Of a stretch of DNA of 32,367 bases, positions 1 through 32,367 are shown piece by piece. The stretch comes from an uncultured Lachnospiraceae bacterium (GTDB taxonomy: Bacteria > Bacillota > Clostridia > Lachnospirales > Lachnospiraceae), in the NCBI GenBank assembly GCA_947628045.1, contig CANQYP010000009.1:1-32367 (forward strand), given 5' to 3'. Numbering within the stretch: the stretch's first letter is position 1; every line of letters begins with the position of its first letter. The notes beneath the pieces are model-generated. The model saw only the letters and a program-made list of their open reading frames with translations. It was not told the DNA's origin and made no database searches. Made by a program: the position numbers and the translations under genes.

Positions 1-128
1 TTCTGTTGCACTTTCCTTGGAGTCGCCTCCACCGGACGTTATCCGGCATCCTGCCCTGTGAAGCCCGGACTTTCCTCGCCTGGCACCTTTCGGATCCGCC
101 AGCCGCGACCATTTATCCTACTTACGCC
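1..128 (-). ncRNA. rnpB: RNase P RNA, 5' part (truncated by window edge)
   Basis: This is the RNA subunit of ribonuclease P, which matures the 5' ends of tRNAs. Read on the minus strand, the sequence contains the strongly conserved element GAGGAAAGTCCGGGC (ending at 77) followed by the GGAAAGTGCAACAGAA element at the window edge; both are family hallmarks and occur in the right order and spacing for the 5' third of a bacterial RNase P RNA. The 5' end is placed at about 127-128, seven bases below the -10 box described separately. The remaining 3' part lies before position 1. It is not protein coding; the short plus-strand ORFs over it are shadows. Confidence 0.9.
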
Positions 129-132
129 GGTG

Positions 133-161
133 ATTCTATCACATTATTTCCATTCTGTAAA
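133..161 (-). promoter_or_regulatory. rnpB promoter
   Basis: On the minus strand, -35 TTTACA (156-161) and -10 TAGAAT (133-138) are separated by exactly 17 bases; each differs from the sigma-A consensus at one position. It lies between the exporter stop codon and the RNase P RNA, so rnpB is transcribed independently of the upstream exporter genes. Confidence 0.8.
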
Positions 162-214
162 CCATGCGCACGCCATAGATCCCGCAGTAATACTGTTCCG
201 ATCTGTGATCCATA

Positions 215-1999
215 CTAGCCTGCCATTCCGCGGTACATATCCGCGTAGCGTCCGTTCATCGCAAGCAGCTCGCTGTGCGTCCCGACTTCCTTGATGTCGC
301 CGTTTTCCATGTATATGATCTTATCCGCGTTCTGAATCGTGTACAGACGGTGCGCGATAATGAATGTGGTGCGGCCGTTCATGAGCCGTTCCATAGCCCG
401 GGTGATCATCGCCTCGGTCCGGGTATCCACCTGCGACGTAGCCTCGTCGAGGATCAGGATCCGCGGATCCGAGATCACCGCGCGGGCTATCGTGAGCAGC
501 TGCTTCTCGCCCACCGAAAGCGCCGAATTCTCGTCAGATAAATGTGTCTCATATCCGTTTGGAAGTTTTTCTACAAGCGAATCACACTGCACGGCCTGCG
601 CGGCCTCGGCGACGTCCGCCTCCGACGCTGAGGGCTTGCCGTACGCTATGTTCTCCCTCACCGTACCGTCGAATATCCAGGTATCCTGGAGCACCATTCC
701 GAAAGCGCTGCGAAGCTCCTCTTTGGAAAGCTCGTATGCGTCAACGCCGTCGACGTATATATGACCGTCCCAGATATCATAAAAACGCATCAGAAGGTTG
801 ATGAGTGTCGTCTTGCCCGCGCCGGACGGCCCGACAATGGCGACCGTCATGCCCGGCTCAGCCGTAAAGGATACATCCTCCATGAGCGGGGAACCCTGCT
901 TGTAGCCGAAACGGACGTTCCTGAACTCGATCTTGCCCTTCAGGTCCGCCGGAAGTGTCTGGGTCGGATTTTCCGCCGGCTCCTCCTCCTCGTCGAGCAG
1001 CTCGAAGATCCGTTCCGCGGACGAAAGAGCCGTCTGGATATTGTTCATGGAACTCGACATCTGCGAGAGCGGAGTCCCGATCATGTTTCCGTAAAACAGG
1101 AAGGCTGTGAATTCGCCGAGCGTCAGATTTCCGTGTATCATCAAAATTCCGCCCACCACGCAAAGCGCCACATACGAGATATTGATCAATATTCCGCTGA
1201 TCGGGAGCGCCAGACCCGACAAAAAGCGCGCGCTCACATAGGTACGGTAAAATTCATCGTTAAGCGCCTCAAACCGTTTCCCTTTTTCTTCCTCACAGGT
1301 ATACGCCTTCACGACCGTGTGGTTGGAGTAGGTGTCAGAGACCTCCTCCGTCAGCCTGCCGAGCGACTCGTTCATCTGCCGGAACTGCTTTCCCGTAAAT
1401 TTGGTCACGAGACCGATCAAAAGCATATTGAGCGGAAGAGAGATCAGATAGATCAGGGCGAGTTTCCACTGCGTCACCAGCATCATGATGACGATGCCCA
1501 CGAGCAGCACCGCCTGACCGATCAATGACGAGGCTGTGGACTCGAGTCCGTTTGACATATTGAGCATATCCACCGTCGCCCTCGACAGCACATCGCCCGT
1601 CGCGTGGGTATCCATATAGTTGATCGGAACCGCGTTCAGCTTTTTCTCGATGCGGTTGCGGTACTTCCGCGAAAGCCCCTGGGAAATGCGTATGATCTGC
1701 TTGTTCACAAAACCGTCCGAACCGCAGCCGATAAAATACAGCACCGCCAGGAGAATGCTGTTTTTATAGATAAAACCCAAGCCCGAGACAAAACCGTTCC
1801 CGACGGATTCCTGCAGGAAATCCACCATCCGCTGCGTGATCACGGGCGCGGCGGTCAGACAGCATTTTGACAGCGCGATAATGATAAAAGCGGCGATAAA
1901 GCGGAAACGGTTCTTCCCCATGTCCTCAAAAAGACGTTTTATCACAACCGAATACGAATACTTTTTCATTTCCTTTTTGTTCTTTTCAAGCTTTTTCAT
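215..1999 (-). CDS. ABC exporter half-transporter, heterodimer subunit with the canonical Walker B glutamate
   Basis: This 594-residue protein is a type IV (ABCB-like) exporter half: six membrane segments in the first ~320 residues, then a nucleotide-binding domain with Walker A GPSGAGKTT (390-398), signature LSVGE (494-498, degenerate against LSGGQ), Walker B LILDEATS with catalytic Glu519, and H-loop His550. The start overlaps the upstream transporter stop by four bases (ATGA), indicating translational coupling; an internal Met11 is also possible. With its neighbour it forms a complementary pair: this subunit supplies intact Walker B and His, the other the intact signature, as in the TM287/288 and BmrCD type. 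Last gene of the GH3/NRPS-like unit, so export of that product is the likely role (inference). No terminator is visible before rnpB. Confidence 0.93.
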   Translation of the reverse strand: MKKLEKNKKEMKKYSYSVVIKRLFEDMGKNRFRFIAAFIIIALSKCCLTAAPVITQRMVDFLQESVGNGFVSGLGFIYKNSILLAVLYFIGCGSDGFVNKQIIRISQGLSRKYRNRIEKKLNAVPINYMDTHATGDVLSRATVDMLNMSNGLESTASSLIGQAVLLVGIVIMMLVTQWKLALIYLISLPLNMLLIGLVTKFTGKQFRQMNESLGRLTEEVSDTYSNHTVVKAYTCEEEKGKRFEALNDEFYRTYVSARFLSGLALPISGILINISYVALCVVGGILMIHGNLTLGEFTAFLFYGNMIGTPLSQMSSSMNNIQTALSSAERIFELLDEEEEPAENPTQTLPADLKGKIEFRNVRFGYKQGSPLMEDVSFTAEPGMTVAIVGPSGAGKTTLINLLMRFYDIWDGHIYVDGVDAYELSKEELRSAFGMVLQDTWIFDGTVRENIAYGKPSASEADVAEAAQAVQCDSLVEKLPNGYETHLSDENSALSVGEKQLLTIARAVISDPRILILDEATSQVDTRTEAMITRAMERLMNGRTTFIIAHRLYTIQNADKIIYMENGDIKEVGTHSELLAMNGRYADMYRGMAG

Positions 2000-3756
2000 T
2001 CGGACTCACCGCCCCTTTCCGCGTTATCGCCGTGATCGAGGTAATACTGTGTCTGGTAGATCTCGCGATAAGGCTCGCAGCTCTCAAGGAGCTCCGTGTG
2101 AGTGCCTATCCCGACAATATGTCCTTTGTCCAAAACGATGATCTTGTCCGCGTCCATAATGGTGCTGATCTTCTGCGCGACCATGAGCGTCGTCTTGCCC
2201 TTCAGCCTTTCACGTATGCGCTTGCGGGCGATGCTCTCCGTCTTCGCGTCCAGCGCCGAAAACGTGTCGTCAAAGATATAGATCTCCGCGTCTCTGGCTA
2301 CCGCGCGGGCAAGGGACAGCCTCTGGCGCTGTCCGCCGGACAGGTTCGTTCCGCCTGGGCTCATCACTGTGTCAAACCCGTCGGGCAGCCCGTCGACAAT
2401 CTCACTGAAACATGCCGCGTCGCAGGCGGAGCGGATCTGCGCGTCCGTCATACCCTCATCAAATACGCAGATGTTGTTTTTGACCGTATCACGGAAGACC
2501 TGCGCGCGCTGTGTGGCGTAGGACATTTTGCTCCGAAGTTTTGAGGGGTCATACTTGCCGACGGGAACACCGTCGATCAAAATCTCGCCAAAGGTAGGTC
2601 GATACAGCCCCTGCACCAGATTCATGATCGTCGTCTTGCCGCTGCCGGTCGCGCCGATAAACGCCGCCGTCTCTCCGCGCTCGACCTTGAAGGAGACATT
2701 TGCGATCACATCCGTGGCGCCCGCGTAGCCGAAAATAACATTTCTCATCTCTACCGCGGGGGCGACGCCGCTTTGCGCCGCTTTTACCGCGCCGCTCTCA
2801 ACCGCGGCAGATTCGTATTCCAGCAGCTCATTGATCCGCTCGCTGGACACCGCCACCTTGGGCAGCATATTGACCAGGACCGGAACGATCCCCAGCGTCG
2901 CGATAAAATAAGAAATATACTGGAAGATCAGGATCAGGTCGCTGATCTGCGCCATGCCCGAGCGGAGCTGCGTCGAGCCGACGAGATAAATGACGACCAC
3001 CACCCAGTTCATGATGATGAGCGAGACGGGTGAGAGGAAATTGATCTTGCTGTTGGCAAGTATCGCCGCGTCGAACGTATCCTGATCCGCGGCATACATT
3101 TTCTCCTCTTCCATCTTCTGATTGCCGAAGGCGCGTATGGGACGGACGCCGGTCAGCTTTTCCTTGAACAGCGCGTTTAAGTGATCGTTCTTTTCCTGCA
3201 GCTTGTCAAAATAGAGCTTGGACTTTGCTCCGTTGTAGACCATATAGATGACCGTGATGACAAAAGAGACAAGCAAGATCCCGAACATCATGAGATCGAT
3301 GCGCGAAATCATGATCAGGAGACAGATGACGACGATGGGGACCGACATACTGCTCCGCAGGAGATTGATGATAAAGGTACTCATCTGCGTGATGTCCGCC
3401 ATTGTTCTGCTGAGCAGCGTGGACTCACCGAAATGAGCGAAATCCTGAGAGGAAAACGAGGTCGCCTTGTTGTAGCAGTCGCTCCTCATCCTGCACGTGA
3501 TCGCCGCCGTCGCCCTCGCCGAGAGGTACGACGTGATCAGGGTGACAACAGCGATCGCAAGCGTGATCAGGAGCATCTTCCCGCCCGACTGCCAAATGAA
3601 CGCAAGGTCGCCGCGGGCAACGCCCTGATCAAGGATGCGCTTGGATTCGGGCAGGAAAAGCCCCACCTGGATAAAAGTCGAAACGATGGTAAAAAACAGG
3701 GTTCCGATTAACTCCCACTTAAGATCCTTAAGATATCTTTTTAGTAAACGTATCAT
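1996..3756 (-). CDS. ABC exporter half-transporter, heterodimer subunit with degenerate Walker B and H-loop
   Basis: This 586-residue ABCB-like half-exporter has membrane segments in the N-terminal ~310 residues and a C-terminal nucleotide-binding domain with Walker A GATGSGKTT (from ~368) and canonical signature LSGGQ (~472-476). Walker B reads IYIFDD, with Asp in place of the catalytic Glu (~497), and the H-loop His is replaced by Gln (MVAQKI, ~528). These are the classic marks of the degenerate site in heterodimeric exporters. A GTG at 3765 overlaps the NRPS-like stop but has no spaced ribosome site; the ATG at 3754-3756 sits 8 bases after GGAG (3765-3768), so I use that start. It overlaps the next half-transporter by four bases. 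The substrate is unknown and inferred to be the cluster product. Confidence 0.92.
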   Translation of the reverse strand: MIRLLKRYLKDLKWELIGTLFFTIVSTFIQVGLFLPESKRILDQGVARGDLAFIWQSGGKMLLITLAIAVVTLITSYLSARATAAITCRMRSDCYNKATSFSSQDFAHFGESTLLSRTMADITQMSTFIINLLRSSMSVPIVVICLLIMISRIDLMMFGILLVSFVITVIYMVYNGAKSKLYFDKLQEKNDHLNALFKEKLTGVRPIRAFGNQKMEEEKMYAADQDTFDAAILANSKINFLSPVSLIIMNWVVVVIYLVGSTQLRSGMAQISDLILIFQYISYFIATLGIVPVLVNMLPKVAVSSERINELLEYESAAVESGAVKAAQSGVAPAVEMRNVIFGYAGATDVIANVSFKVERGETAAFIGATGSGKTTIMNLVQGLYRPTFGEILIDGVPVGKYDPSKLRSKMSYATQRAQVFRDTVKNNICVFDEGMTDAQIRSACDAACFSEIVDGLPDGFDTVMSPGGTNLSGGQRQRLSLARAVARDAEIYIFDDTFSALDAKTESIARKRIRERLKGKTTLMVAQKISTIMDADKIIVLDKGHIVGIGTHTELLESCEPYREIYQTQYYLDHGDNAERGGESE

Positions 3757-3761
3757 AATTT

Positions 3762-6728
3762 TCACTCCAACAGTTCCGCAACAGAAAGCTCCAGCGGATT
3801 TTCAGCCTCAAGCAGTTTTTTCGCGATCTCAACAACAACGTCGGTGAACTCTTTGATTCGCTCATCGCTGTAGTATTTTTTGGAATACTGGAACATCGGA
3901 TGCGCGCCGTCAGGACCTTCCACTATGACTGCCGTGAGTCTTCTGCTCGGAGCGGATTGTCCGCCGACCATGTCGCTGAAACGCTGAACCGGCGAAAGTC
4001 CCAGCTTTCTTAACGCTCCTCCGTTCGCGATCGACATCGTCTCATAGACGCACAGGGCGGAGTCGTCGACAAAAATATTTGTGCGCTGCGCAAGCCATTC
4101 GCAGCGGCAGTTCGCGATCCCGTCCGCCATCTGCCGCCGGATCGTGTCGCATATGTCAGAAAATGAACGGAGCTCATTCAGCCGCAGCCCCAAGGGAAGC
4201 GCTTGAACCACCAGACCTGCCGCCGAGCGTTTCTGCTCGTCCACGCGATAGTGGAACGCCCATTCCAGGAGAATATCCTTCTTTTTGTTGTACTTTCCCA
4301 GGGCGAGCGCGACGATCACATCAAAAAGATTACTCCTCGAGAAACCGGTCTTTCGTTCAAACTGTTCCAGCTGCTCTATCGTGACGCTGAACGGCAAAAC
4401 GCTCATGCCCGCGAGATTCTCTCCGCCGTCCTGATCCGGCTCCAGCGTATTGCTCCATTCGACCTTCCCGTAAACACGCTCAAAATAGTCCATTTCCTTC
4501 CAGTATTCATCGGTCTGGCGGAAATCGGCTTTTTCGGCAAGATAGCTGTAAAAGGTGTCAAGCTCCGGCTCTTCCCCCAAGCCGATCCGGACCATGTTCG
4601 CCAGGAATACCTGCATGCCGGTGCCGTCGATCAGGCTGTGATGGATCTCCAGGAACAGATAGGAGCGCTTTTCGGTCTGGAAAATGCGCGCGGTAAACAA
4701 CGGTTTGTTAAGCAGCGCGGTCATGCCCACAAGACCCGGGCGCAGCTTTTCAAACTCCTCCTCCGTGACATGCTCGATCTCCACGACCGGGCAAAGCTCC
4801 GGCACGTAACGCTGCTGCAGATCACAGTCTTCATTGAATTCATAAATCGTGGAGCAGACCGGATGGCTGCGTATCGTCTTGTTCACAACATCGCAAAGCC
4901 ATTCCGTCCGGGATACGTCCTCCAGCGCAAAAAGCTGCATAATGCTCAGCATCGTATCCTTGGGGGTGGAAAGCTGCCAGTCGAACATCGCAAGCTGCGT
5001 TCCCATAAGCGGCTGCGGGTTTCTGCGCGCCTCCTCCTCGATCTCTTCCGGGGTGCGCGCATTATTTTCCTTCCTGCGGTCCAGATAGATCTCAGCGATT
5101 TTCGCCGCTGTGCAGCCCTTAAAGATATCCATCGCGCTGAAGTCATCCAGATCCACCTCGACAAGCACCTGCATCGAGCGCAGGGAATCGCCGCCGAGCT
5201 GATAAAAGTCGTCGTTCCTGCCGACGCGCTCAAGCTGAAGGACCTTGGCAAACGCGTCGCAAAGCCGTTTTTCCACCTCGTTCTGCGGGGCGGCATATTC
5301 CGACTCATACATCTCCCGCTGCGGTTTCGGGAGCGCGCGGCGGTTCAGCTTTCCGTTGGGAAGCAGCGGCACATTCGCAATGCGAATATAGTATGCCGGG
5401 ATCATGTAGTACGGGAGCGACTTTTCGAGCTCTGCCTTCAGGTCCGCCTCGCTCATGGGCAGGTCGTCATTGTAATAGAGGCACAGATAAGACTGGTTCG
5501 GCTCCTCAAAGCCTTTGACGGCGCACCAGTCAAGACCGGTCACACGCTTTGCCGTCGCCTCGATCTCTGCGGGCTCGATGCGGTTTCCGTTTATCTTGAT
5601 CATGTCGTTTTTGCGCCCCAGCAGCACGATATTGCCGTCCGAGAGCCTTCTCGCCAGGTCGCCCGTGTGATACAGACCGTCCTTTAACGCCTCGGCGGTC
5701 TGCTCGGGCAAATTGATATAGCCGCGCATAAACGGATTTTCAAAACAAAGCTCGCCGATCTCGCCCTCGAGGACGTCCTGTCCATTATCCTCCAGAAGTC
5801 TCAGCTTGATGCCGTCGTAGGTCGGCTTGCCCACCGGCGTGACCTCGTACGGACGGTCTATGATGAATTTGGCGACGTTGAAAGCGCCCTCACTCATGGA
5901 GTAGGTATTCAGGATGTCGACCCCGTCTATGTAGATCCCGTTCGCCGGCTCGCTCCCGGTAAAGATGTGTTTCAGATACGGGCCGAGTTCTCCGATCACC
6001 CGGATCATGGACGGAGACAGGAACGTGTCGGTGATACGGTTGCCGCGGTAATATTTTTTCAGCTTTACCGGATTTTTCACGATGTCATAGGGCACGATGT
6101 AAAGCGTGAACCCGTTGTATATCACCGAAAGCGCCATCTTGATCGAGGCGATAAAATTGAGCGGCGCGATCAGGGCAAAACGGGAATCCTGCGTGATCCT
6201 GCGCACGCCGTCCGGGTTGCCGCCCGTGATCTGATTCAGCTTAATATTGCCGTACTCATGCAGCACGCCTTTGGGGAAACCTGTCGTCCCGGACGTGTAC
6301 ACGGCAAACGCCGCGTCGTGGGGCTCGGTTTTCTCATAGCCGCTTAGGGGCTGCACAGCGCAGATCTCCTCCCAGGTCTCCATGTCGATGACCGCCTTGC
6401 AGCCGCAGTCTTTTTTGATATACTCGATGCGATCCGGCGCGTAGTTATCCTCGACCACAGTGAACGCCGCCCCGGCTTTCCATACTCCCAGCATCGCTAT
6501 GATCGGCATGATTCCGCGCGGCAGGCAGATCAGTACAAAATCCTCCCTGCCTACCCCCTTTTGTTTCAGCCACGCGTACACCTGCGCGGACCTCTGATCC
6601 ATCAGCTCCCTGCTGATGCCGCCGGTCCTCACGCCGTCTACCAGGACAATGCGTTGGGGATCGTTTTTTACATGCTCGCTCCAGCGCTCGCACAGATACG
6701 GTACCTTATCCAAAAAGTCAAGATTCAT
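3762..6728 (-). CDS. NRPS-like single-module protein: adenylation, carrier, condensation domains
   Basis: This 988-residue protein has three domains. The adenylation domain (about 1-470) shows TSGTTGFPKG (145-154), an A5-like NTYSMSE (274-280), YHTGDLA (353-359), and NGKLNR with the catalytic Lys460. The carrier domain (about 480-550) has LGGDSL with the phosphopantetheine Ser515. The C-terminal condensation-like domain has an intact HHSLIDG (696-702). It would activate an amino or other acid, tether it as a thioester and condense it with a second substrate. There is no thioesterase or reductase domain, so release must be by the C domain or in trans. No phosphopantetheinyl transferase gene is in the window. 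It starts 17 bases after the GH3-family gene with AGGA upstream. Substrate specificity cannot be read reliably from the sequence alone. Confidence 0.93.
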   Translation of the reverse strand: MNLDFLDKVPYLCERWSEHVKNDPQRIVLVDGVRTGGISRELMDQRSAQVYAWLKQKGVGREDFVLICLPRGIMPIIAMLGVWKAGAAFTVVEDNYAPDRIEYIKKDCGCKAVIDMETWEEICAVQPLSGYEKTEPHDAAFAVYTSGTTGFPKGVLHEYGNIKLNQITGGNPDGVRRITQDSRFALIAPLNFIASIKMALSVIYNGFTLYIVPYDIVKNPVKLKKYYRGNRITDTFLSPSMIRVIGELGPYLKHIFTGSEPANGIYIDGVDILNTYSMSEGAFNVAKFIIDRPYEVTPVGKPTYDGIKLRLLEDNGQDVLEGEIGELCFENPFMRGYINLPEQTAEALKDGLYHTGDLARRLSDGNIVLLGRKNDMIKINGNRIEPAEIEATAKRVTGLDWCAVKGFEEPNQSYLCLYYNDDLPMSEADLKAELEKSLPYYMIPAYYIRIANVPLLPNGKLNRRALPKPQREMYESEYAAPQNEVEKRLCDAFAKVLQLERVGRNDDFYQLGGDSLRSMQVLVEVDLDDFSAMDIFKGCTAAKIAEIYLDRRKENNARTPEEIEEEARRNPQPLMGTQLAMFDWQLSTPKDTMLSIMQLFALEDVSRTEWLCDVVNKTIRSHPVCSTIYEFNEDCDLQQRYVPELCPVVEIEHVTEEEFEKLRPGLVGMTALLNKPLFTARIFQTEKRSYLFLEIHHSLIDGTGMQVFLANMVRIGLGEEPELDTFYSYLAEKADFRQTDEYWKEMDYFERVYGKVEWSNTLEPDQDGGENLAGMSVLPFSVTIEQLEQFERKTGFSRSNLFDVIVALALGKYNKKKDILLEWAFHYRVDEQKRSAAGLVVQALPLGLRLNELRSFSDICDTIRRQMADGIANCRCEWLAQRTNIFVDDSALCVYETMSIANGGALRKLGLSPVQRFSDMVGGQSAPSRRLTAVIVEGPDGAHPMFQYSKKYYSDERIKEFTDVVVEIAKKLLEAENPLELSVAELLE

Positions 6729-6745
6729 AAATTCACTGTCCTTTC

Positions 6746-8434
6746 TTATTCCTCGTCAACCAGCTTAAAGAAATATTTTTCTTTGAATAGATTATCGATC
6801 ACCCGCACCGGCTTTAACTGGTTCTCGCTGGTGCCCTTCATGATCATCAGGTCGCGGTACAGCGCGTAGGTCTCCTGCTGCACAAATTTCAGCGCCGTCG
6901 GCGCGAGGATTCCTTCCTTGACCTTCGCCCCGAAGGACGGGTTCGCGATCGAAAGCTTTTCCTCTATGATATTCCGGTACTCGTCATGCCGCTCCTTCGG
7001 AAGATGTCTGTGCGGCTCGATAAACATCACATACCGCCCCGGATTTGAATCCGTGTCAGCATAGATACTGTAATCGTTCACCGGCATATGCACGGCTTTT
7101 GAGAACTCTTCCACCGCGTACTGCACCGCCGAGTCGTTGGTCTTCTCGCCCGCGATGCTTATCATCTGCTTTTTCCGGTACTTAAAGCAGATCTTCGGAG
7201 ACTCCCCTTCATATCCGTTCACGGTGATCACATCGCCGATCCGATATCGGTAAAAGCCCGAGAAGTTCGTAATGATGATCTCATAGTCCTGTCCGACCTC
7301 AAGCTCATTGAGTTTCAAGGTCTGCGTCCTCAGAGTCTTCTCGTCGCCCTCGGCGTCCACGGGCAGGAACTCATAATAGCCGCCCTGCGGGATCAGCGTG
7401 TAATCCATCGTCTCCACCTCGGTGACAACGCCCATCATCGCCTCCGACGCCGCGTAATTGCCAAAGGTCATAGGTATGCTGCCGGTGTAGTGGCGGAGCT
7501 TGTTTGTGTATACCACGAATCCGCCGGCACCGATCGCGTTGATATATTCCATGTTTTTCCATACCTTCGGCACAAACGGCTCGTCAAAGCCCTGCTCAAA
7601 TATGGCGCAAAGCTCGTCCGCGCGCTCCGGGTCAGGGCTGAGAGCAGAATTATATTTTTTCCGAAGATCGTCCGGGATACTCACATTCTCGTCCAGCCGC
7701 CCATTGCGGATGTCCCTGACCAGATTTTCCCAGTTAAGCTCTATGTAATGCATAAGGTCGTAAAGAGCCGTCGTGAAAGGTCCTACCAGACATATGATGT
7801 TCGGCTCTTTCAGGGCGTAAAAGCTCTTCAGGTACTTAAAATCCATCTTCTCCGTGGTATAAAGCACCTCTTCCGGCGACGCGACGAGCCTGGTCATGAT
7901 ATCTTTTGATTTCATGTACATAGCGCCGGAAATCGAACCGCAGGGAGTGCCGTCTTCCACCTTTGTCTGCGAGACCACCGCCGTGATCACACGTTTTCCG
8001 TTTCTCATCTCCCTGTGTTCACGCGCGCGGATATAGTCCGAAATCAGCGCGGTGGCGACGTTGGACGTATACTGCGCGTACAGGTTCATCGTCTGTTCGG
8101 ACACGGGAATCCTCTTCGGGTTCCCCACGCTGCCGGACGTCAGGGCATAGTGGACGATCGGATAGACGGTGAATATGTTCTTTTCCCCGCGCGTCATCCT
8201 CTCGATCCCCTCGGCATAATGGTCATACTCGGTAAACGGCATTTGCGCTTTGTAGTCTTCCACACTGTGTATTTTTGAAAAATCATGCGCGATTCCGTAT
8301 TCGGTATTTTCATTGTCACGGACGATCTGCATCAGAAGATTGTCCGAAAATTCACCCGCGTGCGCACAGTTTTCCTTCAGTACGGCAAGCGCCGCCCTTC
8401 CGGCATCCGCCGGAGACATCTTTTTCGTATCCAT
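6746..8434 (-). CDS. GH3-family acyl-adenylating amido synthetase
   Basis: This 562-residue protein has the three nucleotide-binding signatures of the GH3 (auxin-responsive promoter) family: LTSGSVGNPKRIP (98-110), YAASE (327-331) and FYRYRIGDV (394-402), in the usual order and at normal length. GH3 enzymes adenylate a carboxylic acid and transfer it to an amino acid or another amine; they belong to the ANL superfamily. They are best known from plants, where they conjugate hormones, and bacterial members are mostly uncharacterised. This is the first gene of the cluster, directly before the A-PCP-C protein, so the two activating enzymes probably build one acyl-amino-acid or peptide product (inference). 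The substrate is unknown. A GGGGTGA sits about 12 bases before the start codon, slightly far but acceptable. Confidence 0.9.
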   Translation of the reverse strand: MDTKKMSPADAGRAALAVLKENCAHAGEFSDNLLMQIVRDNENTEYGIAHDFSKIHSVEDYKAQMPFTEYDHYAEGIERMTRGEKNIFTVYPIVHYALTSGSVGNPKRIPVSEQTMNLYAQYTSNVATALISDYIRAREHREMRNGKRVITAVVSQTKVEDGTPCGSISGAMYMKSKDIMTRLVASPEEVLYTTEKMDFKYLKSFYALKEPNIICLVGPFTTALYDLMHYIELNWENLVRDIRNGRLDENVSIPDDLRKKYNSALSPDPERADELCAIFEQGFDEPFVPKVWKNMEYINAIGAGGFVVYTNKLRHYTGSIPMTFGNYAASEAMMGVVTEVETMDYTLIPQGGYYEFLPVDAEGDEKTLRTQTLKLNELEVGQDYEIIITNFSGFYRYRIGDVITVNGYEGESPKICFKYRKKQMISIAGEKTNDSAVQYAVEEFSKAVHMPVNDYSIYADTDSNPGRYVMFIEPHRHLPKERHDEYRNIIEEKLSIANPSFGAKVKEGILAPTALKFVQQETYALYRDLMIMKGTSENQLKPVRVIDNLFKEKYFFKLVDEE

Positions 8435-8497
8435 ACTAAGAAAAGTTCACCCCATTCCAGTAAAGTAAAAATATAATTGTGCATAATCCGATTGTTT

Positions 8498-8503
8498 ATT
8501 ATA
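8498..8503 (-). promoter_or_regulatory. possible -10 box of the GH3/NRPS-like operon
   Basis: A perfect TATAAT occurs on the minus strand in the AT-rich 116-base gap before the GH3-family gene. The best -35 at 17 bases is a weak TTGTTT; a better TTGACG nearby is at the wrong distance. The box lies in a self-complementary ATTATATAAT (8498-8507), so direction is not proven, but only the minus strand has a gene to serve. Confidence 0.35.
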
Positions 8504-8550
8504 TAATACGGCGTCAAAAAAAACAACCCAATCTTCGATTTCCTGCAGCG

Positions 8551-10218
8551 CTATACGTCGAAACAGCCGCCGCCGATAAACTCGCGGATCAGCGAGCTGT
8601 TCGGGATGTCGTCGGCGGGGATCGGCAGGAAATAATAGAGGAATTTCAGCAGCCGTTTCGCCTCGTCGTACTCCGGCTCGCCCGGCTCCACCGAGAACAG
8701 CAGCGGCTCCGCGTACTGTTTCAGCACGGCGAGCTCATAGATCAGCGCCGAGTTGAACATGATGTCCGCCTGCTCCTGATACGGGAAGATGTTGTTCTCC
8801 TCGCCCCGGCGCACCGACGCCCACATGCCGATCGTGCGTTTCGCGTCCGCCCCGCGCGTCCTGGCGTCGCGCACCAGCCTGCGCAGCAGCCGCCCGTCCG
8901 TCGTCGGAATGCGGTTGTGCTCGTCGACGTTGAGCTGCGTGAGCGCGCTGATGTAGATCTTGAACTTACTCTCCGCCGGAAGGTCGTGCGTCAGCCGGTC
9001 GTTCAGGCAGTGGATCCCCTCGATGATCAGGATATCGTCCTTGCCGAGCGTCTTAAAATTCCCCTTGTACTCGCGCTTTCCGGTCTTGAAGTTGAAGGTC
9101 GGCAGCTCCACCGTCTCGCCCGCCAAGAGCGCGCGCATATCCTTGTTCAGCTGGAGCGTGTCGATCGCGTCGATGTGCTCGAAATCCAGCTTGCCGTCCT
9201 CGTCGAGCGGCGTAAACTCCCGATCCACAAAATAGTCGTCCGCCGCGATCGGATGCGGCCTCAGCCCGTAGACGGCGAGCTGCGTGGACAGGCGGTGCGA
9301 GAAGGTCGTCTTGCCCGACGAGGAAGGCCCCGCGATCAGAATGATCTTCTTCTCGGGCGCCGCCGCGATCTGCGCCGCCATCTCCGCGATCTTCTTCTCG
9401 TGGTACGCCTCCTGGATCATGATCAGATCCTTGAGCCGGTGGCTGACGATATAGCTGTTCAGCGCGCCGACCGTTGGAATGCCGAGCATCGCGCCCCACT
9501 CCATCGAATCCTTCTGCACATGGAAGATCTTCTGCTCCGGCGCGAACTCCGGCAGTTTCTCCGGCTCCTCCTTCGTCGGGAACATCAGCACGAACCCGTC
9601 GTCGAACAGCCGAAGATCAAAGTATTTCAGATAGGACGTGTCCGGGAGCATGTACCCGTAGAAATAATCCTCGAATCCCTCCAGGTCGTAGAGGTTGACC
9701 CGCGACGCCCTGCGGTAGCGGAACAGCTCCTCCTTGTCGTACATCCGGTACTCCCGGAATTTCCGGCGCGCCTTGTAGGTCGCCATATTGTTTTTCCGGA
9801 TCGGCAGCCCCTGCTCTGCCATCTCCCTCATGCTCTTCTTCACCTCGTCGAGGAACTGCTGCGTGAGCTCCGTCTTCCCCTGCAGCGTGCAGTAATAGCC
9901 GTCGCTCACGACAAAATGCACGCCGACCCGGTCGATATTGCCGTTGTCGCCCACGACATGGTACATCGCCTTGAGCATCAGAAGAACCAGGCTGCGCACA
10001 TATGTATTGTGTCCTGCATTGCTGCGCAGCGTCAGGAACTCCAGCTCGCAGCCGTCCTCCGCCTTCTTGCCGAGCTCGCGCAGCCGCCCGTCCGCCCGCG
10101 CCAGCACGATCGCGCTGTCCGCTTTGTCCTGATGGCATTTCGCGATCTCCGCGTAGGTCGTCCCCGTCGGATAGCGCTCCTGCGTCCCATGGATCTTTAC
10201 GCTTATTTCATTTGCCAT
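8551..10218 (-). CDS. TGS-domain nucleoside (uridine-type) kinase
   Basis: This 555-residue protein fuses an N-terminal TGS domain (about 1-65) and a region resembling the second additional domain of threonyl-tRNA synthetase (about 70-200) to a uridine kinase/phosphoribulokinase-type P-loop kinase. The Walker A motif is GPSSSGKTT (297-305), and the kinase core runs to about residue 490. The arrangement is a known Clostridia/Thermotoga family annotated as nucleoside kinase or uridine kinase; the function of the tRNA-synthetase-like half is not established. The start has GGAGG eight bases upstream. It lies 193 bases after the Nif3-like gene and may have its own promoter, but none is clear. No convincing terminator follows, only T8 without a good stem. 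Confidence 0.9.
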   Translation of the reverse strand: MANEISVKIHGTQERYPTGTTYAEIAKCHQDKADSAIVLARADGRLRELGKKAEDGCELEFLTLRSNAGHNTYVRSLVLLMLKAMYHVVGDNGNIDRVGVHFVVSDGYYCTLQGKTELTQQFLDEVKKSMREMAEQGLPIRKNNMATYKARRKFREYRMYDKEELFRYRRASRVNLYDLEGFEDYFYGYMLPDTSYLKYFDLRLFDDGFVLMFPTKEEPEKLPEFAPEQKIFHVQKDSMEWGAMLGIPTVGALNSYIVSHRLKDLIMIQEAYHEKKIAEMAAQIAAAPEKKIILIAGPSSSGKTTFSHRLSTQLAVYGLRPHPIAADDYFVDREFTPLDEDGKLDFEHIDAIDTLQLNKDMRALLAGETVELPTFNFKTGKREYKGNFKTLGKDDILIIEGIHCLNDRLTHDLPAESKFKIYISALTQLNVDEHNRIPTTDGRLLRRLVRDARTRGADAKRTIGMWASVRRGEENNIFPYQEQADIMFNSALIYELAVLKQYAEPLLFSVEPGEPEYDEAKRLLKFLYYFLPIPADDIPNSSLIREFIGGGCFDV

Positions 10219-10411
10219 TTGTCCCGCCTCCCCTGTCCTATTCTTATGTTATGCCCTTATTCCTTCATGCCTCATTTGTCATGTATTCCTATACAATTTG
10301 CCTGCCGTGCTCTCGTCTCCAATCAGCCGCCGACATATGTTGATCAGACGCGCGCGGCTCCGTGCTCACGTTTCCTTTTATCCGGCTGGCTGCCTTTGCG
10401 GATACGATCGC

Positions 10412-11197
10412 TCACAACACGGTAAAGGGGTGCGCGATCTCCGCACGGCGCACCGCCAGCTCCGGGAACTCTCCCTGCAGCTCATCCCCCATCTGCGCGA
10501 TAAAGATGTGCTCGATCCCGTAGTGCCCGGCGTCCATCATCAGCAGCCCCTGATCCACCGCGTCCAGCCCGTCGTGGTGTCCGATATCCCCGGTCACAAG
10601 CAGCTCCGCCCCCGCCGCGAGCGCAGGAGCCGCCATGCCCTTCCCGGAGCCCGGGCAGACCGCGATCTTTTGCACCATCCTGTCCGCGTCGCCGAACAGC
10701 CGCACGGCAGGGAGCGCAAACGCCTGTTTCACGTAATCGCAGCACGCCCGCGCCGTCATCGCCTCCGGCAAGAGCCCCACGAACCCGATGCCGTACTCTG
10801 TTCCGTCCGCAAAAGCGCCGGTCGGCTCGAGCACCCGCGTCTGCAAAAGTCCCAGCGCCCGGATTGCGAGCGCGCTCATCTCCGTCACGTCGTAGTTCGT
10901 GTGCATCGCGTAGTGCGCGATCCGGTTCTCCGCCAGAAGGAGTACCTTGCGCCCGAGAAATTCCTCGCTGTTCACCTTCCGGATCCCGGACATCAGCAGC
11001 GGGTGGTGCGTCACCAGAAGATCCGCGCCCCACGCGATGCACTCCCGGATCACCGCCTCCGTCGCCTCCAGCGCCACGTAGACCTTCTGCACCTGCCGGT
11101 CCATATCGCCCACCTGCAGTCCGGGATTGTCCCAGTCAAGCGCCAGCTCGGGCGGATACTTCGCCGCAAGCTTATGTACGATCTCTCTTACTGTCAT
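10412..11197 (-). CDS. Nif3-like dinuclear metal centre protein
   Basis: This 261-residue protein belongs to the NIF3/YqfO/YbgI family, which assembles into a toroidal hexamer with two metal ions per subunit. Metal-ligand motifs are visible: LVTHHP (His64, His65), HTNYD in the first half, and VTGDIGHHD and DAGHYGIEH near the C-terminus. It lacks the long PII-like insert of the ~370-residue Bacillus form, so it is the short type. The family is sometimes labelled GTP cyclohydrolase 1 type 2, but its physiological reaction is unsettled. AGGAGG lies five bases before the ATG. It follows trmK after 100 AT-rich bases, the standard Firmicutes order rpoD-trmK-nif3. Confidence 0.93.
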   Translation of the reverse strand: MTVREIVHKLAAKYPPELALDWDNPGLQVGDMDRQVQKVYVALEATEAVIRECIAWGADLLVTHHPLLMSGIRKVNSEEFLGRKVLLLAENRIAHYAMHTNYDVTEMSALAIRALGLLQTRVLEPTGAFADGTEYGIGFVGLLPEAMTARACCDYVKQAFALPAVRLFGDADRMVQKIAVCPGSGKGMAAPALAAGAELLVTGDIGHHDGLDAVDQGLLMMDAGHYGIEHIFIAQMGDELQGEFPELAVRRAEIAHPFTVL

Positions 11198-11297
11198 ATT
11201 GCCCTCCTGCTTTTTTCCATCTGTATATGTCTTTCAAAACTCATATATTTCTGTCTGTCTTTTTAATATACGGATTTCGTAACTTTTTGTTAGATTT

Positions 11298-12071
11298 TTA
11301 TTTGCGGACTTCATACTTCGCAAGCGCCGCCTCCACAAGGCTCTGCGCCCTCTGCACCTCTTCCGCGCGCGTGCGCGCCGTCTCCCCGCTCTGCCCCTCC
11401 AGGGACGCGAGAATGCGCCGGTTCAGCTCCCTCTCATGGATCAGGAACTCCCGCAGCACCGGGTGCCGTTCCCGCAAAAGCAGCGGTCCGAACCGCAGGT
11501 CCATCTCGTCCATTCCCAAAGCAGCCGCATCCGCCCTTTCCGCCCGCATCATCGGATAAAATTTCCCGTCCTCGCAGACCATGTCCTCGCGCGCGATCTC
11601 CCAGCCGTTTCGATCCAGCCACGCCCGCACCAGCCAGATCTCCGACTGCGGCTGCAGGATCAGCTCCCGGCAGCTCTCCAGACGGTTCGAGCCACGCGCG
11701 GACTCTCGGTTCTGCGTCGGCTGAACCCGCTCCCGGCAGCTGCGCAGGTTCCCCAGCCCGGTCTCCAGGATCCGCGCCATGAGCGCTCCTCCCATGCCGG
11801 CGATCACAATGCTGTCCGCCTCCCCCTGACGCAGCGCCGCAAGCCCGTCCGACCGGCGCGTCTCGATCGCCGCCTCCATGCCGTACTGCGCGATGTGCTC
11901 CTGCGCCCGCGCCAGCGGTCCCGGATTCACATCCATCGCGATCGCGCGCGACGCGGCGCCTGTCCGAATCAGCCAGATCGGCAGGTACGCGTGGTCAGTC
12001 CCGACGTCGGCGACCGTGCCGCCCGCCGTGACCAGGGCGGCTACCGCGCCCAGACGTTTTGAAAGCTGCAT
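11298..12071 (-). CDS. trmK: tRNA (adenine-22-N1)-methyltransferase
   Basis: TrmK methylates N1 of adenine 22 in tRNAs using S-adenosylmethionine. The N-terminal Rossmann-like fold is clear: the ADVGTDHAYLP motif (21-31) binds the cofactor, followed by AMDVNPGPL (45-53) and VIAGMGGALM (89-98). A C-terminal helical region is present (about 185-257). It is 257 residues, slightly long for the family. The excess is explained by an internal duplication of 22 residues (109-130 and 131-152), listed separately. The gene follows rpoD after 116 bases, with AAGGGG eight bases before the ATG. Location and family motifs agree, so the call is secure; whether the duplication harms function is unknown. Confidence 0.92.
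   Translation of the reverse strand: MQLSKRLGAVAALVTAGGTVADVGTDHAYLPIWLIRTGAASRAIAMDVNPGPLARAQEHIAQYGMEAAIETRRSDGLAALRQGEADSIVIAGMGGALMARILETGLGNLRSCRERVQPTQNRESARGSNRLESCRELILQPQSEIWLVRAWLDRNGWEIAREDMVCEDGKFYPMMRAERADAAALGMDEMDLRFGPLLLRERHPVLREFLIHERELNRRILASLEGQSGETARTRAEEVQRAQSLVEAALAKYEVRK
11616..11747 (-). repeat. 66-bp imperfect tandem duplication inside trmK
   Basis: Two adjacent 22-codon units, residues 109-130 and 131-152. They share an exact 13-base core GCTCCCGGCAGCT (plus strand, 11663-11675 and 11729-11741) exactly 66 bases apart. In protein the units begin LRSCRERVQPTQ and LESCRELILQPQ. The second fits the usual family sequence better, so the first looks like the inserted copy. 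Confidence 0.7.
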
Positions 12072-12148
12072 ATCCTGTTCCCCTTCCCAGTCCGCGCCGA
12101 CGTCGCGCCGATCCTATGTACCCGCTGCCCTTCCGGCATCCTCCCGCC

Positions 12149-12184
12149 CCTGTCCGACCGCCTTGCCGCTCGCGGCAGGACAGG
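12149..12184 (-). other. intergenic hairpin between rpoD and trmK
   Basis: CCTGTCC (12149-12155) pairs with GGACAGG (12178-12184), and inside it TGCCGC (12164-12169) pairs with GCGGCA (12172-12177). It starts four bases after the rpoD stop codon on the transcribed strand. There is no U-tract, so it is not a canonical terminator; it could stabilise or process the rpoD mRNA end. Confidence 0.4.
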
Positions 12185-12187
12185 GTA

Positions 12188-13288
12188 TCAGTCAAGATAG
12201 TCTCTCAGTTTCCGGCTCCTGCTCGGGTGCCGCAGTTTCCGCAGCGCCTTCGCCTCGATCTGGCGGATGCGCTCCCGCGTCACATTGAACTCACGCCCGA
12301 CCTCCTCGAGTGTCCGCGCACGCCCGTCGTTCAAACCAAAACGCAGGCAGAGCACCCGCTGTTCCCGTTCCGTCAGCGTGGAGAGCACTTCCACGAGCTG
12401 CTCCCGCAGGATCGTACAGGTGGCAGCCTCCGCCGGTATCGGAACGTGCTCGTCCCGGATAAAATCGCTCAGACGGCTGTCGTCCTCCTCCCCGATCGGC
12501 GTCTCCAGGGAGACCGGCTCCTGCGAGATCTTCAGGATCTCCTGCACCTTCTGCGGGGGCATGTCCAGCTTTGCCGCGATCTCCTCGGCGCCCGGCTCGC
12601 GTCCAAGCTCCTGCAGAAGTGTCCGCGACGTTCGGATCACGCGGTTCATCGTCTCGACCATGTGCACCGGGATACGGATCGTCCGCGCCTGGTCCGCGAT
12701 CGCCCGCGTGATCGCCTGACGGATCCACCAGGTCGCGTAGGTGCTGAACTTGTACCCCTTGCGGTAATCAAATTTCTCGACCGCCTTGATCAGCCCGAGA
12801 TTCCCTTCCTGGATCAGGTCCAAAAGCTGCATGCCCCGCCCGACGTAGCGCTTGGCGATGCTGACGACAAGCCGAAGGTTCGCCTCCGCCAGTTTCTCCC
12901 GCGCCGCCTCGTCGCCGTTGTTCATGCGCTCCGCCAGGTGAAGTTCCTCGATCGGGGAGAGCAGCGGGATCTTGCCGATCTCCTTCAGATACATGCGCAC
13001 CGGGTCGTCTGTGCCGACGCCCTCCGTGATATCCAGCTCCGGCTGCAGCTCCTCCTCCAGCAGCTCGTCCTCCGGCATCAGGAGCACCTCCGGCTCCCCC
13101 GCGATCTGCAGCATGTCAACGCCCTTCGACTCCAGATAATCAAGCGCCCGCTCATACTCCTCCGCGCTGACCGGCTGACCGTCAAAAAACTCCTGGATCT
13201 CCTTGTATTCCAGCACATTTTTCTTTTTCTCTGCCAGTTTCAGCAGTTCCTCCAGTCGCGTCTGAAAGTCTGTGGTCGGCGCATTCAT
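12188..13288 (-). CDS. rpoD: primary sigma factor RpoD/SigA
   Basis: This 366-residue protein is the housekeeping sigma-70 factor. Visible regions are a short 1.1-type N-terminus (about 1-80), region 1.2 ([11 protein letters not shown]), region 2 ([17 protein letters not shown], then [10 protein letters not shown] and [17 protein letters not shown]), region 3 and region 4 with the helix-turn-helix [20 protein letters not shown] near the C-terminus. The length is typical for a Firmicutes SigA, which lacks the large insert of proteobacterial RpoD. It lies 49 bases downstream of dnaG, with GAAGGAGGG upstream of the ATG. The good sigma-A-like promoters found in the window (rnpB, hicB, abrB) fit its expected specificity. 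Confidence 0.97.
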
Positions 13289-13337
13289 GCGGTCCTTTGC
13301 CCTCCTTCGGGGTATTTTCTATTCTAGTCTGTCCTTG

Positions 13338-15101
13338 TTACAGAGAAATATGCAGTCTGCGGATCTCCGGCAGCCGCCTTTTCGCGTCGACAAGCTCCTG
13401 CAGCCCCTTCATGTCGGTCGGATCGAGCGCCCGGCTCTTTGCCGCGATCGCATAGTCCGCCACCTTATAGATGGTCTCCCGGACCGCCTTCTCCAGCTCC
13501 CTCGGGTTCTCCACCCTGACCTCCGTGTTGAACAATTGCGCCACGGCGCGCTGCTGCTCCGGCTCCGTGAAATGGCTGATGATCTGCGCCGGGTTCACCG
13601 CCCCGTTCCTTCTCTGTTCATAGACCATCGACGCCACCCCGCGGTACAGCTCGTCCGAAAAATCCTCCGGGGGAATGTAGCGCGCGATCGTGTCGAACAG
13701 CCCCGGATACTCCGTGATCCACGTCAAAAGCAGCCGCTGGGACTGACGGATCCCGTCCTCCTTCTCCGGGCGCGCCTGTCGCTGCCGCACCGGCGCCTTG
13801 CGCGTCGGGACGCCCTGCATCAGCACATTGGCTACCATCCTGCGCAGCCCCTCAAACGAGGTGTGATATTTTTCGGCGACCGCCTCAATATAATTCTCCC
13901 GCTCGATCTCAAGCTCAAACTCCGCGATCTTCGCGGCAGCCGCCTGGAAAAACCGCGTTTTGCCGTCGGGATCCTTCATGTCGTAGGAGCGCTGCAGCAC
14001 AGAGACCTCAAACAGAAAGCTGTTCTCCGCCTGGTCGATCCGCTCCTGGAACGCCTCCGTGCCGAGCGCCTTGATAAACTCGTCCGGGTCCTTGTAAGGC
14101 TCCATGTGCAGCACGCGCGTGGCGATCCCCACCTCCCGGAACATCGGAATCGCCCGCAACGCCGCCCGGACGCCCGCGTCGTCGCTGTCATAGGTCAGAA
14201 TCACCTCATCCGTGTAGCGTTTCAAAAGCATCGCGTGCTGGCTCGTGAGCGCCGTGCCCAGCGACGCCACGGAGTTCGTAAAGCCCGCCTGGTGCATGGA
14301 GATCACATCCATATATCCCTCGCAGACCAGCATATACCGTTTCTTCGAGGTACGCGCAAAATTCAGCCCGTAGAGGTTGCGGCTCTTGTCAAAGACCACC
14401 GTCTCCGGGGAATTCAGGTACTTGGGCTTGCCGTCGCCCATCACACGCCCGCCGAACCCGATCACCTTGTTGTTGACGTCCAGGATCGGGAACATCACGC
14501 GGTTCCAGAATTTGTCGTACATTCCCTGTTTCTCGCTGACCTGCATCAGCCCGGATTCCTTGAGGAGCTCCTCCGAGACGCCCTTCCCCCTCAGATATTG
14601 ATAAAGGCTGTTGCTGTACTGGCTGGCGAACCCGAGCCCGAAATGCCGGATCGTCTCGTCGCTCAAACCGCGCCCCTTCAGGTACGCAAGCCCGCGCTCC
14701 CCCTGCGGCGTGCGCAGCATACGGTGATAGTAGCCCGCCGCCATCCGGTTGAGCTCGCGCACACGATCCTTTAAGTCCTTCTGCCGCCTCGCCTCCGCGG
14801 AATACTCCTGCTCCGGCAGCGCCATCCCGGCGCGGTCCGCCAGCATCTTCACCGCCTCGGGGAAGGTGAAATTCTCATATTCCATGACAAAGCTGAACAC
14901 ATTCCCTCCGGCTCCGCAGCCAAAACAATAGTACATCTGCTTGTCCTGGCTCACGGAAAACGAGCCGGTCTTCTCGCTGTGGAACGGGCAGAGCCCAAAA
15001 TACCGCCCGCCCTTGCGCTGCAGCTTTACATAGCCCGAGATCACGTCCACGATGTCGTTTCGCGCGCGCACCTCTTCAATCACTTCATCCGGATAGTACA
15101 T
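13338..15101 (-). CDS. dnaG: DNA primase
   Basis: DnaG makes RNA primers at the replication fork. This 587-residue protein has the CHC2 zinc-binding domain at the N-terminus (Cys38, His41, Cys59, Cys62, within LCPFHSEK and YYCFGCGAGG). A central catalytic region follows, with a Toprim fold marked by LVCEGYMDVI and LTYDSDDAG. The C-terminal region, expected to contact the DnaB helicase, is poorly conserved as usual. A GAGGTG element precedes the ATG by five to six bases. It sits 24 bases after dgt and 49 before rpoD, so dgt-dnaG-rpoD form one transcription unit, a Clostridia version of the macromolecular synthesis operon without rpsU. Confidence 0.97.
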   Translation of the reverse strand: MYYPDEVIEEVRARNDIVDVISGYVKLQRKGGRYFGLCPFHSEKTGSFSVSQDKQMYYCFGCGAGGNVFSFVMEYENFTFPEAVKMLADRAGMALPEQEYSAEARRQKDLKDRVRELNRMAAGYYHRMLRTPQGERGLAYLKGRGLSDETIRHFGLGFASQYSNSLYQYLRGKGVSEELLKESGLMQVSEKQGMYDKFWNRVMFPILDVNNKVIGFGGRVMGDGKPKYLNSPETVVFDKSRNLYGLNFARTSKKRYMLVCEGYMDVISMHQAGFTNSVASLGTALTSQHAMLLKRYTDEVILTYDSDDAGVRAALRAIPMFREVGIATRVLHMEPYKDPDEFIKALGTEAFQERIDQAENSFLFEVSVLQRSYDMKDPDGKTRFFQAAAAKIAEFELEIERENYIEAVAEKYHTSFEGLRRMVANVLMQGVPTRKAPVRQRQARPEKEDGIRQSQRLLLTWITEYPGLFDTIARYIPPEDFSDELYRGVASMVYEQRRNGAVNPAQIISHFTEPEQQRAVAQLFNTEVRVENPRELEKAVRETIYKVADYAIAAKSRALDPTDMKGLQELVDAKRRLPEIRRLHISL

Positions 15102-15125
15102 AAAAACACCTCACAGCCGCCCGGT

Positions 15126-16163
15126 TCATTCCTGCCGCGGCAATCCGTCGATCGGCGGGAACCCCCACGCCTTCGGCACAAACAATTCTTTATAGACATG
15201 GATCGCGTAGGAATCGGTCATCCCCGCAATGTAGTCGCAGACGACGCGCTCCTTCGCCTCCCCTTTCTCATTCATCAGGTAACGGTACTCGTCCGGGAGC
15301 AGCTCCGGTCGCCCCGTGTAAAACTGATACAGCTCCTGGAGCATGCGGACCGCCTTATCCTCCTCGCTCTTCGCCCGGCTGTTCCGGTACACATGCCGGA
15401 ACATAAACGCACGCAGATCCCGCATCGCGCGCTCCATGTGCTCCGACATGAGGATCCGATCCTGCCCCTCGCTGCAGCGCACCACGTCATGGATCAGCGT
15501 GTTCAGGCGTTTCTGCGTCGTGTCGCCCATGATCCGGCGGCTCTCCTCCGGGATATCGGACTCGCTCAGGATCCCCGCCCGCTCCGCGTCGTCGATGTCG
15601 TGGTTGATGTAGGCGATCTTGTCGCAGTAGCGGACGATCTGCCCCTCGAGCGTCGACGGCATCCCGGCGGTGCGGTGGTTGCGGATCCCGTCGCGCACCT
15701 CCCAGGTCAGGTTCAGCCCCCTGCCCTTCTTCTCCAGCAGCTCCACCACGCGGACGCTCTGTTCATAGTGCGCGAACCCTTGCGGGCAGACCATATCCAG
15801 CGCCCGCTCCCCGGCATGTCCAAACGGCGTGTGCCCCAGGTCATGCCCCAGCGCGATCGCGTCCACAAGGTCCTCATTCAGGCGCAGCGCCCGCGCGATC
15901 GTCCGCGAGAGCTGAGAGACCTCCAGCGTGTGCGTCAGCCTGGTCCGATAGTGATCTCCCTCCGGGATCAGGAACACCTGCGTCTTCTGTTTCAATCTGC
16001 GGAACGACTTGCTGTGCAGGATCCGGTCCCGGTCGCGCTGATAGACCGTCCGAATGTCGCACTGCGGCTCCTCCCTGTCCCGCCCCCGCGAATTCCTGCT
16101 GAACGCGGCATGCGGGCTGAACATTTTGAATTCCTGCTCCTCCGTCTGCTCCCGAATCGTCAT
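15126..16163 (-). CDS. dgt: dGTPase-like deoxynucleoside triphosphate triphosphohydrolase
   Basis: This 345-residue HD-superfamily phosphohydrolase releases triphosphate from dGTP and related dNTPs and so affects nucleotide pools. The metal-binding histidines are seen in RLTHTLEVS (His78) and in GHDLGHTPFGH (His107, Asp108, His111), the family's defining motif. The N-terminal DRDRILHSKSFRRL is also typical of dGTPases. The length matches the short, single-domain bacterial dGTPase-like group. GAGGGGGAT lies directly before the ATG at 16161-16163. Another strong AAGGAGG upstream abuts an ATG with no spacing and is not used. It is the first gene of the dgt-dnaG-rpoD unit. Confidence 0.94.
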   Translation of the reverse strand: MTIREQTEEQEFKMFSPHAAFSRNSRGRDREEPQCDIRTVYQRDRDRILHSKSFRRLKQKTQVFLIPEGDHYRTRLTHTLEVSQLSRTIARALRLNEDLVDAIALGHDLGHTPFGHAGERALDMVCPQGFAHYEQSVRVVELLEKKGRGLNLTWEVRDGIRNHRTAGMPSTLEGQIVRYCDKIAYINHDIDDAERAGILSESDIPEESRRIMGDTTQKRLNTLIHDVVRCSEGQDRILMSEHMERAMRDLRAFMFRHVYRNSRAKSEEDKAVRMLQELYQFYTGRPELLPDEYRYLMNEKGEAKERVVCDYIAGMTDSYAIHVYKELFVPKAWGFPPIDGLPRQE

Positions 16164-16212
16164 ATCCCCCTCGCCAGGCGGTCACTCGCCCCGGCATCCT
16201 CCTTATTCTATT

Positions 16213-16218
16213 ATTATA
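16213..16218 (-). promoter_or_regulatory. possible -10 box of the dgt-dnaG-rpoD operon
   Basis: A TATAAT on the minus strand lies 49 bases before the dgt start. The best -35 partner is TGGAAA at 18 bases, a four-of-six match. The 135-base gap between hicB and dgt is AT-rich here and holds no gene. Confidence 0.4.
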
Positions 16219-16298
16219 TTCCAACCGGACGGTATTTTTCCATAAAAATTCATTATTTTTGTCATATTCTTGTTCGTGCGCCGCCGCACTACAGTCTG

Positions 16299-16676
16299 TC
16301 AGACATGAAATTTCTGGAGCAGCGCATCCTGAAGTACGCGCGAAAGGCTGAGTCCAGTCTCCGCCACCTTGTCATCCATCCACTTCGGAATGCTCACAGT
16401 CCGCTTTATGGCACGATTTTCTCTCACATCGGCGCGAATCAAATTGACAAACTCATTCTCTTTCGTTTCAATGTCCTGAATCGCGCTCGCCCGCGGAACC
16501 TCCTGTTTTTTATCGGTACAATACTCCATCCACTGCGTCAGAGCAGACTGTGCCATATACATAGCGTTCGCCAATGTCTTCCCTTCACTGATGCATCCGG
16601 GAAGATCCGGGTATGTTATCGTATAAGTCCCGTCCTCATTTGAGTGAAAAATAGCCGGATAAACATACTCTGCCAT
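16299..16676 (-). CDS. HicB-like antitoxin/repressor, without a HicA partner
   Basis: This 125-residue protein has an N-terminal HicB fold (partial RNase H-like; the motif YPDLPGCISEGKTLANA at about 23-39 is characteristic). The C-terminal DNA-binding segment (about 90-125, RTVSIPKWMDDKVAETG) resembles a ribbon-helix-helix. In hicAB loci HicB neutralises the HicA mRNA interferase and represses its own promoter. No HicA-like ORF lies on either side: the gaps are 87 and 135 bases, too short. AGGAGG (16685-16690) sits eight bases before the ATG. Its promoter contains a perfect palindrome (see operator), consistent with autoregulation. It interrupts the otherwise housekeeping comEC/dgt neighbourhood, suggesting insertion. 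Confidence 0.85.
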   Translation of the reverse strand: MAEYVYPAIFHSNEDGTYTITYPDLPGCISEGKTLANAMYMAQSALTQWMEYCTDKKQEVPRASAIQDIETKENEFVNLIRADVRENRAIKRTVSIPKWMDDKVAETGLSLSRVLQDALLQKFHV

Positions 16677-16724
16677 AATAAATACCTCCTGATCATCATT
16701 GTTTTCAAACGGAACCTATTATTA

Positions 16725-16753
16725 ATTTTATTACGTAAAATACGTAACGTCAA
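16725..16753 (-). promoter_or_regulatory. hicB promoter with operator palindrome filling the spacer
   Basis: On the minus strand, -35 TTGACG (16748-16753) and -10 TAAAAT (16725-16730) are 17 bases apart, and the spacer (16731-16747) is itself a perfect inverted repeat TTACGTA-TTT-TACGTAA. A repressor bound there would block RNA polymerase. A second palindrome, ATAGAATTCTAT (16753-16764), touches the -35 box and overlaps the comEC stop. Confidence 0.75.
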
Positions 16754-16763
16754 TAGAATTCTA

Positions 16764-19169
16764 TCAATTTCGATAAGTCTCCACCCTGTAGGTATCTCCG
16801 TCCGATTCGATCGTCACCGCCCCGCCGAGCGAGGTTTGTAAGATCCGGCAGCCGACGTTTTGCAGACGTGCCACCGTCCCGGGCGCCGGGTGTCCATAGG
16901 GATTGTCCTCCCCGCAGGAGATCACGGCAAGCCTCGGCTGGACCTGCTCCAGAAATCGTTCCGAGGACGCGTTCCCTGAGCCGTGGTGCCCGACCTTCAG
17001 CACATCCGCCGACAGCTCTGTGCCGGACTCCGCCAGCCGCCGCTCCGCCTCCCCTTCCAGATCACCGGTAAACAGCATGCGAAACGCTCCGTACTGCAGC
17101 AGCAGGACCATCGAATCCTCGTTTCTGTCCCCGGTCAGGGCAGCCGCGTCCGGGGCAAGGCAGGTAATGCTCCACGTCTCGCCGCTCGATTTTCCAGCTA
17201 TGTTTCCGCCCGCCTCCATCTGCAGCACCCGGATCCCTTTCTCCCGCGCCAGCGCGCGCAGCCGCGCGAAATCCTCCGCTCCGGCAGCGGGCGGGAGCAC
17301 CAGGTTTTTCAGAGTGACGCCATGTATGTTTTCCCCCGCGAAACCCGGCTCGTACTCCTGCAGATACTCTTCGATTCCGCTGATATGATCCTCGTCCGCG
17401 TGTGATAGAAAGATATAGTCCAACGTGCGCACGCCGTAATATTTCACTGTCCGACCGATCCGGTACTGCCACAGTTTCGACTCGGAACTGCTCCCTCCGT
17501 CCACCAGACAGGAGACGCCGCCCGGCAGCCGGATCAACGCCGCGTCGCCCTGTCCCACGTCAAGGCAGGTGACCGTCAATTCCCCGGGAATCGGCGCAGA
17601 CATCAGCCTCACACAGAGAATCCCGCAGACCAACCACAGTAAACATATGCTGCACATTCCTGCGTGCCCGCCCCGCTTTGCTGTCCTCCGCGAATCCACG
17701 GACTGCGGCAGTTCCTTTTGCCGCGCCCACGCGCGCCCGCCGCGTTTTTCTGTCCTCCGGCGCGCTGCGAGTCCCGCCGCCAGCAGGAGCCCATAGTACA
17801 GCGCGATCCTCCACCATGCAGGTCTCCCCGCGACCCACAGCGGCAGCGGCAGCCCCTCTTTAAGATGGCAGAGAAATTCAAACAAAGCCAGAAGATAATG
17901 CGCGGGAGCGGCAAGAAACGTCCCGAGCGGGAGAGAGACCAGCCCCGCCGCGGCGGCAGAAAACCCGCAGAGCATCAACAGCGGCATGAGCGGAACCACC
18001 GCCAGATTGAGGAGAATGCTCCAGGGCGCCGCCTGATAAAAGAAATACAAGGTGATCGGCAGCGTCCCCAACCAGAGCGCGCCGCCCGAAAAGAGCACAC
18101 TGACGCTCCTGCCCTTCGCCCCCGAAAGGAGCACACTGACGCTCCTGCCCTTCGCGCCTCCCGAAAGGAACACGCCGCGCGCCCGCAGCTCCGCCGCTTT
18201 CCGGACGCTCTTCTGGACGCAGGGAACCAGCAGCGCGATCGTCAGCACCGCCCCGAATGAGAGCAGGAACGACGACTGCGTCAGGTTCCGCGCGTCTGCG
18301 AAGAGCAGCAGCACCGCGGCGGCAGCAGCCGCCGTCGTCATGTCATACTTTCTGCCCGAAAGCTGCGCGCCGAGCCAGAACGCGAACATGATCAGCGCGC
18401 GCACCGCCGGGACCGCCGCGCCGGTCATCCCCACATAGAGGGCGACCGCTCCCCCGGAGACTGCGCAGCACAGCGCAAACGGCGCTCCCAGCCTCCGCAG
18501 CAGACGGTACAGGCACATCCCGATCAGGCTGATATGCAGCCCCGAGATCGCCAGAATGTGCGCGATGCCGCCCTCCTGGTAAAGCTGTTTCCACTCCTGC
18601 GAAAGCAGCGCGCGCTCCCCCAGGCAGATCGCCTCCATCGTCTTCGCCTGGCGTTCTTCCAGGATCCGCTCGAAAATTGCCCCAAGCCGACGCCGCGCCA
18701 GGCACAGCGCCCGCGCCGGGCTCATTGCGCCCCTCTCCACCACGCGTATCTGCGCGCGGGAGAGCACGCACAGCGTATTCCGGCAGGCATAATACGACTG
18801 CAGGTCAAACTGCCCCGGGTTCGAGGCGGGATCCCAGAAGACGACCTCCCCGGAAACCGCGATCCGGTCTCCCGGCAGGAGCTCCTCGTATTCAGTTGTT
18901 ATCATTACATTCAATTTGGGAAACAGTGTTTGTTCCGAATTGTCTTTTCTCTGAATGGTAAGATGATCAACAGACAGGCGTATGCCGGTATCCGCCGCGC
19001 CGCATTCCGCCACCGTCCCGGTAAAGGCGACAGCGCCGCCTTCCCCCTCCCTCGCGAGAGACCCCGCAGTCTCCCGCAGCAGACGGTCCGCACGGGAACC
19101 GCCCGCCGCGAGACCAACGGCGGCAAGCACGGCGAGCACAGCGCACAACGCCGCAAATGGTCGTTTCAA
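16764..19169 (-). CDS. comEC: ComEC/Rec2 DNA-uptake channel protein
   Basis: ComEC forms the membrane channel through which single-stranded DNA enters during transformation. This 801-residue protein has an N-terminal hydrophobic segment and DUF4131-type domain, a central multi-spanning Competence domain (about 200-480), and a C-terminal metallo-beta-lactamase-like domain. The last is marked by LDVGQGDAALI, the metal motif SHADEDH and later VGHHGSGNASS. The start is TTG (CAA at 19167-19169 on the plus strand), with AAGGA about seven bases upstream; no nearby ATG would keep the N-terminus. It follows the GerMN gene after 13 bases. A small in-frame tandem repeat lies in the central region (listed separately). 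DNA uptake by this organism is not shown. Confidence 0.93.
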   Translation of the reverse strand: MKRPFAALCAVLAVLAAVGLAAGGSRADRLLRETAGSLAREGEGGAVAFTGTVAECGAADTGIRLSVDHLTIQRKDNSEQTLFPKLNVMITTEYEELLPGDRIAVSGEVVFWDPASNPGQFDLQSYYACRNTLCVLSRAQIRVVERGAMSPARALCLARRRLGAIFERILEERQAKTMEAICLGERALLSQEWKQLYQEGGIAHILAISGLHISLIGMCLYRLLRRLGAPFALCCAVSGGAVALYVGMTGAAVPAVRALIMFAFWLGAQLSGRKYDMTTAAAAAAVLLLFADARNLTQSSFLLSFGAVLTIALLVPCVQKSVRKAAELRARGVFLSGGAKGRSVSVLLSGAKGRSVSVLFSGGALWLGTLPITLYFFYQAAPWSILLNLAVVPLMPLLMLCGFSAAAAGLVSLPLGTFLAAPAHYLLALFEFLCHLKEGLPLPLWVAGRPAWWRIALYYGLLLAAGLAARRRTEKRGGRAWARQKELPQSVDSRRTAKRGGHAGMCSICLLWLVCGILCVRLMSAPIPGELTVTCLDVGQGDAALIRLPGGVSCLVDGGSSSESKLWQYRIGRTVKYYGVRTLDYIFLSHADEDHISGIEEYLQEYEPGFAGENIHGVTLKNLVLPPAAGAEDFARLRALAREKGIRVLQMEAGGNIAGKSSGETWSITCLAPDAAALTGDRNEDSMVLLLQYGAFRMLFTGDLEGEAERRLAESGTELSADVLKVGHHGSGNASSERFLEQVQPRLAVISCGEDNPYGHPAPGTVARLQNVGCRILQTSLGGAVTIESDGDTYRVETYRN
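18085..18171 (-). repeat. in-frame tandem repeat inside comEC
   Basis: Units start at 18085, 18121 and 18160 (36, then 39 bases); the first two are nearly identical over 27 bases and the third is partial. In protein they give SGGAKGRSVSVLL, SGAKGRSVSVLF and SGGALW. Both unit lengths are multiples of three, so the frame is kept. The units lie between predicted membrane helices of the Competence domain. Confidence 0.8.
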
Positions 19170-19182
19170 TCGTTTTCCTTTT

Positions 19183-20139
19183 TTACTCTCCCGCAGGGTC
19201 TTCCTCGCCCTGCATCTCCCTTGTCTCGATATAGTCCCGGTTCATCACAAAGACTTGTCCAAGATCCACTTCGTCCCGGAACGTCTTGTCCGAGGCGCCC
19301 TCGATCTCAAAACGCACGCCCGTGATATCGTCGCAGGTCGCGCAGATCGAGTCGACGATCGCGTAGAGCGCCGTCTCCGGATCCGGCGGGTTCTCCGTCG
19401 GCTGTTGGTTGGCTGCCTCGTTGAAATTAATCGTGCATACTCCGTTCTGGATATACAGGCTCTGGATCCTGACATCCCCGGCAAAGATCGGGTTGGCGTC
19501 TTCCTCCTCCGGTCCTTTGATCAGCTGCTCCACCACCACACGCTCGAGCACCATGTTGCTGGAATAGTGCAGGTTCCGCATCTCCTTCACCAGACTGCCG
19601 CCGTCCTCGTCCGCGAAATAGAGCTCCAGGGTCGCGTACTGGTAGGAGTTGATGCCGCCCTCCTTCGTGTCGATGAACGAGTTCGCGTCCATCGCCGGGA
19701 CAAGCTCTCCCTCGAGATCCCTCAGCTGCTCCTTCTCGACCGTGATCATCACCTTCACGACGCCCGGCACCTGGGAGAAGGTCTTGATGACCGCCGCCCG
19801 CAGCAGCACCTCATGCGTATTGTCCAGATCATAATATTCCCGCGAGAAATCAATGCGCAGCGCGTCGATTCCCCTCTCGTACCCGTTCATGACCACGTCC
19901 TGCGGAACCACGCTCATGTAGCCGACCGGGGGCGACAAAAGCTGCTCCCACAGCTCGTCCATCATCTCTTCAAACGTCTGCGCCTTCGGGCTGTAGCTGC
20001 GCTCCAAAAGCCGTGTCCCGCTCGCGTTGATATAGTACACGGTATAGCTGTTGTCTTCTTCCTGCCTCCCGCCGCCGCATCCGCCCAGCAGGACAGCCAC
20101 GGCAAGCAAAAGCCAGCACAGCGCTCTCTTTCTGTTCAC
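19183..20139 (-). CDS. lipoprotein with two GerMN domains
   Basis: This 318-residue protein begins with a lipoprotein signal peptide and lipobox LLGGC (about 17-21), so it should be anchored outside the membrane. Two GerMN (sporulation and germination) domains follow, at about residues 30-165 and 185-300; the second contains VVEQLIKGP and ICTINFNEA-like segments. GerMN domains occur in spore germination and cell-envelope lipoproteins; the precise role is not known. The start is GTG (20137-20139) with AGGAGG six bases upstream. It lies 33 bases downstream of walK and 13 upstream of comEC, in one operon. The link to WalK suggests an envelope function (inference). Confidence 0.88.
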   Translation of the reverse strand: MNRKRALCWLLLAVAVLLGGCGGGRQEEDNSYTVYYINASGTRLLERSYSPKAQTFEEMMDELWEQLLSPPVGYMSVVPQDVVMNGYERGIDALRIDFSREYYDLDNTHEVLLRAAVIKTFSQVPGVVKVMITVEKEQLRDLEGELVPAMDANSFIDTKEGGINSYQYATLELYFADEDGGSLVKEMRNLHYSSNMVLERVVVEQLIKGPEEEDANPIFAGDVRIQSLYIQNGVCTINFNEAANQQPTENPPDPETALYAIVDSICATCDDITGVRFEIEGASDKTFRDEVDLGQVFVMNRDYIETREMQGEEDPAGE

Positions 20140-20172
20140 AAAATTCCTCCTGTCACAGCCTGCTCTGCTGAT

Positions 20173-21633
20173 TTACGGGACATATTTCAGCGGGATACTC
20201 ACCGTGAACGTCGTGCCCACGCCCTCCTCGCTCTGCACCTTGATCGTCCCGTGATGCATCAGCACCGCGCTGCGCGTAATGGCAAGCCCGAGCCCGGTGC
20301 CGCCGATCTCGCGCGAATGCGATTTGTCCACCCGGTAGAAACGCTCGAAGATGCTCTCCTGCTCCTCCTGCGGGATCCCGATGCCGGAGTCCTCCACCTT
20401 GACGTAGAAATACTTGCTGTCTACGTTGAGCGAAATGTGGACCCAGCCGTTGTCCTGATTGTATTTGATCCCGTTCTCGACCAGGTTCGACAGGGCGAGC
20501 GCCAGTTTCGTCTCGTCCACCTCCGCCACGACCGGCTTGTAGTTCTCCAGGACAAGATCCACGTTCTTCGTGGCGGCGATCGGTTTCAGCCGTTTCAGGA
20601 GCAGCTCGATCAGGTCGTTGATGTTCGTCTCCTGAATGTTGATGTCCGCCGACCGCTTGTCCATCTTGACGAGAGAAAGCAGATCCGAGATGATCTTGTT
20701 CTCGCGGTCGATCTCCTCCGCGATATCCGCCATAAACTCCTTGTACAGCTCGTTCGGCACCTCGTCCTGCGCCAGCAGCGAGTCCGCGAGCACCTTCATC
20801 GAGGTGATCGGCGTCTTCAGCTCATGCGAGACGTTCGACACAAACTCCTGCCGGGAATCCTCCTGTTTCTTCAGGCGGTGCAGCATCTCGTTGTACGCCT
20901 CGGCGAGCAGCTTTGTCTCAGTGTAATCCGGGATGGAGATCTCTTCCGAGACGCCTCCCTGCACACCCGCCAGGGAACGCGTGATCTTGCCGAACGGTTT
21001 CGTCAGCACGCGCGCCACATAGTAAGCGGCAACAAAAATAAGCAGGGTAAGCACGACCTGAAGGATCAGAACCGTGCTGCCCAGCGCGTCCTTTCCGTCC
21101 TTGACGTCCTGCGTCGTCACGCTGACGATCATGATCCCCTCGATCTGCCCCGTCCCCGGATTGCTCACCGGGAGCGTAAGCTCAAGGAATTCATCGTCGG
21201 GATTGTAGTTGGTGGAATCCGTGCCGAGAAAACACTGCAGCACTTCCTCTGAAATAATGACTTTGTCCTCGTCGATCTCATACGTGTCCCGGACAATGCG
21301 GAAATTGCTGTTGACAATGATCACACGCCCGTTGTAGATGTTCGCGAGCTGGGTGAGCTGCCGGTCCACCTGCGTGTTCCCCACATCCCGGATATAGCCG
21401 GAGCTGCCCACCTGGTCGACGATCTGCTGGCACTGGTTCTGGATCAGCGTGCTCTTCTGCTGCGCCGCCAGCTCCTCATAGTTCTCAAGGATCAGGTGTT
21501 TCATCAGAAAGATCGGGACCAGCCCGACCAGCAGCACGATCACGAAAATGCGGGCGCGCAGACTCTTGGCGTATTTGAGGACGATATCCTTAATGTTGGA
21601 AATAATAACCCACTCCCCACTTCGTATGCACAT
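20173..21633 (-). CDS. walK: WalK-like sensor histidine kinase
   Basis: This 486-residue membrane kinase has TM1 at about 29-47, an extracytoplasmic sensor region of roughly 135 residues, TM2 at about 187-206, a HAMP domain, and a HisKA dimerisation domain. The phospho-acceptor is His270 in VSNVSHELKTP. An HATPase domain follows, with N box NLVENGIKYN, VEDSGIGIP and GGTGLGLAI. Unlike Bacillus WalK there is no PAS domain between HAMP and HisKA. It overlaps the response-regulator gene by 44 bases, an unusually long overlap. The ribosome site for this ATG is weak, so the true start may be slightly downstream at a non-standard codon. WalRK controls cell-wall turnover in Firmicutes; orthology is inferred from family and context. 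Confidence 0.85.
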   Translation of the reverse strand: MCIRSGEWVIISNIKDIVLKYAKSLRARIFVIVLLVGLVPIFLMKHLILENYEELAAQQKSTLIQNQCQQIVDQVGSSGYIRDVGNTQVDRQLTQLANIYNGRVIIVNSNFRIVRDTYEIDEDKVIISEEVLQCFLGTDSTNYNPDDEFLELTLPVSNPGTGQIEGIMIVSVTTQDVKDGKDALGSTVLILQVVLTLLIFVAAYYVARVLTKPFGKITRSLAGVQGGVSEEISIPDYTETKLLAEAYNEMLHRLKKQEDSRQEFVSNVSHELKTPITSMKVLADSLLAQDEVPNELYKEFMADIAEEIDRENKIISDLLSLVKMDKRSADINIQETNINDLIELLLKRLKPIAATKNVDLVLENYKPVVAEVDETKLALALSNLVENGIKYNQDNGWVHISLNVDSKYFYVKVEDSGIGIPQEEQESIFERFYRVDKSHSREIGGTGLGLAITRSAVLMHHGTIKVQSEEGVGTTFTVSIPLKYVP

Positions 21634-22279
21634 ACTTCGGCTCGCTCGGATTTGCCTCGATCTTCTCGCGCAGTCTTCGGATATGTACGTCTACGGTTCT
21701 CACGTCGCCCGGGTATTCATAGCCCCACACGATGTTCAGCAGATTCTCCCTGCTGTAGACCTTGTTGGGATTGAAGACCAGCAGCTCGAGCACGTCGAAC
21801 TCCTTCGCCGTCAGGTTGACCTCCTTGCCGGCAATGCTGACTCTGCGCCCCTCGCAATCGATCGCGAGATCGCCCACCTCGACGATCTTGCCCTTCGGCT
21901 CCGTCGCCGCCTTCTGGGAAGTCCGGCGAATGATCGCCTTCAGGCGCGCTTTCACCTCGAGGATATTGAACGGTTTCGTGATATAATCGTCCGCGCCGTA
22001 CTCCAGCCCGAGAATCTTATCCATATCGTCGCCCTTGGCGGTGAGCATGACGATCGGCACGTCCGAAAACTCCCTGATCTGCTGGCAGACCTCCAGACCG
22101 TCCAGTTTCGGCAGCATCAGGTCAAGGAGAATGATGTCATACTCCTTATCCCTCGCCATGCGCACCGCCTCCTCGCCGTCGTACGCACAGTCCACCTCCA
22201 TGTCGTCCTGCTCCAGGCTGAAACGAATCCCCTTTACGATCAGTTTCTCGTCATCCACTACCAAAACTTTCTTAGCCAT
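21590..22279 (-). CDS. walR: WalR-like response regulator (OmpR/PhoB family)
   Basis: This 229-residue protein has a receiver domain (1-120) with the acidic pair Asp9/Asp10, phospho-acceptor Asp53 in LLDLMLPKLDG, Thr in MLTAKG and Lys in ITKPFN. A winged-helix DNA-binding domain follows (about 130-229), with RTVDVHIRRLREKIE as recognition region. The length and partner are standard. AAAGGAG lies seven bases before the ATG. It is followed by walK (44-base overlap), the GerMN lipoprotein and comEC. No clear sigma-A promoter is visible in the 50 bases upstream; it may be read through from comEA. Confidence 0.9.
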   Translation of the reverse strand: MAKKVLVVDDEKLIVKGIRFSLEQDDMEVDCAYDGEEAVRMARDKEYDIILLDLMLPKLDGLEVCQQIREFSDVPIVMLTAKGDDMDKILGLEYGADDYITKPFNILEVKARLKAIIRRTSQKAATEPKGKIVEVGDLAIDCEGRRVSIAGKEVNLTAKEFDVLELLVFNPNKVYSRENLLNIVWGYEYPGDVRTVDVHIRRLREKIEANPSEPKYVHTKWGVGYYFQH

Positions 22280-22329
22280 GCTCTATCTCCTTTATTGCTC
22301 TTACTTTCCCGTATCTCTCCCGCCGCGCC

Positions 22330-22908
22330 TCACACCGTAATGAGATCCCGGATCTTCGCGAAAACGCCGCTCTTGATACCGGAAATATTCTGAATCTCTT
22401 CAATGGCGCCAAACGCCCCATGCTCCTCGCGATACCGTAAGATCGCGTCCGCCTTCGCGTCCCCGATCCCCGGCAGCGTCTTCAGCTGCTCCCGGTCCGC
22501 CGTATTCAGGTTGACTTTTGCTCCGTTGTCTGCCGTTTCAGCGCTTGCTGTTCCGCCGTTCCCGGCATTTCCTACGCCGAAAGCGACGACGTCCTCCTGC
22601 CACTGGGTCTGGCTCTCCTGATCGCCCTCGCGGATCAGGCGGGTCTCCTCCAGTGTGTACACATAAAGCCGCTGCCCGTCCTGCACAGGCTCCGCCTGAT
22701 TCAGCCACTCACGGTCGGCGTCCGGCGCGAACCCTCCGGCAAGCGCAAGCGCCTCAAAGACGCGCATCCCCGCATAGACCGGATAGACGCCGGGCGCGTT
22801 CACCGCGCCGCAAACATACAGATAACCCTCGGATTCCGGTTCCGCGTCCGACTGCTCTGCCTCTGCCGCTGTCTGTCCTGCGTCCAACTGCTCCTGCTCC
22901 GCCGCCAT
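22330..22908 (-). CDS. comEA: ComEA-family protein, main part (cut off from its lipoprotein N-terminus by a stop)
   Basis: This 192-residue ORF holds an SLBB-like domain (YLYVCGAVNAPGVYPV, about 28-90) and a C-terminal double helix-hairpin-helix DNA-binding domain (KVNLNTADREQLKTLPGIGD, through ISGIKSGVF, about 130-190). This is the standard ComEA arrangement; ComEA binds incoming DNA at the cell surface and hands it to ComEC. The reading frame continues upstream without frameshift into the 75-codon ORF at 22921-23148, interrupted only by a TAA at 22921-22923. Translation of this part would need an internal start at 22908; a weak GGAAGAG lies directly before it. Without the upstream signal peptide it would stay in the cytoplasm. 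Either a recent nonsense mutation or a sequencing error is likely. Confidence 0.8.
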   Translation of the reverse strand: MAAEQEQLDAGQTAAEAEQSDAEPESEGYLYVCGAVNAPGVYPVYAGMRVFEALALAGGFAPDADREWLNQAEPVQDGQRLYVYTLEETRLIREGDQESQTQWQEDVVAFGVGNAGNGGTASAETADNGAKVNLNTADREQLKTLPGIGDAKADAILRYREEHGAFGAIEEIQNISGIKSGVFAKIRDLITV

Positions 22909-23013
22909 CTCTTCCGCGCCTTACTGCTCCTGTCCAGACAGCACCTCTTCCGCATTCGAGCGCTCCTGCGCGGTCGATACCTCTCCTGTATTCACGCGCT
23001 CCTGCTCCGCCGA
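22834..23013 (-). repeat. five 36-bp degenerate repeats across the comEA break
   Basis: Five consecutive 12-codon units (boundaries 23013, 22977, 22941, 22905, 22869 going down): SAEQERVNTGEV, STAQERSNAEEV, LSGQEQ-stop-GAEEM, AAEQEQLDAGQT, AAEAEQSDAEPE. The stop codon is position 7 of unit 3, where the other units have Val, Ser, Leu or Ser. This acidic stretch links the lipid anchor to the SLBB domain. Confidence 0.75.
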
Positions 23014-23148
23014 CGTCTCTTGCGCGTCCGGCTGCTCCTGCGGCTGCATGCCCGCGACGTAAACTTCCTCCCGCCCGGCGCAACCGTTCAGGCACAAAAT
23101 CAACGCAAACAGCAGGGCACATTTCCGTCCCTGATCTTTTCTTTTCAT
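22921..23148 (-). pseudogene. lipoprotein N-terminus of ComEA, terminated by an in-frame stop
   Basis: This 75-codon ORF encodes a lipoprotein signal peptide (positively charged MKRKDQGRK, a hydrophobic core, lipobox LCLNGC at about 19-24). An acidic, Gln/Glu-rich linker follows and ends at TAA. The next in-frame codons lead straight into the ComEA body (22330-22908), so the two are halves of one gene. Lipid-anchored ComEA proteins of this shape are common in Lachnospiraceae. A good promoter precedes it (23193-23221). As it stands the product would be a short anchored peptide without function. I mark it as part of a broken gene, but read error or suppression cannot be ruled out. Confidence 0.65.
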
Positions 23149-23192
23149 ATATTCCCTGCAGCCTCTGCCGCGGGATTCCCTTACATCATTTT

Positions 23193-23221
23193 ATTTTAAC
23201 CAAAAAGTAAAATTTTTGCAA
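23193..23221 (-). promoter_or_regulatory. comEA promoter
   Basis: On the minus strand, -35 TTGCAA (23216-23221) and -10 TAAAAT (23193-23198) are separated by 17 AT-rich bases, 45 bases before the lipoprotein start codon. The -35 box matches consensus at four of six positions, the -10 at five. Confidence 0.6.
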
Positions 23222-23236
23222 CGATTTTTTATTATT

Positions 23237-23671
23237 TCACTTCTCCCACTTAAAGATCACGATTCCCGCGATCGCGACCAGCATCCCGATCAGCTTGCGC
23301 CATTCAAACGGCTGTTTCTCGACCTGGAAGATTCCGAACAGCTCGATCAGGTACGCGACGATCAACTGGGAGATCACGATCAGCATCGCCGCGCGCGCCG
23401 GCCCCAGGGAGCCCATCGCCTTCACGACCGTGACCGTGATAAACGCGCCGAGCACGCCGGAGAAGAGCATATATTTGTGCTCCACCTGCGCGAGCGACAG
23501 CAGGTTCGTCCGATCCGTGAACAGCCATGCCGCCAGGCAGACCAGCAGCGCCGTAAACTGCACAAAAGCAGACGAGACCCAGAGGCTTGTCTGCTTTGTT
23601 ACTTCGGTATTAAACACGCCCTGCACGCTCATCAGCGCGCCGGACAAAAGCGCGATCAAAATTCCCCACAT
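23237..23671 (-). CDS. small DMT-superfamily transporter, YdcZ/DUF606 type
   Basis: This 144-residue protein is almost wholly hydrophobic with about five predicted membrane helices (starting WGILIALLSGALMSVQGVFN). The pattern VQGVFNTEVTK followed by GPARAAMLIVISQL is that of the YdcZ/DUF606 branch of drug/metabolite transporters. These are half-size and often work as pairs; no second copy is in the window. The substrate is unknown. An upstream ATG at 23719 would add 16 charged residues, but AAGGAG lies seven bases before the ATG at 23669-23671, which therefore decides the start. It ends 88 bases before comEA, and no terminator is visible between them. Confidence 0.82.
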   Translation of the reverse strand: MWGILIALLSGALMSVQGVFNTEVTKQTSLWVSSAFVQFTALLVCLAAWLFTDRTNLLSLAQVEHKYMLFSGVLGAFITVTVVKAMGSLGPARAAMLIVISQLIVAYLIELFGIFQVEKQPFEWRKLIGMLVAIAGIVIFKWEK

Positions 23672-23759
23672 ATACATTCTCCTTTTTCGTAAATATTCGG
23701 ACAAATCATATTCGGACAAAGTATATGCAATTTTCGTGTTTTTATTCCGCCGCGCCGGT

Positions 23760-23906
23760 TTCGGAGTCTACTGCTCCAATTTCGGAGTCCGCTGTTCTGA
23801 CTTCGGAATCCGCTGCTCTGATTTCGGAGTCCGCTGTTCTGATTTCGGAGTCCGCTGTTCAGCCTTCGGTTTCTGCTGCTCCGGTTTCGGTCTCCGACTC
23901 GCCCTC
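23760..23906 (-). repeat. seven 21-bp tandem repeats at the sortase 3' end
   Basis: Units beginning TTCGG on the plus strand start at 23760, 23781, 23802, 23823, 23844, 23865 and 23886, exactly 21 bases apart; the five at the low-coordinate end are near identical. In the sortase frame they read (T/A)ADSEIR-like heptads. The sortase stop TGA (23859-23861) lies inside the array; the five low-coordinate units are thus mostly untranslated although still in frame. Confidence 0.85.
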
Positions 23907-24998
23907 CGGTCCCACCTCAAACTCCGGCTCCGGCAGGGTCTCCGGTTTCTCCATCGCGGGCAGCGCGCCCGGATCCGGCTGCTCCACCAACACCGCCTGC
24001 ACGAGGAACCGATGCTCCGGGTCGTTCTGATAGCAGGTCGACAGGGTCAGGATATGGCTGTCCGCCGTCACCTTGTCGAAAAGTCTGCGGTCGAAGGTCT
24101 GCACGTCCGCGCAGCGCGCCTCCACCTTGTCCAGATACTCCTGCCGACTCTCGCGGGAACGCGTATTCACGCCGCCGAGCTGGTGCTTGTTGTCCGACAC
24201 GTACGCGGCGAACACCCAATATTCCAGCGTCCGGTCGGGCAGGTAGATGTAGATTACGTTGTGGTTCCACAGCGTCTCCAGATTCGCGAGCTCCGACAGC
24301 CAGCCGAACATCGTGTCATCCCTCATGTTGTGCCCATAGATGATCGTGTGGAAATCAGAAAAATCTTTTTTGTTGTATCTCTGCGTGTAGATCGAGCCGT
24401 AGATATCCTCGTTGCCCTCGACGTCGTGCGTCAGGTAGAAATCCTCCTCGCCCAGACTCTGCAGCACCGGGTAGTCAATCACCGTGCCCGGCATCCGAAT
24501 CCACGCGTAGATATCCGTGTTCGTCTCCCAGAGAGAGGCAAAATCGATCGGAGATTCCGTCTCCGTTTCCGTCTCGGTCTCTTCCTCTGCGCCGTCTTCT
24601 GTCTCTGCGTTCTGCGCGCTTTCCTCCTGCCCGGTCTCGCCCGCAGCCCCGGACTCCCCCTCTGCGCCGTCTTCTGTCTCTGCGCTCTGCGCACTTTCCT
24701 CCGGCTTGGTCTCGCCCTCAGCCCCGGACTCCCCCTCTGCGCCGTTTTCTATGTCTGCGGTCTGCGCACTCTCCGCTGTCTCAGTCCCGCCCGCCTCTTC
24801 GCTCTGCGGGCTCTCCACCGTCTCGATCCCGCTCACAGTCGCGTCTGCCGTGATGTCCTCCACGACGACCGACCGCGAGCCCTGGACGATCTCCATGTCC
24901 TCAAGGGAGAGCTCTCCCGCCTGTGCCGCGCCTCCAGCCAGGCAGCCTCCCGCGAGCAAAACACAAAGCGCCCGACATAACTTTTTCTTTCTGGTCAT
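23859..24998 (-). CDS. class B sortase with acidic repeat linker
   Basis: This 379-residue sortase joins surface proteins to the cell wall or to each other. An N-terminal signal/anchor segment (LCRALCVLLAGGCLAGGAAQA) is followed by a Glu-rich linker of about 110 residues with 25-residue repeats, then the catalytic domain (about 150-345). The catalytic triad is visible: His223 in YGHNM, Cys322 in LSTCYQND and Arg330 in EHRFLVQ, the class B pattern. A short acidic tail follows. The GTG at 25010 is a possible start, but GGAGG lies five bases before the ATG at 24996-24998. No sortase substrate with a sorting motif is in the window. The linker length is unusual for sortase B, and the tail appears truncated by a stop codon within a repeat (see findings). 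Confidence 0.9.
   Translation of the reverse strand: MTRKKKLCRALCVLLAGGCLAGGAAQAGELSLEDMEIVQGSRSVVVEDITADATVSGIETVESPQSEEAGGTETAESAQTADIENGAEGESGAEGETKPEESAQSAETEDGAEGESGAAGETGQEESAQNAETEDGAEEETETETETESPIDFASLWETNTDIYAWIRMPGTVIDYPVLQSLGEEDFYLTHDVEGNEDIYGSIYTQRYNKKDFSDFHTIIYGHNMRDDTMFGWLSELANLETLWNHNVIYIYLPDRTLEYWVFAAYVSDNKHQLGGVNTRSRESRQEYLDKVEARCADVQTFDRRLFDKVTADSHILTLSTCYQNDPEHRFLVQAVLVEQPDPGALPAMEKPETLPEPEFEVGPEGESETETGAAETEG
24589..24760 (-). repeat. 75-bp tandem repeats encoding the sortase linker
   Basis: Two full 75-base copies (24589-24663 and 24664-24738) and a diverging third start at 24739. In protein each gives a 25-residue unit of the form E(D/N)GAEGESGA(A/E)GET followed by ESAQ(N/S)AET. 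The period is a multiple of three, so copy number changes would only alter linker length. Confidence 0.9.
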
Positions 24999-25056
24999 TG
25001 TTTCCTCCACTGCCGCGCCTGTGCCCCGAATCCGCCATACCGGCGTTCGTCCGGGC

Positions 25057-25094
25057 GTCAGGCGATTTTATCCCATTACCTTATCCCATCACAG
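25057..25094. repeat. 38-bp direct repeat, copy 1
   Basis: Identical to copy 2 (25126-25163) at 36 of 38 positions. Each copy holds two ATGGGATAA elements on the minus strand, so four in total. It lies in the gap between the HerA-like gene and the sortase. Confidence 0.9.
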
Positions 25095-25125
25095 TCACCG
25101 CAACAAGCAGTGATCTGGATTTTTG

Positions 25126-25163
25126 GTCGGGCGATTTTATCCCATTATCTTATCCCATCACAG
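25126..25163. repeat. 38-bp direct repeat, copy 2
   Basis: Second copy, offset 69 bases from the first. It overlaps the last codons and stop of the HerA-like gene (stop at 25158-25160). Possible operator array, processing site or remnant of a local duplication. Confidence 0.9.
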
Positions 25164-26822
25164 CTTAAACAGGGTGCTGAGGATTCCCCTGCCGAGCGAC
25201 GCGCCCACATTTCCGCCCAGGCGCTTGCCGAACGTGCCGCCGACCGACTTGCCGACCTGGTTGCCGAGCTCACGCCCAAGCGTGCCGATCGCGCTGCTCG
25301 CCACCTTCTTTACCTCGGACTTCATCGTCCTCTCGCGCTTTTCCGCCTCTTTCTCGAGCGCCTTCTGCTGCGCCTCCAGCTCCTTCTGCCGTTTCTTCTC
25401 CTCAGCTGCCTCTTCCTTCAGACGCTGTTTCTCAGCTGCCTCTTCTTCCTTCTGGCGCTGTTTCTCAGCCGCCGCCTCTTCCTTCTGGCGCTGCGCCTCT
25501 TCCTCAGCCTGCTGCGCCGCCTCGGCGTCCGCCAGCGCCTTCCTCTGCAGGAATTCGTATGCGGAATCGCGATCCTGCGCCTCCACATAGCGCGTGTACA
25601 GCAGACTTCCCTTGATCTGCGTGTCGCGCACCGCATCGTCGAGCGCGCCCATCAGGCTCTGCGGCGGAAGGATCGTGCAGCGTTTCACGACCGTCGGGAC
25701 GCCGTCCTCATCGAGCACGGAGACCAGCGCCTCGCCCGTGCCGAGCGCCAGCAGGGTCTCGTAGGTGTCAAACTCCGGGTTCTCGCGGAACGACTGCGCG
25801 GCAGCCTTCGCGCCCTTCTGCTCCGCCGGCGTATAGGCGTGCAGCGCGTGCTGCACCTTGTTGCCGAGCTGCCCCAGCACGCCGTCCGGAATGTCGGACG
25901 GACTCTGCGTGATAAAGTAAATGCCGACGCCCTTCGAGCGGATCAGTTTCACGACCTGCTCGATCTTGCCGAGCAGCACCTTGGAGGCGTCGTCGAACAA
26001 CAGATGCGCCTCGTCAAAGAAAAAGACCATCTTCGGTTTCTCCGGGTCGCCCACCTCCGGCAGCGACTCGAACAGCTCGGACATCATCCAGAGCAGGAAC
26101 GTCGCGTACATCGTCGGGTACTGGATCAGCTCGCGGCAGTCGAGCACCTGGATCGTCCCGCGACCCGTGTTGTCCGTGCAGAGCCAGTCGCCGATGTTCA
26201 GCGCAGGCTCGCCGAAGAACAGATCGCCGCCCTCCGCCTCGAGCGCCATCACGGAGCGGAGCACCGCGCCGAGGCTCTGTTTCGAGATGTTGCCGTATTT
26301 CAGCGTGTATTCCTTCGCGTTCTCACCCACATACTGCAGCATGGAGCGCAAGTCCTTGGAATCGATCAGCAGCAGCCCTTCGTCGTCCGCGATCCGGAAG
26401 ACCACCGTGAGGACGTCCGACTGTGTGTCATTCAGCCCCAGAATGCGTCCCAGCAGCAGCGGTCCCATCTCGGAGATCGTCGTGCGCAGCGGGAGCCCGC
26501 CCTTGCCGTACACATCCCAGAAACAGGTCGGGTACGCCTTGAAATCAAAGCCGAGCTGCGCAAGCCCCAGGTCCGCCACGCGCTTGTCCACATTTTCATT
26601 CGACGCGCCCGGACTGCACATGCCAGCCAAGTCACCCTTCACGTCCGCCAGAAACACCGGCACGCCGCAATCGCTGAACGACTCGGCAAGCACCTTCAGA
26701 GTGACCGTCTTGCCCGTGCCCGTCGCCCCGGCGATCATCCCGTGGCGGTTCGCCATCTTCGGGGAAATGCACACCGGCTCGTCCCCCGCTTTTCCTACCA
26801 AAATCTTGTTCTCCCAATACAT
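25158..26822 (-). CDS. HerA/FtsK-like ATPase, DUF853 (YjgR) type
   Basis: This 554-residue protein is a P-loop ATPase of the HerA-like DUF853 family. Walker A is GATGTGKTV (32-40), Walker B is MVFFFDEAHLLF in the middle, and further conserved segments include FLADVKGDLAGM and FITQSPSDIPD. Residues about 415-500 are a highly charged Glu/Lys/Gln coiled coil with repeated EEAAEKQRLKE-like units. The C-terminus is a Gly-rich segment (GKSVGGTFGKRLGG). The coiled coil and Gly-rich end are usual for this family. Its cellular function is not established; no NurA-like nuclease is nearby, so there is no sign of an end-resection or defence pair. GGAGG precedes the ATG. It lies 39 bases downstream of the kinase-partner gene. 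Confidence 0.9.
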   Translation of the reverse strand: MYWENKILVGKAGDEPVCISPKMANRHGMIAGATGTGKTVTLKVLAESFSDCGVPVFLADVKGDLAGMCSPGASNENVDKRVADLGLAQLGFDFKAYPTCFWDVYGKGGLPLRTTISEMGPLLLGRILGLNDTQSDVLTVVFRIADDEGLLLIDSKDLRSMLQYVGENAKEYTLKYGNISKQSLGAVLRSVMALEAEGGDLFFGEPALNIGDWLCTDNTGRGTIQVLDCRELIQYPTMYATFLLWMMSELFESLPEVGDPEKPKMVFFFDEAHLLFDDASKVLLGKIEQVVKLIRSKGVGIYFITQSPSDIPDGVLGQLGNKVQHALHAYTPAEQKGAKAAAQSFRENPEFDTYETLLALGTGEALVSVLDEDGVPTVVKRCTILPPQSLMGALDDAVRDTQIKGSLLYTRYVEAQDRDSAYEFLQRKALADAEAAQQAEEEAQRQKEEAAAEKQRQKEEEAAEKQRLKEEAAEEKKRQKELEAQQKALEKEAEKRERTMKSEVKKVASSAIGTLGRELGNQVGKSVGGTFGKRLGGNVGASLGRGILSTLFKL

Positions 26823-26861
26823 TCCTGCGCCCTCCTCCCGGCTTTGACATATTTTACGCCA

Positions 26862-27203
26862 TTATTTTATTTGCACAATATAACACTCGTCCTGACAGCT
26901 CCACCCCTGATTCTTCAGCAAAAGCGGAAACTCACTGTAAAACTCCATTCCATTGTTCTTCAGCACCTGCCCAATGTTCTGGCGTTCCGGCGGCGTCACC
27001 CGCCCCTGCACCCAGCGCAAGCTCCACTTATGATCAAGCTCCCGTTTACCCTTCCTGATAAAATCGGAAAGAATCAGCGGCGCCTCCGCGCTCTTTACAT
27101 CATCCGGGATCTCAATCCGATAGTTTTTTGCCGTCTCGTCATAATACAGATAGCCGACGGTTTTATCGTTGTACACTTTATTTTTGATTGCAAATTTGTA
27201 CAT
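26862..27203 (-). CDS. small partner protein of the HipA-like kinase (unrecognised)
   Basis: I do not recognise this 113-residue protein by name. It starts MYKFAIKNKVYNDKTVGYLYY, has no signal peptide or membrane segment, and carries a Trp/Arg-rich central stretch (HKWSLRWVQGRVTPPERQNI, about 57-76). It starts 26 bases before the stop of the HipA-like kinase gene, with GGGAG upstream inside that gene, so the two are translationally coupled. The size and the VGYLYYDE..Y start loosely recall the N-terminal subdomain of HipA and the small HipS protein of three-gene HipBST loci. That suggests an antitoxin or regulatory subunit, as inference only. Base composition is AT-richer than that of the flanking HerA-like gene. 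Confidence 0.7.
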   Translation of the reverse strand: MYKFAIKNKVYNDKTVGYLYYDETAKNYRIEIPDDVKSAEAPLILSDFIRKGKRELDHKWSLRWVQGRVTPPERQNIGQVLKNNGMEFYSEFPLLLKNQGWSCQDECYIVQIK

Positions 27204-27996
27204 ACCGTTTCCATCTCCCCCAAATCATCTCCCATATCTTATCCAGATGCTTTTCCGGAAGAATCACGCCCAAATCCTCAAGCAGCTTATCCCTGTCAGT
27301 CTCCTGCAGAGCGCCCCCAAATATCCTTCGATCTTTCGGGAGAAACCGCAGATTATATTCCAGAGACCTCGAGCCGATAAAACTCTGCACCGGTCTGTCC
27401 GCAAGTACATCAAATCTCTGAATTTCTTCCATATCCCGATAACAGGAAAACAGCAGCGAGACTCCGTGATCAAAAAGAGGAGCCGGTCTTGCCGTATCAT
27501 TCTCGTCTACAAGAATCTCAATATTCGCCCCATGCCGATCTCGGTTGCAGATCAAATAGTCTACCGCCATCATACGTTCAAAATAATCTCCCCAGCCCAT
27601 ACGGCAGGCAAAATCAAGAGGCTTTTCGTCTTTTCCCCGATGAAGTTCATAATAAACATCAAACGGCTGCTTGCGTTCTTTTTCCTTCCGGAAGTTGACC
27701 GACCTGTTAATATATGTTTCGATCTCCTGACCATCAACAGAAATCACCGCATGAACCAACTGGTACTGCAAATGCTCCGCTTTCAAAATATCCAACAGCC
27801 GTGAGACAATGAGTTCATTCACACACTCATGTCCGAAAACACCCCTGTAGCTATCATAATTCGACAGCTTGTAATAGTATTTCTTCCCGTCTTTCTCTTC
27901 GTAAGCCTTCAAAAAACATCCGGGAGTTCCCGGGGATAATTTTTTATCAGTCCAGTCCAGATATCTCAGATCCTGAAGTTCCTTTACGAAATCCAT
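27178..27996 (-). CDS. HipA-like protein kinase
   Basis: This 272-residue protein has the features of HipA/CtkA-type kinases. There is a Gly-rich loop (SPGTPGCFLKA), a candidate ATP-binding Lys43 (KYYYKLS), Glu61 in HECVNELIVSRLL, and a catalytic loop NRDRHGANIEIL with Asp153, His155 and Asn158. The metal-binding LFDHG (Asp176) follows. It is far shorter than HipA (~440 residues), lacking the N-terminal domain, which fits the short HipT/CtkA kind. HipA and HipT phosphorylate aminoacyl-tRNA synthetases and arrest growth; the target here is unknown. An ATG at 28017 has no ribosome site; AGAGGG lies six bases before the ATG at 27994-27996, which I use. No HipB-like DNA-binding gene is adjacent. 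AT-rich composition suggests transfer. Confidence 0.78.
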   Translation of the reverse strand: MDFVKELQDLRYLDWTDKKLSPGTPGCFLKAYEEKDGKKYYYKLSNYDSYRGVFGHECVNELIVSRLLDILKAEHLQYQLVHAVISVDGQEIETYINRSVNFRKEKERKQPFDVYYELHRGKDEKPLDFACRMGWGDYFERMMAVDYLICNRDRHGANIEILVDENDTARPAPLFDHGVSLLFSCYRDMEEIQRFDVLADRPVQSFIGSRSLEYNLRFLPKDRRIFGGALQETDRDKLLEDLGVILPEKHLDKIWEMIWGRWKRYVQICNQK

Positions 27997-28114
27997 TCTG
28001 CGCCCTCTTTCCCTCATATTTTTTTATTTTATCATCTTCGTTTTCAGAAAACAACCCTTCATTTCAATCGAGCGGACTCCCCAAAATTGAAATTTTACAG
28101 TAGAAGGAGGCGCT

Positions 28115-28420
28115 ATGAGCAGATATATCCCCGTCAGCCGGATTGAGGAAAAGCTGTTCCTTTCCTTCCCTATGAACCACTGCACGAAAGGCGCGGCGCG
28201 CCTCGTGTTCTACCGGATCGAGAAACGTATGGAGACTTTCGCGTTTGTTTCTGCCTTTGGACACATTTTAATCGATGGGATACGGAATTCGGTGACCCAG
28301 TCGCCCTGGAGACCTGCGCAAATGGGATCTAGCGCGCAAGTATCTATTACTGTGATCCTTGCGCAGCGGTCAGAAATGCGTGTGGGACAGGCGCACACGA
28401 TGCCGCGCTCAAAACCTTGA
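28115..28420 (+). CDS. hypothetical ORF with strong ribosome site (possibly a gene fragment)
   Basis: This 101-codon ORF runs against the direction of the surrounding genes. AGAAGGAGGCGCT directly precedes its ATG, an excellent Shine-Dalgarno signal, and the first ~45 residues (MSRYIPVSRIEEKLFLSFPM onward) look protein-like. The second half (TQSPWRPAQMGSSAQ onward) is low in hydrophobic pattern and covers an inverted repeat, as if the 5' end of a gene had been joined to unrelated DNA. I do not recognise the family. It may be a real small protein or the truncated start of a lost gene. Overlapping minus-strand ORFs of 66 and 76 codons lack good ribosome sites. Confidence 0.35.
   Translation: MSRYIPVSRIEEKLFLSFPMNHCTKGAARLVFYRIEKRMETFAFVSAFGHILIDGIRNSVTQSPWRPAQMGSSAQVSITVILAQRSEMRVGQAHTMPRSKP
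28314..28366. repeat. imperfect inverted repeat (hairpin)
   Basis: CTGCGCAA (28314-28321) pairs with TTGCGCAG (28359-28366); after a three-base bulge GGATC (28325-28329) pairs with GATCC (28354-28358), leaving a 24-base loop. No U-tract follows, so it is not a terminator. It may be a remnant of a transposon end or a protein-binding site. Confidence 0.55.
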
Positions 28421-28650
28421 CGAGAGAACCCTGAACGCACTTCAGCTTAGACCGGTGGAATTCAGTTCTGCACATTGTCTTCCAGCGGTCCGTTTTTCAT
28501 GCCCTGAAAACAGACTTTTTTGAGAAATTAAGGCGATTATAACGGATATCCATAGGTTTAGCATCATAATGTTGCCTGATTTTCATGAAAAAATAGAGGG
28601 GGATGAGATTTAACTCTGCACCCGAATTTAGAATTCAAGTTTCGGAGAAA

Positions 28651-28814
28651 TTAACAATAATACTGAATCTCCCCAAAGTACTCATACCATTTCTGGGCGA
28701 TCAAAAAGCCGTTCGCCTCAATGATCCGAATGATCTTGCGCAAATCCTTTAGTTCCCCCCCTCATTCGACCAGAAATACACCACGTAGGAATCAATGCTA
28801 AAAATTCGAGGCAT
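28651..28814 (-). pseudogene. broken DUF4160-like gene
   Basis: The start ATG (28812-28814) overlaps the end of the small acidic gene upstream. It reads MPRIFSIDSYVVYFWSNEGG, then meets a stop. Shifting frame at the run of seven G (near 28754-28760) restores ELKDLRKIIRIIEANG, then FLIAQKWYEYFGEIQYYC and a stop at 28651-28653. These match the conserved start (YFWSNE) and end (KW..FFGE type) of DUF4160 proteins as I know the family, but the central part (about 35-40 residues with the usual His-rich segment) is missing. So an internal deletion plus frameshift destroyed it. DUF4160 genes often sit beside another small gene in pairs resembling toxin-antitoxin loci. Confidence 0.65.
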
Positions 28815-29067
28815 TGGAAAAGCCTCCTTCTTGTGAAAATTCTATGATCAAATGAGCGTTTGCCTCTACCAGTTTCTGGAAATACGCCATCTCTTCCTCA
28901 GAAAAACCGTGGTTGCTCTCCCACGTATAATCAGGAAGATAGCAGGTTGCGTCATGGAATCCTCCGGGAACCGGCTTTTCAATGTAAACTTTTACCCTGC
29001 CATCCGGTTTCATCTCGGAATGAACGATTTCAGTTTCATCATCGAGCGTGATATACGGATACATCAT
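28798..29067 (-). CDS. small acidic protein, unrecognised
   Basis: This protein of 89 residues is rich in acidic and aromatic residues (MMYPYITLDDETEIVHSEM, VYIEKPVPGGFHDATCYLPD, then LIIEFSQEGGFSNASNF). It has no membrane segment or signal. AGGAGG lies nine bases before the ATG at 29065-29067; an ATG at 29073 is only three bases from it, so the later start is preferred. Its 3' end overlaps the start of the broken DUF4160-like gene by 17 bases, so the two were once a coupled pair. I cannot name a family; it is possibly the antitoxin-like half of a small two-gene module whose partner has been lost. Confidence 0.65.
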   Translation of the reverse strand: MMYPYITLDDETEIVHSEMKPDGRVKVYIEKPVPGGFHDATCYLPDYTWESNHGFSEEEMAYFQKLVEANAHLIIEFSQEGGFSNASNF

Positions 29068-29141
29068 AATCATATACCTCCTGCTACTACAATGCTTCGC
29101 AATGAAATACTTATCAGATGTTCTTGTATAATGATTTTAGC

Positions 29142-29190
29142 ACATAACGCAAAATCCTACAATGAGAAGTTTGAAGATGAGGTACACGAA
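29142..29190 (+). repeat. degenerate 49-bp repeat, copy 1
   Basis: It begins ACATAACGCAAAATCCTACA and is about 80% identical to 29704-29753, which has one extra base. Read on the plus strand it encodes AHNAKSYNEKFEDEVHER at the end of an open frame; copy 2 encodes a similar peptide with a frameshift. It may be the 3' end of the same lost gene. Confidence 0.65.
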
Positions 29191-29243
29191 CGACATAACG
29201 AGAAATAACAGAAATAGATTGTGGTAATCACATAATTTCCCTG

Positions 29244-29272
29244 TTGTCAAATCAGGATTACAGACATATAAT
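29244..29272 (+). promoter_or_regulatory. promoter of the AbrB-type antitoxin gene
   Basis: The -35 TTGTCA (29244-29249) and a perfect -10 TATAAT (29267-29272) are 17 bases apart. The predicted transcription start falls in the inverted repeat that begins at 29273. Confidence 0.8.
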
Positions 29273-29303
29273 AAAAGTAGGAATTTCCTATTTCCCTACT
29301 TTT
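29273..29303 (+). promoter_or_regulatory. inverted repeat at the antitoxin transcription start (possible operator)
   Basis: AAAAGTAGG (29273-29281) and CCTACTTTT (29295-29303) are perfect nine-base arms around a 13-base centre. The repeat directly follows the -10 box, a usual place for autorepression by AbrB/MazE-type antitoxins. It could also be a 5' leader hairpin just before the ribosome site AAGGAGG (29309-29315). Confidence 0.6.
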
Positions 29304-29323
29304 TGTGCAAGGAGGTTTTTATT

Positions 29324-29599
29324 ATGTCTGAAAATGTATTGGTAAATGATGCAAGAGTAATGTCAAAAGGGCAGGTAACCATTCCGAAAAATATCCGCGC
29401 AGCTCTTGGTGTTTCTGCAGGTGATCGAGTAACTTTTATCGTGGAAAACGGTTCCGTCCGCATAATCAACTCCGCGATCTATGCCTTGCAGAAATTTCAG
29501 GAACAGATGAAAGGGCAAGCTGCTTTAGCCGGGTTTACTTCTGAAGAAGAAATTGCAGACTGGATCACTGCCTCACGCCGGGAGGAGAATGCTGAATGA
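29324..29599 (+). CDS. AbrB/MazE/SpoVT-type antitoxin
   Basis: This 91-residue protein has the swapped-hairpin AbrB DNA-binding domain in its first ~50 residues (RVMSKGQVTIPKNIRAALGV, then GDRVTFIVENGSVRIIN). A C-terminal helical tail follows that would grip a toxin. AAGGAGG lies eight bases before the ATG at 29324, which decides the start over an ATG 21 bases earlier. It has its own promoter and inverted repeat. Its stop overlaps the ATG of a PIN-domain toxin gene (ATGA), the classic antitoxin-toxin arrangement, but the toxin is truncated. It runs on the plus strand, opposite to nearly all other genes, and is AT-rich, as for acquired DNA. It is probably an orphan antitoxin now. Confidence 0.9.
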   Translation: MSENVLVNDARVMSKGQVTIPKNIRAALGVSAGDRVTFIVENGSVRIINSAIYALQKFQEQMKGQAALAGFTSEEEIADWITASRREENAE

Positions 29600-29709
29600 A
29601 AATCATGATTGACACCAATGTCATTATTTCAGCAATACTTTTCCCAGATGGCAGAGCTGCACAGGCTTTCCTCAGCGTTTCTGATTTTCTCAATACAAAC
29701 GGTACATAA
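29596..29709 (+). pseudogene. truncated PIN-domain toxin
   Basis: Only 37 codons remain: MKIMIDTNVIISAILFPDGR onward, the typical start of PIN-family toxins, including the metal-binding Asp6 of the IDTNV motif. The frame then runs into unrelated sequence at about 29697-29703 and stops at TAA 29707-29709. A full PIN toxin has about 130-140 residues with three or four acidic catalytic residues, so this is inactive. The junction coincides with copy 2 of a degenerate 49-bp repeat. It overlaps the antitoxin stop by four bases. Confidence 0.85.
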
Positions 29710-29753
29710 CGCGAAACCCTACAATTGAGCAGTTTGAGAATAGGGTACAGGAA
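29704..29753 (+). repeat. degenerate 49-bp repeat, copy 2
   Basis: It begins ACATAACGCGAAACCCTACA and is the partner of 29142-29190. It starts where the PIN reading frame breaks off. In translation it gives VHNAKPYN, then after a one-base shift EQFENRVQEKSG-like residues, close to copy 1. The following 150 bases up to the PHP-domain gene hold nothing I can assign. Confidence 0.65.
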
Positions 29754-29901
29754 AAAAGTGGAAGGAGTTGAGGGTGTTTAATCCAATATATTCTGCGATC
29801 TCTGATGTTTTACCTTCTATATGGTCTGTGAGGTCTTCTTATCAAAAAAACTTCAATAATTTCCTGCAAAATATATGCCAATAGTCTGTTCCGCAATTTC
29901 C

Positions 29902-30660
29902 TTATTCCGATCTTTTATATAGACTGCCTTTCTTATCAAATACGTCGTCACCGTTGGTCAGCACATAGTCTTCCCCGCCGAGGATCGCCCTGCAGTAGTC
30001 CTGTACCGACGTGAGCCGCCGCCGGAAAGCGACTCCGCCGCCCGGAAGGTCTGTCGTGTGAATGTCCGAACCGGCGGTGATCGGGAGTCCGTGCTCATTG
30101 GCATAGCGGATCGCCCGGCGATCGTATTCCGGGTTGTAGTGGCTGCCTTTCTTGCCGGAAGAATGTGCCGCGTTGATTCCCTCCACGCCGTCCACGTACT
30201 CCGGGTACAGACGTATCTCCGGGATGTACGCTGCCTCCCGGAATGGGTGGGCGTGAATGACCATGCCGCCGCCTTCGTGGATCAGCCGGTACTGCTCTTT
30301 GACGTCGGCGCCGCGGATCTCCGGGTGCGCCTTCAGCCAGTCCGGCGTAATCCCGTAGATCAGAAATTCCGTTCCCCGGTATCCCGCCTCATAGCCCCAG
30401 AATACGTCCAGGTCGTGTCTGCGCCCGTATTCCAGGGCATCTCTGTAGCCCTCCGCAAAGCGGTCCACCCACTGCTCCCAGGGCAGCGCCCGGTCGACGC
30501 CGGTGTTGCCGCCCCAGTTGTGGTCTGTGATAATGATGCCCGCGTAGCCCATGCGATGTGCCGCCTCCGCCATCTGCGCGCCGGAGTTGTGCGCACAGGC
30601 GCTCCCCGGCCGAGTGTGCATATGGGTCTCATATAGATAAGGGTATTCTTTCATCGTCAT
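29902..30660 (-). CDS. PHP-domain metal-dependent phosphoesterase
   Basis: This 252-residue protein is a stand-alone PHP domain. Metal-binding motifs are THMHT (His13, His15), ITDHN (about 45-49), a central EAGYRG, VIHAHPF (about 143-149) and GSDIHTTD (about 207-214). PHP enzymes include histidinol phosphatase and polymerase-linked or RNA-directed phosphoesterases; the substrate cannot be assigned here. It starts six bases after the degV stop, so the two are co-transcribed. An alternative start at Met3 is equally plausible as no strong ribosome site distinguishes them. GC-rich composition resumes here, marking the high-coordinate edge of the AT-rich accessory zone. Confidence 0.9.
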   Translation of the reverse strand: MTMKEYPYLYETHMHTRPGSACAHNSGAQMAEAAHRMGYAGIIITDHNWGGNTGVDRALPWEQWVDRFAEGYRDALEYGRRHDLDVFWGYEAGYRGTEFLIYGITPDWLKAHPEIRGADVKEQYRLIHEGGGMVIHAHPFREAAYIPEIRLYPEYVDGVEGINAAHSSGKKGSHYNPEYDRRAIRYANEHGLPITAGSDIHTTDLPGGGVAFRRRLTSVQDYCRAILGGEDYVLTNGDDVFDKKGSLYKRSE

Positions 30661-30666
30661 TTTTGT

Positions 30667-31563
30667 CTATGCCTTCTTGAGAAATCCGATCCCCAGCGGA
30701 TATGGACCGGTGTGCACGGCGATCCCGGCGCCGATCTGATACAGCTTGATCTGGTCCACGTCCAGGACGCCGCGGAACCGCTCTTTGAGCCGTTCGAGGA
30801 ATGCCTCCGCCTCCGGGATATCGTAGCCGTATCCCACGTCCACCACGTAGTCCGCCATGTTCTCCCCGGCGGCGGTCAGGGTTTTCATATGGCTGTCCAG
30901 CAGGTTCAACACCGCCTCCAGGGATCTCCGGCGGCTCCTTGACAGCCCGGACGGGAAGATCTCGCCCTCCTTCAGCGTGATCAGCGGGCGGATCCCCAGT
31001 ATGGAGGCCGCGACGCCGGCGAGCTTTCCGATCCGTCCCCCGTGCTTTAAGTATTCCACGTTTCCGACCGTAAAGAAGATCCTGCCCGTCTCCCGGATGT
31101 CCAGAAGGCGTTTTACCGCGTCCTCATAGGACACGCCCTGATCCCTCAGCTTTACCGCCTCCAGCACGTACATGCCCTGCAGCACCGTGTTGATCGTAGA
31201 ATTGATGACCTCGATCTTCGCGTCCGGGTAGGTCTCCAGCAGAATATTTTTCGCGTTCGTCGCCGACTGATAAGAACCGCTGAACTTCTCGGTGATGCAG
31301 ATGCAGATGATCGGGATCCCCTGTTTCACATATTTTTCAAAGGAATCAATATAGTCTTCGATCGACGGCAGGGACGATTTCGGGAAGACGACGTTTTCCT
31401 GCTCCACCATCAGGTCGTAAAACCTCCGTATGGGCATCTCCGAAATCTCTTTGTAATAAGTCTTCTCGTCAAAGGAGACGTAGAAGGGGACTACCTCCAC
31501 GCCCTTGTCCTTCGCCAGTTGTTCCGGCAGGTCGCAGGAACCGTCGCTGATAATCTGATACAT
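30667..31563 (-). CDS. DegV-family fatty-acid-binding protein
   Basis: This 298-residue DegV protein binds a fatty acid and in Firmicutes can act as FakB, presenting fatty acids to the FakA kinase. Motifs are the N-terminal IISDGSCDLP (about 4-13), FPKSSLPS (about 58-65), ITEKFSGSYQSA (about 90-101, with the lipid-carboxylate Ser), and GRIGKLAG with ILGIRPLI in the second half, all in family order. Most DegV proteins start directly with the YxIxSD strand, so the ATG at 31561-31563 is preferred; it has GAGGGA six bases upstream. An ATG 51 bases earlier would add a charged extension without a ribosome site. No fakA gene is in the window. Confidence 0.93.
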   Translation of the reverse strand: MYQIISDGSCDLPEQLAKDKGVEVVPFYVSFDEKTYYKEISEMPIRRFYDLMVEQENVVFPKSSLPSIEDYIDSFEKYVKQGIPIICICITEKFSGSYQSATNAKNILLETYPDAKIEVINSTINTVLQGMYVLEAVKLRDQGVSYEDAVKRLLDIRETGRIFFTVGNVEYLKHGGRIGKLAGVAASILGIRPLITLKEGEIFPSGLSRSRRRSLEAVLNLLDSHMKTLTAAGENMADYVVDVGYGYDIPEAEAFLERLKERFRGVLDVDQIKLYQIGAGIAVHTGPYPLGIGFLKKA

Positions 31564-31632
31564 AAATTTCCCTCGCATTTTCTCGTGAAATAAACCGTGT
31601 AATTTGGTTTTCACTTTTTTATTACGTAGTTT

Positions 31633-31660
31633 ATTTTACTACATGCGTGGAAATTTGCAA
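31633..31660 (-). promoter_or_regulatory. probable degV promoter
   Basis: On the minus strand, -35 TTGCAA (31655-31660) and -10 TAAAAT (31633-31638) are 16 bases apart. A small inverted repeat GTAGT/ACTAC (31626-31630, 31638-31642) straddles the -10 box and could be an operator. Confidence 0.5.
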
Positions 31661-31735
31661 GTCCCTTTCTGTTAATTTAATTCCTTGCGCGGGTCCGCGC
31701 ATAAAAAGCCGTAAAACACAGAGTAATCTCCTGCG

Positions 31736-31769
31736 AAAAAAGACCACCCGGAAAGCATTCCGGGCGGTC
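31736..31769 (-). terminator. rho-independent terminator of the solute-binding protein gene
   Basis: On the minus strand, GACCGCCCGGAA pairs with TTCCGGGTGGTC (12 pairs including one G-U) around a TGCT loop, followed by six T. It lies 43 bases after the stop codon of the solute-binding gene and separates it from degV. Confidence 0.95.
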
Positions 31770-31812
31770 CCTCTTAAAAATAGATATGGAAAAAGCTGTT
31801 TCGGTTATCTCT

Positions 31813-32367
31813 TTACTCTGCCGCTGCCGCTACATACGCGTCGTAGTATTTCTGCTCGATTTCAAGGTACCTGCTCAGACCGTAAGCCTCAAGGTCGGAC
31901 TGGAACTGATCCCATGCAGCGTCGTCGAAACCGTTCATGATCCAGTCGGATCTGGTCGCGTTGATCGTCTTGTTCAGATCTGCCTCCAGGTTGGAGAGCT
32001 CCTCGGTGTCTTCCTGGCTCATGAACACGTTCGGGAATACATTGTCGTTGTGCATCTCCGGCGTGTAGATGTCCTTGATCCAGTCGAGGCGGTACTGCGC
32101 GTCGTCCGGGCAGGTCACATATACGCCGTAGTACTCGTCGAGCACTGCGAGAGGTCCTGCTACGTTCTCAGCCTCACGAACCTCTACCGGGGAGGCGTCG
32201 CCCAGCGGAGCGTGCTGCAGCATCGGCTCGCCGTTCTCGTTCTCGCCAAGCTCGAAGATATCGAACTCGTCGTCCTCGTCGTAGGTGCCCCAGTTATTCT
32301 GCGGGGACTGGAACGGATCGTACATCAGATCGAGCCAGCGGCATACCATCTCAGGATCCTCGGCAAC
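31813..32367 (-). CDS. extracellular solute-binding lipoprotein, C-terminal part (runs off window)
   Basis: The open frame continues to the window end, so the start and signal peptide are outside. The visible 184 residues are hydrophilic and acidic and rich in aromatic residues (WGTYDEDDEFDIFEL, YRLDWIKDIYTPEMHNDNVF, then WDQFQSDLEAYGLSRYLEIE). This is the pattern of the C-terminal lobe of LplA-type solute-binding proteins of Lachnospiraceae and Paenibacillus sugar ABC importers. The C-terminal segment resembling LxxYGLxxYLEIxQxxYD is typical of that group. The sugar is unknown. It is terminated by the strong hairpin at 31736-31769; permease genes, if present, would be beyond the window or upstream. 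Confidence 0.88.
   Translation of the reverse strand, partial: VAEDPEMVCRWLDLMYDPFQSPQNNWGTYDEDDEFDIFELGENENGEPMLQHAPLGDASPVEVREAENVAGPLAVLDEYYGVYVTCPDDAQYRLDWIKDIYTPEMHNDNVFPNVFMSQEDTEELSNLEADLNKTINATRSDWIMNGFDDAAWDQFQSDLEAYGLSRYLEIEQKYYDAYVAAAAE

Follow-up and report, generated by a model that had tools for sequence, protein, structure and literature searches.

The window, that is, the whole stretch of 32,367 nucleotides analysed, is an entire contig of the metagenome-assembled genome (MAG) G000 of an uncultured Lachnospiraceae bacterium. Between positions 215 and 8434, open reading frames and Pfam searches bore out the four minus-strand genes that a sequence-only reading had claimed: a GH3 enzyme, an A-PCP-C protein and a paired ABC exporter. 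Sequence past ABC2 falls off the contig end. The features are as follows:

8498..8526, minus strand: promoter-like element TTGTTT-N17-TATAAT 5' of GH3a (alignment of 6 loci)
8448..8453, minus strand: GGGGTG, resembling a ribosome-binding site, 13 bases ahead of the GH3a start (alignment)
6746..8434, minus strand: GH3a, GH3-family acyl-acid amido synthetase, 562 aa (ORF, Pfam, PDB match, motifs)
3762..6728, minus strand: A-PCP-C, NRPS-like protein with a terminal C domain and without a thioesterase, 988 aa (ORF, Pfam, LgrA alignment)
1996..3765, minus strand: ABC1, ABC exporter half, 589 aa, GTG start (ORF, Pfam, motifs)
215..1999, minus strand: ABC2, partner half of the exporter, 594 aa (ORF, Pfam, motifs)

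GH3a and A-PCP-C are separated by 17 bases and ABC1 and ABC2 overlap by 4, both as previously noted. A-PCP-C and ABC1 had been placed about 5 bases apart; they are indeed close, but given the GTG start of ABC1 they overlap by 4 bases. The key motifs described as intact (three GH3 signatures, the carrier serine, HHSLIDG and the adenylation lysine) were all located. Furthermore, the Pfam domains of the four genes confirmed the reported lack of a thioesterase, and none of the four products (0/4) is a hydrolase, an uptake protein or a regulator.

Upstream of GH3a, alignment of six loci, with L027 and L028 left out, showed that TTG, TATAAT and the 17-base spacing are common to all six, including two (L023 and L026) with different flanking genes, although the -35 element is weak. 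GGTGA at the ribosome-binding-site-like element is likewise conserved in 6/6. A consensus promoter scan found 5 elements against 6.3 expected, which is no better than chance, and did not list the GH3a element. Since the scan performed at chance level, it is the alignment alone that argues for this promoter.

GH3 enzymes adenylate a free acid and then acylate an amino acid or amine with it, and need neither a carrier nor CoA. GH3a matched the N-terminal, central and C-terminal domains of the family (E = 3e-70, 3e-25 and 5e-21, respectively), with PF03321, PF23571 and PF23572 all above cut-off. Its motifs TSGSVGNPK (residue 99), YAASE (327) and GFYRYRIGD (393) correspond to the three nucleotide-binding motifs printed in PMC12493201, motif I as a variant. 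The best PDB match was the plant enzyme GH3-1 (4b2g, E = 2.9e-57), and 10 distinct PDB sequences of plant GH3s gave E-values from 3.6e-47 to 2.9e-57. GH3a is thus similar to GH3-1, JAR1 and GH3.12 over most of its length and in all three Pfam parts, yet it is distant from them and sits in a bacterial operon. The bacterial GH3 OlsH converts free fatty acid, ATP and ornithine into N-acyl-ornithine; more than 7500 OlsH matches have been reported, and functional studies of bacterial GH3s have been urged (PMC12493201). GH3a belongs to the same family, with the three nucleotide-binding motifs, and would be expected to catalyse the same type of reaction, an ATP-dependent N-acylation of an amino acid. 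However, it scored 91.4 bits on the NCBIfam OlsH model, below the cut-off of 620, and, unlike OlsH, is paired with an A-PCP-C protein. Neither the four operon genes nor the five minus-strand genes that follow upstream include an OlsI-type O-acyltransferase, the region downstream of ABC2 being off the contig.

Three loci from three MAGs carry a second, divergent GH3 gene (GH3b) between GH3a and A-PCP-C. A recent tandem duplication of GH3a was unsupported as its origin: GH3b forms its own long-branched clade, the exact placement of which is unsure. For this tree, fusion proteins were trimmed to their last 560 residues and the proteins of more than 600 aa from L122 and L123 were excluded, the former being a glycosyltransferase (Pfam) and the latter taken to be alike.

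The A-PCP-C protein contains AMP-binding, PP-binding and Condensation domains (E = 2e-47, 2e-5 and 9e-22). It shares its domain order with an A-PCP-C stretch of linear gramicidin synthase A (LgrA) in an alignment spanning residues 16-873, but is a free-standing single unit without the following module or release domain. Compared with a canonical amino-acid NRPS module, the catalytic Lys (NGKLNRR, residue 458), the carrier Ser (GGDSL, residue 512) and HHxxxDG (HHSLIDG, residue 696) are present, whereas Asp235, which LgrA has, is missing. Alignment to LgrA placed Ile at this position and showed that the conserved Pro of motif A5 is replaced by Met (YSMSE vs YGPTE). The window and each of the 5 full-length operon copies in the alignment have Ile235; across a wider set the residue is Val, Ile or Thr, apart from L044 and L121, which have Asp, and a 667-aa protein of L110, which has Ser. 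Code position 517 is Lys in the window and in every aligned row that covers the site.

Asp235 touches the alpha-amino group of the substrate; StsA, an alpha-keto-acid domain, has Ile in its place, alpha-hydroxy-acid domains have Ala or Gly, and StsA also has Met where alpha-amino-acid domains carry Pro (PMC11253843). Because of Ile235 and the A5 Met, the A domain probably takes a substrate without a free alpha-amine. The McyG domain accepts phenylpropanoids. A hydrophobic residue 235 is no proof, because McyG, with Val there, has been called Phe-activating (PMC11253843), and keto or hydroxy acids would fit too. Activation of an alpha-keto or alpha-hydroxy acid, in a depsipeptide-like manner and with a keto- or hydroxy-acyl amide as product, would account for the presence of both changes reported for the alpha-ketoisocaproate domain StsA (PMC11253843). 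The A5 Pro site varies widely among homologues, however, which makes Met weak evidence. Depsipeptide modules usually include a ketoreductase domain, and Pfam detected none in the operon; we consider this substrate class unlikely.

A close functional parallel is offered by the fatty-acid-amide (FAA) systems of gut Clostridia (OaaA/OaaACP/OaaC; PMC13142362, with reference to Chang et al.), in which A domains accept plain fatty acids, OaaC couples carrier-bound acyl chains to free amines, and the amide products act on host receptors. Both systems combine A, carrier and C functions without a thioesterase and, apparently, without an acceptor module, both occur in Clostridia, and in both the A domain is apparently meant for a substrate without an alpha-amine. 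In contrast to the free-standing A, ACP and C proteins of the FAA systems, the window encodes one fused A-PCP-C protein, and its HHxxxDG differs from their usual (D/H)HxxxDS, or (D/H)HxxxD(S/A) when Ala is counted in, although Gly occupies the last motif position in 17% of the C domains in the FAA set (PMC13142362). The 11 PDB-sequence matches to the C domain did not include OaaC. The window operon also adds a GH3 gene and an ABC pair; the main text of the OaaC paper (PMC13142362) mentions neither GH3 nor an ABC transporter.

G000 (91% complete) yielded no C domain other than that of A-PCP-C. It contains 4 AMP-binding and 5 carrier matches, of which just the window's pair falls in one ORF, and the domain scan found no second A-PCP protein in this 91% complete MAG. 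An Sfp-type PPTase of 226 aa is encoded in the genome, as are a stand-alone amino-acid-type adenylation protein on contig C5 (TIGR01733, above the NCBIfam cut-off) and stand-alone carriers on C144, C58, C108 and C127. Because of these proteins, and of the incompleteness of the MAG, a carrier-bound acceptor is possible: A-PCP-C would then form the first part of an assembly line split in two, with its C domain accepting an amino acid on a separate carrier. We regard this as improbable. The carrier scan found none on C5; judged from sequence, the C108 carrier has an MBOAT-like neighbour, recalling Dlt systems, and the C58 carrier lies next to a plsX-like gene, an arrangement known from fatty-acid synthesis. 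The operon also appears to have moved from one lineage to another with no such partner in it. Of the two release routes offered earlier, that by the C domain emerges as the likeliest, with an amine as acceptor.

Pfam found ABC_membrane and ABC_tran domains in both ABC1 and ABC2. ABC1 has Walker B IYIFDD, H-switch VAQK and signature LSGGQRQR, which we take to be a degenerate Walker B and H-switch with an intact signature; ABC2 has ILILDEATS, IAHR and LSVGEKQL, presumably an intact Walker B and H-switch with a degenerate signature. The pair would thus fit a heterodimeric exporter in which one of the ATP sites is degenerate.

A pattern scan for close relatives retrieved 6 other MAGs, all labelled 'Lapin', and the operon is intact in 4/6, albeit these copies are non-independent as those of L022 and L024 are near-identical. 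Joint conservation of the two enzymes and the exporter in relatives, which the sequence-only reading had set as its test, holds among close kin. In L027, ABC1 and most of ABC2 are lost while GH3a, GH3b and A-PCP-C are kept, suggesting either that the exporter is dispensable there or that this copy is decaying. Five relatives gave dN/dS values of 0.05-0.11 against the window, for GH3 and A-PCP-C only in L027 and for all four genes in the other 4. The operon genes are under purifying selection, and these values rule out chance. Identity, composition and a contig check supported transfer from lineage to lineage; some Clostridia appear to share this compact operon by gene transfer. With A-PCP-C as the query, 6 viral stretches matched a pattern and none encodes a relative, while all 2701 plasmid records fell below 60% identity; the 8 plasmid matches listed had 25-28% identity, and 7 of them are annotated as NRPS or adenylation-domain proteins.

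All operon loci (7/7) come from 'Lapin' MAGs. If 'Lapin' denotes a rabbit host, the operon might instead conjugate and export gut or dietary carboxylic acids such as plant phenolics. Plant GH3s, to judge by PDB names, link amino acids to acids such as auxin, jasmonate and benzoates, and the exporter is of a two-subunit multidrug type, but a carrier-dependent amide synthase would be a costly route to detoxification and no operon gene encodes a hydrolase, uptake protein or regulator, so that we give this explanation little weight.

Beyond close kin, the expectation that the four genes stay together largely failed, GH3 and A-PCP-C being mostly seen apart. Co-occurrence in the same genomes does exceed expectation (GH3 in 6/13 A-PCP-C genomes vs 1.0 expected), but adjacency outside the narrow 'Lapin' group is rarely seen. 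None of the six other order-sample genomes with both genes shows them close: in G533 a single contig holds both, ~136 kb from each other, and in the other five they are on different contigs, several of them short. In the family sample, one of five other genomes (G057) has them ~7 kb apart. The A-PCP-C homologue of highest identity in the two samples (54%, G137) has an internal stop and lies near a contig end, and its genome (81% complete) gave no GH3 match. On the A-PCP-C tree, GH3 presence was only weakly clustered (3 changes over 25 rows against a mean of 4.6 after shuffling; 21/500 shuffles gave as few). This tree excluded proteins outside 730-1400 aa (those of L121, L058, L051, L146 and L026, one of L110, and others) and, by hand, L052; G023 and G193 were scored GH3-positive on weak matches.

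Farther afield, GH3 and A-PCP-C have exporter and regulator neighbours in common, each separately adjoining a MATE exporter and partner-switching proteins in some loci, while ABC exporters showed no enrichment beside either. GH3-neighbour families F3, F4 and F5, considered as adenylation, carrier and condensation proteins, proved to be MATE, STAS and SpoIIE by Pfam in those tested; a 492-aa L137 protein that clustered with STAS is HD/APH and was left out of the STAS neighbour count. The MATE and partner-switching neighbours hint that Clostridia may have a broader class of acyl amides that are regulated and exported.

Overall, we put at roughly even odds (about 0.5) that the locus is a horizontally transferred, self-contained operon for the biosynthesis and export of a small N-acyl amide. 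The genes, their motifs, the conservation of the operon among close kin, selection and transfer are shown by the data; the chemistry as a whole we infer. On the best reading, the product would be a small exported N-acyl amide or acyl-dipeptide, with GH3 and A-PCP-C each forming one amide bond. Of the earlier guesses, an acylated amino acid fits, as would an acyl amide, while a simple dipeptide of two amino acids is unlikely in view of Ile235 and the A5 Met. From GH3 family knowledge and the intact motifs, GH3a would adenylate a free carboxylic acid, such as a fatty or aryl acid, and use it to acylate an amino acid or amine, so that an N-acyl amino acid results. Ile235, the A5 Met and the PPTase gene suggest that the A domain would then adenylate a carboxylate without a free alpha-amine, most simply this N-acyl amino acid, or else a second acyl acid, and load it onto a carrier primed by the Sfp-type PPTase. 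The terminal C domain would move the acyl group from the carrier to an amine or amino acid that diffuses freely, as suggested by the domain order, the failure to find another C domain or A-PCP module, and the FAA precedent; condensation would thus be release, and a thioesterase would be unneeded. Finally, judging from operon conservation, the heterodimeric exporter would remove the product.

Several observations count against the N-acyl amide reading: the canonical HHxxxDG, the fused rather than free-standing C domain, the exporter loss in L027, G137 without GH3, the usual non-adjacency in wider kin, the lack of ABC enrichment and the non-independence of the copies. As for the two-stage relay itself, in which A-PCP-C would activate the GH3-made N-acyl amino acid despite its blocked alpha-amine and join it to a second free amine, we propose it tentatively. 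A parallel or reverse arrangement, which we also rate as possible but doubtful, would have A-PCP-C make the N-acyl amino acid in an FAA-like manner and GH3a add the second amine, or would have the two form separate amides. In its favour, plain fatty acids are substrates of FAA A domains (PMC13142362), and the two enzymes also occur apart in relatives, each beside MATE exporters in some loci, so each can probably work alone; none of the six other order-sample genomes with both shows them close. Against this, they are the first enzymes of one tightly spaced gene string and have stayed together through transfer.

A literature search revealed no report of the product or of the pairing of GH3 with A-PCP-C. 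Acyl-amide and NRPS-like systems are already known, and the operon is not categorically new. It does unite a bacterial GH3 and a putatively FAA-type enzyme with an exporter, and may offer a compact route to the substrates of both families. The relay would join unrelated classes of amide-forming enzymes, one of them the carrier-free GH3, present twice in some relatives. If true, it would constitute a miniature assembly line in which each acid-activating enzyme makes one amide bond, with its own pump and exchanged as a unit among Clostridia.

The window is an entire contig (C9, 32,367 bases) from a 2.68-Mb genome (G000) of 258 contigs that is 91% complete. The four minus-strand genes proposed by the sequence-only reading were recovered as four ORFs, each with its domain backed by Pfam:

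6746-8434, minus strand: GH3-type acyl-acid amido synthetase (GH3a), ORF and Pfam domains
3762-6728, minus strand: NRPS-like A-PCP-C protein, ORF and Pfam domains
1996-3765, minus strand: exporter half ABC1, ORF and Pfam domains
215-1999, minus strand: exporter half ABC2, ORF and Pfam domains

A 17-base gap separates GH3a from A-PCP-C, and 4-base overlaps join A-PCP-C to ABC1 and ABC1 to ABC2. Plant GH3 structures align with most of the length of GH3a (4b2g, E 2.9e-57). The degenerate sites of ABC1 and ABC2 are complementary, as in heterodimeric exporters. Pfam found no thioesterase in the operon genes, in agreement with the sequence-only reading. The five genes scanned upstream are ordinary (uridine-kinase-like, NIF3-like, TrmK-like, RpoD and DnaG), and on the 3' side the view of the operon stops 214 bases beyond ABC2, where the contig ends. 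A HicB-like antitoxin gene was also observed at 16299-16676.

The carrier Ser and the HHxxxDG motif of A-PCP-C are both intact, and G000 encodes an Sfp-type PPTase. The A domain carries Ile where GrsA has Asp235, and YSMSE in place of YGPTE. Among the aligned proteins, Asp occupies this position only in those of loci L044 and L121, and Ser in the 667-aa protein of L110. A review (PMC11253843) links the Asp235-type residue to the substrate alpha-amino group and reports a keto-acid domain with Ile at the Asp place and Met at the Pro place; it also terms McyG, with Val at the Asp place, Phe-activating, so the Asp rule is not absolute. G000 has a single detected C domain, 4 AMP-binding matches and 5 carrier matches. 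Contig C5 holds one of the AMP-binding matches, a free-standing adenylation protein of the amino-acid type, which leaves a separate carrier-bound acceptor for A-PCP-C conceivable, though unlikely.

A GH3 pattern scan over 84,980 species genomes, which reaches close relatives only and may omit records very near the window's own, matched GH3a at seven loci in six MAGs, every one titled 'Lapin'. All four operon genes are present in L022, L023, L024 and L025, L022 and L024 being near-identical. L026 and L028 are contig fragments of one MAG with a 32-base exact overlap; the former carries the first part of GH3a, and the latter its last part, a second, divergent GH3 (GH3b) and the start of A-PCP-C. 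L027 retains GH3a, GH3b and A-PCP-C with only a remnant of ABC2, and ABC1 was not found at this locus. This copy (L027:7198-13785) is apparently decaying, its three enzyme frames nonetheless remaining open; the usual GH3a start position lacks a start codon, and the sequence upstream also differs. dN/dS of the operon genes relative to the window is 0.05-0.11. In G152, another species belonging to the same genus as the window's, neither enzyme had a match. The cluster is real, and a narrow set of MAGs keeps its genes together.

GH3b (525 aa) lies between GH3a and A-PCP-C in three MAGs (L023, L027 and L028). Pfam recognizes the GH3 N-terminal and central parts in the L023 protein, without the C-terminal part, and motif-like stretches are readable in GH3b. 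The tree does not support a recent duplication as its origin. At L026:1-3456, genes for a MATE exporter and for another NRPS-like protein run divergently from GH3a; the NRPS-like protein has an N-terminal C domain, then an A domain, and is cut by the contig end.

The operon appears to have been transferred between lineages. RpoD identity to the window's protein is 92-93% in the genomes of L022, L024 and L025, 76% in that of L027 (residues 114-365 only) and 68% in those of L023 and L026. The operon proteins of L023 share 83-88% identity with the window's, and the L026/L028 MAG reaches 85% over the first part of GH3a, 92% over its last part and 93% over the first 385 residues of A-PCP-C. The L023 contig was not misassigned from the window's lineage: a methyltransferase on this contig shares 34% identity with its closest counterpart from G000 and 66% with the one from genome G204, and the profile of the L023 operon correlates with three other stretches of its own contig (r 0.90-0.92) better than with the window's contig (r 0.78). 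GC3 in the window is 70-74% for the operon and 88% for the neighbouring kinase gene, and GC at L024 is 51% for the operon and 57% for the flank. We infer that transfer proceeded from a lower-GC lineage to the window's lineage.

Upstream regions of the window, L022, L024, L025, L023 and L026 were aligned; that of L027 differs. All six share TTG, a 17-base spacer and TATAAT, as well as GGTGA before the start. Neither L023 nor L026 yielded the window's neighbouring kinase gene, and both keep the promoter-like element; therefore, this element travels with the operon. A generic promoter scan, whose number of sites was no better than in shuffles, did not list it, since the -35 agrees with the consensus at three positions only.

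In a family sample of 200 genomes (cut-offs E 1e-10 for GH3 and 1e-120 for A-PCP-C homologues), GH3 occurred in 17, A-PCP-C in 7 and both in 6, own genome counted; in an order sample of 392 (E 1e-20 and 1e-100), the counts were 32, 14 and 7. With the own genome removed, GH3 occurred in 5/6 family genomes with A-PCP-C (expected 0.48, p 1e-5) and 6/13 order genomes with A-PCP-C (expected 1.03, p 2e-4), p-values that overstate the evidence since the samples overlap, related species are non-independent and the GH3 match is weak in two of those five family-sample genomes (G023, G193). Conservation of the four genes together holds for the narrow set of 'Lapin' MAGs and largely fails for wider relatives. 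In the order sample, none of the six other genomes holding both enzymes showed them close: five have the genes on different contigs, some short, and G533 has them ~136 kb apart. In the family sample, G057 carries GH3 and an A-PCP-C homologue ~7 kb apart, its NRPS being multi-module (L046). The most similar A-PCP-C homologue in the two samples (54%) has an internal stop and belongs to G137, which gave no GH3 match. Over 42 genomes with GH3, a C domain lies within 10 kb of 5/49 GH3 places (expected 0.52, p 2e-4), G209 and G452 among these cases being of one family; the G023 GH3 and that of G135, part of a fusion protein, are divergent.

Neighbours of 40 GH3 and 20 A-PCP-C-type genes outside the operon loci were counted near (1-2 genes) and far (4-8 genes), with L116 and L118 as near-copies. 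Long MATE exporters (564-605 aa) made up 7/148 near vs 1/265 far neighbours of GH3 and 6/73 vs 1/130 of A-PCP-C; STAS (5/148 vs 2/265; 3/73 vs 0/130) and SpoIIE (5/148 vs 4/265; 4/73 vs 1/130) tended likewise. Full-length ABC exporters showed no near excess (GH3, 0/148 vs 5/265; A-PCP-C, 0/73 vs 0/130), nor did carboxylesterases (1/148 vs 2/265; 1/73 vs 3/130). Amidohydrolases were enriched near GH3 (4/148 vs 0/265) and showed no such excess at A-PCP-C (1/73 vs 4/130). A few of the MATE exporters have a HATPase_c_2/RsbW-like C-terminus: the extension at L137 is over the HATPase_c_2 cut-off, the match is weak for L112, L048, L053 and L145, and none was obtained for L116, L120, L042 and L026. 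The MATE exporter is apparently joined to a partner-switching regulator (STAS, SpoIIE phosphatase), a pairing for which no report was found by title or abstract start among the papers listed. At some of the loci, then, both enzyme types seem to make compounds for export. Its ABC pair sets the operon apart from the stand-alone GH3 loci surveyed.

Some or all members of the MATE/STAS/SpoIIE sets lie beside or near GH3 at L038, L042, L046, L048, L053, L144, L145, L137, L122, L123 and L139, and accompany A-PCP-C at L112, L116, L118, L120, L117 and L119. GT2 glycosyltransferase-GH3 fusion-type proteins of ~860 aa (domains by Pfam in L050 only, the rest by similar size and grouping in the tree) occur at L049, L050, L051, L044 and L146, and all but L044 have an ABC exporter pair nearby (4/5). 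Amidohydrolase-3-type genes (Pfam in L041 only) lie 1-2 genes from GH3 at L041, L130, L133 and L137, and one accompanies A-PCP-C at L111. Queuosine/preQ0-type genes (PTPS, radical SAM, GTP cyclohydrolase I and QueC; Pfam in L129 only) adjoin GH3 at L129, L132, L141, L142 and L149, in one family of the order.

The nearest characterised bacterial GH3 that we met is OlsH, which makes N-acyl-ornithine (PMC12493201), and the nearest functional analogue of the operon's C domain is OaaC of fatty-acid-amide systems in gut Clostridia (PMC13142362). GH3a scores 91 bits on the OlsH model against a cut-off of 620. None of the papers listed places a GH3 beside an NRPS-like protein in its title or abstract start, most subscription papers being outside the search. 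A stricter relay, in which the GH3 product would pass to A-PCP-C, seems less likely than the general reading. With a probability of about 0.5, these genes would constitute a horizontally transferred operon built for small N-acyl amide chemistry and export.
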